DNA of 64,000 nucleotides from Flavihumibacter fluminis. Its GTDB lineage: Bacteria > Bacteroidota > Bacteroidia > Chitinophagales > Chitinophagaceae. Under the pieces are notes generated by a model. That model was given only the letters and a program-made list of their open reading frames with translations, was not told where the DNA came from and made no database searches. This document shows, piece after piece, positions 1 to 64,000 of this stretch (within the stretch, counting starts at the first letter, position 1; every line of letters starts with the position of its first letter). The stretch spans positions 248,001 through 312,000 of the forward strand of contig NZ_JAKEVY010000001.1 in NCBI RefSeq assembly GCF_021491375.1, given 5' to 3'. A program made the position numbers and the translations under genes.

Positions 1-584
1 TCCCTAAGAAACGGGACTATATGCATATTGATACAGTTTTCACCCAGGTGAAGCGTAATGTATGGGTGATGCTGGGCAGCTTCTCCAAAAAAGCTATTAA
101 AAAAGAAGATGCTGATATTGTACAGCGGATTCTCGAAGGGAAAAAAACCGATAATAAAATCCAGGTGATTCAGTTCCGTAAAAAGGACCTGGACAACCCC
201 GTTTATTTCGATAACCTGGAAGATCTCTTAACTGATATCAGCCGGAACGATCTGGACTGTGATGAAAAAGTTCGCTTTATCTATTCCGGTAACAATGAAT
301 TCCCTTTTGATGCCCGCGAACAATGGACAGACTCCTGTAACGTACTCGCACTGAAAGAAGGTGTTGTATTAGGGTATGACCGCAACGATAAAACTTCTAT
401 TGCCTTCCAGAAAGCCGGGTTCAGTGTATTGCATGTGAAGGAATTATTGGAAGATTTTGAAAATGGTACCAAATCCCCAGAATCACTGGAGAATTGCATT
501 ATCCTGATGCCCTCAGCAGAATTGTCGAGGGCAAGAGGCGGTTTCCATTGTATGAGTATGCCCTTGTTGCGGGAAGCGTATTAA
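1..584 (+). CDS. Arginine deiminase, C-terminal part (5' end outside window)
   Basis: The reading frame is open from the first bases and gives [14 protein letters not shown], the conserved arginine deiminase segment carrying an active-site His, so the gene starts before the window and the ATG at 21 is internal. The C-terminus has [10 protein letters not shown], holding the nucleophilic Cys of the family. These enzymes hydrolyse arginine to citrulline and ammonia in the cytoplasm. About 194 residues are visible, roughly half of a usual arginine deiminase. ctlX follows after 16 bp on the same strand, so citrulline-type metabolism is the likely context. Seen: motifs and open frame. Known: family chemistry. 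Inferred: substrate. A related guanidino-hydrolase is possible because the N-terminal half is not visible. Confidence 0.88.
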
Positions 585-600
585 TTAAACCAATCATTCT

Positions 601-1518
601 ATGCAGACTACCAATCATATCATGATGATACGGCCTGTCAATTTCAGCTTCAATGCTGAAACGGCGGTCAATAATGCCTTCCAGGTGGCTGGCGCGGCCG
701 AGCAGGCACAGGAAAAAGCGCAACAGGAATTTGATCGTTTTGTGGGCTTGCTTCAGCAAAACGGAATTGATGTTACGGTGATTAATGATAGCCCGGAACC
801 CTATACCCCTGATTCCATTTTCCCCAACAACTGGGTCAGTTTCCATGAAGATGGCCGGGTGGTTCTCTATCCCATGTTTGCCCCTAACAGACGTGCGGAA
901 AGAAAACCGGGGGTACTAACGACGATCTTTAAGCGCTTCTCACATTCAACGATCATTGATTTAACGGAAGCGGAAAAAGAAAATCGTTTCCTTGAAGGCA
1001 CTGGCAGTATGGTACTCGACAGGGAAAATAAAATTACCTACGCCTGTTTATCACCCCGTACAGAAAAAAAGCTGGTAGAAGACTTTGCTGAAAAACTGGG
1101 TTATACAGCGGTTTGTTTCAGGTCGGTTGACAAAAACGGCCAGGAAATTTATCATACCAATGTGATGATGTGCATTGCAGATCGTTATGCTGTTATTTGT
1201 ATGGACTCGATTCCTGATGCAAATGAAAAACAACTGGTTGAAGATGCCATTCGGAATACGGGCAAACAGCTGATTAACATCACACTTGATCAGATGAATT
1301 CCTTTGCCGGGAATATGCTCCAGGTGCGCAATGCAGCTGGACAAACCTTCCTCGTGATGAGTTCGCAGGCATATCATTCGCTGACACCCGAACAGATCAG
1401 TCAACTGGAATCTTTCAATCCCATTCTGCACTCGGATTTACGCACCATCGAAACCAATGGTGGTGGCAGTGCCCGTTGTATGATGGCGGAAATATTTTTA
1501 CCGGAATCAGCCAGCTAA
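601..1518 (+). CDS. ctlX: CtlX-type citrulline hydrolase / amidinotransferase-fold protein
   Basis: A 305-residue protein of the guanidino-group-modifying superfamily. It has PNNWVSFHEDG (residues about 75-85), GTGSMVLDR, YHTNVMM with the catalytic His, and a C-terminal NGGGSARCMM with Cys 293 as predicted nucleophile. This order and length fit CtlX, the citrulline utilization hydrolase. No signal peptide is seen, so it should be cytoplasmic. It lies 16 bp after the arginine deiminase gene and is probably cotranscribed, which would link arginine to citrulline to ornithine; an ornithine aminotransferase (rocD) is encoded near 39 kb. Its last 12 bp overlap the end of the convergent reductase gene. 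The exact substrate is inferred from family membership. Confidence 0.85.
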   Translation: MQTTNHIMMIRPVNFSFNAETAVNNAFQVAGAAEQAQEKAQQEFDRFVGLLQQNGIDVTVINDSPEPYTPDSIFPNNWVSFHEDGRVVLYPMFAPNRRAERKPGVLTTIFKRFSHSTIIDLTEAEKENRFLEGTGSMVLDRENKITYACLSPRTEKKLVEDFAEKLGYTAVCFRSVDKNGQEIYHTNVMMCIADRYAVICMDSIPDANEKQLVEDAIRNTGKQLINITLDQMNSFAGNMLQVRNAAGQTFLVMSSQAYHSLTPEQISQLESFNPILHSDLRTIETNGGGSARCMMAEIFLPESAS

Positions 1519-2400
1519 TAACTGAGCTGCTACCTGCGAAAAGGAACGGGGTTGATAACCCAGTTCCTTTTTTGCTTTTTGTATATCGAATCCGGTTTTA
1601 GCCGGACGTTTTCCTGGCTGTGTAAAACTCGCAGCGGTAACTCTTTCCATCAGTCCGGCATCCCAGCCTCCCATTTCTGCAATTGCCAGTCCCATTCGAT
1701 ACGGCGTGAATACTTCTTCACCGGAGATATGCCAGATGCCTGTTTTTCGTTGCTCCAATACCAATGCGATTCCTATTGCCAGGTCATTCACATAAGTGGG
1801 CGTACGAAACTGGTCGTCTACTACTTTGCAATGTCTACCGGCTTTCAGGTTATCCCGAAGCCAGCTGAAGATTGTCGAACGGCCATGACTATACGCATTT
1901 CCATACACCAGGCAGGTTCTGACAATCGCCCAGGGAACTTCTGCTGTTTGTACAATCGCCTCTGCTTCCAGCTTCGTTTGACCATACCAGCTGATCGGGT
2001 TCAAATCATCTTCTTCGGTATACATCCCTTTCTCTCCATCAAAAACGAAATCAGTTGATACAAACAGGAAAAAACAATTGTGTTCTTCTGCATCCAATAC
2101 CAATCGGGCTGTAGCTTCCACATTGATATTGTGCGCTTCTTTTTGTTTCTGTTCACATTCATCCACCTGCGACATGGCAGCGCAATGAACAATAGCGGTC
2201 GGTTTTTCTGATTCAATGATGGCCTGTAATTCAAAAGGATGCGTGATATCAGCAGCAACATATCGTACTCCGTTTGTTTCTACTGCCAATCTAGTGGGGC
2301 CCTTGCCGGTAGCTATTACACTATGCCCCCTTTGCGTCAATACCTGCACTAATTCCTGTCCTACAAACCCATTGGCACCTGTTACCAGTATTTTTTCCAT
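1507..2400 (-). CDS. SDR-family NAD(P)-dependent reductase, RmlD-like
   Basis: A 297-residue extended short-chain dehydrogenase. The N-terminus VTGANGFVGQELV is the Rossmann GxxGxxG dinucleotide site. STDFVFDGEKG at mid-protein and WYGQTKLEAEA provide the YxxxK catalytic pair in the RmlD (dTDP-4-dehydrorhamnose reductase) arrangement. It therefore probably reduces a nucleotide-sugar ketone, but no rhamnose or other sugar-nucleotide genes are nearby, so the substrate is open. The start codon lies 1 bp after the stop of the upstream prolyl oligopeptidase, so the two are likely cotranscribed. The 3' end overlaps ctlX by 12 bp, tail to tail, leaving no room for a dedicated terminator. Confidence 0.85.
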   Translation of the reverse strand: MEKILVTGANGFVGQELVQVLTQRGHSVIATGKGPTRLAVETNGVRYVAADITHPFELQAIIESEKPTAIVHCAAMSQVDECEQKQKEAHNINVEATARLVLDAEEHNCFFLFVSTDFVFDGEKGMYTEEDDLNPISWYGQTKLEAEAIVQTAEVPWAIVRTCLVYGNAYSHGRSTIFSWLRDNLKAGRHCKVVDDQFRTPTYVNDLAIGIALVLEQRKTGIWHISGEEVFTPYRMGLAIAEMGGWDAGLMERVTAASFTQPGKRPAKTGFDIQKAKKELGYQPRSFSQVAAQLLAG

Positions 2401-2401
2401 G

Positions 2402-4531
2402 CTATTTGCTGATTTGTTTGGGTCTTATTCCCATTTCATGGTAAATAAAAGAAAAAATATCGGCCGAGAGTTCAATGGATTTGGTAAGATTGCTTGCACC
2501 GTGACCAGATTTTGTGTCAATCCGGATGATTACAGGGTTTGTTCCTTTATAGGCCGACTGCAAGGCAGCAGCATATTTAAAGGAATGAGCCGGCACTACC
2601 CGATCGTCATGATCAGCAGTGGTAATCAGTGTGGATGGATACTTCAAATCCCTACTGATATTATGCAAAGGAGAATACTTGTATAAAAACCCAAACTGAT
2701 CCGGTTTTTCACTGGAGCCATATTCCGCAATCCAGTTCCAGCCGATGGTGAATTTCTGATAGCGTAACATGTCCATCACACCTACCTGCGGGATAGCTAC
2801 CTTGAATAGTTCAGGACGCTGATTTATTACTGCCCCTACCAGTAATCCGCCATTGGATCCACCCTGGATAGCCAGATAAGCAGGCGAGGTATATTTGTTT
2901 TTTATGAGGTGTTCTGCTGCCGCGATAAAATCATCAAAGACATGCTGTTTTTTATCCAGCATGCCATCCTTATGCCAGGTTTCACCGAACTCCGATCCTC
3001 CTCTCAAATTGGCTACTACATAAATGCCGCCCTGCTCGAGCCAGGTCAGATTCACAGCACTGAAGGAAGGAGTCAGACTGATATTAAATCCGCCATAACC
3101 ATAGAGTATGGTTGGGTTATTTCCGTTAAGCGCCAATCCTTTCTTATGCGTGATGAACATCGGCACCTGGGTGCCATCTTTACTGGTATAAAAAACCTGT
3201 TTCGTTTCAAATAAATCAGCCTGGTAACCCGGAATTACTGGTGCCCGGAATACGGTGCTTTTTCCTGAAACAGGATCCAGTTGAAATATAGTAGGCGGAT
3301 AGGTATAGGAACTAAACGTGTAGAAGATTTCATCACCCTTTTTTTCGGTACTGAAACCACTGGCATTGCCAATGCCCGGAAGCTTAATCTCGCGGATTCG
3401 TTTTCCGTTGAGATCGTACTGGTAAACATGGCTGCTAACATTTTCCAGGTAGTTTATAAAGATGGAACCACCTGCTGTTGAACTGCTTCTGATGGGAAAC
3501 TTTGCTTCCGGAACCAGGGTCCGGGTACTGGAAACGGTCCCATTTTTTAGTAGCATTTCAATAATCCGGTAGTTGGGTGCCCCATCATCCGTAGAAACCA
3601 GGATCCGGTCGCCCACATTATCAATGAATTCATAATTGGTGTTACCTACTTCCTTAACCAGTGGAATCCAGGTTTTAGAACCGCTTTTTGTATCCCGGAT
3701 CCATAGAGCATTGCCCATAAAGCCCTTGCCCCGGTCACTAATCGATAGAATGCTGAATCGTTCATCTTTACTGGTTCTAAGGGTGTGAAAACGCTGTGGA
3801 TTGGCAGGATCCTCATAAATGAGTTCATCACTGGATTGCGGGGTGCCGATCCGATGATAAAAAACCTGGTGATTTTCATTTTTGGTAGACAATTCCTTCC
3901 CTTTTTCAGGTGCCGGATAGCGACTGTAATAAAACCCATCCCCCTGCCAGGCAATGCCGGATACTTTCACCCAGGAAATGGTATCCTTTAAAAACTGGTT
4001 GGTTTGCATATCCCGGACGAGGTAGGTCTGCCAGTCTGATCCCCCGAGGGAAAGTGCTACAACAGCATATTTTCCATCATTTGAAAGTGAAAAATTGGCC
4101 ATTCGGGTAGTGCCGTCTGTAGAAAACCGGTTCGGATCCAATACCAGTTCCTCCTTTCCCTTGAGGCCCCTGGTACGATATAAAGCAGATTGATTTTGGA
4201 GTCCATCGTTTTTATAATAATAGTAGTACTCGCCTTTTTTACCCGGCGCAGAATATTTTGCATAATTACTCACTTCCAGCATCCGGTTTTTCCATTGTTC
4301 CCGGAAAGGAATCGTTGACAGGTAACCAAAACTGACTTTGTTTTGCGCCTCCACCCAGGCCTTGGTTTCGGCACTGTTATCATCTTCGAGCCAGCGATAC
4401 GGATCCGCTACCTGGGTTCCATGGTAATTGTCTACGGTATCAACTTTTCGGGTAGTTGGATAGGATAATTGTGCAGTAGCTCCAATACTAACATTTGTAA
4501 GTATGACCAAACACAGATATTTATTCCACAT
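2402..4531 (-). CDS. Secreted prolyl oligopeptidase (family S9A)
   Basis: A 709-residue serine peptidase that cleaves short peptides after proline. Residues 1-21 form a signal peptide ending in ATAQ, so the enzyme is exported. The family opening DPYRWLED lies near residue 42. A beta-propeller precedes the alpha/beta-hydrolase domain with GGSNGG (Ser about 559), ADHDDRVVP (Asp about 642-643) and SGHGAS (His 677), the catalytic triad in the expected order and spacing. Length is normal for a family member with a signal peptide. It is the first gene of a two-gene unit with the RmlD-like reductase and diverges from pfkA across a 175-bp gap holding a perfect 17-bp palindrome. Confidence 0.95.
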   Translation of the reverse strand: MWNKYLCLVILTNVSIGATAQLSYPTTRKVDTVDNYHGTQVADPYRWLEDDNSAETKAWVEAQNKVSFGYLSTIPFREQWKNRMLEVSNYAKYSAPGKKGEYYYYYKNDGLQNQSALYRTRGLKGKEELVLDPNRFSTDGTTRMANFSLSNDGKYAVVALSLGGSDWQTYLVRDMQTNQFLKDTISWVKVSGIAWQGDGFYYSRYPAPEKGKELSTKNENHQVFYHRIGTPQSSDELIYEDPANPQRFHTLRTSKDERFSILSISDRGKGFMGNALWIRDTKSGSKTWIPLVKEVGNTNYEFIDNVGDRILVSTDDGAPNYRIIEMLLKNGTVSSTRTLVPEAKFPIRSSSTAGGSIFINYLENVSSHVYQYDLNGKRIREIKLPGIGNASGFSTEKKGDEIFYTFSSYTYPPTIFQLDPVSGKSTVFRAPVIPGYQADLFETKQVFYTSKDGTQVPMFITHKKGLALNGNNPTILYGYGGFNISLTPSFSAVNLTWLEQGGIYVVANLRGGSEFGETWHKDGMLDKKQHVFDDFIAAAEHLIKNKYTSPAYLAIQGGSNGGLLVGAVINQRPELFKVAIPQVGVMDMLRYQKFTIGWNWIAEYGSSEKPDQFGFLYKYSPLHNISRDLKYPSTLITTADHDDRVVPAHSFKYAAALQSAYKGTNPVIIRIDTKSGHGASNLTKSIELSADIFSFIYHEMGIRPKQISK

Positions 4532-4578
4532 ATGTGAATTGTTTATTGATTTTCAATGTTAAGTGGTGGTTGTAAGGG

Positions 4579-4595
4579 TATGTAGTGACTACATA
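4579..4595. promoter_or_regulatory. Perfect 17-bp palindrome between prolyl oligopeptidase and pfkA genes
   Basis: TATGTAGTGACTACATA has two 8-bp arms around a single G. It sits 16 bp upstream of a -7-like box for pfkA, where the -33 element would be. Shape and place fit a binding site for a dimeric regulator; which regulator is unknown. Confidence 0.5.
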
Positions 4596-4610
4596 ATCAA
4601 GGCAAATCCT

Positions 4611-4618
4611 TATTTTTG
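4611..4618 (+). promoter_or_regulatory. Candidate -7 box for pfkA-pyk
   Basis: TATTTTTG matches the Bacteroidota -7 consensus TAnnTTTG exactly. No TTG lies at the usual distance upstream; that place is taken by the palindrome at 4579-4595, which would suit an activator-dependent promoter. The implied leader to the pfkA ATG is about 80 nt. Confidence 0.35.
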
Positions 4619-4706
4619 GCGCGCCTTATCAAACGACTGCCTAAAAATAGGAAAGCTTGTCATGTAATTTAGCATATGTAAAACCAAACTACCTTAATTT
4701 AATTCG

Positions 4707-5693
4707 ATGAGTGACAGCAAGGTTAAAAAAATAGGAGTACTGACTTCCGGTGGCGATTCTCCCGGTATGAATGCCGCGGTAAGGGCAGTAGTCAGAACCG
4801 GACTTTATCATGGCTTGGAAATGTATGGAATTATCAGAGGATATGCAGGCATGGTAGACGATGATATTTTCAAGATGGAATCACGTTCGGTGGCCAATAT
4901 CATTCAGCGGGGTGGCACCATTCTTAAAACAGCCCGTTGTAAAGAATTTTTTGAATACGAAGGCCGGAAGAAAGCTTATGAAAATCTGAAGAAAAGAAAT
5001 ATTGATGGCCTGGTGGTAATTGGGGGCGATGGCAGTTTCAATGGCGCACTGAAGTTCAGCCAGGAATTTGACATCCCCTGCATTGGTTTACCCGGCACCA
5101 TTGATAAAGATATTGCAGGTACTGATTTTACGATCGGTTTTGATACTGCAGTAAATACAGCTGTAGAAGCAATTGACAAAATCCGTGATACGGCAGATGC
5201 GCATGACCGTCTCTTTATTATTGAGGTGATGGGGCGTGATGCCGGATATATCGCCCTTCACAGTGGCATTGCTACCGGAGCCGAACATATTCTGATCCCC
5301 GAAAAGAAAACCGATATCGACCAGGTGGTAAAGAGTCTGCAGGAAAAAGAAAAACGCAGAAAATTAGTAAACCTGATTGTGGTGGCAGAAGGAGATGAAT
5401 TTGGGGGAGCGGAAGAAGTTGCCAAACACGTAAAAGCAAAATTACCTCATATTGATACCCGGGTTTGTATACTCGGACATATTCAGCGGGGCGGATCACC
5501 TACCTGCCTGGATCGACTCATTGCCAGTCGCATGGGATACCACGCGGTGGAAAGCCTGATGACCGGTCGCAATAATGTTATGGTGGGCATCCAGAATAAT
5601 AAAATGCATTACACCCCACTTGAAAATGCAGTGAAGGCAAAACAAAAAATCAATGAGGAATGGATGAAGATCGTGAAGATCCTCGCCTCCTGA
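4707..5693 (+). CDS. pfkA: ATP-dependent 6-phosphofructokinase
   Basis: A 328-residue enzyme that phosphorylates fructose 6-phosphate to fructose 1,6-bisphosphate. It shows LTSGGDSPGMNAAVR near the N-terminus (ATP site), VVIGGDGSFNGA, GTIDKDIAGTDFTIGFDTA with the catalytic Asp pair, and EVMGRDAGYIAL. Gly rather than Asp in GGDGS points to ATP rather than pyrophosphate as donor. The length is that of a short bacterial PfkA, and no fusion or truncation is seen. pyk follows 35 bp downstream, so two irreversible steps of glycolysis appear cotranscribed. Confidence 0.97.
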   Translation: MSDSKVKKIGVLTSGGDSPGMNAAVRAVVRTGLYHGLEMYGIIRGYAGMVDDDIFKMESRSVANIIQRGGTILKTARCKEFFEYEGRKKAYENLKKRNIDGLVVIGGDGSFNGALKFSQEFDIPCIGLPGTIDKDIAGTDFTIGFDTAVNTAVEAIDKIRDTADAHDRLFIIEVMGRDAGYIALHSGIATGAEHILIPEKKTDIDQVVKSLQEKEKRRKLVNLIVVAEGDEFGGAEEVAKHVKAKLPHIDTRVCILGHIQRGGSPTCLDRLIASRMGYHAVESLMTGRNNVMVGIQNNKMHYTPLENAVKAKQKINEEWMKIVKILAS

Positions 5694-5728
5694 TCCAATC
5701 AAAAAAGCAAGCAACGAAAATCTAACAT

Positions 5729-7219
5729 ATGTCAAAACACGCCTCTAAATACCTGCACCAGGAAATGGATAAAGAAGCAGGCAGGCAACATGCTTTTAAA
5801 AGGACCAAGATTGTAGCCACTGTAGGTCCGGCTTGTGATACTTACGATAAACTCCTTGCCCTGGTTCGTGCCGGTGTGAATGTTTTCCGACTGAATTTCT
5901 CTCACGGATCACATGAGGATAAAGCTAAGATCATTGAACATATCCGCCAGATCAATTCCACGGAACCCTATAATATTGCTATCCTGGGTGACCTGCAGGG
6001 TCCTAAATTACGGGTGGGTGAAATTGAAAACAATGGCATCCAGGTAAATGAAGGAGATATCCTGACTTTCACCAATACCAAATGTGTCGGCACCCTGGAA
6101 AAGATCTACGTTAGTTATCCTAACCTGCATGCCGATGTAGTGGTAGGAAACAGGATCTTTATTGATGATGGTAAAATTGAGGTTGAGGTTACTGAAATCA
6201 CCGATGACAATGATGTAAAGGTGAGAGTAACAGTTGGCGGGAAATTATCTTCCAAGAAAGGAATCAACCTTCCGGATACCAAGATCTCACTGCCAGCCTT
6301 AACCGAAAAAGACCTGCTTGATCTTGATTTTATAATTGAACAAAAACTTGACTGGGTAGCACTTTCATTTGTAAAGAGAGTAGAAGACCTGATCCAGTTA
6401 AGAACCATACTGAATCGTCACCAGAGCAAGACCAAGGTGATTTCAAAAATTGAAATGCCGGAAGCCATCACTAATCTGCGGGATCTGATCCTCGAGAGTG
6501 ATGGTGTTATGATTGCCCGTGGCGACCTGGGTATTGAAATCCCCATGGAGCAGGTTCCGCTGATTCAGAAAGATATCATCCGCAAATGTATGCACCGTGC
6601 GAAGCCGGTAATTGTTGCGACCCAGATGATGGAAAGCATGATCGATCGCGTGAAGCCCAATCGTTCTGAAGTAACCGATGTGGCCAATGCAGTAATGGAA
6701 GGTGCAGATGCAGTAATGTTAAGTGGTGAAACAGCAACCGGTCAGTATCCGGTATTGGTTATTGAAACCATGAGTAAGATCATTCGCGAAATAGAAACCA
6801 AAGCCTATTATTACAACCGCGAAGAAGACCTGACTCCACAGCCCCACTCTCCTTCTTTCCTGAGTGATGCGATCTGTTACAATGCCTGTAAAATCGCCAA
6901 AGATGTAAATGCACATGCACTGATCGGCATGACTCAGAGTGGTTATACCGGTTTTATGTTGTCCAGCTATCGTCCAAAATCTCCCCTTTATATTTTCACG
7001 AAAGAGCGTTCCCTCGTGAATCAGTTGAGTTTAAGCTGGGGCGTTCGTGCATTCTTCTATGAAGAAGAGGAAAGCCTGGATGATATCCACTCAGATCAGC
7101 ATGAAATCCTGAAAGAGCGTGGCTTTGTCCAGGTTGGAGATGTAGTGGTTAATACGGGAAGTACGCCGGTGAAAGAACACCTGCCAACGAATATTCTGAA
7201 GATATCGGTGGTGAAATAG
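5729..7219 (+). CDS. pyk: Pyruvate kinase
   Basis: A 496-residue enzyme converting phosphoenolpyruvate and ADP to pyruvate and ATP. RTKIVATVGPA near residue 25 opens the barrel. FRLNFSHG, GDLQGPKLRVGE, VISKIEMPEAI and DGVMIARGDLGIEIP provide the substrate, metal and active-site motifs, with MLSGETATGQYP after them and the C-terminal allosteric domain from about residue 370. An N-terminal extension of roughly 20 residues precedes the conserved core. It follows pfkA by 35 bp. The stop codon directly abuts the large inverted-repeat element at 7219-7344, which probably ends the transcript. Confidence 0.97.
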   Translation: MSKHASKYLHQEMDKEAGRQHAFKRTKIVATVGPACDTYDKLLALVRAGVNVFRLNFSHGSHEDKAKIIEHIRQINSTEPYNIAILGDLQGPKLRVGEIENNGIQVNEGDILTFTNTKCVGTLEKIYVSYPNLHADVVVGNRIFIDDGKIEVEVTEITDDNDVKVRVTVGGKLSSKKGINLPDTKISLPALTEKDLLDLDFIIEQKLDWVALSFVKRVEDLIQLRTILNRHQSKTKVISKIEMPEAITNLRDLILESDGVMIARGDLGIEIPMEQVPLIQKDIIRKCMHRAKPVIVATQMMESMIDRVKPNRSEVTDVANAVMEGADAVMLSGETATGQYPVLVIETMSKIIREIETKAYYYNREEDLTPQPHSPSFLSDAICYNACKIAKDVNAHALIGMTQSGYTGFMLSSYRPKSPLYIFTKERSLVNQLSLSWGVRAFFYEEEESLDDIHSDQHEILKERGFVQVGDVVVNTGSTPVKEHLPTNILKISVVK

Positions 7220-7344
7220 TGAGATGTCAGACGTCAGACGTGAGAAGAAGAAAGGAGAAGGGAGAAGGGAAACTGGAGACAGGTTTTCTTCTCCCTTTTC
7301 ACATCTCACTTCTGACGTCTGACGTTTCACGTCTCACTTCTCAC
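7219..7344. repeat. Large imperfect inverted-repeat element between pyk and cutC
   Basis: The 20-bp arms at 7226-7245 and 7304-7323 are inverted copies with one mismatch, and both carry GTCAGACGTCAGA. Further in, GGGAGAAGGGAAAC (from 7261) opposes GTTTTCTTCTCCC, so the whole folds into a long hairpin. The arms are built from stuttered TGAGA/TCAGACGT units. The element starts at the pyk stop and supplies the last codons and stop of cutC. It has no open frame of its own. It may act as a two-way terminator and resembles a dispersed REP-like intergenic repeat; copies elsewhere in the genome cannot be judged from one window. Confidence 0.7.
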
Positions 7345-8055
7345 ATTGCGCAGCAACTCCCTGATCTCGTCCGGATCTACTGTCCAGGTTTGAGCACCTT
7401 CGCTTAAGGATGGATTTTTATACTCCATGTTGCCGGTTGTTATTTTGCGGGCAGAACTATGGAATTCACTAAGTCCGGTTAATTGCTGCAATTGCGCAAT
7501 ATTGCCCGACCGGATGCCAGCGCCAGGTAATATAATAATCCTTTCTTTCGCTTCCTTGATACAGGCCAGTAAGGAGCTCAATCCCTCCATTACGGTATTG
7601 GCCCCTCCGGAAGTCAGTATGCGCTGGCAACCTGCGGCTATGACTACCTCCAATGCTTCCAGCTGATTGGGCACCTGGTCAAATGCCCGGTGAAAAGTAA
7701 CATCCATCGGATAGGCCAGTTCTACCAGTTTGGCCGTAGTTTCATAATCTACCCGGCCATCGGACTTCAAACACCCAAAAACCACTCCATCCATGCCCAG
7801 TTCTTTTGCCAGCTGGATGTCTTTTTTCATTACATCAATTTCCTCTGGTGTATATAAAAAATCTCCACCCCTGGGACGAATAATAGGAAATACCGGGATC
7901 TGAACTGCTTCCCTTGCCGCACGCATCATGCCATAGGATACGGTTGTTCCTCCTTCAGGTGGATTGGCACATAATTCAATCCGGCCACCACCATTGGCTT
8001 CAATCAGTTTACAACTGTTGATGTCAAATGCTATGACTTCCAGTAAAATTGACAT
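7327..8055 (-). CDS. cutC: CutC family protein
   Basis: A 242-residue TIM-barrel protein of the CutC family. Typical stretches are RIELCANPPEGGTT, VFPIIRPRGGDFLY, DGVVFGCL, DVTFHRAFD and RILTSGGA, in the expected order. The family has been linked to copper homeostasis, but its biochemical activity is not settled. The start codon overlaps the stop of the upstream glycosylasparaginase by one base (TGATG), so translation is probably coupled. The final residues NVRSET and the stop codon lie inside the inverted-repeat element shared with pyk, so the original C-terminus may have been replaced by repeat sequence. No signal peptide is present. Confidence 0.9.
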   Translation of the reverse strand: MSILLEVIAFDINSCKLIEANGGGRIELCANPPEGGTTVSYGMMRAAREAVQIPVFPIIRPRGGDFLYTPEEIDVMKKDIQLAKELGMDGVVFGCLKSDGRVDYETTAKLVELAYPMDVTFHRAFDQVPNQLEALEVVIAAGCQRILTSGGANTVMEGLSSLLACIKEAKERIIILPGAGIRSGNIAQLQQLTGLSEFHSSARKITTGNMEYKNPSLSEGAQTWTVDPDEIRELLRNVRSET

Positions 8056-9083
8056 CAGATCAGATATTTAGCATCTTTCGTATAGGCACCCTCGTTAGTC
8101 TGCACCGCGTAGTTAAACCCTTTGATTACGGAATAGGCTCCCACTTCTCCTTGTTTATTAACTGCAATAAACCCGGCCTGAAGGTTTTTGGCTTTTTCAA
8201 TCCCGTTTCTTTTTACAATCCGCTCTACTGCTTTTTTACAGGCTTCTTCCGGCGACAAACCATTGCGCATCATTTCCACAATGGTATGCGTACCACATAT
8301 GCGCACAATCTCTTCTCCCACACCGGTTGCGGTGGCTGCTCCCACTTCATTGTCTACAAACAAACCGGCTCCAATAATAGGTGAATCTCCTACCCTGCCT
8401 GCCATTTTGTAAGCCATACCACTGGTGGAACAGGCGCCACTCAAATTGCCCTTCATATCCAATGCAAGCATACCGATGGTATCATGATTATCCTGCTGAC
8501 CAGGCACCTGCTTTTTTTGTTTACGGTTTCTTTCTTCCAAATGCTCCACTGTAATCATGGGATCGTATTTGGATGTTTTCAACCAGTTCTTCCAGGCTTT
8601 TTCTGCTTCCGGAGTTAGCAGGTTCACTTTCTCAAATCCTTCTGATAAAGCGAATTTCAGAGCTCCTTCTCCAACCAACTGAACATGGGGTGTTTTTTCC
8701 ATTACCAGTCGGGCTACAGACACGGGGTGTAAAATATGCTCCAGGCACATCACGGCTCCACAATTACCAAATTCATCCATCACGCAACTGTCAACGGTAA
8801 CGCGACCATCACGGTCTGGCAAACCACCATAACCTACACTTTGGTCGGTTGGATCGGCTTCTGTTACATGAATTCCTTTCTCCAGCGCATCCAATGCTCT
8901 TCCATTAGCAGCGAGTATCTTCCAGGCTGCAGCATTGGCTTTTTGATTGGGCGCCCAGGTTGATATCACAACCGGCTTGCTTACTTTATTGGTTCCTGAA
9001 ATACCCGAAAAACCTTGTTTCCCTACCAAAATTCCGAGTGATCCCAGAATGGAATGCTGTAAAAAACGTCTCCTTTCAAGCAT
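8055..9083 (-). CDS. Exported glycosylasparaginase (N4-(beta-N-acetylglucosaminyl)-L-asparaginase)
   Basis: A 342-residue N-terminal-nucleophile hydrolase that cleaves the GlcNAc-Asn bond of N-glycan remnants. The precursor is expected to cut itself before Thr 202 in NHDTIGML, giving alpha and beta chains. GRVGDSPIIGAG follows as the substrate pocket, and later GVGEEIVR. The N-terminus RRRFLQHSILGSLGILVG looks like a twin-arginine export signal, in line with known secreted bacterial relatives. It is followed by cutC with a 1-bp overlap. It diverges from the CocE-type hydrolase gene across a 93-bp gap with a perfect 18-bp palindrome. Link to the glycan-uptake genes further on is conceivable but unproven. 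Confidence 0.92.
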   Translation of the reverse strand: MLERRRFLQHSILGSLGILVGKQGFSGISGTNKVSKPVVISTWAPNQKANAAAWKILAANGRALDALEKGIHVTEADPTDQSVGYGGLPDRDGRVTVDSCVMDEFGNCGAVMCLEHILHPVSVARLVMEKTPHVQLVGEGALKFALSEGFEKVNLLTPEAEKAWKNWLKTSKYDPMITVEHLEERNRKQKKQVPGQQDNHDTIGMLALDMKGNLSGACSTSGMAYKMAGRVGDSPIIGAGLFVDNEVGAATATGVGEEIVRICGTHTIVEMMRNGLSPEEACKKAVERIVKRNGIEKAKNLQAGFIAVNKQGEVGAYSVIKGFNYAVQTNEGAYTKDAKYLI

Positions 9084-9113
9084 ATTCGATTCAGATTAGA
9101 AATCAAAGTAAAA

Positions 9114-9131
9114 CATTTAACCTGTTAAATG
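9114..9131. promoter_or_regulatory. Perfect 18-bp palindrome in divergent promoter region
   Basis: CATTTAACCTGTTAAATG has two perfect 8-bp arms with a 2-bp centre. It lies in the middle of the 93-bp gap between the divergent glycosylasparaginase and CocE-type genes. A TACATTTA box (9146-9153, 7 of 8 to the -7 consensus) serves the rightward gene, putting the palindrome over its -33 region. An operator for both genes is the simplest reading. Confidence 0.5.
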
Positions 9132-9176
9132 CTTATCCAATTCTGTACATTTATTCTTTAATTATCACGCTCTGAT

Positions 9177-11048
9177 ATGAAGCAGCTGTATTCTGTCCTG
9201 ATATTGATTTTTGTTTCTATATCTTCTTTCGCACAAACTCCTTTCAGTCAGGACTCCTCCTGGATCCGGGACCATTATAATAAAATAGAAAATTATATCC
9301 CCATGCGGGATGGCGTGCGCCTGTTTACGTCCATTTACATGCCTACCGACAGCACTGAAAAACATCCCATCCTGCTCACCCGAACGCCGTATTCCTGTGC
9401 CCCATACGGAACAGAAAACTGGCGCGCCTTCTGGGAAACACATATTAAATATTACATGCGCGAAGGTTATATCATCGTGTTTCAGGATGTGCGTGGCCGT
9501 TGGATGAGTGAAGGAAATTTTGAAGATGTGCGTCCCTTCAAAAAGAACAAATCCGCCACCGGTGAAACGGATGAAGCCAGCGATGCCTATGATGCAATTG
9601 ACTGGCTGGTAAAAAATCTGCCTAATAACAATGGCCGTGTTGGCGTGATGGGAATCTCCTATCCCGGATTCTATACCACCATGGCGGCAGCCAGTGGTCA
9701 CCCTGCACTCAAGGCAGTGAGTCCACAGGCGCCTGTTACCGACTGGTTCATGGGAGATGATTTCCATCACAATGGTGCACTCGCCCTGATGGATGGCTTT
9801 CTTTTTTATTCAGGAGGATTCGGTTACCCCAGGCCGTTACCTACGCAAACTCCGCCCGTTAACAAACTCAATATCCCTCGCACGGATAATTATTCCACCT
9901 TTCTTTCCATAGGACCGCTATCCAATTTTTTAAAACTTACCGGTGATTCAATCAAATTCTGGAAGGACCTGTTTGCGCACCCCGATTATGACAACTTCTG
10001 GAAAGAGCGGGATGCCAGAACAGCCATGTTTAACATCCAGCCTGCGGTATTAACAGTTGGCGGTTTGTACGATGCAGAAGATTGTTACGGCGCCTGGAAC
10101 CTGTATAAAGCCATCGAGAAGCAAAACCCGGGTATCAATAATAAGATTGTTATGGGCCCCTGGTATCACGGCCAGTGGGCCAGGGGTGATGGCAGTTCAC
10201 TGGGAGCCATCCACTTTGCCAGCAAAACCTCTGAATGGTACCAGAACCATATAGAACTTCCCTTTTTTCAATACCACCTCAAAGGCAAAGGAAGCCTGGA
10301 CAACCTGGCTGAAGCTACCATCTTCTTCTCCGGTGAAAACAACTGGAAAAAACTGGAACAATGGCCTCCCCGGCAAATGAACCCCACACCCCTTTATTTA
10401 CAACCCAACGGAGGGCTCGATTGGATGCCGGTATTTGGGAAAAAAGCGCCTACAGAATACATCAGCGATCCCAATAAACCGGTTCCCTATGCGGATGGTG
10501 TTCATTTCAACAGAACAAGAGAATATATGATCGACGACCAGCGTTTTGCCGATCGCAGACCTGATGTGGTAAGCTTTGGAACACCTGAACTGGATAGCAA
10601 CCTGACACTGGCAGGACCCGTAATTGCCGATCTCCTGGTTTCCATCAGCAGTACAGATGCAGACTTTGTTGTGAAACTTATTGATGTATTTCCGGATGAT
10701 ACCATTGCCGCATTAAGTGGCTTTCAACAATTGGTAAGAGGTGAAATCATGCGGGGTAAATACCGTAAAAGTTTTGAAGTACCCATTCCTTTTAAACCAA
10801 ATAAACCAGAGCGGGTAAAATTCGAGTTACCAGATGTGGCGCATACATTTAAAAAAGGACATAAACTAATGATCCAGATCCAAAGCAGCTGGTTTCCTTT
10901 GATGGATCGCAATCCGCAGCAGTTTATGAATATTTATGAAGCGAAACCGAATGACTTTATTAAAGCTACCATCCGGATCCACCATGATGGAGAGCAAGCT
11001 TCCAATATCCTTTTACCTGTTGTTCACGGGTCCCCTGGCAACAACTGA
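9177..11048 (+). CDS. CocE/NonD family (S15-like) secreted alpha/beta hydrolase
   Basis: A 623-residue protein with a signal peptide (residues 1-20, ending SSFAQ). The hydrolase domain follows: IPMRDGVRLFTSIYMP, QDVRGRWMSEG, then GVMGISYPG with nucleophile Ser 161. GGLYDAEDCYGAWNLY supplies the acid, and GPWYHGQWARGDG holds the catalytic His. The C-terminal third is the jelly-roll domain of the X-Pro dipeptidyl-peptidase/cocaine esterase class. It probably hydrolyses an ester or amide in the periplasm; the substrate cannot be read from sequence. It diverges from the glycosylasparaginase gene, and its 3' end overlaps the convergent haloperoxidase-like gene by 36 bp. Confidence 0.9.
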   Translation: MKQLYSVLILIFVSISSFAQTPFSQDSSWIRDHYNKIENYIPMRDGVRLFTSIYMPTDSTEKHPILLTRTPYSCAPYGTENWRAFWETHIKYYMREGYIIVFQDVRGRWMSEGNFEDVRPFKKNKSATGETDEASDAYDAIDWLVKNLPNNNGRVGVMGISYPGFYTTMAAASGHPALKAVSPQAPVTDWFMGDDFHHNGALALMDGFLFYSGGFGYPRPLPTQTPPVNKLNIPRTDNYSTFLSIGPLSNFLKLTGDSIKFWKDLFAHPDYDNFWKERDARTAMFNIQPAVLTVGGLYDAEDCYGAWNLYKAIEKQNPGINNKIVMGPWYHGQWARGDGSSLGAIHFASKTSEWYQNHIELPFFQYHLKGKGSLDNLAEATIFFSGENNWKKLEQWPPRQMNPTPLYLQPNGGLDWMPVFGKKAPTEYISDPNKPVPYADGVHFNRTREYMIDDQRFADRRPDVVSFGTPELDSNLTLAGPVIADLLVSISSTDADFVVKLIDVFPDDTIAALSGFQQLVRGEIMRGKYRKSFEVPIPFKPNKPERVKFELPDVAHTFKKGHKLMIQIQSSWFPLMDRNPQQFMNIYEAKPNDFIKATIRIHHDGEQASNILLPVVHGSPGNN

Positions 11049-12341
11049 GCCTTTTAATTTTGATACGATGATGGCACCTATTTCTTTTCCCTGAGTTACA
11101 CCATTTTCAATCGCATCCCGGAAATGAATTCCTCCATACAGGCGGGAAATCGCAGCCTCCTGTGCCGCCTGCCGGAAGGAGCTAAAGGTACGGGCCGGCA
11201 ATTCAAACATGATTTCGGTGTCATCCGTGTACGCAAAATTATCACCCAGTAAATGCGTCAGCACTTCTGCTGCTGCTGCGGATATCACACTATGACCACT
11301 GGTATATTCAGGAAAGGGAGGAGTTTGCAACAAGGGCATCCATTTGGAATCAATCTGCCGGTTAATAAATGTCTCAGGCCGGATTCGGTTACTCCGGTAC
11401 TTCTCATCCCAGCAACTGATGAAACCATCCATTAAAGTGGCAGCTGTAATTGCCTGCACATAAATGGATTTATCAAGTGGCAGTCGGGCTTTGGTACTGG
11501 CAATGGAGGCAATATTCATCCAGTGGCCACCGGGACTAATTTTCTTAAATCCAACCATCATATGACCTGAACTGGAAATAGCAAAGGGATTGCAATCCCA
11601 GAATGCTGCTATTTCCTTTTGCTCCTGGCTGGCTGCATTGGCAACCTCGTATACTTCCATTGCCAGTTGATGAAAGGCACTTGTTTTTTCCTGGCTGAAT
11701 GCTACCGGTGGCAATGGTTTGCATTGTTCTCCTGAATCCAGTAGCATGGGGCGAATGGTTCTCCAGTTCGGTTCTACTGCCTCAATATAACCCGGAGGGG
11801 TGGGATACCAGCTACCAGGTTGTTTGGAGGGCGTATACCGGATGCGCGCACTGAGCTTGTTGTAATTATCGGTTTTACTAAAGGCCAGTACATGCGCTAC
11901 ATATTTTCTTGCAATCTCTTTGGAATACTCCAGTTTTGCCGCTGTTATTCCTTTTTTACGGTATTTTTCCTCGAAAGCTGCCTGTTGTTTTTCCAGCATA
12001 AATCCGGATGGCAACAATTCTATTCCGGCTTCGTAGATGGAATAAATGGCTGTGAATCCAACATCCAGCTTTTTCACATCCGGATTGATCTCCAATTCAC
12101 GGTAATGCCTGAATAAAGTAGACGGATGTGGAAGTTCCTTGTTTAACATCGCCATGAAATCATAAGCACCCAATGTTGAATAGGTATAATAGCGCGCAGC
12201 AGCCGGCGGATTTACTACGTCGTGCATCATCACCATGGTCAGAGAAAAAACAGCCGGTTGCAATTCCTGCTCAAAACCCTTTACCTGCGATTTCGATTCT
12301 ATGGCAGTAAAGAGAAAAATACAAATGATTATCCAGCGCAT
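11013..12341 (-). CDS. Vanadium-dependent haloperoxidase / PAP2-superfamily secreted protein
   Basis: A 442-residue exported protein (signal peptide MRWIIICIFLFTAIESKSQ). It carries KYRSNRIRP (K-x6-RP), EYTSGHSVISA and SRLYGGIH, the three anion-binding motifs of vanadium haloperoxidases and PAP2 phosphatases. The Asp usually three residues after the last His is displaced. Activity could be halide oxidation or phosphate ester cleavage. A TTG at 12350 would add MIR, but the ATG at 12341 starts a cleaner signal peptide. The gene follows the FG-GAP/ASPIC gene within a few bases (the TTG option would overlap its stop by 4 bp), so the two are cotranscribed. Its 3' end overlaps the CocE-type gene. 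Confidence 0.85.
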   Translation of the reverse strand: MRWIIICIFLFTAIESKSQVKGFEQELQPAVFSLTMVMMHDVVNPPAAARYYTYSTLGAYDFMAMLNKELPHPSTLFRHYRELEINPDVKKLDVGFTAIYSIYEAGIELLPSGFMLEKQQAAFEEKYRKKGITAAKLEYSKEIARKYVAHVLAFSKTDNYNKLSARIRYTPSKQPGSWYPTPPGYIEAVEPNWRTIRPMLLDSGEQCKPLPPVAFSQEKTSAFHQLAMEVYEVANAASQEQKEIAAFWDCNPFAISSSGHMMVGFKKISPGGHWMNIASIASTKARLPLDKSIYVQAITAATLMDGFISCWDEKYRSNRIRPETFINRQIDSKWMPLLQTPPFPEYTSGHSVISAAAAEVLTHLLGDNFAYTDDTEIMFELPARTFSSFRQAAQEAAISRLYGGIHFRDAIENGVTQGKEIGAIIVSKLKGSVVARGPVNNR

Positions 12342-12346
12342 ACGGA

Positions 12347-15300
12347 TCAATACTTTAATACTTGTATGGGCATTCCTGTTAATCCAATCAGCAGATAAGA
12401 ACTTCCCTCCTTTTGAAAGGTCAGTGCAGATTTACAGTCGCCTTTTATTTTCAATCCAGTTTCAGGTTGGGCAATATACCTGAATCCCCCTTTCCCATCA
12501 CCAGCTAACAAACACCCATAGTTCGCTTCTATACTTCCAATCTTCAACCGGTTGTCTGATTTATTTCCCAGCAATAACAAATCAGGAAGCCCATCTTTGT
12601 TAAAATCTTCTGTCAGAATTTCAGTTATAATAGAAAACTGAGCCTGCGCAGGTAAGTACTGCTTTTCAAAGCGACCTTTTTTGTTTAAGAGTACCAATGT
12701 CTTGCTTTCTGTTGCGTTTTTTTTACCTGCTTTTGCCAACTCATCCGGATTTATAATATCCTCCATGGTTGCAGTTGAATAATCTTTGTAGGATGAAAAC
12801 TTTCTGCGCATGCTATACATCTGATCGTTCAGTTCATCTCTGCTAACAAAGGGATAAGAAACCCCCTGTATATAAAAATTCAGGAAAGGATCAATGGAAC
12901 CATTCTGATCAAAATCGGCATAGTAGAGTTCCATTGGCTGAGCTTGATCAAATTTCAATTGGGTATTAGTACCAATATTACCTGCAATGATATCCTCATA
13001 TCCATCCTTATCCACATCACTGATGGCCAGTGAAAACCAGAGTCCGTTTAAGCCGGAAGGAAACAGCTTACCCGTTTTATCAATCCAGTTGCCATTTTCA
13101 TTTTCAAATGCGTGGATGCCCATAAACTCTCCTACCAATACCAGTTCCTTGCGACCATTTTTGTCCAGGTCTGCCCAGGCAGCGTCGGTTACCATGCCGA
13201 TTTCAGCAAATGGAATACTGGCTTTTGAAAACTGTCCTTTGCCATCGTTGATTAAGAGATACGATTCAGGGTTCACCGGATAGGCTCCCGGTACAATCCG
13301 ACCTCCTACAAAAAAATCCAGATCTCCATCTGCATCAACATCCTGCGCTTTTACAACTGATTTTGCAGAACGATTGGTAGCAGGCAATGCCGTTGCAGCC
13401 AGGTTGAAATTTCCTTTTCCATCATTGATATAAAGCAAATCCTGCAAACTGGAATCACCGGGTTCCTGGTAGGCATAGCCTCCCATGGCGAGATACATAT
13501 CCGCATGACCGTCGCCGTTAACATCTGCGAATTCCATATCGCTGATGAATCGGTTGAAATCAGAAGCGGGAAGTGATACCTGTCTTTTTTCAAATTGACC
13601 ATTCGCCTGCTGCAGATAGATATCCGGACCCACATTCGGATTTCCGGCAAGTATCAGGTCCATTCGATTGTCCTTGTTCAGATCCGCCTGTTTGATAACC
13701 GGCCCTGTTTGCGAATACATGAACGTCATCAGCAGTTGTCTTTTGAAATCATTGATTTCAACGGGCTGATGCTGATAGGCAATCCAGGATTTAGAAACCG
13801 TACTAAAGAGGGGTTGAAAAGTTGGAGCAGGTGAATTCGGAATTGTATTGGCTCCATAAGAAATGGTATGATAACCAGCTTTTACACCAGTTAATGCCTG
13901 TCGCTTTTGATCCGGCCAAATCAGGATAACAGAATCCGCCTGTGAAGCTGTACCTAAACCGATATGCTGATTAGCAGGCAGACTTGACAGATACCCACGG
14001 GCAGGATTCACTTCAAAATACTGTTTGGAATTTTTAGCATACACCAGAATTTTAGTTCCTATTCCAAATAGATTTTTGTCTTTATACTGAACCTGGATGT
14101 TGAGGTAATTTACAGGTCCTTTTTTATCGGATGTATTTTCATATACCAGGGCATCCTGGTTGATACGGTTCACTACCAGGTCGAGGTCGCCATCCAAGTC
14201 CAGATCCGCATAAACTGCCGAGCTGGATATCCCCGAACTGGTGATGCCCCAGGCTTCTTTCTGATTGGTGAAGCTGAGGTTCCCGGTATTCCGAAACATG
14301 TAATTATACAGGTTGGTAGAAGGCATTGCCTGCACCAGGTCCATGAGTTTTGCTGGCTCACGGTCAATGGCTTTTCTAACTTTATAATCACCCCAGTACC
14401 GAAGAAAATCTTTGTTGGTGTAATCACGCAGATATCCATTGGTTATAAAAAGATCTTTGTATCCATCATTATCAAAGTCGGCAAAGAGCGGGCACCAGCT
14501 CCAGTCGGTATTGGATACTCCTGCGAATTGAGCAATTTCACTAAAAGTTCCATCTCCATTATTCAATTGCAGCATGTTGCGCATGTATTGCTTGTGCAAT
14601 TGCTGACTTGTCATAAGTTCAAAGGATTCATAATTCTCCTGGAGTTGTAATAATTTCTGCCGCTTATTGTCTTCCGGCAACATATCCAGGTTGATCAGGT
14701 CGGGCAGGCCATCATTATTGAAGTCAGCTATATCAGCGCCCATGGAGAATTGCGCAAGGTGACGAAAGCAGTCTCCCGCTACATCCTTAAACGTACCATC
14801 TTTATTATTGAGATAACAATAATCCGGTTCATTGTAGTCGTTGGTAACATATACATCCTGCCAGCCATCCTGGTTGATATCCGCCACCACAATACCTAAT
14901 CCATAAGTAAGCGGATTCTGTCTTATACCGGAGGAGGCAGATACATTGGTGAATTTATTATTGTCGTTGCGATAGAGTTTACTACCGGCCAGTTCATCCA
15001 CATCTTTACGATACCTGGCCAGCTCCATATTATCAATCTTCTTGTTGCTGTGATTCAGCAGAAACATATCGAGGTCACCATCGTTGTCAAAATCAAAAAA
15101 TGCAGCTTGTGTACTCAGACTTTTATCATCCAGTCCGTATGCGGAAGCGGACTCAGTAAAAGTGGAATTCTTATTATTAATGAACAACTGATTGCGGCGC
15201 ATATCATCCTCGCCTTTGCCGGAATAACAGACATAAATATCCAGCCAGCCATCTCCATTAACATCGGCCATGGTAACACCGGTTTTCCATCCACCCTGCC

Positions 15301-15631
15301 TTCCTTTTAACTGGGGTGAAGCCTGTTGGGTGATGTCTTTAAATTTCCGGTTGCCCAGGTTCAGAAAGAGTTTATTATCACCCATATTGGCGGTAAAAAA
15401 AAGATCTGGCAATCCATCGTTGTTGATGTCGCCTACTGCAGTACCTCCTCCATTAAAAAAGTATTCATAAGAGAGTACATTGAGCGCTTCCGTTTCCACG
15501 ATGGTATTGCTGAACTTCAATCCGGTTTGTTCAGCGGGAAGCACTTTGAAACGGGTATCCTGGGCATTCGCGGCAAGCGTGAAAACCAGCAGCAGGGTAA
15601 ATGAAAGCAGTCGGTTCAAAATGGTTTTCAT
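12347..15631 (-). CDS. FG-GAP/VCBS-repeat protein with ASPIC/UnbV segment
   Basis: A 1094-residue exported protein (signal peptide to LAANAQ). It is dominated by repeats of the form DxNxDGxxDL, for example DINNDGLPDLF, DVNGDGWLDIY, DFDNDGDLDMF and DLDLDGDLDLV. These are calcium-binding blades of integrin-like beta-propellers, seen in two blocks (about residues 50-500 and 640-1000). Between them, near 540-600, lies an ASPIC/UnbV-type segment (NPARGYLSSLPANQH...IGLG). Such proteins are common next to SusC/SusD genes in Bacteroidota, and are thought to bind glycan or protein ligands outside the inner membrane. It precedes the haloperoxidase-like gene as an operon and follows the second SusC/SusD pair after a terminator. 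Confidence 0.88.
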   Translation of the reverse strand: MKTILNRLLSFTLLLVFTLAANAQDTRFKVLPAEQTGLKFSNTIVETEALNVLSYEYFFNGGGTAVGDINNDGLPDLFFTANMGDNKLFLNLGNRKFKDITQQASPQLKGRQGGWKTGVTMADVNGDGWLDIYVCYSGKGEDDMRRNQLFINNKNSTFTESASAYGLDDKSLSTQAAFFDFDNDGDLDMFLLNHSNKKIDNMELARYRKDVDELAGSKLYRNDNNKFTNVSASSGIRQNPLTYGLGIVVADINQDGWQDVYVTNDYNEPDYCYLNNKDGTFKDVAGDCFRHLAQFSMGADIADFNNDGLPDLINLDMLPEDNKRQKLLQLQENYESFELMTSQQLHKQYMRNMLQLNNGDGTFSEIAQFAGVSNTDWSWCPLFADFDNDGYKDLFITNGYLRDYTNKDFLRYWGDYKVRKAIDREPAKLMDLVQAMPSTNLYNYMFRNTGNLSFTNQKEAWGITSSGISSSAVYADLDLDGDLDLVVNRINQDALVYENTSDKKGPVNYLNIQVQYKDKNLFGIGTKILVYAKNSKQYFEVNPARGYLSSLPANQHIGLGTASQADSVILIWPDQKRQALTGVKAGYHTISYGANTIPNSPAPTFQPLFSTVSKSWIAYQHQPVEINDFKRQLLMTFMYSQTGPVIKQADLNKDNRMDLILAGNPNVGPDIYLQQANGQFEKRQVSLPASDFNRFISDMEFADVNGDGHADMYLAMGGYAYQEPGDSSLQDLLYINDGKGNFNLAATALPATNRSAKSVVKAQDVDADGDLDFFVGGRIVPGAYPVNPESYLLINDGKGQFSKASIPFAEIGMVTDAAWADLDKNGRKELVLVGEFMGIHAFENENGNWIDKTGKLFPSGLNGLWFSLAISDVDKDGYEDIIAGNIGTNTQLKFDQAQPMELYYADFDQNGSIDPFLNFYIQGVSYPFVSRDELNDQMYSMRRKFSSYKDYSTATMEDIINPDELAKAGKKNATESKTLVLLNKKGRFEKQYLPAQAQFSIITEILTEDFNKDGLPDLLLLGNKSDNRLKIGSIEANYGCLLAGDGKGGFRYIAQPETGLKIKGDCKSALTFQKEGSSYLLIGLTGMPIQVLKY

Positions 15632-15642
15632 GATACATTCAA

Positions 15643-15674
15643 TTTAAGAAACTAATTGCAATCAGGTTCTTAAA
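15643..15674. promoter_or_regulatory. 32-bp near-perfect palindrome upstream of the FG-GAP gene
   Basis: Outer arms TTTAAGAA and TTCTTAAA (8 bp each, perfect) surround a central ATTGCAAT palindrome on the same symmetry axis; 14 of 16 base pairs match. It begins 12 bp upstream of the FG-GAP start codon and its far end runs into the U-tract of the SusC/SusD terminator. It fits a large operator or a structured leader. Confidence 0.45.
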
Positions 15675-15709
15675 AAAAAGAACAGGACTGTCACATGGAC
15701 GGCCCTGTC
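15672..15709 (-). terminator. Rho-independent terminator of the second SusC/SusD operon
   Basis: On the minus strand, ACAGGGCCGTC (to 15709) pairs with GACAGTCCTGT through 11 positions, with one mismatch and one G-U, around a 6-nt loop. It is followed by TCTTTTTTTT. It lies 55 bp past the SusD stop and separates this pair from the FG-GAP gene. Confidence 0.75.
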
Positions 15710-15763
15710 TTACGCTACATACTAAGAGAACTGCATCTTTCTGCTTAGCGAACCAGCAATATA

Positions 15764-17383
15764 TTAGTTGGCAGCATCCCACCAAACTCTACCAGTCCAG
15801 TTGTCACCACCCTGAATATCGCCGATACCAGCCTGGTAACTCGGACCATTCAGAACAGCTTCATTCAACGGAATAATCTGGCGACGGGGAATCTGACCGC
15901 TGGAGAATCCACCAGGGAAGGAAACCGGAGTCAGGTTGGGGAATCCGGATCTTCTCCAGTTGTTCCAGGCTTCAACAAAGCTGAAGTAAGAACCTGTAGT
16001 TGCCCAGTATTGTTCGTTGATCATCTTCAGAGAAGCGTTCAGGCTTGAAACATCCAGCGGATTGGCTGCTGCAAAAGCATCTGCAGTTGCTGCAGAAATC
16101 GCCGCAGAGGGATCCATTGTACCCAATGTTTGAAGCGCAGCAGAAAGACCGTTGCGATAATGCTGAGCCGCTGAACCGGTGATAGTCCATCCTCTGGCAG
16201 CTGCTTCAGCCAGCAGGAAAGAAGTTTCAGCAAAAGTCATAGCAATAATGGGTGCATTCAGGTTGGTGGTCAGAGCGGAACGGGGACGACTATATTTACC
16301 TATAGGAGATAAATCGCCACCAGTACCAGTACCGCCAGGATAACCAGGTGCATTGGTAATGTCTTTGTCGCCTTCGTTCATATCATATCCATTTGGCAAT
16401 CCCAACTGAATACCAGCTGTATTGTCACCAGCAATAGCAACATTGGAAGCTGCTGCAATACCTGCAGGTGGAATTTCAGCCACAGCAGTCAAACGCGGAT
16501 CATTGGTTGCTTTCAGGAAATCAATGAAGTTTTTGCTCCAGCGAACCTGGTAGAAATCATCCGATACGCGAATAGCGGAGGAATTCGGATTACCATAACC
16601 GTTGGCAAAATCACAACGAATTACGTAATTGTCTTCTACACTTGACATCGGACCACCAGCGGCTGCTTTTTCAGCCCACTGTCTGGCGGCAGCAGCATCC
16701 ACTTTGGTCATACGCATAGCCATTCGAAGCATCAGGCTATAGCCCATTTTCTTCCACTTATCGATATTGCCTGCATAAGTAGAAATATCATTGGTAAATC
16801 CTGGCTGAGAGGTTGAAAACCCGTTGATAGCTGTTTCCAGTTCTGCCAATAACCCAAGGTAAACGTCTCTTTGATTATCATACTTTGGCGAATTCAATCC
16901 TTCATCCCCTTTCAACGCTTCACTGTATGGAATGGGACCATATAAATCAGTAAGAAAAGCCAGGTGCATCACCTGTACAATTTTAGCTGCACTTATCACA
17001 TTCACTTTTGTTGGGTCTTCACTCAACAGTTTAATCAACTGCTGTGCTTGTGTAGCACCACTAAAACTAGTGTTCCAACTATTTGCTGTGTAAGAGTTGA
17101 TATTACTCGAAGGAACGTATTTATCCATATTGGAATAATAGGTAGCACCTCCTGTAGAAGTGGAAGCGAGTAATTGCACCCATCCTGCCTGGAACAACAG
17201 GTTTCCACTATAACCCGACATTGTACCTAAATAACTGCGCTGGGCTGCCGGCAAAAGATAGGCACCATCAAAATTGGCAGGTGAAATCCGAAGTGGATCG
17301 GTATTTAATTCTTCAAATCCCTTCGTACAGCCAACCTGCAAGCTAGCCAGCAGAATTCCAGAATATATGAGTAGTTTTTTCAT
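15764..17383 (-). CDS. SusD/RagB family outer-membrane lipoprotein (second pair)
   Basis: A 539-residue lipoprotein. Its signal peptide ends in the lipobox LQVGC (Cys 19), then KGFEELNTDP, the usual SusD opening. The rest is a SusD-like_2 type alpha-helical TPR fold, including WKKMGYSLMLRMAMRM, DPRLTAVAE, a central TFAETSFLLAEAAARG and a C-terminal WNNWRRSGFP. SusD proteins sit on the cell surface as the lid that delivers ligand to the SusC channel. The gene follows its SusC partner by 11 bp and ends before a terminator. No glycoside hydrolase lies beside this pair, so the cargo may be glycan, peptide or another nutrient. Confidence 0.93.
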   Translation of the reverse strand: MKKLLIYSGILLASLQVGCTKGFEELNTDPLRISPANFDGAYLLPAAQRSYLGTMSGYSGNLLFQAGWVQLLASTSTGGATYYSNMDKYVPSSNINSYTANSWNTSFSGATQAQQLIKLLSEDPTKVNVISAAKIVQVMHLAFLTDLYGPIPYSEALKGDEGLNSPKYDNQRDVYLGLLAELETAINGFSTSQPGFTNDISTYAGNIDKWKKMGYSLMLRMAMRMTKVDAAAARQWAEKAAAGGPMSSVEDNYVIRCDFANGYGNPNSSAIRVSDDFYQVRWSKNFIDFLKATNDPRLTAVAEIPPAGIAAASNVAIAGDNTAGIQLGLPNGYDMNEGDKDITNAPGYPGGTGTGGDLSPIGKYSRPRSALTTNLNAPIIAMTFAETSFLLAEAAARGWTITGSAAQHYRNGLSAALQTLGTMDPSAAISAATADAFAAANPLDVSSLNASLKMINEQYWATTGSYFSFVEAWNNWRRSGFPNLTPVSFPGGFSSGQIPRRQIIPLNEAVLNGPSYQAGIGDIQGGDNWTGRVWWDAAN

Positions 17384-17394
17384 GTTCTAAAATT

Positions 17395-20300
17395 TTAGTT
17401 TTTACTTCCATTTTTAAAACGGAGGTTCAGGTTAAATCCAAGCGTACGAGCTGTTGGCAAACTGGTTCCTTCAATTCCAAGATAATTGATGTTAGCACCA
17501 AATGACGCTTCTGGATCGATGTTATCGGTTTTCTTCATAAGGTAAAACAGGTTACGTCCAACCAATGAAAGGGTTGCGCCTCTGAACAGGGGAACCTTGT
17601 TGAAGAGGTTATCCGGGAAGTTATAAGCCAGGTTAACCTGACGCAGTTTCACGAAATCACCATCCAGTACATTGGTTTTGGTAATTCTACGAGCAAGCTC
17701 AGTGTAGTAAGACTGCGCATCAGCTGCAGTAGTGTTCTGCTGACCATTCTCGAGGAATCCTACAGTAATACCAGTTTCACGACCTTCCAGAGTCATCTTG
17801 TGCAAGCCACGAGTCATAGCATAGTGCTGGGTAGCTGACAGGATCTTGTTTCCATAGTTGAAATCAATCAGGAAAGAGAAAGTGAAACGCTTATAGTTGA
17901 ATTCGTTGTTCCATCCACCATAGTGAGTAGGCAGTGTACTTCCCATTGGGATCAGGTTACCACGGAGTGGCAAACCAGATCCATCCACCAGGATGTCACC
18001 TTTGGCATCATAACGATAATCAAATGCAAAGATCTGAGGACCGGCCATACCTACTGCATAAGCAGTAACCGCGTTACCAATTACGGCACGGTTGGTACCC
18101 AGGTTCAGATTGGTTCCGTTTGGATTGGTAGCCAGGATTTTGTTCTTAACATAGGTGAAGTTCAAAGAAGAAGTCCAGCTAAAGTTCTTGGTCTGTACCG
18201 GAATAGCGGTCAGCTGAACTTCAACGCCTTTGTTCTGAGTTGAACCGGTAGCAACGAAACCACTGGTGAAACCAGAAGAAATACTATAAGAAGCAGGCAT
18301 GATCTCGTCTCTTGTTTCGCGGGTATAAGCTGCGAAGTCAAGGTTCAAACGGCTGTTGAAGAAACGCAAATCAAATCCAACTTCAAACTCTGTTACTGCA
18401 AATGGACGCAACAGACCATTCGGAAGCGATTGGCTATAGTTACCTAATGGAAGACCATTATACGTGTTACCTAAGCTATAATACAGAGAGGTAGTGTAAG
18501 GACGCTGAGGCTCACCACTGGTTTGTGCAAATGAAGCTCTGAACTTACCATAGTTTAATGCTTTCGCATTTAGCAAATCATGGAATACAAAGCTCGCTGA
18601 AACAGAGGGAGTGAAGATACCCGCAACATCTGTTGGGAATGTTGAGTACGCATCATAACGACCAGTAGTACTCAGGGTAATCAGGTTTTTGTAAGCAAAA
18701 TCAAGTGAGTAGAAGGCAGAATTCACCTGCTGCTTGGAGAAACCATAACCTCTGTTAAAGTTCACTACGTTGTTGAACGTGTACTGGTAGGGTACGATGA
18801 ACGGACCACCACCAACTGAAATGTTTTCATTTCTGTTAACACGCTTGTTGGCACCAAGTGTAAAGTCCATGGAAATATCATCAGTCAGGTCACGATTACC
18901 ACCCACCAACAGTTCATAGTTAATCTCAGTGATCTGAGACTTTCCGATGCCGTTCAAACTACCGCGACGATCCTGCGAGTAGGCAGTTCCCCAGGGTGTT
19001 ACACTGAAACTATTGTCATCAGAATTATCATATCCCATACGACCCTGAACATACAACCACTTGAATATGTCGTACTTTACAGATGGAGTTACGATTATAC
19101 GACGACGGCCCAGGTCATTTCTGAATTGATTTACTACGAAATAGGGGTTGGTAACGAAAATATCATCACTGAAAACAACTTCGTTTCCAGTTGTTGGATC
19201 AAATCCGGGAGCCAACCAGCGAATGTCAACGTTGTTGGCCAGGAAGAAACCATTGTTGGCATTCAACGGACCATCACTCAGGTAAGGGCGATTCTGAGAA
19301 CGTTCATCAATATAATTACCAATCATGCTGATGCTCAGTTTATCGGTAATTCTTTGTGTGAAGTTCATATTTACCGTATTCCGCTTCAATCCACTGTTTT
19401 CCAAAATGGATTTGCTATCCAGGTTAGAGAAGCTGATACGGAAATTACCCATATCACCACCTCTTGAGAAAGCAACGGTATTCGTCATACTGGGAGCCAC
19501 CCTATAAAAATTATTGATATTTCCACTTACTGCTGAATAAGGACGGGTAGAACCATCAAACTGGGTGATGGGTGAACCATCCAAACGAGCACCCCAGCTC
19601 AAACGGGCAGTGGTTTGTGCAGCAGCAGCACTACCTGGCTTTTGTCCTCCTACACCCTGACCATATACCGTCTGGAAATCGGTGAAATCCAGCGCACGGT
19701 CAGACATGTAGTTGAGGTTATAATCAATATTATAATCACCTCTTTTTGCACTCTTGGTAGTAATTACAATTACACCATTGGTAGCACGGTTACCGTACAA
19801 GGCTGAAGCTGACTGGCCTTTCAGCACGGTCATACTTTCAATATCATCCGGGTTCAGGTTACCCAGACCATCTCCGTTGTCAGCACCACCCCACTCACCG
19901 GCTGCACCACGCTGCACGTTCTGCATGGGTACACCATTGATTACGATCAGGGGAGCACCTGCACCGTTCATAGAAGGCATACCGCGAAGCAACAGCTTGG
20001 ATGTACCACCGGGACCAGAGGATGTGCTGGACACTTTCAAACCGGAAACGCGACCAGCCAGGGCATTACCCACGTTGGTTTCACGTCCCACTGAAAGGGC
20101 ATCATTTTTTACAGTTGTTACCGCGTAACCTACTTTCCTGGCCTCTTTTACGATACCAAGGGCAGTTACTACCACTTCATCCAGGTTCCCTTCACCCAGA
20201 TCAAGTGACAGCATCAAGCTGTTTTCGTTGGCATCCACCGAAACGGTTTTGGTGGTGTAGCCAACCGAACTAATGTCTAATTGAAATGCTCCCTCAGGTA

Positions 20301-20487
20301 CCGTCATGGTAAAGGAGCCGTTGGCGTCGGTCACCGCCGAGAAATTCTTCCCTTTCACTTTAAGCGTGGCAGAAGGAATTCCTGCTCCGGTCTTAGAATC
20401 TTTCAATAAGCCGGATAATTGCCTGGTTTGTGCTGACAGTACCGAACTGAATAACAGCATCAGCACGAGCAGTCTTAATTCTCTCAT
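17395..20487 (-). CDS. SusC/RagA family TonB-dependent outer-membrane channel (second pair, no STN domain)
   Basis: A 1030-residue TonB-dependent transporter. After a signal peptide (about 1-19) comes a carboxypeptidase-regulatory-like domain (about 22-105), then LDEVVVTALGI (TonB box/SusC signature). The plug (KLLLRGMPSM, VLKGQSASALYGNRATNGVI) and a 22-strand barrel follow, ending in an aromatic-rich strand LGFNLNLRF. It imports ligand with the SusD partner encoded 11 bp downstream. Unlike the first SusC it has no STN domain, so it should not signal to FecR. It probably has its own promoter: the 130-bp gap upstream holds palindromes and a TATACTTG box. Confidence 0.95.
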   Translation of the reverse strand: MRELRLLVLMLLFSSVLSAQTRQLSGLLKDSKTGAGIPSATLKVKGKNFSAVTDANGSFTMTVPEGAFQLDISSVGYTTKTVSVDANENSLMLSLDLGEGNLDEVVVTALGIVKEARKVGYAVTTVKNDALSVGRETNVGNALAGRVSGLKVSSTSSGPGGTSKLLLRGMPSMNGAGAPLIVINGVPMQNVQRGAAGEWGGADNGDGLGNLNPDDIESMTVLKGQSASALYGNRATNGVIVITTKSAKRGDYNIDYNLNYMSDRALDFTDFQTVYGQGVGGQKPGSAAAAQTTARLSWGARLDGSPITQFDGSTRPYSAVSGNINNFYRVAPSMTNTVAFSRGGDMGNFRISFSNLDSKSILENSGLKRNTVNMNFTQRITDKLSISMIGNYIDERSQNRPYLSDGPLNANNGFFLANNVDIRWLAPGFDPTTGNEVVFSDDIFVTNPYFVVNQFRNDLGRRRIIVTPSVKYDIFKWLYVQGRMGYDNSDDNSFSVTPWGTAYSQDRRGSLNGIGKSQITEINYELLVGGNRDLTDDISMDFTLGANKRVNRNENISVGGGPFIVPYQYTFNNVVNFNRGYGFSKQQVNSAFYSLDFAYKNLITLSTTGRYDAYSTFPTDVAGIFTPSVSASFVFHDLLNAKALNYGKFRASFAQTSGEPQRPYTTSLYYSLGNTYNGLPLGNYSQSLPNGLLRPFAVTEFEVGFDLRFFNSRLNLDFAAYTRETRDEIMPASYSISSGFTSGFVATGSTQNKGVEVQLTAIPVQTKNFSWTSSLNFTYVKNKILATNPNGTNLNLGTNRAVIGNAVTAYAVGMAGPQIFAFDYRYDAKGDILVDGSGLPLRGNLIPMGSTLPTHYGGWNNEFNYKRFTFSFLIDFNYGNKILSATQHYAMTRGLHKMTLEGRETGITVGFLENGQQNTTAADAQSYYTELARRITKTNVLDGDFVKLRQVNLAYNFPDNLFNKVPLFRGATLSLVGRNLFYLMKKTDNIDPEASFGANINYLGIEGTSLPTARTLGFNLNLRFKNGSKN

Positions 20488-20527
20488 TATGCAATTGGTT
20501 TAATGATGAAAAAATGGACTTGATTGC

Positions 20528-20535
20528 CAAGTATA
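20528..20535 (-). promoter_or_regulatory. Candidate -7 box for second SusC/SusD operon
   Basis: TATACTTG on the minus strand matches TAnnTTTG at 7 of 8 positions, about 40 bp before the SusC start. No good -33 TTG is seen at normal spacing; the palindromes at 20560-20589 sit just upstream, which would suit an activator. Confidence 0.3.
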
Positions 20536-20559
20536 TTTTCGTGTTACATCATTAAGTGA

Positions 20560-20589
20560 CTCATAATGAGATCTTGTAACAAGTTGTTA
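20560..20589. promoter_or_regulatory. Cluster of short perfect palindromes upstream of second SusC
   Basis: CTCATAATGAG (20560-20570) and TAACAAGTTGTTA (20577-20589) are both perfect inverted repeats around one base. The second overlaps CTTGTAACAAG (20573-20583). They lie 25-55 bp upstream of the candidate -7 box and may be activator or repressor sites. Confidence 0.35.
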
Positions 20590-20617
20590 AAGATTTTTTT
20601 TTAGATTTTTGATCTTT

Positions 20618-22036
20618 TTAAAAAACCAGGGCAAGTGCCGGAGTGGTACCCAATTCTTTTCTCAAACTCGCTGGTAATTCGACTGTCACCTGGTTTCCTA
20701 AAACTTTGTATTTCAATTTTTTACCGGTTTGCAACTCCCTAATACCCGCCTTTCCGGGTAAATTGGTTGTCCAGCTAATGGTAGCCGGTATCTCCTCTCC
20801 TTTTATAAGCTGGATCGCATAACTGGCCGATCCATCCTTTGCTTTGGTAAAAAACAGATCCCCTTCTGCATAATGATCCATCGTCCGGGTGCCGTAAATC
20901 GCCTTCCCGTTTTTGTTTAACCATTGACCAATTTCCTTTAAACGGGCGATGGCTTCTTCCTGCAACAATCCCTCCGCAGTAGGCCCAACCCCCAGTAAAA
21001 GACTGCCTCCTTTGGCTACAATCTCAACCAATGTATGTACCACCTGGCTGGTTGATTTGTATTTTTCATTTGGTACATATCCCCAGGCAGCTCCCAGTGT
21101 AATACAACTTTCCCAGGGATGATCCAGCTTGGTAGCAGGAATGCGCTGCTCCGGGGTCTGGTAATTCTCGTACGGACCATGAACAGTTCTGTCCACCACC
21201 AGCAAGCCGGGTTGTTTAGCCCTGGCATTGCGGGCAATAGTTGCCATATCAATATCCTGGCTCCATTCCGGAATGGCTGCTCCCCAGCTCCGCACCTCTT
21301 CATTCACTGTTTCGAGCGGACGAACCCACCCCCCATCCAACCAGAGGATATCCACTTTGCCATAATTACTCATCAACTCATCAATCTGGTTGTGGGTATA
21401 TTTTTTAAAGGCTTCCCATCTCCAGGGAAATTTCCGGATATCGTAGTTATTATTCCTATTAGGGGTAGCATACATCGGCCACCAGTAATTTTCAGAATGC
21501 CAGTCGGGTTTACTGAAATAAGCCCCGATCATCATGCCTTTATTCCGGAACGCTTCAAATACATATTTTGCCACATCCGCCTTTGGGTTGGATGCAAAGG
21601 GTCCCTTGGCGATGGAGTAATCAGATTGTTTGGTATCAAACATCGCAAAGCCATCATGGTGTTTGGTGGTAAACACCAGGTATTTCATTCCAGCTGCATC
21701 TGCTGCCGATGCCCACTGATCGGGGCTGAATTTTACCGGATTGAATTGTTTGCTCAGTCCCCAATACCATTTCTTGAATTCACCATAATCAGAGGTACTG
21801 TCGCGCGTGATCCAATCTTCCGAACAGAGCGCCCAGGATTCAATCATACCCGGTACCGCATATACACCCCAGTGGATAATCATACCAAATTTCTGATCCC
21901 TCCAGGATTCCAGTTTTTCTTTTACCTGCGGATCAGTTGGCCATTCATACTGTGAAGACTGATGATGCAGATTCCCTTGCGCAACTACTGATGCTGAAAA
22001 CAATAAGCTGGTGATACTTAGTAAAATCAATTTCAT
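20618..22036 (-). CDS. Alpha-L-fucosidase, GH29
   Basis: A 472-residue secreted glycosidase that removes terminal alpha-L-fucose. The start at 22036 gives signal peptide MKLILLSITSLLFSASVVAQ and is preceded by CAGGAG, a rare clear ribosome site here. A further in-frame start at 22105 would lie inside the SusD gene and is rejected. The catalytic domain shows KFGMIIHWGVYAVPG, VFTTKHHDGFAMFDT, then VDILWLDGGW with predicted nucleophile Asp 234. It follows the first SusD gene by 10 bp, so it belongs to the sigma/FecR-controlled operon, and fucosylated glycan is the likely substrate. No other glycosidase is present in the operon. Confidence 0.92.
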   Translation of the reverse strand: MKLILLSITSLLFSASVVAQGNLHHQSSQYEWPTDPQVKEKLESWRDQKFGMIIHWGVYAVPGMIESWALCSEDWITRDSTSDYGEFKKWYWGLSKQFNPVKFSPDQWASAADAAGMKYLVFTTKHHDGFAMFDTKQSDYSIAKGPFASNPKADVAKYVFEAFRNKGMMIGAYFSKPDWHSENYWWPMYATPNRNNNYDIRKFPWRWEAFKKYTHNQIDELMSNYGKVDILWLDGGWVRPLETVNEEVRSWGAAIPEWSQDIDMATIARNARAKQPGLLVVDRTVHGPYENYQTPEQRIPATKLDHPWESCITLGAAWGYVPNEKYKSTSQVVHTLVEIVAKGGSLLLGVGPTAEGLLQEEAIARLKEIGQWLNKNGKAIYGTRTMDHYAEGDLFFTKAKDGSASYAIQLIKGEEIPATISWTTNLPGKAGIRELQTGKKLKYKVLGNQVTVELPASLRKELGTTPALALVF

Positions 22037-22046
22037 ATACTCCTGT

Positions 22047-23642
22047 TTATCGGACTTGCCAGAAAATGGGAAAGTACGTCTTATCCTTATCCCGAACTGC
22101 CACATAATTCACATTATACGTTACTTCATTACCCGGGTACAATAAGCGCCTTGGAGGCAAGGGTGCCTGTGGCTGACTGTTCACCCGGAATTCCAGTTTC
22201 GGATAACCTGTTCTTCTCAATTCCGCCCATGCCTGGTTGGCCTGCAAGAATCCAAAATGTACCCATCGCTGAGTGGCGATCTTTCTGTATTTATCTTCTG
22301 CACTTCCGGCTAAGCGAACGCTTTCCTGTTGTAAAAAAGCTTCCATGGATTCCGGGTTCGGCCTCGGCTCCGGTCTTTTAAAACTACTGTTAAGTCTGTT
22401 CAGGTAATAATAAAACCGGGTCGACTGCCGAATGCCAAGTTTAAAATACATATCGGGATCACCTCCTCCCCATCGCAGGAAGGCCTCCGCTTTCAGAAAA
22501 CTTACTTCAGCAGCCGTCATCAGAATCCCTGGAATATGAGGATTAAATATAAACGTGGCAGAATCCAAAATAGCAAACTTGCCCAGGTTAACCTGTTGCT
22601 GCTCCAGTGACCACTTTACTGGTAATGCTCTGTATTCTTCATTTGGCACAAATCCAGCTCCGGTACTTACGCCAAACTTATCAAACAATACCGGTATTCG
22701 TGGATCAGCTGCCGGCAGTAACACTTCTTCCAGCAAATGCTGAGGTGCGGAATAATTTGTTAATTCGGTTAATGCAAACCGTAAGTCCAGTGTATTGTCG
22801 GCTAAGGGTGCCAGTAATATATCTTCCTGCTCCACATTGTAATCTGCTTCCTCACTTAATAGTGGATTCACTACCGTATTGGTCAGCAGCTCCGTTACCT
22901 GCGCTTTAGCATAGGTTTCATTTACATGTGATATCCGCATGAGCAGGCGCAGACGCAACGCATTTGCATAACGCTGCCATTTTTGAAGATTTCCGTTTAA
23001 TAAGATATCCTGGGTCCGGAATAAATTAGCCGTTGCTGGGTCTGGTGCAAGGGCAGCAAAATATGCATTCAACACTTTCAACTGCTCGATGGCCTCTTGA
23101 TAGATGTCTGCCGCGTCGTCGAATTTCGCCATTTTGGCTTCTCCACTTGCATTCAGACTACCGGCTTCGGTGAAGGGGATATCACCCCAGAGATCTACCA
23201 TCTGACAGGCCTGATCATAAAAGATAACTTTTGCTGCATTTAGAAACAGGCTCGCTTTTTCTTTTTCCACCGCAGGCAAATCCCGGTGAATTTTTTGCAT
23301 CTCCCTGTAAAGCGCCATGGTTCCTGTACCACTTCCAACCGGACGATAAAAATCATTCCACCTGCTTTCAATGTAACTTGGATTCTGCCAATAAACGCCT
23401 GGTGTATTTAAATAACCAACGGTCTGACTGTAGATTCCTGAGTGCATCACCACAAAGGTTCTCATCTCCCAGTAAGAGGGCCTGATCCGGTAATTATTCA
23501 GCATTTCTGTAAACAGCTTTTCAACCCTTGCCGTTGTGAGCTGATCCGGATCATTATACAAGCGCTCCAGCTTCTTGGAACAACCGGTTCCAAGAAATCC
23601 TGCTACCAGCAGCAATAACATATGATGAATAATCCTTCCCAT
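22047..23642 (-). CDS. SusD/RagB family outer-membrane lipoprotein (first pair)
   Basis: A 531-residue lipoprotein with signal peptide and lipobox FLGTGC, followed by SKKLERLYNDPDQLT. SusD-type helical repeats follow, including YANALRLRLLMRIS, DPRIPVLFD, MTAAEVSFLKAEAFLRWG and QANQAWAELRRTGYP. It should bind glycan at the cell surface and cap the SusC channel encoded 2 bp upstream. The fucosidase gene follows. It is only distantly like the SusD of the second pair, so the two pairs probably take different ligands. Confidence 0.92.
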   Translation of the reverse strand: MGRIIHHMLLLLVAGFLGTGCSKKLERLYNDPDQLTTARVEKLFTEMLNNYRIRPSYWEMRTFVVMHSGIYSQTVGYLNTPGVYWQNPSYIESRWNDFYRPVGSGTGTMALYREMQKIHRDLPAVEKEKASLFLNAAKVIFYDQACQMVDLWGDIPFTEAGSLNASGEAKMAKFDDAADIYQEAIEQLKVLNAYFAALAPDPATANLFRTQDILLNGNLQKWQRYANALRLRLLMRISHVNETYAKAQVTELLTNTVVNPLLSEEADYNVEQEDILLAPLADNTLDLRFALTELTNYSAPQHLLEEVLLPAADPRIPVLFDKFGVSTGAGFVPNEEYRALPVKWSLEQQQVNLGKFAILDSATFIFNPHIPGILMTAAEVSFLKAEAFLRWGGGDPDMYFKLGIRQSTRFYYYLNRLNSSFKRPEPRPNPESMEAFLQQESVRLAGSAEDKYRKIATQRWVHFGFLQANQAWAELRRTGYPKLEFRVNSQPQAPLPPRRLLYPGNEVTYNVNYVAVRDKDKTYFPIFWQVR

Positions 23643-23644
23643 TT

Positions 23645-26600
23645 CTAAAAGCCCATTTGAATGGAAACGCCAATACTCCTGGTGGCAGCAGTGGTTCCGT
23701 CATCGATGCTCTGTCTTGTCCAGGATGTTCCAATCGGTGTTTCCGGGTCCAGGTTTTCCAGCGTGCGCCACAGGTAAAACAAATTTCGTCCGATCAATGA
23801 CAAGCGCATGGATTGAATTTTCCATTTTGTCAGTTGCTTTGAAGACAATGAATAACTTAAAGACGCTTCCCTCATTTTCAGATAACTGTTATCATAGATC
23901 GCTCCCTCTTCATTTAAAGCGTTTGGTCCCCAATAAAACATGTTCATATAATAATAGGCAGCATCTACAATTTGTGTATTCGGCTTGCCATCCAGTCCTA
24001 CTCCCGGAAGGATAATTCCATCCCTGTAAATTTTGGCACCACCCGGAGCCTGCTGCTGATGATTCGCCAATGCTACCTTCTGCCCGTTTGGATCAATATA
24101 GTAGGGCAACCCTCCGTATTTTTCATTTCTGTATTTCAGGGTGGATTCATACATGCCAGCACCTAAATTATACTTCAATGCAGGTGATACCAACTGTCCG
24201 CCTATGCGGTAATCCATCATCAGATCCAGGCTGAACGACCGATACCGGATACTGTTCATCCATCCTCCTATCAGATCCGGCATGATATTACCTGCTTTTT
24301 TATACCGGGTATTATCTATGATATAAAGACCGTTTGCCCCTACGATTGGCTGCCCTTCCGCATTTGTTTTTTTCGGGTATACATAAATGTTACCTACTCT
24401 TTTCCCTTCTTCCGCCATGATCCGGATAGCTCCCTGTTCCATTTCCTGGTACACCATTTCCTTCACCCCATCAGCCAGCATCATGGTTCGGGTTGATACA
24501 TAGGAAAGATTGATGCCGGTTTTCCAATGAAACTGCTTGCCTGATACAGGTATCGCATCCAATCCTAATTCAATTCCGGATGACCTTAAAGCTCCACTGT
24601 TTACCAACCTTGAACCGGCACCCATACTAACAGGTACGGTTAACTGTAATATCTGATCATGCGTCTGGTTCTGATACCAGGTGAAGTTTATTCCTAACCG
24701 GTTATTCAAGGCTACTGCTTCTATCCCCAGTTCAACTTCCTGTTTGCGCTCCGGACGTATGGAGTTATTGCCATATCTCGTCTGCGGCTGCTGGGTAGAA
24801 ACATTTCCATTCAACGTGGGCAATACCTGCTGATTATACGTAATGGCAGCTGTATAAGGTGGCGGTGCATTTCCTACAAATCCATAACTCGCCCGGAATT
24901 TGGCATAATTCAGAAAGGAAGGCAGCTTCAATACTTCATGCAGTAGCACACTTCCGTTTAAGGATGGATAGAAATAACTGTTTTTTCCGGGCGGCAATGT
25001 AGATGAATACTCCTGCCGGGCAGTTAGCTCCAGGAAATAACTGTTCTTCCAGGACGCCTGTGCAAATCCCAGATAGGCATATCGCAAACTATTGATCCGA
25101 TTGGTTCGGTTGATCAATGGCCCGAATGAATTACTGAGATTAAACCAGTTCTCTTTTACCAGTCCCGCTGAAGTAGTGGATATCTGATCCGTATACTTTT
25201 CTTCTCTCACCTGGTAGCCCGCATTTAAACTGACCCGCCAATTGGCATCAAGCTTCTTTTCATAGGTTGCGAGCGCATCTCCATAAATCAAACTATACCT
25301 TCCTTCCGAATTACCATAATGTCCTGTGCTGGTTATTCCATTAAACTCTTCCGGGTATTCACTGAAGTTGCGGGTATCAATCTGCAAACTGGTAAAATCC
25401 TGTCCCACCCTTGCCCTGAAACTCAATGCTTCATTCAATTTATAATTGATGGTGGCTACACTGAAAAGGCGGTTCTGATCTTCCAGTTCACGGTTTCTGA
25501 GCTGCGTCCACAACAAATTGAGGGCTTCCACTTTTACCGGGTACTGAAATGCTTCTTCGGGGTTACGAACCGATTGATCCCAGGGCACCCATTTATATCC
25601 CTGGCTGGTTTTATAGTTGTCAAACAACATATTGGTTCTATCAGCCCGGCTTAGGAAACCATCATAAGCTGCCACTACCCGGGTTAATTGCAGGGGACGA
25701 TTCAACACCCTGCTGTTCACCCAACTGAATACCACATCTGCACTGAGTTTGGGTGATATCTTATATTGTGTATTCAGGAAAAAGGTGGTTCGCTGGAGAT
25801 TGCCTCCTACCTGGATTCCCTTGTAATCATTACGTGTTAATGCCAACCGGTAACTTGCTTTCTCCGTCTGATCAGCAAAGGATATATTGAAGATGGAATT
25901 CATTCCCGTACGAAAGAAATCCCTGTAATTATTTGGCTGCGGACTATAACGCTGCCGGCTTCCATCCCACCAGGGTACTTCCTGGCCTTCCATCCTCGGG
26001 CCAAATTGGGCCCAGGCCAGAAAATTAGGTCGCAGGTCATCTTCTTTGCCATCTCCATCTGTATCTGCCGGAATCCATCCCTCTTCGGTTGCTCCTGCTG
26101 CCAGGTTGCTGATTCTATCCAGGCCCGGACCAAACTCATTTTGAAACCTGGGAAGAAAAGCTGCCTTCTCCACTCCGAAAGAATAATTGAAATCAATGCC
26201 CATTCCTTTTCGTTGCGCTCCTTTTTTGGAAGTGATAACCACCACACCATTTGCAGCCTCCGAGCCATACAAAGCAGTAGCGCTTGCCCCTTTCAGGATG
26301 GTAATACTTTCAATATCCAATGGATTGATGTCCAGTATGCCATTTCCCCGAATCCGCTGATCTGTCCAGTAGCCCTGGTTATTGATACCTTCAGTTCCTT
26401 TCTCATTGATGTTGCGGATCACTGCACCATCTAATATATACAACGGCTGCGCATTAAAATTCAACGAATTAAGTCCCCTGATCTGCACCTGTACTGCACT
26501 GGTAGCTCCTCCTGGAGCAGTGGTAATCCGAACCCCTGCTGCTTTTCCATATAAGGCTGCCGCAAAATTGGTATTACCCACCCGATTGAGATCATCTGCA

Positions 26601-27271
26601 TCAACTGTACTGATCGAATACCCCAGGCTTTTCTTTTCGCGGTGAACACCCAGGGAGGTTATGACCACTTCCTCCATTTCTTTCTGCACCGGGTTGAGAA
26701 TTACCTGTAAAAACTGGTTCGTTTTTATCTGCTTTCGCTCTGTTTGATACCCTATGGAGCTGATCCTGATTTCAGCAGCTCCGGTATAAGGAAGGGAAAA
26801 TTTTCCATCTGCATCAGTAGTTACCCCAATCCAGCGATTATCCTGGTAGATTTCAATACTGGCATTGGGGATAACCTCCCCCTGGGCGGAAATCACTTTG
26901 CCCTGCAGGCTGCTTTTTTCGGCAACAACAGGAGCCTGACCTATCGACAGGGTTGTTTCCTGTGATTCAATGATTACAAAGGTGTTGGTATTTACCTGCT
27001 TGAAACTAAGGCCTGATTCACTCAGCAGGCAGCTGAGGATTTTCTCTACCGGCAGGTTTTTATCCGGACAGGGATTTACTTTTTTATCTCCAAAAGATTT
27101 GTGTGCAAATAAAAAATAGGCGCCTTTTTTCTCGTGGAGTTCGCGAAGGATAGCAAAAAGGGGCCTTTGCTGAGTCTCCTGTGCAAAAGCACTGTAGCCT
27201 CCAAAACTCATGAAGAGCATGAGTAATAGTAACCCTACATCAATTATATTGGTGGCACAGGATTTACGCAT
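23645..27271 (-). CDS. SusC/RagA TonB-dependent channel with STN signalling domain (first pair)
   Basis: A 1208-residue transporter. Signal peptide ends near FAQ (about 31); residues about 35-105 form an STN (secretin/TonB short N-terminal) domain. A carboxypeptidase-regulatory-like domain follows (SSLQGKVISAQGEVIPNASI, about 122-200), then MEEVVITSLGV and the plug (VQVQIRGLNSLN, ITILKGASATALYGSEAANG), then the barrel. An STN domain lets the loaded receptor talk to a periplasmic FecR domain. The gene lies 34 bp after fecR and before its SusD and the fucosidase, the usual trans-envelope signalling set-up. Confidence 0.95.
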   Translation of the reverse strand: MRKSCATNIIDVGLLLLMLFMSFGGYSAFAQETQQRPLFAILRELHEKKGAYFLFAHKSFGDKKVNPCPDKNLPVEKILSCLLSESGLSFKQVNTNTFVIIESQETTLSIGQAPVVAEKSSLQGKVISAQGEVIPNASIEIYQDNRWIGVTTDADGKFSLPYTGAAEIRISSIGYQTERKQIKTNQFLQVILNPVQKEMEEVVITSLGVHREKKSLGYSISTVDADDLNRVGNTNFAAALYGKAAGVRITTAPGGATSAVQVQIRGLNSLNFNAQPLYILDGAVIRNINEKGTEGINNQGYWTDQRIRGNGILDINPLDIESITILKGASATALYGSEAANGVVVITSKKGAQRKGMGIDFNYSFGVEKAAFLPRFQNEFGPGLDRISNLAAGATEEGWIPADTDGDGKEDDLRPNFLAWAQFGPRMEGQEVPWWDGSRQRYSPQPNNYRDFFRTGMNSIFNISFADQTEKASYRLALTRNDYKGIQVGGNLQRTTFFLNTQYKISPKLSADVVFSWVNSRVLNRPLQLTRVVAAYDGFLSRADRTNMLFDNYKTSQGYKWVPWDQSVRNPEEAFQYPVKVEALNLLWTQLRNRELEDQNRLFSVATINYKLNEALSFRARVGQDFTSLQIDTRNFSEYPEEFNGITSTGHYGNSEGRYSLIYGDALATYEKKLDANWRVSLNAGYQVREEKYTDQISTTSAGLVKENWFNLSNSFGPLINRTNRINSLRYAYLGFAQASWKNSYFLELTARQEYSSTLPPGKNSYFYPSLNGSVLLHEVLKLPSFLNYAKFRASYGFVGNAPPPYTAAITYNQQVLPTLNGNVSTQQPQTRYGNNSIRPERKQEVELGIEAVALNNRLGINFTWYQNQTHDQILQLTVPVSMGAGSRLVNSGALRSSGIELGLDAIPVSGKQFHWKTGINLSYVSTRTMMLADGVKEMVYQEMEQGAIRIMAEEGKRVGNIYVYPKKTNAEGQPIVGANGLYIIDNTRYKKAGNIMPDLIGGWMNSIRYRSFSLDLMMDYRIGGQLVSPALKYNLGAGMYESTLKYRNEKYGGLPYYIDPNGQKVALANHQQQAPGGAKIYRDGIILPGVGLDGKPNTQIVDAAYYYMNMFYWGPNALNEEGAIYDNSYLKMREASLSYSLSSKQLTKWKIQSMRLSLIGRNLFYLWRTLENLDPETPIGTSWTRQSIDDGTTAATRSIGVSIQMGF

Positions 27272-27288
27272 TCAATAGCAGTAGCAGT

Positions 27289-27304
27289 CTTTGGTTTACC
27301 AAAG
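27289..27304 (-). promoter_or_regulatory. Hairpin in the fecR-susC junction
   Basis: CTTTGG and CCAAAG are perfect 6-bp arms around four bases, inside the 34-bp gap between the fecR stop and the SusC start. There is no U-tract, so it is not a usual terminator. It may set relative mRNA levels of fecR and the much more abundant SusC. Confidence 0.35.
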
Positions 27305-27305
27305 C

Positions 27306-28316
27306 CTAGCGAACTGCCGGTCCAATTGTCACCACTTTTCCATCCCGCTTCACACTGAATTCCTGAGTGGCTTCAAGTGATTGAATAAACACATCCAAAT
27401 TGTCAGATGGTAATATCGCACTGATGGTCATTCTGGATGTTGTATCACCTTCGAGCTGAACGTCAATACCATAAAGGGCTTCCACGGACCGGGCAACTTC
27501 CTCAAGGCTGGTATTTTCGAAAATGAATTTACGTTCTTTCCAGCCAATAATTTGTGAACTATTACCCGTTTTCTTGTGTATTTTACCATTTTCAAGACTA
27601 GCCAGTTCACCCGGAAGAAGGTGCACGGTATCCTTGTTTAACCTGGATGTTACTATAACGCTTCCTTCGGTCAACAAAACCTCCGTTTTATCGGATCGCT
27701 TATAGACATTGAACTGAGTGCCGGTTACATGGATATCCAGTCCATCTAAGTGAACAATAAAAGGTTTCTTTTCAGGAGTTGATTGAACTTCAAAAAAGCC
27801 TTCCCCTTCCAGCCATACCTCACGATCCTTATGAAAAAAATCAGGATGACGGTATTTTAATGCTGTATTACCGTTTAAGGTTATGTCCGATCCATCTTCC
27901 AGTTCAATTGTTGACACTTCACCAAAACCTGTTTTCACGTCCAGCAGATTAGGTTGCAGGTAACTTCTCACCAGCCAGGCGGCTGATACCAACAGGATTA
28001 CTGCTGCAGCAATGCTCAAGGTTTTTTTATACCAGGGAATGACTTTTGTAGTTTCTACCAGTTCTTCCGATTCCTCTTCCAGTTGTTCCCAAAGCCTGGC
28101 TTCAGCTGCAGCTATCTGTACCGCAGAAGGGACGGCTTCACTGATTTTCAGTTGCTCCAGTAGTTCAATTGCCTCCTCCAGCAGAAAGGGATCTACCTCC
28201 CCCCTAGAACGTCGTTCTTCCCAAAGCCGGCCTTTTTCCTGGTCGGTTTTATAGTACCAGGATAAAAAATGCTCATCCAAAAGTACCTCTTCCAATTTCT
28301 CACGTGAATTGTTCAT
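27306..28316 (-). CDS. FecR-family anti-sigma factor
   Basis: A 336-residue single-pass inner-membrane protein. The cytoplasmic N-terminal part (about 1-95) should bind the sigma factor. A membrane helix lies at about 99-117 (LSIAAAVILLVSAAWLV). The periplasmic FecR domain (VKTGFGEVSTIELEDGSDITLNGNT region, about 127-235) is followed by a DUF4974-like C-terminal domain (FENTSLEEVARSVEALYGID). It would hold the divergent ECF sigma factor inactive until the STN domain of SusC reports ligand. It is the first gene of the SusC-SusD-fucosidase operon. Usually sigma and fecR are codirectional; here they diverge across 110 bp. Confidence 0.93.
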   Translation of the reverse strand: MNNSREKLEEVLLDEHFLSWYYKTDQEKGRLWEERRSRGEVDPFLLEEAIELLEQLKISEAVPSAVQIAAAEARLWEQLEEESEELVETTKVIPWYKKTLSIAAAVILLVSAAWLVRSYLQPNLLDVKTGFGEVSTIELEDGSDITLNGNTALKYRHPDFFHKDREVWLEGEGFFEVQSTPEKKPFIVHLDGLDIHVTGTQFNVYKRSDKTEVLLTEGSVIVTSRLNKDTVHLLPGELASLENGKIHKKTGNSSQIIGWKERKFIFENTSLEEVARSVEALYGIDVQLEGDTTSRMTISAILPSDNLDVFIQSLEATQEFSVKRDGKVVTIGPAVR

Positions 28317-28338
28317 GTTGATCTTCTCGTACTCTTAT

Positions 28339-28365
28339 AGTTACATTCCTAACACAGTTGTAACT
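28339..28365. promoter_or_regulatory. Mirror-image TGTAACT elements between fecR and the sigma gene
   Basis: AGTTACA (28339-28345) and TGTAACT (28359-28365) are perfect inverted 7-bp arms separated by 13 bp in the divergent gap. Read outward, each gene thus has a TGTAACT upstream. They could be ECF-type -35 elements for both directions, or one operator. Assignment is inference. Confidence 0.35.
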
Positions 28366-28426
28366 TTTTTGAAGTGTTTTTTTTACATTAAGATGCAAAT
28401 TTGTTAATAAATTACATATCAAACGA

Positions 28427-29035
28427 TTGCACCCCGGACCAAAACAAAAATTTAATTTGAAAGCTGCTCAGTCAGATAGCAAACTGTGGGATGCCTATAA
28501 AAATGGTGATAAAGAGGCGTTTAGCTTACTTTTCAGGAAGTATTACAGTCCGCTTTTCCTGTACGGGAGCAAAATTATGCAGGATCAGAATGCCCTGGAA
28601 GACTGCATCCAGGAACTTTTCATGGAACTCTGGAAGAGTCGCAGCCAGGTAGAAGTCAAATCCGTCAAGGCCTACCTCTTTAAATCCCTGAAATATAAAA
28701 TTTACCGCCAGCTCAGCCAGCGCAAGATCACTTCCGAAGCTTTTTTGAAGGAAGACATGATTTTTGAACTGAGCCACGATACTTTCATGATCCACCGGGA
28801 GGATGAAACCGAAAGGGCCAAACAACTCATCAGGGCCTTTGACAAATTATCCAACCGCCAGAAAGAGGTTATCTACCTCAAATACTATCTTGGTCTCAGT
28901 TATGAAGAAGTGAGCGAAATCATGGAAATCAATTACCAGGTTGCCAGGAACCTCTTATACCTGGCGCTCCGGTCTATGAAAAAAATGATTTCTATGGTAA
29001 AGTTGCTAATTTTTATACTTTCGCTCATTCATTAA
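28427..29035 (+). CDS. ECF-type RNA polymerase sigma factor
   Basis: A 202-residue sigma-70 family member with only regions 2 and 4. Region 2 is LWDAYKNGDKEAFSLLFRKYY through DCIQELFMELWKSR (about 20-75). Region 4 is KLSNRQKEVIYLKYYLGLSYEEVSEIM (about 140-170) with its helix-turn-helix. No in-frame ATG precedes region 2 and the frame is closed by a stop at 28370-28372, so the TTG at 28427 is the best start. It faces the fecR gene and should drive the SusC-SusD-fucosidase operon when released. The extra hydrophobic C-terminus (MVKLLIFILSLIH) is unusual for a soluble sigma factor. Confidence 0.93.
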   Translation: MHPGPKQKFNLKAAQSDSKLWDAYKNGDKEAFSLLFRKYYSPLFLYGSKIMQDQNALEDCIQELFMELWKSRSQVEVKSVKAYLFKSLKYKIYRQLSQRKITSEAFLKEDMIFELSHDTFMIHREDETERAKQLIRAFDKLSNRQKEVIYLKYYLGLSYEEVSEIMEINYQVARNLLYLALRSMKKMISMVKLLIFILSLIH

Positions 29036-29059
29036 GCAAAAGACCAAATTCAAACAACC

Positions 29060-30961
29060 ATGGTAGATTCATTCGAGAAGATTCCCGTCAGGATTTTCAA
29101 TAACCTGAAGGAAGGCTCCCTGTTTATTGCCAACGAAATTGCAGCTGTTATCCGTCAAAAACAGGCGGAAGGGAAAAAATGTGTATTGGGACTCGCAACC
29201 GGCTCCTCCCCCAAAACTGTTTATGCTGAATTGGTTCGGCTACACAAAACAGAAGGACTCAGTTTCAGCAATGTGGTAACTTTTAACCTGGATGAATACT
29301 ATCCCATTGATCAGGATGCGCTGCAAAGTTATAACCGTTACATGCGCGAACACCTGTTCAATCATGTTGACATCAAACCCGAAAACATTCATATCCCCAA
29401 TGGCGAACTGCCTAAGGAGGAAATCAAAAAACACTGTGCCGATTATGAAGCCATGATCGAAGAAGCTGGTGGTATTGATGTGCAGATCCTCGGCATTGGA
29501 AACAATGGTCATATCGGTTTCAACGAACCTGGCTCCAGCCGGTTTTCCAAAACCAGGATGATCACCCTCGACAACTCTACCAGAATTGCCAACTCTTTTG
29601 AGTTTCCCAATATTTCAGAAGTACCCCGCCTGGCTGTTACCATGGGTATTGACACCATTCTGAAAGCACGCAAGATTTACCTGATGGCATGGGGGCCCAT
29701 GAAAGCCCCTGTGGTGCAGAAAGCAGTGGAAGAACTGGTTACAGAACAAATCCCGGCTTCGCTCCTGCAGCAGCATAACGATACCGTATATGTGCTGGAT
29801 GAAATGGCGGCATCTGAGCTTACGCGTTTTAAATCACCCTGGTTAACAGGTGATATCGAATGGACGCCTGCGATGGTAAAAAAAGCCGTGGTAAGTATGG
29901 CATTGAAAACCGGCAAACCCATACTGGGATTGACCAATAGCGATTATAATGAATATGGCCTGGGAGATCTGCTGGTTGAAAAAGGCGATGCTTATGAAAT
30001 CAACCTGCAGGTATTTTATATGCTGCGCGATGGCATCACAGGATGGCCGGGTGGTAAACCCAATGCAGTTATTCCTGCTCACCCGGAGCGTTCGCTGCCT
30101 TACCCCAAAACATGCCTGATCTTTTCTCCGCACCCGGACGATGATATCATCAGTATGGGTGGCACTTTCATGCGCCTGCACGATCAGGGGCACGATGTGC
30201 ATGTGGCGTATCAAACCAGTGGCAACATTGCTGTTACGGATGAATTTGTAACCCGCTTTATCGACTTTGCCGTAGGCTTTGAAGAAATTTCGGGTATTGA
30301 TAGCAGTAAGTCGCGCGAAATTCTCACCGCTGCGCATAAATTCCTCGCGAATAAAAAACCAAGTGAAAGCGATACTGCAGAGATCCGGGCCATCAAGGGA
30401 CTGATCCGCAGAGGGGAAGCAAAAGCTACCTGTCGTTATGTTGGTATCAAGGATGAAAATGTACACTTCCAGAACCTGCCCTTCTATGAAACAGGTCGGG
30501 TGGAGAAAATGCCCATGGGCGAAGAAGATGTTCGAGTAACCATGGAACTGCTGAGAAAAGTAAAACCCCACCAGGTGTATTGCGCGGGTGATCTGGCAGA
30601 CCCGCATGGTACACATAAGGTTTGCCTGGATATCGTATTTGAATCCCTGCGTCGCATCAAAGCCGAAGGTGATGAGTGGATCAAGGATTGCTGGGTTTGG
30701 TTGTACAAGGGAGCATGGCAGGAGTGGAACATTGAAGAAATTGAAATGGCCATCCCAATGAGTCCGGATCAGGTGATCAAGAAAAGACATGGCATTTTCA
30801 TCCACCAGTCACAGAAAGATATGGTGCCTTTCCAGGGCTCCGACTCCCGCGAATTCTGGCAGCGTGCGGAAGACCGCAATGCACAAACAGCCAAGCAGTA
30901 TGCGCAGCTTGGCTTAACGCAATACGCTGCTATGGAAGCATTTGTGCGCTGGCATTATTAA
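29060..30961 (+). CDS. nagB: Glucosamine-6-phosphate deaminase-like protein fused to LmbE/PIG-L domain
   Basis: A 633-residue two-domain protein. Residues about 1-260 are NagB-like: GLATGSSPKTVY, FNLDEYYPI (Asp 78) and GIGNNGHIGFNEPGS. The position of the ring-opening Asp of E. coli NagB (Asp 141) is Asn 149 here, while His 151 and the following Glu remain. Residues about 350-630 are LmbE/PIG-L-like: FSPHPDDDIISMGG and DLADPHGTHK provide the zinc ligands of this deacetylase family. Together they suggest N-deacetylation and deamination of an amino-sugar phosphate. The fused form is known in Bacteroidota; the activity of each domain is inferred. It is downstream of the sigma gene by 24 bp and may be partly read through from it. 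Confidence 0.9.
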   Translation: MVDSFEKIPVRIFNNLKEGSLFIANEIAAVIRQKQAEGKKCVLGLATGSSPKTVYAELVRLHKTEGLSFSNVVTFNLDEYYPIDQDALQSYNRYMREHLFNHVDIKPENIHIPNGELPKEEIKKHCADYEAMIEEAGGIDVQILGIGNNGHIGFNEPGSSRFSKTRMITLDNSTRIANSFEFPNISEVPRLAVTMGIDTILKARKIYLMAWGPMKAPVVQKAVEELVTEQIPASLLQQHNDTVYVLDEMAASELTRFKSPWLTGDIEWTPAMVKKAVVSMALKTGKPILGLTNSDYNEYGLGDLLVEKGDAYEINLQVFYMLRDGITGWPGGKPNAVIPAHPERSLPYPKTCLIFSPHPDDDIISMGGTFMRLHDQGHDVHVAYQTSGNIAVTDEFVTRFIDFAVGFEEISGIDSSKSREILTAAHKFLANKKPSESDTAEIRAIKGLIRRGEAKATCRYVGIKDENVHFQNLPFYETGRVEKMPMGEEDVRVTMELLRKVKPHQVYCAGDLADPHGTHKVCLDIVFESLRRIKAEGDEWIKDCWVWLYKGAWQEWNIEEIEMAIPMSPDQVIKKRHGIFIHQSQKDMVPFQGSDSREFWQRAEDRNAQTAKQYAQLGLTQYAAMEAFVRWHY

Positions 30962-30989
30962 AAAAATCAGGGAAATCGGTCTTGAAATT

Positions 30990-31022
30990 TTTGGAATGTA
31001 AAGATCGATTCCCTTATCTTTG
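30990..31022 (+). promoter_or_regulatory. Bacteroidota-type promoter of tRNA-Arg
   Basis: TTTG at 30990-30993 and TATCTTTG at 31015-31022, 21 bp apart, match the -33/-7 consensus TTTG...TAnnTTTG. Transcription would start near 31029, about 12 nt before the tRNA. Confidence 0.75.
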
Positions 31023-31040
31023 CACTCCCTTAACGGGAAT

Positions 31041-31114
31041 GGCTCCGTAGCTCAACTGAATAGAGCATCTGACTACGGATCAGAAGGTTTCAGGTTTGAA
31101 TCCTGACGGAGTCA
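31041..31114 (+). tRNA. tRNA-Arg (anticodon ACG)
   Basis: A full cloverleaf can be drawn. Acceptor GGCTCCG pairs with CGGAGTC (one G-U), discriminator A at 31114; D stem GCTC/GAGC; anticodon stem TCTGA/TCAGA with loop CTACGGA, anticodon ACG; T stem TCAGG/CCTGA with loop TTTGAAT. CCA is not encoded. The first base of the anticodon is expected to be inosine, reading CGU, CGC and CGA. It has its own promoter and terminator, so it is a single-gene transcript. Confidence 0.97.
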
Positions 31115-31119
31115 CAAAG

Positions 31120-31146
31120 AGGTCGCATAAAATGCGGCCTTTTTTT
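31120..31146 (+). terminator. Rho-independent terminator of tRNA-Arg
   Basis: AGGTCGCAT (31120-31128) pairs with ATGCGGCCT (31132-31140) through nine positions, one of them G-U, around a three-base loop. Six T follow. It lies 5 bp past the tRNA. Confidence 0.85.
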
Positions 31147-31199
31147 ATTTATCTCCCCACAAAGCTCAGTTAAAACACCCTTTTTTAAAATTCGAAATC

Positions 31200-31214
31200 T
31201 TCACAATTTGTGAA
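31200..31214. promoter_or_regulatory. Perfect 15-bp palindrome, likely HigA operator
   Basis: TTCACAATTTGTGAA has perfect 7-bp arms around one T. It lies 26 bp before the ATG of the broken higB, just upstream of a -7-like TACATTTA (31222-31229). HigA-type antitoxins repress their own operon through such palindromes. Confidence 0.55.
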
Positions 31215-31240
31215 CTTTTGGTACATTTACCTTAGTTCAT

Positions 31241-31443
31241 ATGAAAGTCAGGCTGATAAAAGAAAAAACAATCAAAGATTTTATAGCTGGGAATAGTGGC
31301 AGTAAGGCATCGTTTGAAGAATGGCTTTCAAAAGTAAAATTGGCAGCACAAGTATCAGGTTGTATGTATGCTGGTTAGGCACTCATGCTGAATACGACAA
31401 ACTTTGCAAACTGAATAAACAATATACAGTTTTTGACTATTAA
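31241..31443 (+). pseudogene. Degraded HigB-family toxin gene (internal deletion and frameshift)
   Basis: From ATG 31241 the frame reads MKVRLIKEKTIKDF followed by SFEEWLSKVK, the N-terminus of HigB-type mRNA interferases, then hits TAG at 31376. In another frame the family's C-terminus appears: LYVCWLGTHAEYDKLCK, ending at TAA 31441-31443, just before the antitoxin. The middle of the toxin, normally holding the FNIxGNxYRL core, is absent. About 59 native residues are recognizable against roughly 95-100 in the family, so some 40 residues were lost, together with a frame change near 31345-31365. The protein cannot be a working toxin. The adjacent antitoxin gene and operator look intact. Confidence 0.8.
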
Positions 31444-31453
31444 AATACAGGTT

Positions 31454-31903
31454 ATGGAAATATTGAAATATAAAGTGATTAAATCTGACAAACAATACAA
31501 AGAATATTGCCAGATACTTCATGATTTGGACTTTTCTACAAAAAGGAAAACCAAAACAATAGAAGATGAAATGGAATTGCTCACTTTTTTGATTGAAAAA
31601 TACGATGAAGAACACCGCAACTTTGAAATACTTGAACCTATCCCTTTACTAAAGTCTTTGATGAAAGACCATAAAATGAAAGCGGTTGATTTAGCTAACC
31701 TTTTGAATGTAAGTGAAGGCTTGGTTTCAGATATGCTTAATTACAAAAAGGGATTATCTAAAGAAACCATTCGAATTCTATCTGAAAGATTTAAGCTTAA
31801 CCAGGAGGCGTTTAATAGACCTTATGAATTAAAAGTGAATATAAAACCTAAACTCAAACACTCAAAAGTGACGCGTTCCAGAAAAAAACTGGCTGGAGTT
31901 TAA
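31454..31903 (+). CDS. HigA-type antitoxin, XRE-family helix-turn-helix protein
   Basis: A 149-residue protein with an N-terminal acidic/helical region (1-60) and an HTH at about 66-117 (KMKAVDLANLLNVSEGLVSDML). The basic C-terminal tail has KLKHSKVTRSRKK. In Bacteroidota this type follows higB and acts as antitoxin and repressor. The ATG at 31454 is preferred; a TTG at 31433 would add seven residues and lie within the toxin remnant. It starts 10 bp after the toxin remnant's stop. The cognate toxin is broken, so this is an orphan, probably still binding the palindrome at 31200-31214. rlmH follows within 3 bp and may depend on this transcript. Confidence 0.8.
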   Translation: MEILKYKVIKSDKQYKEYCQILHDLDFSTKRKTKTIEDEMELLTFLIEKYDEEHRNFEILEPIPLLKSLMKDHKMKAVDLANLLNVSEGLVSDMLNYKKGLSKETIRILSERFKLNQEAFNRPYELKVNIKPKLKHSKVTRSRKKLAGV

Positions 31904-31906
31904 CTT

Positions 31907-32371
31907 ATGAAAATAATCTTGTCAAGTTTTGGTAAACAACAGGAAGCTTCCACCAAAGAGGCGCTGGATGATTTTACCCGTCGGGTGACACGCTATTTTC
32001 CTTGCGAATGGAAACTCCACCCTCCCTCCAAACTAACCGATCCAACCCTGATCAAAAAACAGGAAGCACAGATTATCCTGCAACAGCTCCAGCCGGATGA
32101 TTACCTGGTATTGCTGGATGAAAGAGGAAAAAACATCAGTTCTCCCGAGCTGGCTGAACTTATCCAGGGAAGAGCCAATGAAAGCAGGCGGCAACTGATC
32201 TTTTTAATTGGCGGCGCCTATGGAGTGGATAGCAGTGTGCAGCAGAGAGCCAATTTCACCTGGAGTTTATCCAAACTGGTTTTCCCGCACCAGCTGGTTC
32301 GATTGCTGCTGGCAGAGCAGGTGTACCGGGCCTGCACCATCCTGCGCAATGAAAAATACCATCATTCCTAG
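31907..32371 (+). CDS. rlmH: 23S rRNA (pseudouridine1915-N3)-methyltransferase RlmH
   Basis: A 154-residue SPOUT-class methyltransferase that methylates pseudouridine 1915 in helix 69 of 23S rRNA. Visible are YLVLLDERGKNISSPELA, FLIGGAYGVD (SAM loop) and the C-terminal knot WSLSKLVFPHQLVRLLLAEQVYRA, ending NEKYHHS as in the family. Length is standard. It starts 3 bp after the antitoxin stop, with the rhomboid gene downstream behind its own promoter. Confidence 0.96.
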   Translation: MKIILSSFGKQQEASTKEALDDFTRRVTRYFPCEWKLHPPSKLTDPTLIKKQEAQIILQQLQPDDYLVLLDERGKNISSPELAELIQGRANESRRQLIFLIGGAYGVDSSVQQRANFTWSLSKLVFPHQLVRLLLAEQVYRACTILRNEKYHHS

Positions 32372-32374
32372 CAT

Positions 32375-32404
32375 TTTGGGGACTCACTGAAATTTGTATC
32401 TTTC
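32375..32404 (+). promoter_or_regulatory. Promoter of the rhomboid gene
   Basis: TTTG (32375-32378) and TATCTTTC (32397-32404, 7 of 8 to consensus) are 18 bp apart. The -7 box ends 4 bp before the ATG at 32409, so the message should be leaderless or nearly so. This excludes an upstream TTG at 32394 as start. Confidence 0.55.
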
Positions 32405-32408
32405 GAGC

Positions 32409-33050
32409 ATGATTAGCATTACCCTGTCGATCGTCATTTTAACGGTAGCCATTTCTGTTTCAGCCTTCAGTAAGGAAAAAATCAAGGAAGATTTACTGTT
32501 CTGGCCGGCACAGATTGATAGCCAGAAACAATATTATCGCTTTGTCACGAACGGCTTTGTACATGGTGATGTGATGCACCTGGCCTTTAATATGCTGGCA
32601 TTGTGGTCCTTTGGTGAATATGTAGAAGGCTATCTGTACACCAATCCTATGTTATTCGGATCCAAAGCCAAACTGGTTTACCTGGGTTTGTATGTTCTTG
32701 GGCTGATCGTTTCCGTTATACCTGACTATTTTCAATACCGAAATAATTATGCGTACCGCGCACTTGGCGCTTCTGGTGCAGTTTCCGCCGTGATCTTTTC
32801 TTTTATCATGCTGGATCCCACGCAGAAAATTTCTGTCTTCTTTTTACGAGGCATGCCCGGTTATATTTTTGGAGTAATCTTCCTTGCCTTATCAGCTTTC
32901 CTGGCCAAACGAGGAGGAGGTAATATCGGTCACCGGGCCCACTTTAGCGGTGCCATCTTTGGTGTACTTTATACCATCATCATGGCAAAACTCATTGCCA
33001 ATATTGATATCCTTCCCGCCTTTATTGAAACCATCAAATCCCGCTACTAA
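32409..33050 (+). CDS. Rhomboid family intramembrane serine protease
   Basis: A 213-residue membrane protein with about six helices. It has NGFVHGDVMHLAFNMLALWSFG (the HxxxN-type segment in the second part), ALGASGAVSA with the catalytic Ser of GxSG, and RAHFSGAIFG with the catalytic His in the last helix. It cleaves other membrane proteins within the bilayer; substrates are unknown. A TTG at 32394 lies before the -7 box end, so the ATG at 32409 is chosen. The 3' end overlaps tilS by 17 bp, tail to tail. Confidence 0.9.
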   Translation: MISITLSIVILTVAISVSAFSKEKIKEDLLFWPAQIDSQKQYYRFVTNGFVHGDVMHLAFNMLALWSFGEYVEGYLYTNPMLFGSKAKLVYLGLYVLGLIVSVIPDYFQYRNNYAYRALGASGAVSAVIFSFIMLDPTQKISVFFLRGMPGYIFGVIFLALSAFLAKRGGGNIGHRAHFSGAIFGVLYTIIMAKLIANIDILPAFIETIKSRY

Positions 33051-34401
33051 CAGGCAGGTGTAGCTGAAAACGAAGGACCTGTTTGGTGGAGGGTTTTACT
33101 TTAAAGCGATCATCCGGGCGTAACCCAAGTACCCAGCAGATTTTTTTGTCTGCTTCCAGCACCCAGGTGTTTTCTTTTTGATTTCGGGAAACTTTCTCGT
33201 CTGTTAAAAACCGCGCGATCTTTTTCTTTTTGGCCATGCCAAGGGGATAGAAATAATCACCTGCTTTCCATTTGCGTAGCAGCAAGGGAAATGGCAGGCG
33301 GCTACTATCAAGAAATGCAATTGAAGCATCGGTTGGAATAGTAAACTCCTCCCCGCTTTGGCCGGACCAAGTCAACCTTCCTCCCGGGAATTCAAGTTCA
33401 CCCGAAGGCGTTTCAATCACCCACCAAGCATTCAGTGCCGGTTCCTTTTTCGAAAGAATCAACCAGTTCCTGTTTTTCAATAACTGGTATTGCCCGCTCT
33501 GAATGGTATGGCCGGTCTGGCTTTCCATCAGGTTTACTGCCTGTTCTACCTGCTCCGCGCTGAATCCGGTCCCCTGCAACCATTCAAAGAGCAAATATTC
33601 TGCACCGACTGTTTGTCTCCATTTCAAAATGGGCAGCCACTGCTCGGCACCTTTTTGCTCAATCAATTTAGCCAGGCTTCGCTGCACCTGTTGTTCAGTA
33701 TAAGCAGCCAGGCTTTGAAAATTTCTACTGTTCAGGTATATCCTCCGAATACTATCAGGATACAATGCTGTTATGGCAGGCAACACCTGCTGGCGGATCC
33801 TGTTTCGGCTGTATTTCTCCGTTAGATTGGAACTGTCTTCGACCCAACTTAATCCCTGCTCTGCAGCGTACCCTTCCAGCACTGTTCTTTCAACTGCCAA
33901 CAGTGGCCGGCAAAGCAGCCCCCGTTTGGGTTGCATCCCTTTGATCCCCTTCAATCCGGAACCCCGAAACAAATTCATCAGGATCGTCTCCGCCTGGTCA
34001 TTGGCATGATGAGCAGTAAGTATATAACTGGCAGGTTGCCCTTGTCGCACAGGCTTCTCTGTATGCACCAATTCTTCGAACCATGCATAGCGTAGCTTTC
34101 GTGCTGTCTCCTGCAAATTGCCTTCCCCACTAAACAGAGCCGGATCAATTTTCTTTAACTGTAAAGCCAATCCCCATTGCTCCGCCAGCTGCCGAACAAA
34201 ATCTTCATCTCTTTCACTCTCTGCTCCTCTTAATCCATAATTCATATGCGCCAGCTCAACCTGGTACTGCAGTTGATTAAGTACATGCACCAATACCACA
34301 GAATCCAATCCCCCACTAACGCCTACCACTAACCGATCGCGCCTGCTGAACAGTTTTTCCTTTTGAATAAAGCCTTCTACTTGTTTTAGTAATGTCTGCA
34401 T
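33034..34401 (-). CDS. tilS: tRNA(Ile)-lysidine synthase
   Basis: A 455-residue ATP-dependent enzyme that modifies C34 of the tRNA-Ile reading AUA to lysidine. The PP-loop is VVGVSGGLDSVVLVHVL (about 24-40). ELAHMNYGLRG and LTAHHANDQAETILMNLFRGSG follow, both hallmarks of TilS. The C-terminal domain (about 370-455) includes GDYFYPLGMAKKKKIARFL, the usual tRNA-binding end. Length and order are normal. It overlaps the rhomboid gene by 17 bp at the 3' end and diverges from an unknown membrane protein gene. Confidence 0.95.
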   Translation of the reverse strand: MQTLLKQVEGFIQKEKLFSRRDRLVVGVSGGLDSVVLVHVLNQLQYQVELAHMNYGLRGAESERDEDFVRQLAEQWGLALQLKKIDPALFSGEGNLQETARKLRYAWFEELVHTEKPVRQGQPASYILTAHHANDQAETILMNLFRGSGLKGIKGMQPKRGLLCRPLLAVERTVLEGYAAEQGLSWVEDSSNLTEKYSRNRIRQQVLPAITALYPDSIRRIYLNSRNFQSLAAYTEQQVQRSLAKLIEQKGAEQWLPILKWRQTVGAEYLLFEWLQGTGFSAEQVEQAVNLMESQTGHTIQSGQYQLLKNRNWLILSKKEPALNAWWVIETPSGELEFPGGRLTWSGQSGEEFTIPTDASIAFLDSSRLPFPLLLRKWKAGDYFYPLGMAKKKKIARFLTDEKVSRNQKENTWVLEADKKICWVLGLRPDDRFKVKPSTKQVLRFQLHLPVSSGI

Positions 34402-34503
34402 GTTTAAAATCGAGTGTTTTTCCTCGTAAGATTACCTTTCTGAAGTAAATATATCCACTTAGTTTAGTACCTGATTCTATAACCATTAACCGTATCCGAA
34501 GCT

Positions 34504-35187
34504 ATGCCGAACCAGGGCTTCTTAATGCAGCTGATTGATCAGCTGACTTTTGCAACTTTGATCATCTCCCTGTTTTTTATCTTCCTGAAAAAAGCATGGA
34601 CGACTCCCATTTTTTTATTCCTCGCACTGAATATCCTTTACAGTGTTTCACTCTTCGGCATGGGATGGATCTTTGGTTTGTTCTCCATCCAGTATGAACT
34701 GGTCTCAAACCTAAGCATTCATGTTGATACCCTAACCGGACTCGGCGTGCTATATCATATCTGGCCGGAAAATCAGTACCGTCGCTTCCTGGTTATTTCC
34801 GTGATGCCGGTTTTACTTGCCTGGCTGGTTACCATCTTTTTCCTGGGCCCCCAAAAAACATTCTACTGGAACCTGGTTGCTCCCGCTACCTGGTTTTTAC
34901 TAGCCGCCACCTATTCCATGTCCCTCCTTTACAAACGTTCCTTCTACCATGAAAACGCCCATTACCTGAGCAAATTCCTGTTCATCGGAGGTTTTCTGTT
35001 TTACAATTTTGTGTACCTCATTATCGAAGGCTGTTACATCGTGTTTGCACAATCCGGTGGCGCCGAAGATGCCTGGCATATCAATTTCTGGAGTTATTTT
35101 ATCTTCCGCCTGATGCTGCTGGCAGGAATCCTGTCCTGGTTTTATCACCCCCGGGTTTCCAATAACCAGGTGGCCTTTAATAAATAA
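34504..35187 (+). CDS. Unknown multi-pass membrane protein
   Basis: A 227-residue protein with about seven hydrophobic stretches: near 10-30 (LTFATLIISLFFIFL), 34-60, 70-85, 95-115, 120-140, 155-180 and 195-215. Several conserved-looking aromatic residues lie at membrane edges. I do not recognise a family, and no catalytic motif is seen. It is divergent from tilS and overlaps the small TPR gene by 11 bp at the 3' end. Seven helices with an outside N-terminus are also found in 7TM sensor modules, but no signalling domain is attached. Confidence 0.75.
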   Translation: MPNQGFLMQLIDQLTFATLIISLFFIFLKKAWTTPIFLFLALNILYSVSLFGMGWIFGLFSIQYELVSNLSIHVDTLTGLGVLYHIWPENQYRRFLVISVMPVLLAWLVTIFFLGPQKTFYWNLVAPATWFLLAATYSMSLLYKRSFYHENAHYLSKFLFIGGFLFYNFVYLIIEGCYIVFAQSGGAEDAWHINFWSYFIFRLMLLAGILSWFYHPRVSNNQVAFNK

Positions 35188-35488
35188 GATCCTCCAATGC
35201 TGCCCTCAATTCTCCCAATGCATGCTGATCACCGGCTATTGTTGCCTGCTCCATGCCTTCCTGGTAAACCCGGATGGCCTCCTCCGTATTGCCTGTTCTT
35301 TCCAGCAACTTGCCTAGATGATAATAGGTTCCCACATAGCCCGGGTTGGCGGCCAGCAATTCCTGGAATACCACCCTTGCCTGTTCTTCCTCCCCCAGCT
35401 TAATGTACTCCAATCCCAATGCATGCTGCAAAAAAGAATCAGTCGGACTGGCAGCCAGGTAGGCTTTCAATTGCTGAATGCGATCCAT
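35177..35488 (-). CDS. Small tetratricopeptide-repeat protein
   Basis: A 103-residue protein made almost only of TPR helices: SFLQHALGLEYIKLGEEEQARVVFQELL and TYYHLGKLLERTGNTEEAIRVYQEG are two clear repeats with the W/LxxLG...YxxA pattern. It has no signal peptide, so it should act in the cytoplasm as an interaction module. It overlaps the preceding membrane protein gene by 11 bp (convergent) and diverges from etfB. Partner unknown. Confidence 0.8.
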   Translation of the reverse strand: MDRIQQLKAYLAASPTDSFLQHALGLEYIKLGEEEQARVVFQELLAANPGYVGTYYHLGKLLERTGNTEEAIRVYQEGMEQATIAGDQHALGELRAALEDLIY

Positions 35489-35520
35489 ATAGAATTTATA
35501 AATTTTTTATCTGTAAAAAC

Positions 35521-35550
35521 TTTGCTGCAAAACTAACAAACGTATATTTG
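35521..35550 (+). promoter_or_regulatory. Promoter of etfBA
   Basis: TTTG (35521-35524) and TATATTTG (35543-35550) are 18 bp apart; both boxes match the Bacteroidota consensus exactly. Start of transcription near 35557 leaves a leader of about 45 nt to etfB. Confidence 0.8.
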
Positions 35551-35600
35551 TGTTAAGTAGTTGCATAAACAACTTTTAATCTTTACGAAACGAGCGCTGT

Positions 35601-36344
35601 ATGAAAATTCTAGTTTGTATTAGTAAGACGCCGGACACTACGGCAAAAATAGCCTTCACTGACAATAACACGAAATTCGCCACAGAGGGTGTGCAGTGGA
35701 TCATCAACCCCTATGATGAATGGTATGCCCTGGTGCGCGCTATCGAATTAAAGGAAAAAGATCCCACCACTGTTTTACACCTGGTAAATGTTGGTGGTTC
35801 AGAAAATGATGCCATTATCCGTAAAGCACTTGCTCTGGGTGGTGATGAAGCCATTCGCGTTAACCTGGAAAGCCAGGATAGCTTTACCATCGCCAGCCAG
35901 ATTGCACAGGTTGCAAAAGATGGAGGATACGACCTGGTATTCACAGGTAAGGAAACCATCGATTACAATGGTTCTTCGATTGGAGGGATGGTTGCCGAAT
36001 TGCTTGACTGGCCCTATGTTTCCCTGGCTACCAAACTTGAACTGAATGGCAGCAATGCCAGCCTCACCCGCGAAATTGAAGGCGGCGAAGAAACTGTGGA
36101 AGCCTCCCTGCCCCTGGTGGTGAGTGCACAAAAAGGCATGGCTGAACAGCGCATTCCGAATATGAAGGGTATTATGGGTGCCAGAACCAAACCCCTGAAA
36201 GTAGGAGAGCCGGTTGCTGTTGAAGCCCTGACTTCCATCGCCGGATTTGAACTTCCTCCAGCAAAAGCCGGAGTGAAACTGGTTCCTGCCGACAACCCGG
36301 AAGAACTGGTAAGATTGCTTCACGAAGAGGCCAAGGTTATCTAA
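35601..36344 (+). CDS. etfB: Electron transfer flavoprotein, beta subunit
   Basis: A 247-residue protein with KILVCISKTPDTTAKI at the start, LVFTGKETIDYNGSSIGGMVAELL (nucleotide-binding signature) and GIMGARTKPL near the end. With EtfA it forms the soluble heterodimer that takes electrons from acyl-CoA dehydrogenases and passes them to the quinone pool through ETF dehydrogenase. etfA follows 30 bp downstream in one transcript. No acyl-CoA dehydrogenase is encoded in the window. Confidence 0.95.
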   Translation: MKILVCISKTPDTTAKIAFTDNNTKFATEGVQWIINPYDEWYALVRAIELKEKDPTTVLHLVNVGGSENDAIIRKALALGGDEAIRVNLESQDSFTIASQIAQVAKDGGYDLVFTGKETIDYNGSSIGGMVAELLDWPYVSLATKLELNGSNASLTREIEGGEETVEASLPLVVSAQKGMAEQRIPNMKGIMGARTKPLKVGEPVAVEALTSIAGFELPPAKAGVKLVPADNPEELVRLLHEEAKVI

Positions 36345-36374
36345 TTTTTTGCACCCACTTTTAAAAACGATTCT

Positions 36375-37337
36375 ATGTCAGTACTTGTATACATCGATCA
36401 TACAGATGGAGAAATAAAAAAATCATCCCTGGAAGCTGCCAGCTATGGCGCTCAACTCGCCAGCCAGCTGGGTGTTGCTGCACACGGACTGGTATTAGGC
36501 ACCCTGAACGCAGACCTGCCTGCCCTCGGCAAACAGGGACTTCAGAAAGTTCACCAGGTGAAAAACGATTCCCTCAACCAGTTTGATCCCGGTCAGCAGG
36601 CTGCTATGGTGGCGGAAGCTGTTACCAACCTCGGAGCAACAGTTGTGGTGGTATCTAATAATGTAACTGGTAAAGCACTCGGTCCACGCTTATCAGCCAG
36701 GCTCAAAGCCGGACTGGTAGCTGGCGCAGTAGCACTGCCCGATACCAGCAATGGTTTTGTTGTGAAGAAAGCAGTATTCAGTGGAAAGGCCTTTGCCCAG
36801 ATTGCAGTTAGTTCTCCCATCAAAATAATTGCCCTTACCCCCAATGCCTTCTCAGTTACGAATGGCGATGGCAGTGCAGAAGTGGCAGACATCAACTTAA
36901 CTGTACCGGCAGCTAAAATCAAAGTAACCGGCACCAATAAAATTAAAGGTCAGATCCCACTAAGTGAAGCAGAACTCGTAGTGAGTGGCGGTCGTGGTTT
37001 GAAAGGCCCCGAAAACTGGGGTATGATTGAAGAACTTGCCGATCTGTTGGGAGCAGCAACTGCCTGTAGCAGACCGGTGGCTGATTCACACTGGCGCCCG
37101 CACCATGAGCACGTGGGACAAACAGGCGGCGCAGTTGCACCCAATCTGTATTTCGCGGTAGGTATTTCAGGAGCCATCCAGCACCTGGCCGGGGTTAACC
37201 GAAGCAAGGTGATTGTAGTGATCAACAAGGATCCCGAAGCACCTTTCTTCAAAGCAGCTGATTATGGAATCGTGGGAGATGCCTTTGAAGTAATGCCCAA
37301 AATCATTGATTCCGTTAAAAAACTCAAGGGAAAATAA
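36375..37337 (+). CDS. etfA: Electron transfer flavoprotein, alpha subunit
   Basis: A 320-residue FAD-binding subunit. The N-terminal domain (about 1-190) resembles EtfB. The C-terminal FAD domain has LVVSGGRGLKGPENW, ACSRPVADSHWRPHHEHVGQTG and YFAVGISGAIQHLAGV, ending NKDPEAPFFKAADYGIVGD, all standard for EtfA. It partners EtfB encoded just upstream. A strong terminator follows 30 bp after the stop. Confidence 0.96.
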   Translation: MSVLVYIDHTDGEIKKSSLEAASYGAQLASQLGVAAHGLVLGTLNADLPALGKQGLQKVHQVKNDSLNQFDPGQQAAMVAEAVTNLGATVVVVSNNVTGKALGPRLSARLKAGLVAGAVALPDTSNGFVVKKAVFSGKAFAQIAVSSPIKIIALTPNAFSVTNGDGSAEVADINLTVPAAKIKVTGTNKIKGQIPLSEAELVVSGGRGLKGPENWGMIEELADLLGAATACSRPVADSHWRPHHEHVGQTGGAVAPNLYFAVGISGAIQHLAGVNRSKVIVVINKDPEAPFFKAADYGIVGDAFEVMPKIIDSVKKLKGK

Positions 37338-37366
37338 GATTGCCTGAATGTTTAAGGAAGGTTGAT

Positions 37367-37397
37367 AATTGAGAGGGTAAATCCCTCTCAATTTTTT
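37367..37397 (+). terminator. Rho-independent terminator after etfBA
   Basis: TTGAGAGGG (37369-37377) and CCCTCTCAA (37383-37391) form a perfect 9-bp stem, extendable by AA/TT, with a 5-nt loop and six T after it. Confidence 0.9.
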
Positions 37398-37426
37398 ATT
37401 AAAAACACGTAGTTTCGTGCCTTCAT

Positions 37427-38014
37427 ATGAGGAAGATAGAACTGGAAATAGTTGCCCTGTCCCACAGCATTACCCAAACGCATTCCTATGCAGTAGTGCT
37501 GGGAGAAGTTAACGGATTGCGCAGATTGCCTATAGTTATTGGCGGTTTCGAAGCCCAGGCGATTGCCGTGGCTTTGGAAAAAATGCAGCCGAGCCGTCCG
37601 CTTACCCATGACCTGATGAAAAACTTTATGAGTGCCTTTAATGTGGAACTCACTGAAATCATCATCAGCGATTTACAGGAAGGCATCTTTTATTCCAAAC
37701 TCATCTGCGTAGGTGAACACGATACCGTTGAAATCGACTCCCGCACTTCAGATGCCCTGGCACTGGCGGTTCGGTTCGGATGTCCTATTTACACCTATGA
37801 AAATATCCTCGAGAATGCAGGAATCCTGATGGAAGACACTTCCGGGAAAAAGAAAAAGCAGGTAGCTGCTCCGGATAGAGAAGAATCTGCGCACGAGGAT
37901 CTGAAAACGCTCAGCATTGAAGAGTTACATACCCTCCTGAATGAAGTGCTGGAGCAGGAAGATTATATCCGCGCCATCGCTATCCGCGATGAAATCAACA
38001 GCCGGAAAAAATAA
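37427..38014 (+). CDS. Bifunctional nuclease (BFN/DUF151) family protein with UVR motif
   Basis: A 195-residue protein. The BFN domain (about 1-130) has LRRLPIVIGGFEAQAIAVALE, RPLTHDLMKNF and EIDSRTSDALALAVRFGCPIY, the family signatures. The C-terminal part (about 160-195) is a UVR-like motif: LHTLLNEVLEQEDYIRAIAIRDEI, as in UvrB/UvrC. Relatives have been reported with DNase/RNase activity, but the role in Bacteroidota is not settled. A TAGTTTCG box ends 8 bp before the ATG, so the leader is very short. ispE follows by 17 bp. Confidence 0.88.
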   Translation: MRKIELEIVALSHSITQTHSYAVVLGEVNGLRRLPIVIGGFEAQAIAVALEKMQPSRPLTHDLMKNFMSAFNVELTEIIISDLQEGIFYSKLICVGEHDTVEIDSRTSDALALAVRFGCPIYTYENILENAGILMEDTSGKKKKQVAAPDREESAHEDLKTLSIEELHTLLNEVLEQEDYIRAIAIRDEINSRKK

Positions 38015-38031
38015 ATACCAAAACACCTGTT

Positions 38032-38844
38032 TTGATAGTCTTCCCGAATGCAAAGATCAATCTTGGTTTACAGGTTACCGGTAAACGTGCAGATGGCTAT
38101 CACAACCTTCGTACTGTTTTTTATCCCATCCAGCTCTCAGATATGCTGGAAGCCATATGGGCAGATGAATTCAGCTTTCAATCCAGCGGTCTGCCGATTG
38201 ATGGAAATCCTGATACCAATCTTTGCATCCGCGCCTGGAAACGCATGCAACAGGAATACAACCTGCCTCCCATTTCCCTCTACCTGCACAAGATCATTCC
38301 CATGGGAGCCGGACTCGGTGGTGGTTCTTCAGATGGCGCCTTCACCCTCAGATTAATCAACCAATTATTTAAGCTGGATTGTCCGGATGAGCAACTGAAA
38401 GCCTTTGCTCTTGAACTCGGTAGCGATTGCCCTTTTTTCTTATTGAACAAACCCGCGAAGGCAACTGGTCGTGGTGAAGAATTAGTGCCTATTGAGCTGC
38501 CCCAATTGAAAGACAAAACCATTCTGCTCGCCAACCCCGGAATTCATATAGCAACCGGCTGGGCATTTGGACAACTGGATCTTACAAAACCAACTCCACC
38601 TTTTCCAGATCTGTCAATCCTGCCACTGGAGCAATGGAAGAATTACCTGCTGAATGATTTTGAACCGGTGGTATTCCAGCAGCACCCGGAAATTGCAGCT
38701 ATCCGGGAGAAGTTCTATGCCATGGGAGCGGTATATGCTGCCATGACCGGCACCGGCTCTACTGTCTATGGAATTTTTGATGCTGCTCCGGCCGACTGGA
38801 AACAGCAGTTTCCCTCGCAGTACACCCTTTTGGAATCAAAATAA
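38032..38844 (+). CDS. ispE: 4-diphosphocytidyl-2-C-methyl-D-erythritol kinase
   Basis: A 270-residue GHMP kinase of the MEP isoprenoid pathway. FPNAKINLGLQVTGKRADGYHNL is the diagnostic N-terminus; PMGAGLGGGSSDGAF is the ATP loop; MTGTGSTVYGIF is the third GHMP motif. The start is TTG at 38032, since the first internal Met would remove the conserved N-terminus. It follows the BFN gene by 17 bp. No other MEP-pathway gene is in the window. Confidence 0.95.
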   Translation: MIVFPNAKINLGLQVTGKRADGYHNLRTVFYPIQLSDMLEAIWADEFSFQSSGLPIDGNPDTNLCIRAWKRMQQEYNLPPISLYLHKIIPMGAGLGGGSSDGAFTLRLINQLFKLDCPDEQLKAFALELGSDCPFFLLNKPAKATGRGEELVPIELPQLKDKTILLANPGIHIATGWAFGQLDLTKPTPPFPDLSILPLEQWKNYLLNDFEPVVFQQHPEIAAIREKFYAMGAVYAAMTGTGSTVYGIFDAAPADWKQQFPSQYTLLESK

Positions 38845-39008
38845 TTGGCTAACTTGCCGCAGTTAATGCAAGCACAAAAACACATACCAGCTTTTCTGGC
38901 TTTCAACCTGGATTTCCTCAATCATTGAAGGAATTGATCAATACTATATGGGCTTAGTATGCCCTCTCCTTTTTAATTTTCTTACTTAACTCTTCTAATA
39001 CAAGACTC

Positions 39009-40244
39009 ATGTCAGTTGCTGTAACTGCGCTGTCTGAAAAGACGCAGTATTATCTCGATTTGGAATCCAAGTATGGAGCACATAATTATCATCCCCTACC
39101 GGTTGTATTGTCCAAAGGCTCGGGAGTATTTCTCTGGGATGTGGATGGTAATCGTTATTATGACTTTCTCAGTGGCTATAGTGCTGTTAACCAGGGACAT
39201 TGCCATCCCAAAATCATTCAGGCCCTGATTGAGCAGGCGCAGGATCTCACCCTCACTTCCCGGGCTTTTCATAACAACCTGCTTGGGGAATACGAACAAT
39301 ATATTACCCGACTCTTTGGCTACGATAAAGTATTGCCTATGAATACCGGGGTGGAAGGTGGTGAAACGGCTATCAAACTGGCACGCAGATGGGCCTATGT
39401 AAAAAAGGGTGTAGCTGAAAACAAGGCCCGGATCATATTTGCGGAAAATAATTTCTGGGGCAGAACCCTGGCAGCCATCTCCTCCTCTACTGACCCCAGC
39501 AGTTATCACCAGTTTGGTCCCTTCATGCCGGGATTTGACCTGGTTCCTTATAACGACCTACCGGCACTGGAGAAAGCTTTGCAACACCCCGATGTAGCTG
39601 CCTTTATGGTAGAACCCATCCAGGGAGAAGCAGGTGTAGTAGTACCGGATGAAGGCTACCTGAGCAGCGTGCGCGAACTCTGTACGAAATACAATGTCCT
39701 GTTTATTGCGGATGAAATTCAAACCGGATTAGCCCGCACCGGAAAGATGCTGGCCTGTGATCATGAAAACGTACGTCCCGATATTCTGATATTAGGAAAA
39801 GCCTTGAGTGGAGGTGTACTACCGGTAAGTGCGGTTTTGGCGGATGATTTCATCATGAACAATATTCATCCGGGTGAGCATGGCTCTACCTATGGTGGTA
39901 ACCCTCTGGCCTGTAAAGTGGCGATGGCTGCCCTGCAGGTGCTGGAAGAAGAAAAGCTGGCGGAACGTGCTGAAGAGATGGGTGTATTACTGAGAATGGA
40001 ACTAGCCAAACTGGATTCACCCTATATCGGTACCATTCGCGGAAAGGGATTGTTGAATGCGATTGTGATCAAACATTCCAATCCGGCTGCCGCCTGGCAG
40101 CTTTGTCTGTTGTTGAAGGATGCTGGTTTGCTGGCCAAGCCTACGCATGGAGATAAGATCCGTTTTGCGCCTCCGTTAATCATTACAAAGGAGCAGTTGC
40201 TGGAGGCCATTGAGATTATAGGCAGCTGTCTGAAACAATTATAA
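39009..40244 (+). CDS. rocD: Ornithine aminotransferase
   Basis: A 411-residue class-III PLP aminotransferase that converts ornithine and 2-oxoglutarate to glutamate semialdehyde and glutamate. [19 protein letters not shown] is typical of ornithine aminotransferases; [30 protein letters not shown] (Asp 235) and ILGKALSGG with PLP Lys 264 complete the site. Size is standard. The 164 bp upstream hold no promoter I can call with confidence. A UUCG-loop terminator follows. It could take up ornithine made from arginine and citrulline by the genes at the left edge of the window. Confidence 0.95.
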
Positions 40245-40257
40245 GAAGCCCCCTACT

Positions 40258-40286
40258 AAAAGCCCTTCGGGGCTTTTATTTTTTGG
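40258..40286 (+). terminator. Terminator after rocD, shared with the convergent gene's stop
   Basis: AAAAGCCC (40258-40265), loop TTCG, GGGCTTTT (40270-40277), then ATTTTTT: a perfect 8-bp stem with a stable UUCG tetraloop. The stop codon of the minus-strand gene at 40276 lies in its 3' arm. Confidence 0.88.
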
Positions 40287-40665
40287 TGATGGCCTGGTTG
40301 GGAAGGAAGGACATCACCAGTTGCAGCAAGGCGGCAATAATGTAAATGAAAAACGCAGGTTGCCGATCGGGACAATCACCTGCATGACAAGTGCTCAGCA
40401 ATATAAAGTTCCTAAACGCCCAGGCCAGGTTAAAGCCGGAAAAAAACAGGTTGGCTCTCTTTGCCCAGATCCTCGGAATCAGGAAAAGCAAAATTGCGAT
40501 GGAGCTCATCACCACATTTACGAGTCCGGGTTTCCCATAACGTGTCCCCTCCGTCGCAAATCCCGAAATGGTAATAGCAGTATCCGGTATCTTGATCCAG
40601 GTAATAAAACAACTGGCAATTACTACGGCTGCTAAAATGGCTCCAATCTGATTTGCGTATTTCAT
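40276..40665 (-). CDS. Unknown small four-helix membrane protein
   Basis: A 129-residue protein with hydrophobic segments at about 7-25 (IGAILAAVVIASCFITWI), 48-65 (LVNVVMSSIAILLFLIP), 75-92 and 105-120. Two Cys lie in a CHAGDCPDRQP loop between helices 3 and 4. I do not recognise the family. A TAATTTCG box (40671-40678, minus) ends 5 bp before the ATG, suggesting a leaderless message. It is convergent with rocD and divergent from the outer-membrane protein gene at 40932. Confidence 0.7.
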   Translation of the reverse strand: MKYANQIGAILAAVVIASCFITWIKIPDTAITISGFATEGTRYGKPGLVNVVMSSIAILLFLIPRIWAKRANLFFSGFNLAWAFRNFILLSTCHAGDCPDRQPAFFIYIIAALLQLVMSFLPNQAITKK

Positions 40666-40931
40666 GGCTACGAAATTAGGGTAGAATTAAGGATTGCGGA
40701 AGCATAAGTAGAAAGGGTATTGATTTTTCATACTGCAACTCTCCATAATACAATCCCAATCTTGAAAGGTTCTTATAATAATCAGTTACGTTTTTTATAA
40801 TAAAATTTCTCTGATTGAATGTACCAGGCTTTCTTCTGTAGAACTTATTCTACCAACTGCTTTATCCTCCAATTGCTATACCAATACATATTAACTTTAT
40901 TTATCTATTGATAACTACCAGTTGTTTTCTA

Positions 40932-41720
40932 ATGAAATCATTGCTTACCCTGCCGGTTATACTATTGCTTACCTCTGCCGCATATGCCCAGGATCATTCA
41001 GGCTCCGAGGCAGAAGAATTGGCCAAGAAATTAGCTAACCCTGTTGCCAACCTGATTTCCCTTCCCATTCAAACCAATACCGATTTTGGGGCGGGCATTA
41101 ACAATGGTTCGCGGATGGTGATTAATGTGCAACCGGTTATTCCCTTCTCCGTTTCTAAAAACCTGAATCTTATCACCCGCTGGATTGTCCCGGTAACTAC
41201 CCAACACAATTATACTGGCCCCTCTACCCAGCAAACCGGAATTGGTGACGCCGTGATCAGTGGATTCCTGAGCCCCAAAAACAGCAAACTCACCTGGGGC
41301 GCCGGGCCTGTTTTTGTGGTACCGATAGCTACCAATCAATTTCTGGGTGCAAAAAAATGGGCGGTCGGTCCAACTTTGGTGGCGCTTTCCCAAAAGAATG
41401 GATGGACCTATGGCGGACTTGTCAACCATCTTGTTTCTATTGCCGGAGACAAGAACAGATCTGCTGTCAATGCAACTTTTCTCAACCCTTTCCTGACCTA
41501 TAACTGGAAAAGCGGTGCCGGCATCACTGCCAATTTTGAATACACCCGCGATTGGGAGAACGATATCAATGTCCTTTTGTTTGTTCCCACCGCCAGTGCT
41601 GTTACCAAATTCGGCAGCCAGACCGTGAGCTTCGGTATTGGTCCCCGAATACATCTTAGTCCCGATAACAAACCTGATTTTGGTATACGGGCAGGCATCT
41701 CACTCATTTTCCCCAAATAA
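40932..41720 (+). CDS. Outer-membrane beta-barrel protein, porin-like
   Basis: A 262-residue exported protein: signal peptide MKSLLTLPVILLLTSAAYAQ, then beta-strand-rich sequence ending ISLIFPK with an aromatic near the C-terminus, typical of outer-membrane barrels. Segments such as TGIGDAVISGFLSPKN and WAVGPTLVALSQKN resemble the transporter-like barrels of the phenol-degradation MetA class. The ATG at 40932 is used; an upstream TTG at 40908 would spoil the signal peptide. It heads a same-strand cluster with amidohydrolases 20 bp downstream, so it may admit their substrates. Confidence 0.75.
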   Translation: MKSLLTLPVILLLTSAAYAQDHSGSEAEELAKKLANPVANLISLPIQTNTDFGAGINNGSRMVINVQPVIPFSVSKNLNLITRWIVPVTTQHNYTGPSTQQTGIGDAVISGFLSPKNSKLTWGAGPVFVVPIATNQFLGAKKWAVGPTLVALSQKNGWTYGGLVNHLVSIAGDKNRSAVNATFLNPFLTYNWKSGAGITANFEYTRDWENDINVLLFVPTASAVTKFGSQTVSFGIGPRIHLSPDNKPDFGIRAGISLIFPK

Positions 41721-41740
41721 ATACTACAAAACACCATGGC

Positions 41741-43477
41741 ATGAAAAAGATACTAACTCATATTTTAATTGCACTTGCTGCTCTCATTTATATAGCATGC
41801 AATAACAATCAACCATCAACTGAACCTGTCAGTGAAAGTGGTGCTACTCTTTATTATGGAGGCAACATAAGCACCATGGAGGGAAATGAACCTGAATATG
41901 TTGAAGCGCTTGTTGAACAGGATGGAAAAATCGCATATATAGGTTCTTTAAAAGAAGCCGAAGACAAATTTTCCAATCCATCGAAAATTGACTTGAAAGG
42001 CCAAACACTGGTTCCTGGCTTTATTGATGGGCATAGTCATTTTTTTGCATTTGGTTCGCAGGCGATTACTGCCAATCTGCTGGCCAGTCCGGATGGCAAT
42101 TGCAATTCCATTGATGATATCATTTCGGAATTAAAATCCTGGCACCAGAAAAACGGTACAGATAAAACCCAAGGATGGATAGTAGGCATGGGGTTCGATG
42201 ATGCTGTACTAAAAGAAAAAAGGTTTCCTACAAAAGAAGATCTGGATAAGGTTTCAACCGAAGTGCCAGTTATGATTGTTCATATTTCAGGTCATTTCAG
42301 CAGCGTAAATACAAAGGGACTGGAGGTGTTAAAAATTACTGCTGCTTCAAAGAATCCGGTTGGCGGTGTAATCAGAAGAGCTAAAGGCGGTATGGAACCA
42401 AATGGCGTGTTGGAAGAACTTGCCAGTATTCCTTACATGCTTAAAATAATTACACCAACAACAACTGAACTAAATGACCTCTATCTGGAAGCCGGACAAA
42501 AAATGGCTGCCAGCTATGGATATACAACCGCCAATGAAGGGCGGGCAATGGGAAATCATGAATCCATGGCTGATTATGCGAAGCGAGGCAAATTTTACAT
42601 CGATGTAAATTCATGGATCGATTACACCTACCCCCAATACATGCGTTCAGAATGGTATAGCAAAAACTATAATAACCATTATCGAATTGCAGGATTGAAA
42701 ATTACTCTGGATGGATCTCCGCAAGGAAGAACCGCCTGGAGAACCACACCCTATCTGCTTCCGCCTGATGGCCAGAAAAAAGGCTACAAAGGGTATCCTG
42801 CCATTCCAACGGATGAAGAGTTGCAAAAAATCATGGATACTGCATTTGCCAACAACTGGCAGGTTAAAGCGCATTGTAATGGAGATGCTGCAGCCGATCA
42901 GTTTTTCAGGGCAATAGGGAATTCGGCATCGAGGTATGGCAATTCAGACAGACGCAATATTTTAATACATGGCCAGTTAATCCGGATGGACCAATTGGAC
43001 AGTCTGAAAAAATACGGCATTACAGCTTCCTTATTTCCGATGCATACATTTTATTGGGGTGATTGGTACAAAGAAATAATCGGTCCGGATAATGCGCAAC
43101 AAATAAGTCCGATAAAATCAGCCTTAAAGAAAGGCATACTGGTTACCAGTCATACTGATGCCCCTGTCGCTTTTCCCAACCTGATGATGATACTTTGGAC
43201 CACGGTTAACCGGGTCAGCCGTTCAGGAACAGTGATGGGACCAGAGGAAAGACTGACTCCCTATGAAGCGTTACAATCAATTACGATTTGGGGAGCAACA
43301 CAGTTTTTTGAAGAAAATACGAAAGGATCTTTGAAACCGGGAAAACTGGCGGACATGGTGATACTGGATAAAAATCCGCTTACCGTTGATCCCATGACGC
43401 TTAAGGATATTCTTATTCAGGAAACGATTAAAGAGGGTAAGTCAATTTACAAGCGACAGCCAAATCCTGGATTATGA
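41741..43477 (+). CDS. Exported lipoprotein amidohydrolase, YtcJ-like (first paralogue)
   Basis: A 578-residue amidohydrolase family 3 protein. The signal peptide ends at lipobox-like IYIAC (Cys 20). Metal site GFIDGHSHFFAFG is near residue 95; WQVKAHCNGDAAADQFF gives further ligands; VTSHTDAPVAFPNLM and LKPGKLADMVILDKNPL close the domain. Such enzymes hydrolyse C-N bonds in N-acyl or cyclic amides. It is similar along its length to the protein at 44005 (matching motifs IDLKGQTL, AITANLL, HCNGDAAAD), pointing to tandem duplication. It overlaps the next gene by 4 bp (ATGA). Substrate unknown. Confidence 0.88.
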   Translation: MKKILTHILIALAALIYIACNNNQPSTEPVSESGATLYYGGNISTMEGNEPEYVEALVEQDGKIAYIGSLKEAEDKFSNPSKIDLKGQTLVPGFIDGHSHFFAFGSQAITANLLASPDGNCNSIDDIISELKSWHQKNGTDKTQGWIVGMGFDDAVLKEKRFPTKEDLDKVSTEVPVMIVHISGHFSSVNTKGLEVLKITAASKNPVGGVIRRAKGGMEPNGVLEELASIPYMLKIITPTTTELNDLYLEAGQKMAASYGYTTANEGRAMGNHESMADYAKRGKFYIDVNSWIDYTYPQYMRSEWYSKNYNNHYRIAGLKITLDGSPQGRTAWRTTPYLLPPDGQKKGYKGYPAIPTDEELQKIMDTAFANNWQVKAHCNGDAAADQFFRAIGNSASRYGNSDRRNILIHGQLIRMDQLDSLKKYGITASLFPMHTFYWGDWYKEIIGPDNAQQISPIKSALKKGILVTSHTDAPVAFPNLMMILWTTVNRVSRSGTVMGPEERLTPYEALQSITIWGATQFFEENTKGSLKPGKLADMVILDKNPLTVDPMTLKDILIQETIKEGKSIYKRQPNPGL

Positions 43478-43992
43478 GAGGGCTTTTTTTTATTATATTT
43501 TTATTATCAGGCATCCATGTCTGTGCTCAGCAACATCGTATCTCCCTAGGATTGGGCCATACCCATGTATCACAGGGAAAAATTGACAACAATACCAAAT
43601 GGCTGGCACTGGCTTCCTGGTCGCTCAATTATGATTACTGGATCAACAACAAATGGGCCATCGGTTTACAAAACGATATCATTCTCGAATCCTTTGTCAT
43701 TAACAATTCAAAAAATAAGGAAATCGAAAGAAATTATCCCTGGGCGATTGTGCCAGTTGTACTCTACAAACCAGGAAAGCATTTTTCATTTCTTGCAGGT
43801 GTTGGCACAGAAACAGCCCACGGACATTCAAGTCTTTGGTTAACACGACTTGGTATTGAATATGGATACCATCTTCCTAAAAATTGGGAATTAGGAGCAG
43901 CCTGTGTCTGGGATAACAAATGGAACAACTACAACAGCTGGGGACTCGCCCTAACTGTCAGCAAAATTTTGTCTCGTAATACATCACATTAA
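43474..43992 (+). CDS. Small outer-membrane beta-barrel protein
   Basis: A 172-residue protein with a signal peptide (to IHVCAQ) and eight or so amphipathic strands rich in Trp/Tyr: WLALASWSLNYDYWINNKWAIGL, AIVPVVLYKPG, LGIEYGYHLPKNWELGAA and WGLALTVSKIL. This fits a small OmpA/OmpW-size barrel. It overlaps the preceding amidohydrolase by 4 bp and is 12 bp from the next, so it is embedded in their operon. Function unknown; it may be a channel or a stress-type barrel. Confidence 0.75.
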   Translation: MRGLFFIIFLLSGIHVCAQQHRISLGLGHTHVSQGKIDNNTKWLALASWSLNYDYWINNKWAIGLQNDIILESFVINNSKNKEIERNYPWAIVPVVLYKPGKHFSFLAGVGTETAHGHSSLWLTRLGIEYGYHLPKNWELGAACVWDNKWNNYNSWGLALTVSKILSRNTSH

Positions 43993-44004
43993 CTATCAGC
44001 AATC

Positions 44005-45723
44005 ATGAAACTAAGCATCTTCCTTTTTCCCCTGCTGCTCTTTGCAAGTTGCAGTGAACCGGTTAATAAAGAAACATCCAGTACATCTTCCGATGCTATC
44101 TATTTTGGCGGAGATATTCTAACCATGGAAGGCGATAGTGCTCAATATGCCGAAGCTGTTTTAATTCGCGATGGCAAAATACTCTTCGTAGGCCCAAAGG
44201 AAGAAGCCATCAACACCGCTGGCGAAAACCCCGAACTGATTGACCTAAAAGGACAAACCCTGCTACCCGGATTTATCGATGCGCATGGGCATCTTTGGAT
44301 GTCGGGTATTCAGGCAATTGCCGCCAACCTGCTGCCTGCCCCGGATGGCAAAGGAAATGATATTGCCAGCTTAATTGAAATCACTAATCAATGGAAAGCA
44401 ACCAACACCGATGTAATAAATAAAACCGGTTGGATTTTAGGTTTCGGCTACGATGAAGCCCAACTCAAAGAACAACGTCATCCTACAGCTGCTGATCTCG
44501 ACAAAATTTCCAAAGACACCCCGGTGCTATTTCTGCACCAATCAGGACACCTGGCTGCTGTCAACACAAAAGGACTTGAAATTTCAGGTATTACTTCTGC
44601 AAGCCAGGACCCCAAAGGCGGGGTTATTCAACGCCTCAAAGGCAGCCAGCAACCCAGTGGTGTGCTGGAAGAAACGGCTTTATTTGCTCCTGCTATGGAT
44701 CTTCTGAGAAAAGTAGACGACAAAGGCAATGAGGCACTGATACTAGCCGGACAAAAATCATATGCCCGCTATGGTTTTACGACAGCCCAGGAAGGTCGTG
44801 CTACCAGTGTAGTTTGTGATGCCTACAAACGCATGAGTGAAGCCGGAACTTTACTAATGGATGTCTATGCCTATCCCGATATTCAAATGGGACTCGAATA
44901 TATGAAAACCAATGGCGTGCAATCCGATTATAAAAATCATTTCAGAATAGCTGGAGTGAAATTAAGTCTGGATGGTTCTCCTTCCGGCAAAACGGCTTAT
45001 TTGACCAAACCATACAAAGTTCCTCCGCCCGGCATGAAAAAAGATTACAGGGGTTACCCGGCTATTCCCGATACTGCTGTGATCAATAACCTCGTGGAAG
45101 AAGCCTTTAAAAACAATTGGCAAATCATTACCCATTGCAATGGTGATGCTGCAGCTGATGCCTATATCCATGCGGTACGATTAGCTGCTGATAAACACGG
45201 AAATGAAAACCGCCGAACTGTGATGATTCATGCACAAACCGTACGGGAAGATCAACTCGATTCAATGAAAATACTAGGGATTATTCCCTCTTTTTTCTCC
45301 ATGCATACTTATTATTGGGGAGATTGGCATCGCGATGAAACCCTGGGCAAAGAACGGGCTTATCGAATATCACCAACTGCATCTACCCGTAGACGTGATC
45401 TGATTTTTACCCAGCACCACGATGCACCGGTTGCTTTCCCGGATGCGCTTAGAGTATTGCATGCTACCGTCAATCGCGTGAGTCGCTCGGGTGATATCAT
45501 TGGACCTGATCAGCGCGTATCTCCCTATATTGCTTTAAAGTCCATTACAGCCTGGGCTGCCTACCAGGGCTTCGAAGAAAATTTAAAAGGAACCATAACC
45601 GCCGGAAAGTTGGCAGATTTCGTTATCTTGGATAAGAACCCCTTGAAAATCGACCCACTAACAATCACTGATATTTCTATCAATGCTACCATTAAGGAGG
45701 GCAAAACCATTTACAATAAGTAA
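44005..45723 (+). CDS. Exported lipoprotein amidohydrolase, YtcJ-like (second paralogue)
   Basis: A 572-residue paralogue of the protein at 41741. The lipobox is LFASC (Cys 16). Conserved: GFIDAHGHLWMSG, GWILGFGYDEAQLKEQRHPT, IITHCNGDAAADAYIHA, TQHHDAPVAFPDAL and AGKLADFVILDKNPLKIDP. The metal motif is DAHGH here against DGHSH in the paralogue, and the loop following it differs, which would allow a different substrate. The gene is 12 bp after the small barrel gene and 2 bp before the third amidohydrolase. Confidence 0.88.
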   Translation: MKLSIFLFPLLLFASCSEPVNKETSSTSSDAIYFGGDILTMEGDSAQYAEAVLIRDGKILFVGPKEEAINTAGENPELIDLKGQTLLPGFIDAHGHLWMSGIQAIAANLLPAPDGKGNDIASLIEITNQWKATNTDVINKTGWILGFGYDEAQLKEQRHPTAADLDKISKDTPVLFLHQSGHLAAVNTKGLEISGITSASQDPKGGVIQRLKGSQQPSGVLEETALFAPAMDLLRKVDDKGNEALILAGQKSYARYGFTTAQEGRATSVVCDAYKRMSEAGTLLMDVYAYPDIQMGLEYMKTNGVQSDYKNHFRIAGVKLSLDGSPSGKTAYLTKPYKVPPPGMKKDYRGYPAIPDTAVINNLVEEAFKNNWQIITHCNGDAAADAYIHAVRLAADKHGNENRRTVMIHAQTVREDQLDSMKILGIIPSFFSMHTYYWGDWHRDETLGKERAYRISPTASTRRRDLIFTQHHDAPVAFPDALRVLHATVNRVSRSGDIIGPDQRVSPYIALKSITAWAAYQGFEENLKGTITAGKLADFVILDKNPLKIDPLTITDISINATIKEGKTIYNK

Positions 45724-45725
45724 AT

Positions 45726-47054
45726 ATGAAATTTAAGTTGTTACTGGTATTGATTGTTTGCATGGCCGTTGCAGGCAGCACCTTCGCACAAAAAACCATC
45801 CTGATTACCAATGTCCAAATCTTCAATGGCAGGGACAATAAAATAAGCCAGGGAAATGTATTGATAACCGGTAATCAAATCACCCGCATTTCTGACAAAC
45901 CGATACCGGTAAACAAATCTGCCAATACAACCATCATTGATGGAAAGGGCAAATTTTTAATGCCGGGATTAATTGATGCACATGCGCATACGCTGATGGA
46001 TGCAATTCCCTTACAAGTCGGACTTACCAGCGATATCGGCTATCTGAATTTGTTTGCGGCCGCTTCAGCTGAAAAACAACTGATGCGTGGTTTTACTTCT
46101 GTACGGGATGTAGGCGGCCCTTCCTTCAGCCTGAAACGCGCCATTGATGAAGGACTGGTAAAAGGTCCGCGTATTTATCCAAGTGGAGCCACTGTTTCGC
46201 AAACAGGAGGACACGGAGATTTTGGTGGCTATACAGATGTGCCTCGGGTATCCGGACAATTATCTTATCTCGAAAGATCCGGGCTTACCATTATTGCAGA
46301 TGGTGCCGACCAGGTATTGATGCGTACCCGGGAATTACTGCGACAGGGAGCTACGCAAATTAAAGTGATGGCAGGTGGTGGTGTTGCTTCTAATTATGAT
46401 CCACTGGATGTAAATCAATATACAGAGGCAGAAATTAAGGCAGCTGTTAGTGCAGCAACTGCCTGGAACACCTATGTTACCGTACATGCCTATACGCCTA
46501 CAGCCATGCAGGCTGCCATCCAGGCAGGGGTAAAATGCATTGAACACGGACAACTAGCCGATGAAGCAACTGCAAAATTGATGGCAGAAAAAGGCATCTG
46601 GTGGAGTCTCCAGCCATTTCTGGATGATGAAGATGCCATCCCTTTTCCGGAAGAGTCAGATGCACGCAAAAAACAGCTGACCATGGTACAGGGCACCGAC
46701 AATGCCTATGCGCTGGCCAAAAAATACAAAATCAAAACAGCTTTCGGCACCGATTGCCTCTTTGATCCCAAACTTGCTGCCCGCCAGGGTGCGCAACTGG
46801 CAAAAATGGTTCGCTGGTACACTCCCTTCGAAGTGTTGCGTATGGCTACTTCCAATAATGCAGAACTATTGGCACTCAGTGGTCCACGCAATCCATATCC
46901 GTTAAAATTGGGTGTGATTGAAGAAGGCGCTTACGCGGATTTGATCCTGGTGGATGGTAATCCATTGGAAAACATTCAACTCATCGCCGATCCGGATAAA
47001 AAATTTCTGCTGATTATGAAAGATGGAATCATCTATAAAAACACGCTCAAATGA
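45726..47054 (+). CDS. Exported amidohydrolase, imidazolonepropionase/prolidase-like
   Basis: A 442-residue amidohydrolase of a different branch (family 1). Signal peptide to GSTFAQ. GLIDAHAHTLMDA (first metal pair), GFTSVRDVGG, GATQIKVMAGGGV (Lys likely carboxylated), VTVHAYTPTAMQAAI, CIEHGQLAD and TAFGTDCLFDP (final Asp) are in order. Close types hydrolyse Xaa-Pro or other dipeptides and organophosphates; which one applies is unknown. It starts 2 bp after the second paralogue and ends 13 bp before the convergent response regulator gene. No terminator is seen between them. Confidence 0.88.
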   Translation: MKFKLLLVLIVCMAVAGSTFAQKTILITNVQIFNGRDNKISQGNVLITGNQITRISDKPIPVNKSANTTIIDGKGKFLMPGLIDAHAHTLMDAIPLQVGLTSDIGYLNLFAAASAEKQLMRGFTSVRDVGGPSFSLKRAIDEGLVKGPRIYPSGATVSQTGGHGDFGGYTDVPRVSGQLSYLERSGLTIIADGADQVLMRTRELLRQGATQIKVMAGGGVASNYDPLDVNQYTEAEIKAAVSAATAWNTYVTVHAYTPTAMQAAIQAGVKCIEHGQLADEATAKLMAEKGIWWSLQPFLDDEDAIPFPEESDARKKQLTMVQGTDNAYALAKKYKIKTAFGTDCLFDPKLAARQGAQLAKMVRWYTPFEVLRMATSNNAELLALSGPRNPYPLKLGVIEEGAYADLILVDGNPLENIQLIADPDKKFLLIMKDGIIYKNTLK

Positions 47055-47067
47055 TTTTAATCCCGGC

Positions 47068-47676
47068 TTAAAAATTGATTTTATATAAGGTACAAAGATC
47101 TACCAATGCCTTATAACTATTGGTAGCTGTTTTTTCATAAATACGTTTCTTGAATGTAGATACCGAATTCATTTTGATGTTGAGGGTATCAGCAATTTGT
47201 TTGGTACCCATCCCATTTAATAAATGATGAAGAATTTGCAACTCCCTTACGGTTAGTTCCTGAAAAGGATTTGTTGCCACAACTGGCATTTCCAAACTGG
47301 GAAAGGCACTATTTAGAAAATCTGTCAACACCCTGATCACCGTATCATTATCTGATGCTTTAGAGAGAACCCCATAAATATTCAGCGACTTCAGTGCACG
47401 GGTGTGAAGGGTCACGGGCTGCATAGAAAATAACATGATTTTTAACGCCGGATACAATTGATTGATATTGGGTAGAATTTCCAGCGCATTGCCATCCGCA
47501 AACAATACATCCAATAGCAGGTGCGTAAACTGCTCTTTTCTCAGTTTACTCATCACACTGGAAAGGGAATCGGCCTCGGCTAATTCTATTTCACCAATAT
47601 CACCCTGGATCAGCATGCACAATCCCCTTCGGATCATTCCGTGATCATCTGCTATTAATAATTTGGGTTTTGTCAC
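47068..47676 (-). CDS. Response regulator, NarL/FixJ type with LuxR helix-turn-helix
   Basis: A 202-residue regulator. The receiver domain has Asp 10-Asp 11 as acidic pocket, phospho-acceptor Asp 56 in LLLDVLF, and Lys 106 in GVLSKAS. The LuxR-type HTH is near the C-terminus: LTVRELQILHHLLNGMGTKQIADTLNIKMNSVSTFKKRIYEK in outline, about 145-190. The gene overlaps the sensor gene by 4 bp, so the two form a pair. It converges on the amidohydrolase cluster; regulation of that cluster is possible but only by proximity. Confidence 0.92.
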   Translation of the reverse strand: MTKPKLLIADDHGMIRRGLCMLIQGDIGEIELAEADSLSSVMSKLRKEQFTHLLLDVLFADGNALEILPNINQLYPALKIMLFSMQPVTLHTRALKSLNIYGVLSKASDNDTVIRVLTDFLNSAFPSLEMPVVATNPFQELTVRELQILHHLLNGMGTKQIADTLNIKMNSVSTFKKRIYEKTATNSYKALVDLCTLYKINF

Positions 47677-50600
47677 ACTGAATTATTTTCAATCGTAACT
47701 ATAGGTAGTATCAATTGCACGGTAGTCCCCCGATTTTTATTACTAATAATATTCAACCGTCCTTTTACAGTTTTCAACAAATCCTTGATTATTTCATACC
47801 CTAGTCCGGTTCCTTTTCGGTTGCTTGCATTGGCTGCTGCAATCGTCCGTTCATTTGATAGAATATTGTTGATTTGCTCTTCTGTCATTCCCACTCCCGT
47901 ATCCTTTACTTCTATTACTATATTTTTTTTCTCCCTACTGCTGCCTACGGAAATCGATCCCTGCTTCGTAAAGTTAATACTGTTCAGAACTAAATTATAA
48001 ATGATTACCTGTATTAGTTCCATGTATTGATACAACATAAATGGAGCAGGCACTTCATTCAGCAATTGCAGTTTTTTCTGTTTGGCAGAAAATTGTAGGG
48101 TCCTGAAAATAGCTTCCACTAACTTATGTAAATCGAATTCCTCCTTCTGCATTTGTATTCCCGGTTGCTGGTAAATGATCCAGTTTAATACCTGGGAAGA
48201 TAACAACTCCAGTTCTTTGGCGGTCTGCGTAATTTCAGCAATCGTTTTTAGTTGTTCTTCCGATGAAATCGGACGTTTGCTTTCAAGCAGGGCCTTTCCT
48301 GCATAATTCATGAATTTAAGGGGTGTGATCACATCGTGATTGATTACCGAAATCAACCTTGTTTTGATTTCGTCATTCTTTTCCAGCTGCTCATTTTTTG
48401 CCTGCAGGTCTTTTGTTTTGGCAGCTACCAGGGCTGCCAGTTTGGTTTCCCGTAACCGCGACAATCGTAACTGATTCATGGCATACAGTGTGATGATCCC
48501 TGAAACAGCCAGAACTCCCAGCAGCTGGAACCACCATTGCCGGTAAAAGGGTAAATGAACATCGAGCAGGATGTTTCTGTAAGAAAAATTGTTTATACCA
48601 TATCCATTTAACTTTCGGATTTGCAGTTTATGTTTTCCATAATCCAGGTTGATAAATTCCAACCGGGATTCACCTGCTACAATAGAAAGCGGATGCCAGT
48701 CTCCCTGGTCCAGTTTGTATTCCATGTACAGGTTTTCCCTTTTACTCCAGGCGTTCACTCCCAGCACAATGTCCAGCTTGCCGGGCCTGGAAGGCAGGTA
48801 AAGAATATTTTCAGGAGGAATGGGAACTTCATTATCATCCAGGAGATATTTGTCGACATAAATTTCTCCGGCAGGCAAAATTTCACGAATACTCAAGGGA
48901 TCAAACCATAACAAGCCTTCCATGGTTGGAAATGAAAACTGACCATTTTTTAACTGGATTGCACAGGGAGAACATCCACCATTCAATTCCGTAGCTTCCA
49001 GTCCGTCATTGGGGCCAAAATAATGATAATAAACCGGAGGTACTATTGATCCTTTTTGAATTTTCATGAATTCAAATGCTTCTATGATATCCGAAAGCGC
49101 TGCCTTGAATAGTCCATTATTGGTGCTGATCCAGATAAAATCGGCAGCATCTTTTATAAAGCAGTGTGTGTATTTCAGGTACTTCCTGGTATCCATTGGC
49201 ATGGGAAAGATCACCCCATCCTTTAATACATAATAACCGCCACCATAGGTGCTAATTAATATATATTTGCCCTCTTTGTGCAAATCGCGGATACAGTTGG
49301 AAGCAGTATATAAAATCGTATCCAATTTTCTGGAACCTGTTTCATATAAAAGCAGATAATTGCAGGTGGATAACAGCAATTTTCCAGGCTCCAGCTCTAT
49401 CATATTTCGCGAGGTATGATGACCGGGTATTCCTTCTTCCAGCAGTTTCTCATTAACTAGTTTTCCATCTTTTACGGTGCCGATACCTGTATGACTCAGA
49501 AAATAGTTCCTGCCACCGGATTGGATATAAGCAAAATCGTGCTCCGTATAGGTTGTTTTGAAAAGCAATGTTTCGGAATAATGCTTTTTATCATAATTCA
49601 GAATACTATCCTTGCGGGCATAGACCAGTTCTGTCGGATTGATGGAAAATATCCGCTTTGAAAACCCCTTACCCAGGTTGAAGGAATCACGCGTTGGTTG
49701 GTCTCCAATGACTTTACCCCTGTCAGTTATAACATTACCATTGGGCAACTCAACCTGGCCATATACTGCGCTACTTTCAAAAGGGGAACTGGTGGATGGT
49801 TTTTTAATAGTCAGTCGATCCGGTTGGCTGATATATAACCCCTTCGAATAGGAACCTAAAAACAGGTAACCGCTCCTTTTTTCATACCATGCATAACGGA
49901 AATAGGTATCGGCTGGCAGGCCGGATGCAACCTGCTTCAACTGCAAATGAGTCGGATCTTTCTTTTCGAGTATCCAGGCATTACCATCCTGCAACAGCAA
50001 AGGAAATTCCATTCCATTTTCCCAGATAAAATTACTGTACTTTTTTAAAGTTAACGGCTTCCCATGTTCATCAATCAGTTCCTGCCGTGTCATTTTTTGC
50101 TGTTCGACATCATAGGCAAAAACCTGCGATGCTTTCGTAAAACAATAAAAGTTATTGGCACTCTTAAAAACTCTATTAATTGCAAATCCGGAAACAGGAA
50201 GCAACTGTATCGCAGGATGACTTAGCGAAAAATAATACAGATTTCCATCGGACCAGGTTAAACAAGCCGTATCGCTTATGGCAACAGCAGTATTTGAATA
50301 AATTGAAAAACCCTTTTTGGGCCAGGGATTCTGATAACAATGTTGGGCGAGCGTATCAGATACCTCAATGGCAGCATAACGGTTGTAATTATTTCTGGCA
50401 AATCCACTATCTTTCCTTAGGGTGTAAATATCATTTTCCGCAACACTCAGCAGGTTACCGGATTCACTGGCAACCAGTATTTGTCCCTTGTTATTTTTTT
50501 TAACAAACAACAGCCGGTTGGAGCCAAAATCTGGATGGGTAGAAATATCCAATACTTTAAAGGTCAATCCATTGAACCTAAGCAAACCGGCTTCAGTTCC

Positions 50601-50756
50601 AATCCATAAAAAACCGGTGGTATCATCCCATTGCAAGCCTTTAATTCCATTTGAAGGCAACCCATTGGACGTTGTATAATGGCTAATGATATACTGTCCA
50701 CTTATAGGAAGTTGAATGAATAAACTAATTAGGAAAAGCAGACTACCGCGAAGCAT
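47673..50756 (-). CDS. Sensor histidine kinase with periplasmic two-component-regulator propeller
   Basis: A 1027-residue sensor. Signal peptide from Met 50756 (MLRGSLLFLISLFIQLPISGQ). The periplasmic part carries propeller blades (GLPSNGIKGLQWDD, FLWIGTEAGLLRF, FIWISTNNGLF) and a Y_Y_Y-type Ig domain before a membrane helix at about 741-760. The kinase has SVINHDVITPLKF (His 807), an N-box VLNSINF, VKDTGVGM and KGTGLGYEI. No receiver is fused, unlike many hybrid systems of this type; the partner regulator is encoded next with a 4-bp overlap. A TTG at 50777 would add seven residues ahead of the signal peptide. Ligands of such propellers are often glycans. Confidence 0.92.
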   Translation of the reverse strand: MLRGSLLFLISLFIQLPISGQYIISHYTTSNGLPSNGIKGLQWDDTTGFLWIGTEAGLLRFNGLTFKVLDISTHPDFGSNRLLFVKKNNKGQILVASESGNLLSVAENDIYTLRKDSGFARNNYNRYAAIEVSDTLAQHCYQNPWPKKGFSIYSNTAVAISDTACLTWSDGNLYYFSLSHPAIQLLPVSGFAINRVFKSANNFYCFTKASQVFAYDVEQQKMTRQELIDEHGKPLTLKKYSNFIWENGMEFPLLLQDGNAWILEKKDPTHLQLKQVASGLPADTYFRYAWYEKRSGYLFLGSYSKGLYISQPDRLTIKKPSTSSPFESSAVYGQVELPNGNVITDRGKVIGDQPTRDSFNLGKGFSKRIFSINPTELVYARKDSILNYDKKHYSETLLFKTTYTEHDFAYIQSGGRNYFLSHTGIGTVKDGKLVNEKLLEEGIPGHHTSRNMIELEPGKLLLSTCNYLLLYETGSRKLDTILYTASNCIRDLHKEGKYILISTYGGGYYVLKDGVIFPMPMDTRKYLKYTHCFIKDAADFIWISTNNGLFKAALSDIIEAFEFMKIQKGSIVPPVYYHYFGPNDGLEATELNGGCSPCAIQLKNGQFSFPTMEGLLWFDPLSIREILPAGEIYVDKYLLDDNEVPIPPENILYLPSRPGKLDIVLGVNAWSKRENLYMEYKLDQGDWHPLSIVAGESRLEFINLDYGKHKLQIRKLNGYGINNFSYRNILLDVHLPFYRQWWFQLLGVLAVSGIITLYAMNQLRLSRLRETKLAALVAAKTKDLQAKNEQLEKNDEIKTRLISVINHDVITPLKFMNYAGKALLESKRPISSEEQLKTIAEITQTAKELELLSSQVLNWIIYQQPGIQMQKEEFDLHKLVEAIFRTLQFSAKQKKLQLLNEVPAPFMLYQYMELIQVIIYNLVLNSINFTKQGSISVGSSREKKNIVIEVKDTGVGMTEEQINNILSNERTIAAANASNRKGTGLGYEIIKDLLKTVKGRLNIISNKNRGTTVQLILPIVTIENNSV

Positions 50757-50827
50757 GTTATAATTTACAAATTTCAAATGGTCCAGCCATTATTGTAAAA
50801 ATAAGCTTGTCCCTTTAAGACGTTTTA

Positions 50828-50863
50828 TTGTCCACATCAGGAAACTTGCCCTCATTATCTTTG
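50828..50863 (+). promoter_or_regulatory. Promoter of the GlxA-type regulator gene
   Basis: TATCTTTG (50856-50863) is a perfect -7 box, 11 bp before the GTG start, so the leader is about 5 nt. The nearest -33 candidate, TTG at 50828-50830, is 25 bp upstream, a little far. Confidence 0.5.
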
Positions 50864-50874
50864 CCTCACTTTAC

Positions 50875-51792
50875 GTGAAAAAAATCGCTTTCATCATACC
50901 ACCTGCTGTAGAACTGCTGGACCTGGCGGGACCCATGCAGGTCTTCTCAGAAGCCAGCTTTTATGGTTTCGAAGTACAGTTGGAATTTTATTCCATCCAA
51001 CCCGATACTGCCAGTTCAGTAGGACTTCCTTTCGGAAAATTGCAACCTTATTCAAAAGCAGCTTTGCAGGCCGGGGATTTTATTATTATTCCAGGGGTGC
51101 GATTTGAAAGTCTGAAAGTCCTTATCAGCTGGGAAAAAGCATTTTTCCACTGGCTCCGGGATACCGCGCAAAGGGGTATCAATATCTGTTCCATTTGCAA
51201 TGCTGCATTTTTCCTGGGAGAAGCGGGACTACTAAACAACCGGGAATGTACCACCCACTGGCGAAGAGTGGATGCACTTCAGAAACAATACCCCAAAGCC
51301 AGGGTATTAAATGATGTTTTATTTGTAAAAACTGATTCAATCTATACAAGTGCCGGAATCAGCGCTGGCATAGACCTTGCGCTCTCCATACTGGAAGAAC
51401 TGACCGATCCGCTTTTTGTCAATAAAGTGGCGCGCGGATTGGTGGTCTACTATCGCAGAAGTCATCAACACACACAGCAAAATATTTACCTGGATTACCG
51501 AAACCATATCAACCCAAAAGTTCACCAGGTGCAGGATTATTTGGTGGAACAGCTGGCCAGCGAATTATCCCTGGAAAAACTAGCCAACCTGGTGAATACA
51601 AGTCCGAGGAACCTGAGCAGAATATTCAAAGAAGCCACTGGTATAACCATTGGCGATTACCTGACCAAACTACGGATTGAAAAGGCTAAAACACTGAAAA
51701 ATAATCCAGATTATACGATTGAATATATCGCTGCAGCATGTGGCTTTAAATCACCCCGGCAATTACAACGAATTTTAAAATCAACTGATTAA
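50875..51792 (+). CDS. GlxA-family transcriptional regulator (DJ-1/PfpI domain plus AraC HTH)
   Basis: A 305-residue protein. The DJ-1/PfpI-like domain (about 1-185) opens KKIAFIIPPAVELLDLAGPMQVF and has a Cys in NICSICNAAFFLGEAGLL and the family's CTTHWRR. The AraC-type DNA-binding domain is at about 215-305 (LSLEKLANLVNTSPRNLSRIFK, TIEYIAAACGFKSPRQLQR). The start is GTG at 50875; no ATG is available near the N-terminus. It leads a same-strand group with the DUF1326-like protein 11 bp downstream, which it may control. Confidence 0.9.
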   Translation: MKKIAFIIPPAVELLDLAGPMQVFSEASFYGFEVQLEFYSIQPDTASSVGLPFGKLQPYSKAALQAGDFIIIPGVRFESLKVLISWEKAFFHWLRDTAQRGINICSICNAAFFLGEAGLLNNRECTTHWRRVDALQKQYPKARVLNDVLFVKTDSIYTSAGISAGIDLALSILEELTDPLFVNKVARGLVVYYRRSHQHTQQNIYLDYRNHINPKVHQVQDYLVEQLASELSLEKLANLVNTSPRNLSRIFKEATGITIGDYLTKLRIEKAKTLKNNPDYTIEYIAAACGFKSPRQLQRILKSTD

Positions 51793-51803
51793 ATTTTTCC
51801 TGT

Positions 51804-52445
51804 TTGAAAACGACTACATTACTCTGTACAGCGATGCTATTACTGCTGGCAGGATTTCAGCAAAAAAAGCCAGCACCTAAATGGGCACTCAAAGCCACCT
51901 ATCATGAAAGCTGCAGTTGCAATGCGCCCTGTCCCTGTCCATTTGGACTACCGATGACCAATTCCTTCTGCAAACTGAACAGTTTACTGGATATTCACGA
52001 GGGATACTACAATAACATTAAACTGGATAGTGTTCAGGTAATTCTCAGTGGTTCAGCAGGGCAATGGGGAGAATACTATTTTGCTGAAACAACCAGTAAG
52101 GAACAAAAGGAGGCAGTAGAAACCATTCTCAAAATTGTTCGAATCGCGAGTTTTGATACCGTACTGAATAGCAAACGGACTACAATTAACTATGAGAAAA
52201 CGGAAGATAAAATCAGTTTTTCAACTTCCCATATAAAAGTTGACATGAGTATGGTGAAAGGCAATAATAACCAACCGGTCATTGTGCAAAACTTAAAGGG
52301 GAAACTCTTTGAAAATTATATTCCTCATTTATCTCATACTAATATCCGCTCCTTTTCAGATACCACTAATAATTTTTCCTTTAAGAAGAAAGCAGGATTT
52401 ACTGCTGAATGGAATTTAACCGATTCAAACTTTCAAAATCAATGA
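51804..52445 (+). CDS. DUF1326-like secreted cysteine-rich protein
   Basis: A 213-residue protein, probably starting at TTG 51804 to give signal peptide MKTTTLLCTAMLLLLAGF. The mature N-terminus WALKATYHESCSCNAPCPCPFG is the DUF1326 pattern with five clustered Cys, followed by another at TNSFCK. The cysteines suggest metal or redox binding, but the family has no firm function. It is a beta-rich remainder without other motifs. Its stop overlaps the ATG of the next gene (ATGA), so translation is coupled to the esterase. Confidence 0.78.
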   Translation: MKTTTLLCTAMLLLLAGFQQKKPAPKWALKATYHESCSCNAPCPCPFGLPMTNSFCKLNSLLDIHEGYYNNIKLDSVQVILSGSAGQWGEYYFAETTSKEQKEAVETILKIVRIASFDTVLNSKRTTINYEKTEDKISFSTSHIKVDMSMVKGNNNQPVIVQNLKGKLFENYIPHLSHTNIRSFSDTTNNFSFKKKAGFTAEWNLTDSNFQNQ

Positions 52446-53638
52446 TTAAGCAAATCAGAACAATCGCGCTCATTTTAGTTGCGCTCGTACTTTCCATTAA
52501 AGCGTTTACGCAGCCATCCGATAGTTTAATTGTTATAGGCCAACGTCATACAATACATTCCGCCATTTTGAAGGAAAATCGTACCTATTCTGTGTACCTG
52601 CCAGAATCCTACCAAAGAAACTCAGGCAAATCCTATGTAGTTGCCTATGTATTGGATGGGGAAAGAATAAAATTCCTGGAAGTTGCCGGAATCGCTCAAT
52701 CCATGCACTCCGCCATGAACCTCAAATTACAAATCCCTGAACTCATCCTTGTTTCCATAGAAAACATCGATCGTACCCGGGATTTCACACCCACCAATTC
52801 CACGAATTACCTGGATCGGGATGATATAGCTGCTTTTAAAACCAGTGGCAAAGCAACTAATTTCATGCAGTTCATAGAAAAGGAATTAATGCCGGAGATT
52901 AATAAAAACTATCGGACGGTACCGCAATCTATGATTATTGGCCATTCTGCAGGCGGACTCTTTGGTTTGCATTGCCTCCTGGAAAATCCAGACCTGTTCA
53001 GCTATTATTTATTGATTGATCCTGCCTGGTTTTGGGATCGTAACTATATAGGAAAAAGAGGGAAGGAAATCCTGGCAAAAAAGAAGGACTTGAAGGCAAG
53101 AATCTTTATCGCACTAGCCAACAATCTCCAGGATGATAAAAGGCATTATGAATGGGGACAGGAATTCTACCAACTACTCAAGGAAAATAAATCGCCGGAA
53201 TTGTATGCTGACCTCAAATATTTTGATGATGAAAAACACCTGACGGTAACCGTGCCTGCCACTTATTATGGACTTCGTTCCATTTTTCGGCCCTTCGAAA
53301 TTGATTTAAATGAGGTGACAAAAGACCCCGGTGTATTGGCTAATTATTCAGCCACTATGAAAAAAGAGTTATTCCTCGATACCAAACCCGACGAGCGTTT
53401 TGTAAACACCATTGGATATGTAGCCCTGCACGACCGCCAGCTTCCGGATATAGCGGTTACTATTTTCGAGATCAATACTAAAAATTATCCGAAATCCTTA
53501 AACGTGTGGGACAGCCTGGCCGATGCCTACCTGGCAAAAGGGTATAAAGACAAAGCCCGGAAATGTTATGAAACGATCCTGAAGCTTTCCCCCACCAACA
53601 CCCAGGCAAAAAAGAAGTTGGAGGCATTGAATAAATAG
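52442..53638 (+). CDS. Secreted esterase (alpha/beta hydrolase, esterase-D-like) with C-terminal TPR
   Basis: A 398-residue protein. ATG 52442 (ATGA overlap with the previous gene) gives signal peptide MIKQIRTIALILVALVLSIKAFTQ; a start at 52409 lies in the previous gene and is rejected. The esterase domain has YVVAYVLDGE, MIIGHSAGGLFGLHCL with nucleophile Ser 169, then DPAWFWDR and a His near ADLKYFDDEKHLTV. The last 45 residues form a TPR: VWDSLADAYLAKGYKDKARKCYETIL. It resembles siderophore- or acyl-esterase-like hydrolases; substrate unknown. Convergent with the small membrane protein gene at 53656. Confidence 0.85.
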   Translation: MIKQIRTIALILVALVLSIKAFTQPSDSLIVIGQRHTIHSAILKENRTYSVYLPESYQRNSGKSYVVAYVLDGERIKFLEVAGIAQSMHSAMNLKLQIPELILVSIENIDRTRDFTPTNSTNYLDRDDIAAFKTSGKATNFMQFIEKELMPEINKNYRTVPQSMIIGHSAGGLFGLHCLLENPDLFSYYLLIDPAWFWDRNYIGKRGKEILAKKKDLKARIFIALANNLQDDKRHYEWGQEFYQLLKENKSPELYADLKYFDDEKHLTVTVPATYYGLRSIFRPFEIDLNEVTKDPGVLANYSATMKKELFLDTKPDERFVNTIGYVALHDRQLPDIAVTIFEINTKNYPKSLNVWDSLADAYLAKGYKDKARKCYETILKLSPTNTQAKKKLEALNK

Positions 53639-53655
53639 GTTAAAGAACCCTGAAA

Positions 53656-54054
53656 CTAACTGAATGCAACCATGGCACTACTAATTAGTTGAATCAGTGC
53701 AACAGGTGCCCAGATCCTTTCGATTTTGCTAGGGGTGATTGAGTTTAAAATAGTTCCTACGAGGGCAAACAGAACTACTACCCAAATGGCAATACTGGAA
53801 TAGAATAGCAACTCAGGAAAGACCAATCCAGCTCTGATTACTACTATCATAATCAGCACCAATAACACAATAGCATTAAGAATGGCAACCCATCTCATTT
53901 TGGATGGGTATTTTCCTGGGAATTTACCTCCCATAGAAGCTGCCCCCCAGGGAAGACCGATAGCCAGACACAATTGAAAAAGAACTACGAGCAAGGTCGC
54001 AAGGGTAAATACTAAAGCCGCCATCAAACCAATTTTATTTGTCAAATTAAACAA
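53656..54054 (-). CDS. Unknown small four-helix membrane protein
   Basis: About 132 residues with hydrophobic stretches near 10-33, 57-75, 80-105 and 112-130. Between helices 1 and 2 is a Gly-rich loop, GLPWGAASMGGKFPGKYPSKMR. I do not recognise the family or a catalytic site. The start is uncertain: TTG at 54054 or ATG at 54024 (122 residues), both leaving the first helix intact. It is convergent with the esterase and divergent from the gene at 54131. Confidence 0.7.
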   Translation of the reverse strand: MFNLTNKIGLMAALVFTLATLLVVLFQLCLAIGLPWGAASMGGKFPGKYPSKMRWVAILNAIVLLVLIMIVVIRAGLVFPELLFYSSIAIWVVVLFALVGTILNSITPSKIERIWAPVALIQLISSAMVAFS

Positions 54055-54084
54055 ATCGCTGAATTAGAAATTACCAAAGGATAA

Positions 54085-54114
54085 TTGTTGCTGCTTTTCA
54101 ATAAAATAAATTTG
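54085..54114 (+). promoter_or_regulatory. Promoter of the gene at 54131
   Basis: TTG (54085-54087) and TAAATTTG (54107-54114, exact -7 consensus) are 19 bp apart. Transcription would begin near 54121, 10 nt before the ATG. Confidence 0.65.
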
Positions 54115-54130
54115 AGGTTAACTTAAGCCT

Positions 54131-54781
54131 ATGAATAAAATAACTGCTGTACTCCTCTCGATGTTGTTGGTTGCAAGTTCCCTATCCGCGCAAAAAACGC
54201 TTCGATTCGCTCAATTGCATAAAAAAGGGAAATTGGTTGCGGTGAATCGGGTGATAAGTATTGAATCCGATGAACTGTCAGATTATATCAAAATTTCGGA
54301 AGCAACTGGAGAAGGAATAATCTGGTTGCCCATTGAAAATAGTACAACTGGCTCTTTCACCTTAGAGTTAAGAGGGAAAGATGAGCTGCAGAAAAGTTTT
54401 GTTGGCCTGGCGTTCAGCGGACAAAATGATTCAACCTACGAAGCGGTGTATTGCCGTCCCTTTAATTTCCTTGCTTCTGATTCGGTTCGAAAAATTCATG
54501 CTATCCAATACATCGCTCATCCGGAATTTACCTGGAAGAGACTCAGAGACGAACGGAATGCAGAATTTGAAAACCCCATCCAATTTCCTCCGGAGCCCAA
54601 TAACTGGTTTAGTATGACCATACAGGTTACTGAGAAGGAAGTTATTGCCCTGATAAATGGAAATGTCAATCCGGCTTTAAAAGTGAAGCGCCTCCGTACT
54701 GCTCAAGCTGGTAAGGTTGGAATTTTCCTCGGTTCCGGCAGTGGAGGAGATTTCAGAAAATTGGTTTATTCAACGAATTGA
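54131..54781 (+). CDS. Secreted protein with LamG/DUF1080-like lectin fold
   Basis: A 216-residue exported protein (signal peptide to SLSAQ). The rest is beta-rich: GSFTLELRGKDELQKSFVGLAF, STYEAVYCRPFNF, HAIQYIAHPEFTW, NNWFSMTIQVTEKEV and GKVGIFLGSGSGGDFRKL. This order resembles concanavalin-like jelly rolls of the 3-keto-disaccharide hydrolase (DUF1080) class. No catalytic residue can be named. It is monocistronic, with a convergent glycosyltransferase gene 15 bp away. Confidence 0.7.
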   Translation: MNKITAVLLSMLLVASSLSAQKTLRFAQLHKKGKLVAVNRVISIESDELSDYIKISEATGEGIIWLPIENSTTGSFTLELRGKDELQKSFVGLAFSGQNDSTYEAVYCRPFNFLASDSVRKIHAIQYIAHPEFTWKRLRDERNAEFENPIQFPPEPNNWFSMTIQVTEKEVIALINGNVNPALKVKRLRTAQAGKVGIFLGSGSGGDFRKLVYSTN

Positions 54782-54796
54782 GGCAAGGGGTATAAA

Positions 54797-56017
54797 CTAG
54801 TTGAAAAGTTCAGCAATCGTTCTTTCCAGCCCATTCTCCTTCTTAATGACAACCTGCTGTTGTTTTGCGTTGTCATACAATGCCTCGTTGCCCAACAACT
54901 CACGCACACTATCCAAAAACTGTTGCCGACTCAATTTACTTAAAGGGATGGGCTTAACTCCTACCCCTTTTTTATATGCCTGAACACCCCAGAACTGCTG
55001 ATCCCCAATTGGGTGCAAGATGGGGCAAATCAGAAAAGGTTTTCCGGCTCTTAAACATTCTGAAGTGGTTCCAATGCCCCCATGATGAATGATCGCCTTT
55101 GCCAACGGGAATAACTTTTCATAAGGAGCAGCGCCAATTACTTTTACATTGGGATTATGCTCCAATCGGGCAGTATCTTCCAGTCCCCACCCTTTTATTA
55201 CGATAAACCTGCAACCAGTTTGTTCCACAGATTGAAGGATGGCTTCCTGTAGATCAAACCTGCTTTTGAAAGGCATGCTGCCAAATGTCAGAACTAAGGG
55301 AGGAGTTCCAGATTGAATAAAATCCAGCAGATCAGTTGGCAGTTCCTGCTTTGACATGCCGTACCAAAAACCAGCAAAGGTCGATTGTGCCGGAAAGTCT
55401 GGGGGTACCGGCAGAAAACCAGGACTGATACCATATATATTTTTCACCGGTGGCACGATAAACTTCTTAGGCAGATTACAGGATGCCCGAAATTTACCAA
55501 TAGGATTAGATAACAACCGAATGCTCAAATTGGAAAAAGTATAACTGATCCGGTTCAGAAAGGAAGGAATCGGTAACCCACTAAATGCCGGGTTGGCAAA
55601 AGCAGCAGTAGGTTCTACAATTGGTAAAACTGAGGCACGGATCATTTTCTGCGGAAACTGATCAGCAAAACTATCCGCCAGTGTTTTGACATGATATAAA
55701 ACAAGATCACTTTCCTTAGCCAATTGATAAAACGCAATAAGAGAATTGGTGATCAATGGATACACCCAATTGTTTAAATTACGGCGAATCGCAAAGGGAT
55801 TACCCTTCATCATTTTTTTCCCTTCTTCGGAATTCAATACCTCCTGAAAATCTGCCTCTACAGGAAGAAACTGGATACCATGATCGCGAACCAAAGGTTC
55901 AAAGTTTTTGGCAGTTGCCAAGGTTACTTCATGTCCCCGACGTTGAAGTGCCTCGCCCAAAACAGCATACGGCTGCACATCTCCACGGGTACCCATGGTC
56001 AATATTGCTATCTTCAA
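54797..56017 (-). CDS. GT1-family glycosyltransferase (YjiC/macrolide glycosyltransferase-like)
   Basis: A 406-residue GT-B enzyme. The N-terminal KIAILTMGTRGDVQPYAVLGEAL is the acceptor-domain opening of sterol/flavonoid/macrolide glucosyltransferases. The donor site is near the C-terminus: PYEKLFPLAKAIIHHGGIGTTSECLRAGKP. It moves sugar from UDP-glucose or similar to a hydrophobic acceptor. The start must be TTG 56017, since the first Met (residue 8) would cut the first beta strand. It diverges from the AraC regulator, which may control it. Confidence 0.88.
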   Translation of the reverse strand: MKIAILTMGTRGDVQPYAVLGEALQRRGHEVTLATAKNFEPLVRDHGIQFLPVEADFQEVLNSEEGKKMMKGNPFAIRRNLNNWVYPLITNSLIAFYQLAKESDLVLYHVKTLADSFADQFPQKMIRASVLPIVEPTAAFANPAFSGLPIPSFLNRISYTFSNLSIRLLSNPIGKFRASCNLPKKFIVPPVKNIYGISPGFLPVPPDFPAQSTFAGFWYGMSKQELPTDLLDFIQSGTPPLVLTFGSMPFKSRFDLQEAILQSVEQTGCRFIVIKGWGLEDTARLEHNPNVKVIGAAPYEKLFPLAKAIIHHGGIGTTSECLRAGKPFLICPILHPIGDQQFWGVQAYKKGVGVKPIPLSKLSRQQFLDSVRELLGNEALYDNAKQQQVVIKKENGLERTIAELFN

Positions 56018-56100
56018 TGCTTAATTTTAATCTTAGAACAACTAAATTAACTACTTATCAAGTTCCATTTTTTACCACTCTTCCAATTTTCAAGCCTTGC

Positions 56101-56976
56101 ATGAAAACATTCCATTTCCTTAAAAACAAATACGGGGCAGAGATCCTGATGGATATTGGCAAGTACGATGATATCCCTGCCTATTATTTTGAGGACAATT
56201 TACATACTACGGATTTTTATGAAATTGTTTTCTTTCTCAAAGGTAATGGCTACCTGGAACTGGATCACCAGCAAATAAAACTCAGAAACCACACCATCCT
56301 CTTTCTCTCACCTTACCAAAAAAGGCGCTGGTTCTTAGATAAAAGCAAAATTGATTGTTATTTTCTGCTCTTCCAGGATGGATTTCTATCGAGTTTTTTT
56401 TCAGATAAACTCTTCACTTATAAACTTCAGTTTTTCTACAACAAATCCAATCCCTTATTCATTCAGCCGACTCCGGAATTTACGAATCAGCTACACAGTT
56501 TGCTGCGGGATTTGCACACTGAAATCAGGCATTACCGGCCAGACAGTGAACACATGACCCGTTCCATCCTCTATTATATATTGATCAAACTGAACCGGGC
56601 CTATGCCGCAGAATACCAGCTCTCCTCTCAAATGGAAAGCAATACCATCGCCTTCGCTTTTAAAAAACTGGTACAGGAACAAATTGAAAAACAACGGGGC
56701 ATCGATTTCTATGCCAGGAAACTGGGCATCAGCCGCGTTTCATTAAATGCCATCATCAAAAAACAATTCGGCATAACCGTATCCGAAATGATCCAGGAAT
56801 ACATTCTGGTGGAGATTAAATCCAAACTCTCTTATACCAGTCTGAGTGTAAAAGAAATCGCAGATCAGTTGAATTTTTCAGAGCCCCATCACCTCTCGCG
56901 ATTTTTCAAAAAAAGAACCGGACTATCACCCAAAGACTTCAGAACTACTTATCAAAATGGTAGGTCTGTTTCCTGA
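56101..56976 (+). CDS. AraC-family transcriptional regulator
   Basis: A 291-residue regulator starting at ATG 56101; an open frame further upstream runs into the divergent glycosyltransferase gene and is rejected. The N-terminal cupin-like sensor domain has FYEIVFFLKGNGYLELDHQQI. The C-terminal HTH (about 190-291) has IDFYARKLGISRVSLNAIIKKQFG and SVKEIADQLNFSEPHHLSRFFKKRTG. The ligand is unknown. It is divergent from the glycosyltransferase and 54 bp before the phosphodiesterase gene. Confidence 0.92.
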   Translation: MKTFHFLKNKYGAEILMDIGKYDDIPAYYFEDNLHTTDFYEIVFFLKGNGYLELDHQQIKLRNHTILFLSPYQKRRWFLDKSKIDCYFLLFQDGFLSSFFSDKLFTYKLQFFYNKSNPLFIQPTPEFTNQLHSLLRDLHTEIRHYRPDSEHMTRSILYYILIKLNRAYAAEYQLSSQMESNTIAFAFKKLVQEQIEKQRGIDFYARKLGISRVSLNAIIKKQFGITVSEMIQEYILVEIKSKLSYTSLSVKEIADQLNFSEPHHLSRFFKKRTGLSPKDFRTTYQNGRSVS

Positions 56977-56978
56977 TT

Positions 56979-56992
56979 GGTAGGTACCTGCC
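56979..56992. promoter_or_regulatory. Imperfect palindrome before the phosphodiesterase gene
   Basis: GGTAGGTACCTGCC is symmetric except for one mismatched pair. A second copy of the half site TGGTAGGT lies at 56958-56965, the upstream one inside the AraC gene's end. These may be sites for the AraC regulator. Confidence 0.3.
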
Positions 56993-57030
56993 ACTGATTT
57001 TACAGGAGTTTTGTTTGCCTAATTCTTTTT

Positions 57031-58908
57031 ATGGCAAGATTACTTTTCCTCTTCCTTCTTTTCCTCCAAACCACTGTAGTTGCCCAATCCAACAAACCAC
57101 GCGTTCTACTGATTTCAATAGACGGATTACCAGATTACCTGCTCGACCGCTACCTGGATCAGGGAATTCTGCCACCCAATGGAGCATTTGCTACCATCCG
57201 CAAAAAAGGTGCTTATGCACAAACCGTCTATCCAATCAATGTTGCTTCCACCGGCCCGTCGCATATCTCCATTTTTACAGGTGCAAGTCCCGCTCAAACA
57301 GGCATTGTCGGTAACAGTTTCCGACATATTGAACAAGGATGGAACACTCCTTCCCTATCCGCCTTTCGACAACCCATAGCCGCAGAAACCATCTTTCAGG
57401 CTGCCATGCGGCAAGGCAAAAAAGTGATGGCATTGGGTGGTGTAGGCATCGACAACAGCAGTGTTTCCAGAATGACCGATTACTTTCTGAAGTATCCCGA
57501 AAAAACCGGCCCATCTATCTTTATTGATTTAAAACCTGGCGATTCAGGCTTCCTGGTAAAAGAAGCTTTCTATAAAAAGATGGAGCCTGTAAACGCTCAA
57601 CCGATTCCTATCTTACAATTGTCCGGCCAGCTCCAGGTACCACTTTATTTCTATCTAACCGATTCCGCTCACAATGAGGCCAATATCCTTCGACCACTAA
57701 AACAACTGATCGTAGATACGGATACTGATCCTTCCAATGGGCATGCAGCTGCGTTGGTGCCGGATACCTGGACGACCCTGCAATATCACACGAAGGATAA
57801 AATGTATTCCACTTCTCTTCGCATCCTGCAGCACGATGAAAGGAATAATTTTTACAGGGTCTTTATTAACGCGCCGGCTGAACTGGTGCTGTATCCGGAA
57901 TCCTTTCAACAGCAACTACAGCAAAGCTGCGGATGCTGGCCAGGGGAGCCGGAGAACCTCAAACAAACAGCCGGACTTGTTTCTGAAGCCACCTGGCTGG
58001 AACAGGTGGATCAGCTGGCATTGTATTTCAGGAATTGCATCCTGGCAGGCATGCAGGCGGCGGACTGGGATTTGCTCTTTGGTTATTTCTCCACCCTGGA
58101 TGATGTGCAACATCGATATACCCTGACAAATCCGCGCCAGCTGGATTATTACGCGGAAAATGGAAAGCGCAAGCAGCGATATGCATCTATCGTGGAGAAA
58201 TATGTTCAATTGATCGATCGGTATCTAATGGAAATAATGCAAGCCGCGCCTCCAGGCACTAACATCCTGTTGTTTTCGGATCATGGTATGATTCCCATTC
58301 ACAGCACCTTGCTGCTCTCCAATTACCTGGAAAAACAAAATTTTTATGTATCCAGAGGAGAACTGAAAGCCATTAGCAGTGGCAATTCGGCACATATTTA
58401 CCTGAACAGGGAAAAGATCCCGGAAGCGCAGCGAAACTTGTACCTGGAGCAATTAACCAGACAATTGAAAGCACTCACCGATTCTGTAACAGGTCAACCT
58501 ATCTTTGAACTAGTCGCCAACCAGCAAGAACAGCAACAATACGGACTCTACCACCCTGCTTATTCAGGGGATCTGTTTGTAAGTTGTAAAAGCGGTTACT
58601 CACTCTCAGACAGGCTTCTGCCTGAAGTACCTTACCTGGTGAACAATACATTTGACCTAAACCTGCTTGCTGACGCCAACCAGGCCACCCGTGAGTTTTT
58701 GTTGAAAGGAACCATGAATGAAACCGGCAGAGGGGTACATGGCAATCTGGCTAAGCTAAGAGAAGGGCAGTCGATATTTTATGCTATTGGTCCGGCTATC
58801 CCGGCCACTGAACTGTCCCCCATTTCTGCCTTACAAATTGCGCCCAGCATTGCCCGGATACTGGGAATTCAGCCTCCCATGCAGGCAAAAGAAAAATCGA
58901 TTTGGTAA
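57031..58908 (+). CDS. Secreted type I phosphodiesterase / alkaline-phosphatase-superfamily protein
   Basis: A 625-residue exported protein (signal peptide to VVAQ). Metal site Asp 31 in LLISIDGLPDYLL; nucleophile region TVYPINVASTGPSHISIFTG with Ser 73/Thr 74 as candidate; later FGYFSTLDDVQHRYT and LLFSDHGMIPIH complete the two-metal site. This is the nucleotide pyrophosphatase/phosphodiesterase branch. It probably hydrolyses phosphodiesters in the periplasm. The Thr-Gly-Pro-Ser-His arrangement is that of the family. A TTACC-N4-GGTAA motif lies 6 bp after its stop. Confidence 0.88.
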   Translation: MARLLFLFLLFLQTTVVAQSNKPRVLLISIDGLPDYLLDRYLDQGILPPNGAFATIRKKGAYAQTVYPINVASTGPSHISIFTGASPAQTGIVGNSFRHIEQGWNTPSLSAFRQPIAAETIFQAAMRQGKKVMALGGVGIDNSSVSRMTDYFLKYPEKTGPSIFIDLKPGDSGFLVKEAFYKKMEPVNAQPIPILQLSGQLQVPLYFYLTDSAHNEANILRPLKQLIVDTDTDPSNGHAAALVPDTWTTLQYHTKDKMYSTSLRILQHDERNNFYRVFINAPAELVLYPESFQQQLQQSCGCWPGEPENLKQTAGLVSEATWLEQVDQLALYFRNCILAGMQAADWDLLFGYFSTLDDVQHRYTLTNPRQLDYYAENGKRKQRYASIVEKYVQLIDRYLMEIMQAAPPGTNILLFSDHGMIPIHSTLLLSNYLEKQNFYVSRGELKAISSGNSAHIYLNREKIPEAQRNLYLEQLTRQLKALTDSVTGQPIFELVANQQEQQQYGLYHPAYSGDLFVSCKSGYSLSDRLLPEVPYLVNNTFDLNLLADANQATREFLLKGTMNETGRGVHGNLAKLREGQSIFYAIGPAIPATELSPISALQIAPSIARILGIQPPMQAKEKSIW

Positions 58909-58913
58909 TAGAA

Positions 58914-58927
58914 TTACCGTATGGTAA
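58914..58927. promoter_or_regulatory. TTACC-GTAT-GGTAA palindrome before the CPBP gene
   Basis: TTACCGTATGGTAA has perfect 5-bp arms around four bases. The same arrangement, TTACCATAAGGTAA, recurs at 61444-61457 before the HExxH gene. It lies about 25 bp upstream of the candidate -33 element of the CPBP gene. Confidence 0.45.
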
Positions 58928-58951
58928 AAAATTAATACGATCAGTTCCATG

Positions 58952-58984
58952 TTGCATAAAGCAGGATGCATTGGATTATATTTA
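58952..58984 (+). promoter_or_regulatory. Candidate promoter of the CPBP gene
   Basis: TTG (58952-58954) and TATATTTA (58977-58984, 7 of 8) are 22 bp apart. If right, the transcript begins near 58991 and the ATG at 58949 is excluded. Confidence 0.4.
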
Positions 58985-59002
58985 TCTCACAACCGATGTT
59001 TA

Positions 59003-59752
59003 ATGAAGGATCAGTATAGTTTACAAAAAATACTATTGATCTGGGCAGCTTCAGCTTTACCAATGGGTATCCTGGCTTTTGTAATAACTCCAAAATTGGC
59101 TGTATTGACCAATTGGGATCCCTTGATGATATATTGGATAGCAATCAATGTGGGATTAATCTGGCAATTTGTACTGTCCCTTCTTATTCTTAAAAATGAA
59201 GGGCATACGCTCTGTTTACAGTTAATAAAAACAAGATTAAACTATAAAAAACCAGTTCATCCAATAACCGGCAAGTCGGGTTATTGGCTCTTATGGTGGA
59301 CCGTTCCTTTTATCCTGATAAGCATCTTTCTACAAACCGGTCTGTTTACGTTGCCTGATGTTGATAGTACATTACGCCCTCTTTACAAGGATTTAATAAC
59401 CTATGATTTATCAACATTAAATACTCCAAATTACAAAGGGGCCTGGTGGTTGCTGGGATTATACCTGCTTACTTGTATGTTTAATTATTTATTAGGCGAA
59501 GAAATGATCTATCGTGGAATCTTATTGCCGAAAATGCAGGGGGTATTTGGAAAATGGGATTGGTTTTTTAATGGTATCTTATTTGGACTGTATCACCTGC
59601 ACAAACCTCAGGTTATTGTTTCTACTGCACTTTATTTTGGGTTCGTATTTGCTTTCCCATCCAAACTCTTTCAATCCAATTGGATGGCTGTGATAATACA
59701 CGGACTGGAAGGTATTTTAGGAATCGTTCTAGTTCTGGGAATAATCTTATAA
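59003..59752 (+). CDS. CPBP-family intramembrane metalloprotease
   Basis: A 249-residue multi-pass protein from ATG 59003. An ATG at 58949 would add 18 residues but lies upstream of the likely -7 box. The family motifs are EEMIYRGILLPKMQG (EExxxR) in the middle and FGLYHLHKPQ with the second-motif His. CPBP (Rce1-like) proteases act within membranes, and many bacterial members are tied to bacteriocin self-immunity or protein processing. Convergent with the beta-lactamase-fold gene 5 bp away. Confidence 0.83.
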   Translation: MKDQYSLQKILLIWAASALPMGILAFVITPKLAVLTNWDPLMIYWIAINVGLIWQFVLSLLILKNEGHTLCLQLIKTRLNYKKPVHPITGKSGYWLLWWTVPFILISIFLQTGLFTLPDVDSTLRPLYKDLITYDLSTLNTPNYKGAWWLLGLYLLTCMFNYLLGEEMIYRGILLPKMQGVFGKWDWFFNGILFGLYHLHKPQVIVSTALYFGFVFAFPSKLFQSNWMAVIIHGLEGILGIVLVLGIIL

Positions 59753-59757
59753 CATGG

Positions 59758-61101
59758 TTAAGGACGGAGTTTAGCCTCTGTTTTCACACCTCCTTCAATA
59801 AGATAAACACGCTGAATTTTTCGGTTTGCATCAAAAACATACTCCAGCTGGATATCAATATCCGGCTCCGTTACGAATAATTTAGTTTTTGATTCAGGTC
59901 GTAGTTCTAACTCTCTTCCCATATTCAGGAGTAGTCTTCCCTCCTTTTCAACAACTTCAAAAGGAAAGGGCGTTTCGAACTTAGCTTCAAAATCTTTCAG
60001 ATTCGAAATGTTTATTTTTTTGTGCTTGTATGGAATAACAATTTGTTTATCAAATAATACACCCGCAAGTCCCTTTGCCAAAAAATCAAGATTGGTTTCT
60101 CGGTTAGAAAGAATAATAATGGAACTTTTGTTGTGTGGAAAATAAATCATAGAAGAACTATAACCAGGGATATTCCCATTATGTGAATAGGTCTTATGAT
60201 CAAATAAATAATCGATAAAAATGCCGTATCCGGCACCTTTGACTGGCTGATTGGGTGTATGCATTTTGGAATACAATTCCCGTTTCAACAATTTCCCTCC
60301 ATGAAGTGCCTGGTTCCATTTAAATAAGTCGGTCACAGTTGAAACCAAACCACCGTGACTATGTACATAGTTATACGGAACTTTAGATTCTGATCTTAAT
60401 TCAGGGAAAATTCCGCTATATCCATAGGCTTTATTAGGCAGTATGGAATCCTGGTATAAAACCCTGCTCTGCTTCATATTCAGCTCTTTGAAGAATGTCG
60501 ATTTAATATACCTGTCGTATTGTTCATCGGTGATAAGTTCCAATATATAACCAAGTAACACATAATTGGTATTGCTGTAGCCCCAAAAACTACCCGGCGA
60601 AAAGTTTAATGGCAGCCTTTTGATTTGATTAATAATAGTGTCTCGTAATACTTCATGTGGATTGGAAAATTCCCGGTCAAACAGCTCAGGATACTGAGAA
60701 AATTCTTTTATACCTGATGTATGATTCAGCAACATATGAATAGTAATGCTATCCCCTTTGGGGAAATCAGGAAAGAATTTGGTGATGGGATCGTCCAACG
60801 TAAGCATCCCCTGTTCCGCCAACTGCAATATTGCCACTGCAGTAAATTGCTTGGTTAATGAGGCAATGGGAAATTTAGAATACGTGGTATTGGGAACAGA
60901 CCATTCCCGATTGGCTGAACCGAAACCACTCTGGTAAATGATCTTATTGTCTTTCGAAACCAGGATAGCGCCATTAAAATTATAGGTTTTAGCAAAAGCT
61001 GAAGCATACTTATTCAGCAGTATCTGCTCCCTGGTGTTGCTTTGACTGAAAAGGGATAAGGCGGTCCCAAAGCACAAAAAGACGAATAGGATTTTCTTCA
61101 T
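59758..61101 (-). CDS. Beta-lactamase-fold serine hydrolase (class C-like)
   Basis: A 447-residue exported protein (signal peptide to LSLFSQ). SLTK (Ser 81, Lys 84) is the catalytic SxxK; YSNTNYVLLGY supplies the YxN motif; HSHGGLVSTVTDL and HNGNIPGYSS provide the late HxG-type motif. The last 110 residues form a small beta domain often seen in these proteins. Likely a peptidase or esterase rather than an antibiotic-inactivating enzyme, since these families are large. It is a single gene, convergent with the CPBP protease gene. Confidence 0.9.
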   Translation of the reverse strand: MKKILFVFLCFGTALSLFSQSNTREQILLNKYASAFAKTYNFNGAILVSKDNKIIYQSGFGSANREWSVPNTTYSKFPIASLTKQFTAVAILQLAEQGMLTLDDPITKFFPDFPKGDSITIHMLLNHTSGIKEFSQYPELFDREFSNPHEVLRDTIINQIKRLPLNFSPGSFWGYSNTNYVLLGYILELITDEQYDRYIKSTFFKELNMKQSRVLYQDSILPNKAYGYSGIFPELRSESKVPYNYVHSHGGLVSTVTDLFKWNQALHGGKLLKRELYSKMHTPNQPVKGAGYGIFIDYLFDHKTYSHNGNIPGYSSSMIYFPHNKSSIIILSNRETNLDFLAKGLAGVLFDKQIVIPYKHKKINISNLKDFEAKFETPFPFEVVEKEGRLLLNMGRELELRPESKTKLFVTEPDIDIQLEYVFDANRKIQRVYLIEGGVKTEAKLRP

Positions 61102-61503
61102 AAAAGGGGGTTACTGTCAAAACGAAGCAGCTTGTACATTATTGTAATCTGTTATTCAGAATAGAAAAGGATCGTTTATTAAAAGCCCCCCCAATCGGTC
61201 AATTCTTTTAAACAAGAAACCATTTTAACGGCACATTGAAAACCACTAATCTGAACCTCATCCGGGAAGGCATGCATTAAAGAACTGCTATAAAAGCTTA
61301 ACAACAACCGGTATTCCATCCATGATGGAGTAACTGGCACCTTTACATTCCACAGGCAATGAAAGAGGAACAAACCCAACAGAGATAAAAAAGGAGATAT
61401 TCAGGTTACATTGGAAGCAGGTAAGACTTACCAAATCAATTACTTACCATAAGGTAACGTATCGGTTACCCTTATATTTTAACTTGAAATAAAATATACG
61501 CCA
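61102..61503. other. 402-bp gap between the beta-lactamase-fold and HExxH genes
   Basis: No gene can be supported. A minus-strand stretch at 61179-61379 stays open for 66 codons with codon choice like its neighbours (MEYRLLLSFYSSSLMHAF then SGFQCAVKMVSCLKELTDWG in part), but I recognise no family and see no promoter or start signal. It might be a gene remnant. The last 90 bp (61405-61470) hold a cluster of GGTAA/TTACC inverted repeats and a -7-like TATATTTT at 61473-61480. Confidence 0.5.
61420..61470. promoter_or_regulatory. Cluster of GGTAA/TTACC inverted repeats before the HExxH gene
   Basis: Three perfect inverted repeats: GGTAAGACTTACC (61420-61432), TTACCATAAGGTAA (61444-61457) and GGTAACGTATCGGTTACC (61453-61470). 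The last two overlap, so only one could be a hairpin at a time. They end 2 bp before the -7-like TATATTTT, so a bound protein would block the promoter. Confidence 0.5.
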
Positions 61504-62520
61504 ATGCCCCATAGGAGGATAATCTGTTTTGGAATCATGCTTTCTATATTATTTAGCAGTTTTCTCAACGTTTATGGTTCAACCCCTCCTTTGATGCGTT
61601 ATCAGGATAAGATCAGGATACGGGAAGCGATCCATATATCAAAACAATACAGCGAACAGATTTGGAAAAATATGCAGCAATTACCTTTTGTAGTATTGCT
61701 GGTTACAGACAGTACGGAGTTCCTGATTCACCATCCTTATCCTTCCTCAGATTTTCAACTCTCAGAATATGATTCCATTCTGAAAACAAGGATCTATTTC
61801 CGAGCCAGGCGATTCTCTAATAAGCTGCTCGCAACTTTTCCGGCAGTAAATGGAGTACCCTGCATCGTTATTGGGTTACCAGAAAAAACAAATAAATCAT
61901 CCAGTGAATGGACCATTACTTTATTGCATGAACATTTCCATCAGTATCAATTTTCTTCAAAGGGATATTACCAGGATGTTGAAGGATTGAATTTATCCCG
62001 CGGCGATTCAACCGGTAGTTGGCAATTAAATTATCCCTTTCCTTATAAAGATGAAAAAATCGTCCTTCAATTTAACCGATTTAGAACTGCCTTGCAGGAA
62101 GCTGTTTTGAATAGAATGAATAAACGCTTTGATCGATACTTCAAAATTTACTGGAAAGAAAGGGACAAGTTGAAAAAAATTCTGAAACCTGCTGATTATA
62201 AGTACTTATCCTTTCAGATTTGGCAGGAAGGTATTGCCAGGTATACTGAATATAAATTTCTAACCTTCCTGAATGATTACACTCCTTCTACTGAAATGAA
62301 ATCGCTCCCTGACTATACACCTTTTCCTGACCTGAGAGATACACTCTTCAAAAATGAAACAGGCTTTCTAAATAAAATGAACCTATCGGCAGATAAAAGA
62401 GTTTGTTTTTATTCAATCGGATTTACCGAAGCATTATTACTTGACAAAGAAAATGAACAGTGGCGACAATACTATTTGACTGATAAATTTTTTATCGAAA
62501 ACTATTTCCGAAAATTATAA
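61504..62520 (+). CDS. Exported gluzincin-like protein with HExxH motif
   Basis: A 338-residue protein with a signal peptide (to about YGS, residue 26). HEHFH at 142-146 is an HExxH zinc site in LLHEHFHQYQFSSKG. Further on, WQEGIARYTEYKF (Glu 242, Glu 249) fits the ExxAxxxE third-ligand helix of gluzincins. So it is probably a zinc peptidase acting outside the cytoplasm, but the family is not one I can name. It lies after the palindrome cluster and 53 bp before the anchored protein gene at 62574, with which it may be cotranscribed. Confidence 0.7.
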   Translation: MPHRRIICFGIMLSILFSSFLNVYGSTPPLMRYQDKIRIREAIHISKQYSEQIWKNMQQLPFVVLLVTDSTEFLIHHPYPSSDFQLSEYDSILKTRIYFRARRFSNKLLATFPAVNGVPCIVIGLPEKTNKSSSEWTITLLHEHFHQYQFSSKGYYQDVEGLNLSRGDSTGSWQLNYPFPYKDEKIVLQFNRFRTALQEAVLNRMNKRFDRYFKIYWKERDKLKKILKPADYKYLSFQIWQEGIARYTEYKFLTFLNDYTPSTEMKSLPDYTPFPDLRDTLFKNETGFLNKMNLSADKRVCFYSIGFTEALLLDKENEQWRQYYLTDKFFIENYFRKL

Positions 62521-62573
62521 AATGAATGTAACAAAAATGGAGTTGGATCGTCCTAGAAAAAACCTATTGAAAC

Positions 62574-63299
62574 ATGGACAATACATCTATCCAAAACGAA
62601 CTGATCAAATTAAAAAGATCGCATGCACGAACTAAGCAACTCTATTTGGGATCCTTACTTTTAATGGTGATTGCAATTGTAACGGTATCCTTTACCAAAC
62701 TCAATCGCTTTGATCTTATACGCGCAAAAGGCATTATAATAGAAGATGCCAATGGGAAAGACAGAATCCTTATAGGCGCGCCTGTCCCCTCGTCCAAAAA
62801 CCGGGTTCGAACAGATACCGCATTGGTAAGAAAACATTGGGCCAGCCAATTCGATGACCCCAATCAATATATGGGCTGGTATAAAAGGTATAAAAATTCA
62901 TCCAATGGCATCATCTTTATGAATGAAGAAGGATTTGATGAGGTATTGATCGGAGAAGATTTAGCAGATGCCAATGCGGGAGTGCGGATGTACAAAATTT
63001 CAGGTATCCTCTTTAACAATAAAAAAGGATGGGAACGCGGTGGCGCTGGAGTAAATACCAGCGCAGATGGCAAAACCCGGCAAGGTGTTGGTTTTGATGA
63101 TGAATCTGGAGAAGCTATGCACATGCTGACCCTGGAAGATGGAAGTAAAGCGCTCATCATTGCGGACGAAAAAGGAAGCCTCCGGATTGGCATGTCTCAG
63201 AAACCTGGGGAACTCTTCCAAAACAAAGAATCTTTTACCGGAATCAAGTATTTCAATAATCAGGGAAAACTGGTCTGGGAACAGCAGATGAAACCATAA
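62574..63299 (+). CDS. Unknown membrane-anchored beta-repeat protein
   Basis: A 241-residue protein. A membrane helix at about 21-42 (LYLGSLLLMVIAIVTVSF) follows a short cytoplasmic segment. The rest holds strand-turn units ending in IG or I(A/G): GIIIEDANGKDRILIGA, GIIFMNEEGFDEVLIGED, ALIIADEKGSLRIGM and GIKYFNNQGKLVWE. They suggest a beta-helix or beta-roll. I do not recognise the family. A strong terminator follows. The link to the HExxH protein is by neighbourhood only. Confidence 0.7.
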   Translation: MDNTSIQNELIKLKRSHARTKQLYLGSLLLMVIAIVTVSFTKLNRFDLIRAKGIIIEDANGKDRILIGAPVPSSKNRVRTDTALVRKHWASQFDDPNQYMGWYKRYKNSSNGIIFMNEEGFDEVLIGEDLADANAGVRMYKISGILFNNKKGWERGGAGVNTSADGKTRQGVGFDDESGEAMHMLTLEDGSKALIIADEKGSLRIGMSQKPGELFQNKESFTGIKYFNNQGKLVWEQQMKP

Positions 63300-63344
63300 A
63301 TAGTAAAGTTTAATCAATTCCCAGGTCAGCTGTAAACGATTTTT

Positions 63345-63382
63345 CAGGAGTGACTTCATAATAGTTCACTCCTGTTTTTTTT
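63345..63382 (+). terminator. Rho-independent terminator after the gene at 62574
   Basis: CAGGAGTGA (63345-63353) and TCACTCCTG (63366-63374) form a perfect 9-bp stem with a 12-nt loop, followed by eight T. It lies 45 bp past the stop codon and does not serve the minus strand. Confidence 0.88.
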
Positions 63383-63398
63383 ACCGTGATAGCATACA

Positions 63399-63851
63399 CT
63401 ACTGCATAGATCTCATAACACAAATAGCATCTATAAATTGCTTTACAGTTATTAAACGCCAGTCATACAAGGGAATCCAATGAACTGCCTTAATTAACTT
63501 GTTCAGGAATTTAGTTCTATTCTCTTTGATTGTTTCCGGTTTGGGAACCTTGATTTGCAATTCACTGACAAAAGCATCCCAGCTTTCTTTATTCTCAGGC
63601 GAAAGGTAAGAGGATATAAAATCTGAAGGATTAATCGGGTCCGAAGTTATCTCCAACTTAATAAGGGCATAATTGACGCGTTCCAAAATAACATCTCGCA
63701 AATCAGCCGTTTCATCCTTAATATTCAGCAGATTTGCAACAGTATCAACCATTTGCTGAACAGTGTATATTTTCTCTGCTTCTGAATCGGATATAGTTAT
63801 CTCGAAGTAATCTTCAATGTCCATCAATAATTCTACACTGTCAAGCCCCAT
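63399..63851 (-). CDS. Acyl-carrier-protein-like protein with a C-terminal extension
   Basis: A 150-residue protein starting at ATG 63851: MGLDSVELLMDIEDYFEI is the phosphopantetheine-attachment region, with Ser 5 as the expected modified residue. An ACP helix bundle follows (EAEKIYTVQQMVDTVANLL). Residues about 55-150 extend beyond a normal 75-80-residue ACP and match nothing I know. The open frame runs further upstream to 63920, but the GLDS opening near the start is usual for this ACP class. It lies 52 bp after the partial gene at the window edge and is likely part of a lipid or polyketide-type operon continuing outside. Confidence 0.78.
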   Translation of the reverse strand: MGLDSVELLMDIEDYFEITISDSEAEKIYTVQQMVDTVANLLNIKDETADLRDVILERVNYALIKLEITSDPINPSDFISSYLSPENKESWDAFVSELQIKVPKPETIKENRTKFLNKLIKAVHWIPLYDWRLITVKQFIDAICVMRSMQ

Positions 63852-63903
63852 AATACCATTTGGATGTAATATATCAAACAATATAAGTAAAAACCTATTG
63901 GCA

Positions 63904-64000
63904 TTACGCCATAAAAGCAACCATGTGTAGTGCTTGTTTTGCCAGGTTACAATCGCCAGCCATTTTTACTTTTTCTATTACCTGTTCTGGCCTCCAACTT
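63904..64000 (-). CDS. C-terminal end of an unknown protein (5' part outside window)
   Basis: The minus-strand frame is open from the window edge and reads SWRPEQVIEKVKMAGDC and LAKQALHMVAFMA before TAA at 63904-63906, 31 codons in all. It looks like the helical tail of a real protein because it directly precedes the ACP-like gene on the same strand with a 52-bp gap. Its identity cannot be told from this length. Confidence 0.45.
   Translation of the reverse strand, partial: SWRPEQVIEKVKMAGDCNLAKQALHMVAFMA

Follow-up and report, generated by a model that had tools for sequence, protein, structure and literature searches.

Orphan antitoxins, which are open antitoxin genes without a working toxin beside them, have been described in the Klebsiella pneumoniae complex, where the available part of one report names degrading toxin-antitoxin pairs as one source of such genes (PMC7192599). 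Anti-addiction and regulation are given as possible roles of orphan antitoxins in the accessible portions of that report and of a second one, although these roles are yet to be shown to be common (PMC7354431, PMC7192599). HigA proteins from elsewhere bind palindromes at their own promoters, according to the available parts of two papers (PMC6987408, PMC11006873), and the first of these, again in its available part, reports that HigA of Pseudomonas aeruginosa controls not only its own operon but also mvfR (PMC6987408). The closest solved structures to the HigB proteins considered here are those of the E. coli K-12 and Shigella HigBA pairs (PDB 5IFG, 5YCL, 6KML, 6KMQ). The locus described below lies in a 64,000-nucleotide stretch of DNA from Flavihumibacter fluminis, the whole of which we call the window. 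With a probability of roughly 0.8, we regard it as a young, self-repressing relic of toxin-first loss in a horizontally acquired higBA module, the HigA of which is without a present role.

Organization of the locus

The features of the locus and of its immediate neighbours are as follows.

31041-31115, forward strand: tRNA-Arg (ACG), found by ARAGORN; left neighbour of the inserted module, outside the module
31199-31215, no strand assigned: conserved inverted repeat CTTCAC-AATTT-GTGAAC, probable HigA operator, located with a matrix from 41 intact loci
31222-31229, forward strand: candidate promoter element TACATTTA, resembling the Bacteroidota -7 box; based on sequence, with similar boxes upstream of the toxin ATG in several relatives
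31241-31339, forward strand: HigB N-terminal remnant, 33 codons, from the alignment with relatives L003 and L004 (L003 HigB residues 1-38 at 84%)
31340-31346, forward strand: deletion junction TTGGCAG, from the alignment with L003 and L004
31342-31443, forward strand: HigB C-terminal remnant, 33 codons and stop, in another frame than the N-terminal remnant, from the alignment with L003 and L004 (L003 HigB residues 69-110 at 81%) and a match to the PF09907 profile
31454-31903, forward strand: higA, intact, 149 aa, with two N-terminal helices, an HTH at about 62-120 and a tail at 129-149 predicted to be disordered; from the open frame, relatives and predicted structure
31907-32371, forward strand: rlmH (PF02590, E 4.4e-48); right neighbour of the inserted module, outside the module

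The consensus of the Bacteroidota -7 box is TAnnTTTG. The gene order is toxin remnant and then antitoxin, higA standing directly after higB in a two-gene unit, and the stop of the remnant lies 10 nt before the higA ATG, the same spacing as in L003. Near the tRNA, a long gene at 29060-30961 reads, on sequence judgement only, as glucosamine-6-phosphate deaminase with a deacetylase-like part.

A single deletion in the toxin gene

An earlier note on this DNA had described a HigBA-type pair in which the N- and C-termini of the toxin are readable in different frames and the RNase core is missing, and had attributed this state to one internal deletion, not to slow decay; comparison with relatives bears out each of these points. 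The N-terminal piece (MKVRLIKEKTIKDF...FEEWLSKVK) begins at the ATG at 31241, and its frame continues beyond the junction to a TAG at 31376-31378, giving 45 aa in total. The C-terminal piece (CWLGTHAEYDK...FDY) ends at the TAA at 31441-31443 in a different frame. When the intact HigB of L003 (L003:3664-3993; 110 aa, 82.6 bits against PF09907) is compared with the window genome, exactly two matches are obtained, both at the locus, with residues 1-38 matching the N-terminal piece at 84% (E 1.2e-13) and residues 69-110 matching the C-terminal piece at 81% (E 3.8e-18). Alignment with related loci, which the note had proposed and for which L003 and L004 served as references, assigns both pieces to one higB: the DNA of the window has a single 130-bp gap between flanks that are 82-85% identical, and two reading frames result because 130 is not a multiple of 3. 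An origin of the pieces in unrelated genes is ruled out, one gene of a relative spanning both of them in the protein match and in the DNA alignment.

The deletion has removed approximately codons 34-77, including nine of the 18 residues that are invariant among 13 intact relatives (W37, A50, D51, R59, I64, G66, N67, Y75 and F77). The retained invariant column I89 is occupied by leucine in the window, and the remnants do not carry the full set of residues invariant in the subfamily. Against PF09907, the N-terminal piece gives no match and the C-terminal piece reaches 19.8 bits, below the cut-off of 27 (profile positions 58-73, E 9.6e-4). The missing block is edged in L003 by TTAGCAG on the left and TTGGCAG on the right, and in L004 by TTAGCTG and TTGGCAG, while the window has one TTGGCAG; these imperfect 7-bp repeats suggest slippage between short repeats. 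Over the approximately 65 codons of both toxin pieces, changes specific to the window amount to 5.5 non-synonymous and 3.5 synonymous, compared to 1 non-synonymous and 10 synonymous changes specific to L003, and so the loss of the toxin need not be very recent. The remnants show some wear, but little, and still align with few changes. In L004 itself, the HigB frame is shifted in a run of A near codon 9 (L004:3663-3700), perhaps because of decay, sequence error or phase variation.

Search for a second toxin in the genome

The earlier note had also suggested a search of the rest of the genome for an intact HigB, and none was found with the PF09907 profile or with the HigB of L003. The profile gave no matches at E <= 1e-3 in the 4.71-Mb assembly (completeness 99.99); because this search also misses the fragments in the window, it speaks only for fuller copies. 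The L003 HigB found nothing in the window genome besides the two pieces, and NCBIfam yielded no HigB family. A second HigB in the genome is rejected within the reach of the PF09907 and L003 HigB searches. On contig C38 of the same genome (L002:676-1746), apparent ParD-/ParE-like frames precede a truncated HigA-like stretch interrupted by in-frame stops, which constitutes a second toxin-less HigA-like remnant.

Insertion site and probable origin

The G+C content of 31241-31903 is 0.323, compared to 0.478 and 0.486 for the flanking genes. Fourteen genomes of the same genus were asked for rlmH, of which 12 gave the locus and two gave none. A 100% identical tRNA-Arg precedes rlmH in six of these 12 loci, and the tRNA-Arg/rlmH junction is empty (gap <80 bp) in three of the six that can be read (L150, L153 and L158) and filled by other genes in the remaining three (L149, L159 and L160). 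In the other six loci there is no tRNA in the stretch examined, L157 beginning at a contig end. All 12 same-genus rlmH loci are without a match to higA or to the toxin remnant, and an old loss inherited within the genus is rejected on this count together with the six readable junctions. The closest relatives of HigA are found in other genera, and the higBA module most likely came horizontally, as a putative AT-rich insert between tRNA-Arg and rlmH.

The junction, which corresponds to 31116-31906 of the window, is variable in the genus; as judged from sequence, L149 has a gene like DinB there, L159 one for a membrane protein and L160 one resembling serine hydrolases. Within the same genus, Flavihumibacter profundi (L139 / L026) retains only residues 71-133 of a HigA of this subfamily, at 79% identity, and no toxin. 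This remnant is on a different contig from rlmH, and appears to have gone further along the same path of decay.

Recurrence of toxin loss in relatives

Among 394 genomes of the family, HigA was found at E <= 1e-20 in 61 genomes and 63 places, window included, all 63 of which were classified. One genome was used per species, and draft or metagenome assemblies are common among the relatives. Of one further group of loci, the counts include L138, L139 and the toxin-only places L141-L143 and leave out the rest. A full open toxin is present in 41 of the 63 places. Toxin DNA is missing and HigA is open in 13 (the window, L085, L088, L105, L110, L118, L121, L127, L128, L129, L130, L133 and L138), as judged from toxin pieces sought only in the 900 nt before higA at E < 0.05, so that small or distant pieces may be missed. 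Four places have a frameshifted toxin (L079, L081, L106 and L108), for which sequence errors are possible, three have damage in both genes (L111, L135 and L139), and two are unjudgeable (L091, at a contig end, and L120, with a run of N). The HigA core is broken in none of the 41 toxin-intact places, where the frame is always open for at least 126 codons. Moreover, none of the 51 subfamily toxin matches (E <= 1e-24) is without HigA except for three cut by contig ends: 48 are on contigs of HigA places, and the other three leave the contig with the start of HigA visible.

In the HigA tree (FastTree), several nodes of which are weakly supported, none of the 13 toxin-deleted places is the sister tip of another, perhaps implying a recurrent state that does not last. 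L138, when compared with its intact neighbour L137, has the anatomy seen in the window, with both ends kept and the middle gone, at other breakpoints. Decay of this kind has occurred repeatedly and independently in related bacteria. Within one family genus, which has 20 places in 17 of 35 genomes, there are 13 full subfamily toxins; two of its places repeat L118 and L129, L174 is without toxin and repeat, HigB is interrupted by an insertion in L165 and frameshifted in L175, L177 runs into a contig end, and L180 belongs to another HigB branch. The insertion in L165 (G424:C83) is of about 200 bp and breaks HigB near codon 44, HigA being open. A class-wide draw of 395 genomes outside the family gave 23 places in 21 genomes, with 17 intact toxins, one that is nearly full (L221) and five that are broken or missing with HigA open (L202, L212, L216, L217 and L220); the control-site repeat described below passes in L212 and L220. 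The family of genome G036 is represented by two genomes only, with four places found and left unclassified.

A probable control site

An inverted repeat of the type GTTCAC-N5-GTGAAC was sought before the toxin ATG in the 41 toxin-intact family loci, and is present with at most two mismatches in 33 of them, compared to 0, 0 and 1 of 41 in three displaced stretches. Its position in the family is mostly 33-36 nt upstream of the higB ATG, and the site in the window is centred 34 nt upstream. A matrix was built from these repeat sites with the window excluded, the 1% shuffle threshold being 10.9 bits (520-nt stretches); 40 of the 41 intact family loci pass it, these being the same loci that were used to build the matrix. 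The repeat at 31199-31215 scores 21.2 bits and is the best site in the 64-kb window, where the runner-up has 11.4 bits, and the maxima of 20 shuffled 64-kb windows fall between 7.8 and 17.8 bits. Further from the window, the repeat passes in 11 of 13 intact loci of the one genus surveyed within the family and in 10 of 17 outside the family, that is, less uniformly and not universally. It is kept in 10 of the 13 toxin-deleted places, the exceptions being L121, L127 and L128 (for L128 the sequence covered only 286 nt upstream of higA), which might be more orderly than careless decay would give. The site is a predicted palindromic operator at the promoter, of the kind that marks an autoregulated type II toxin-antitoxin module.

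Perfect copies of TTCAC-N5-GTGAA number 11 in the window genome, compared to three for a control pattern. The ten copies other than that of the locus score 4.9-16.3 bits, four of them above 10.9 (10.9-16.3), and these scores are within reach of chance for a genome of this size. Given a maximum of 16.3 bits against 17.8 in shuffled windows, there is no clear second target among the perfect copies.

The HigA protein and its constraint

HigA had been described in the earlier note as undamaged, in agreement with a frame that is open over 149 codons from the ATG at 31454 and 85% identical to the best relative. A scan of bacterial genomes with this protein gave 25 loci, the best being L003 (85% identical) and L004 (82%). 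It scores 15.2 bits against TIGR02607 (cut-off 47.7) and 21.5 bits against HTH_26 (cut-off 22), and because it falls short of the curated sequence model we name it HigA-like by its pairing and fold. An AlphaFold2 model (pLDDT 69.8, pTM 0.42) has E. coli and Shigella HigA at the top of a fold search (E 1.0e-3 to 5e-3), at an rmsd of 10-11 over the whole length that leaves the domain arrangement uncertain; when only the HTH part is considered, other HigA proteins match at an rmsd of about 2. With modest confidence, the model suggests an N-terminal domain followed by an HTH, as in E. coli HigA. The C-terminal tail (129-149) is predicted to be disordered.

Selection was assessed with a codon model for 75 HigA tips, using an alignment trimmed to 147 of 293 columns from which L139, L135, L111 and L091 were dropped. 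Toxin-intact tips have an omega of 0.048, compared to 0.058 in 14 toxin-deleted tips (the 13 above together with L174) and 0.049 in those with a frameshift. Setting all 14 deletion orphans equal to the intact tips gives an LR of 1.4, compared to 263 when they are set to 1. Omega on internal branches is 0.14 against 0.048 on the tips, and the fit of the model is therefore imperfect. For the whole window HigA gene omega is 0.21 (LR 15.9 against intact tips and 12.8 against 1), whereas codons 1-125 have 0.061 against 0.040 in intact tips (LR 0.5), with an omega of 1 rejected (LR 21), and the tail has 1.44. The core of the window HigA is under the same constraint as in intact pairs, and the excess change is nearly all in the tail. 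Because tip branches include time before the deletion, this constraint is no proof of present use. The fast tail was considered as a special property of the window HigA and rejected, since several tips with an intact toxin (L117, L104, L095 and L137) have fast tails as well and the tail is predicted to be disordered. Five orphans with close relatives, picked by eye (the window, L085, L118, L129 and L138), have an omega of 0.119 compared to 0.040 in seven relatives (LR 11.4). Individual values for L118, L129 and L138 come from per-tip fits, which are unreliable on long branches. Without the window, the comparison is 0.084 to 0.041 (LR 3.7), and the excess gives some sign of relaxation, largely from the window.

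Interpretation

The reading as a relic of toxin-first loss would run as follows. A type II higBA module, toxin then antitoxin, would have been inserted between tRNA-Arg(ACG) and rlmH, and a single deletion of 130 bp, with slippage between the two imperfect 7-bp repeats as its probable cause, took away the middle of higB; with the middle gone and the frame shifted, no toxin would be made. All of higA remains in place, as does the inverted repeat in the promoter region, and HigA is most likely still produced at a low, self-repressed level, its dimer binding the repeat over the promoter if it behaves like known HigA proteins. As far as the searches reach, such a HigA would have nothing to neutralise in the window genome. 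Toxin before antitoxin would be the only safe order of loss, and the locus is probably a young relic that may offer, at most, latent protection against the HigB of an incoming plasmid.

The orphan HigA might instead have been selected as an anti-addiction gene that neutralises a plasmid or phage HigB, its own toxin having been shed as a cost. HigBA pairs of the same subfamily (HigB 59.8-60.9% to L003) are present on plasmids of Spirosoma linguale, Spirosoma oryzicola and Adhaeribacter swui, and these three Bacteroidota plasmids suggest a possible use for an antidote. The constrained core and the retention of repeat and higA in 10 of 13 toxin-deleted loci also favor this explanation, and because the constraint on the core spans the whole branch, before and after the deletion, a present function of HigA is conceivable. 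We nevertheless consider selection for anti-addiction unlikely: the orphans stand at tree tips, none as the sister tip of another, and do not form old clades; the tail of the window HigA has diverged fast; no relative of the subfamily HigB emerged from viral contigs scanned with two peptide patterns; and all 17 phage records that matched stay below 60% (best 41.6%). It is likewise doubtful, for the family at large, that toxin-less HigA plus operator is a repeatedly evolved, selected functional unit in Chitinophagaceae, a standing antidote against plasmid or phage HigB.

Recruitment of the orphan as a free regulator that acts on the transcription of other genes in the host would suit an HTH protein with a constrained core, and has a parallel in P. 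aeruginosa HigA, which acts on mvfR besides its own operon in the available part of the report (PMC6987408). The 11 perfect palindromes, against three for the control, are consistent with this idea, four of them besides its own scoring 10.9-16.3 bits. None of the other ten comes near the 21.2 bits of its own site, however, 16.3 is within the shuffled range (17.8 in 64 kb), and the second-best site in the 64-kb window has only 11.4 bits, which makes such recruitment very improbable. Even less credible is an assembly error in which an intact higB was collapsed by 130 bp. Short imperfect repeats do stand at the edges of the block, but an imperfect 7-bp repeat is far too short for assembly collapse; moreover, 12 other places in the family are without toxin DNA in other ways, and L138 has the same anatomy relative to L137 with other breakpoints.

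The 13 family places without toxin DNA but with an open antitoxin amount to a set of natural experiments, for which the reverse state was not found. Such a toxin-first asymmetry would be predicted for a HigB that does real harm to these bacteria. In addition, orphans with close relatives that keep the toxin provide a system in which to ask whether a lone antitoxin is selected or merely slow to go.

Comparison with known systems

A profile of the intact relatives' HigB covers positions 3-98 of 110 of the HigB from E. coli K-12 and Shigella (E ~1e-8). E. coli HigA comes first in the fold search (6kmq_B, E 1.0e-3), and the HigA profile aligns its N-terminal and HTH parts together (E 0.018). The window differs in that its HigB is without the core, so that there is no pair, and its HigA bears a predicted disordered C-terminal tail, with weak sequence similarity and a large rmsd to the E. 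coli protein. Among the PADLOC models, PD-Lambda-2 is similar in that L003 HigB matches component A (E 7.5e-22) and HigA matches component B at positions 3-116 of 402 (E 2.5e-18). The window HigA has 149 aa compared to about 400, however, and is not assigned to component B, and its neighbours are a tRNA and rlmH.

Our literature search, the partial coverage of which means that it says little, returned no paper combining Flavihumibacter with toxin-antitoxin systems, and none that brings an operator together with an orphan antitoxin and an internal deletion in the toxin. The ccdO157 and hok-sok copies described in the available part of PMC2654758 are likewise chromosomal modules decaying after integration, but they belong to other toxin families, whereas the window has one internal deletion with the control site and antitoxin whole. 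The orphans of the K. pneumoniae complex share with the locus an open antitoxin without a working toxin beside it; the available part of that report describes a comparison of flanks and coding sequences, and contains no operator or orphan-selection test (PMC7192599). The locus is an ordinary case of the known orphan antitoxins that arise from toxin-first decay, and the useful aspect is that toxin loss recurs with the control site retained.
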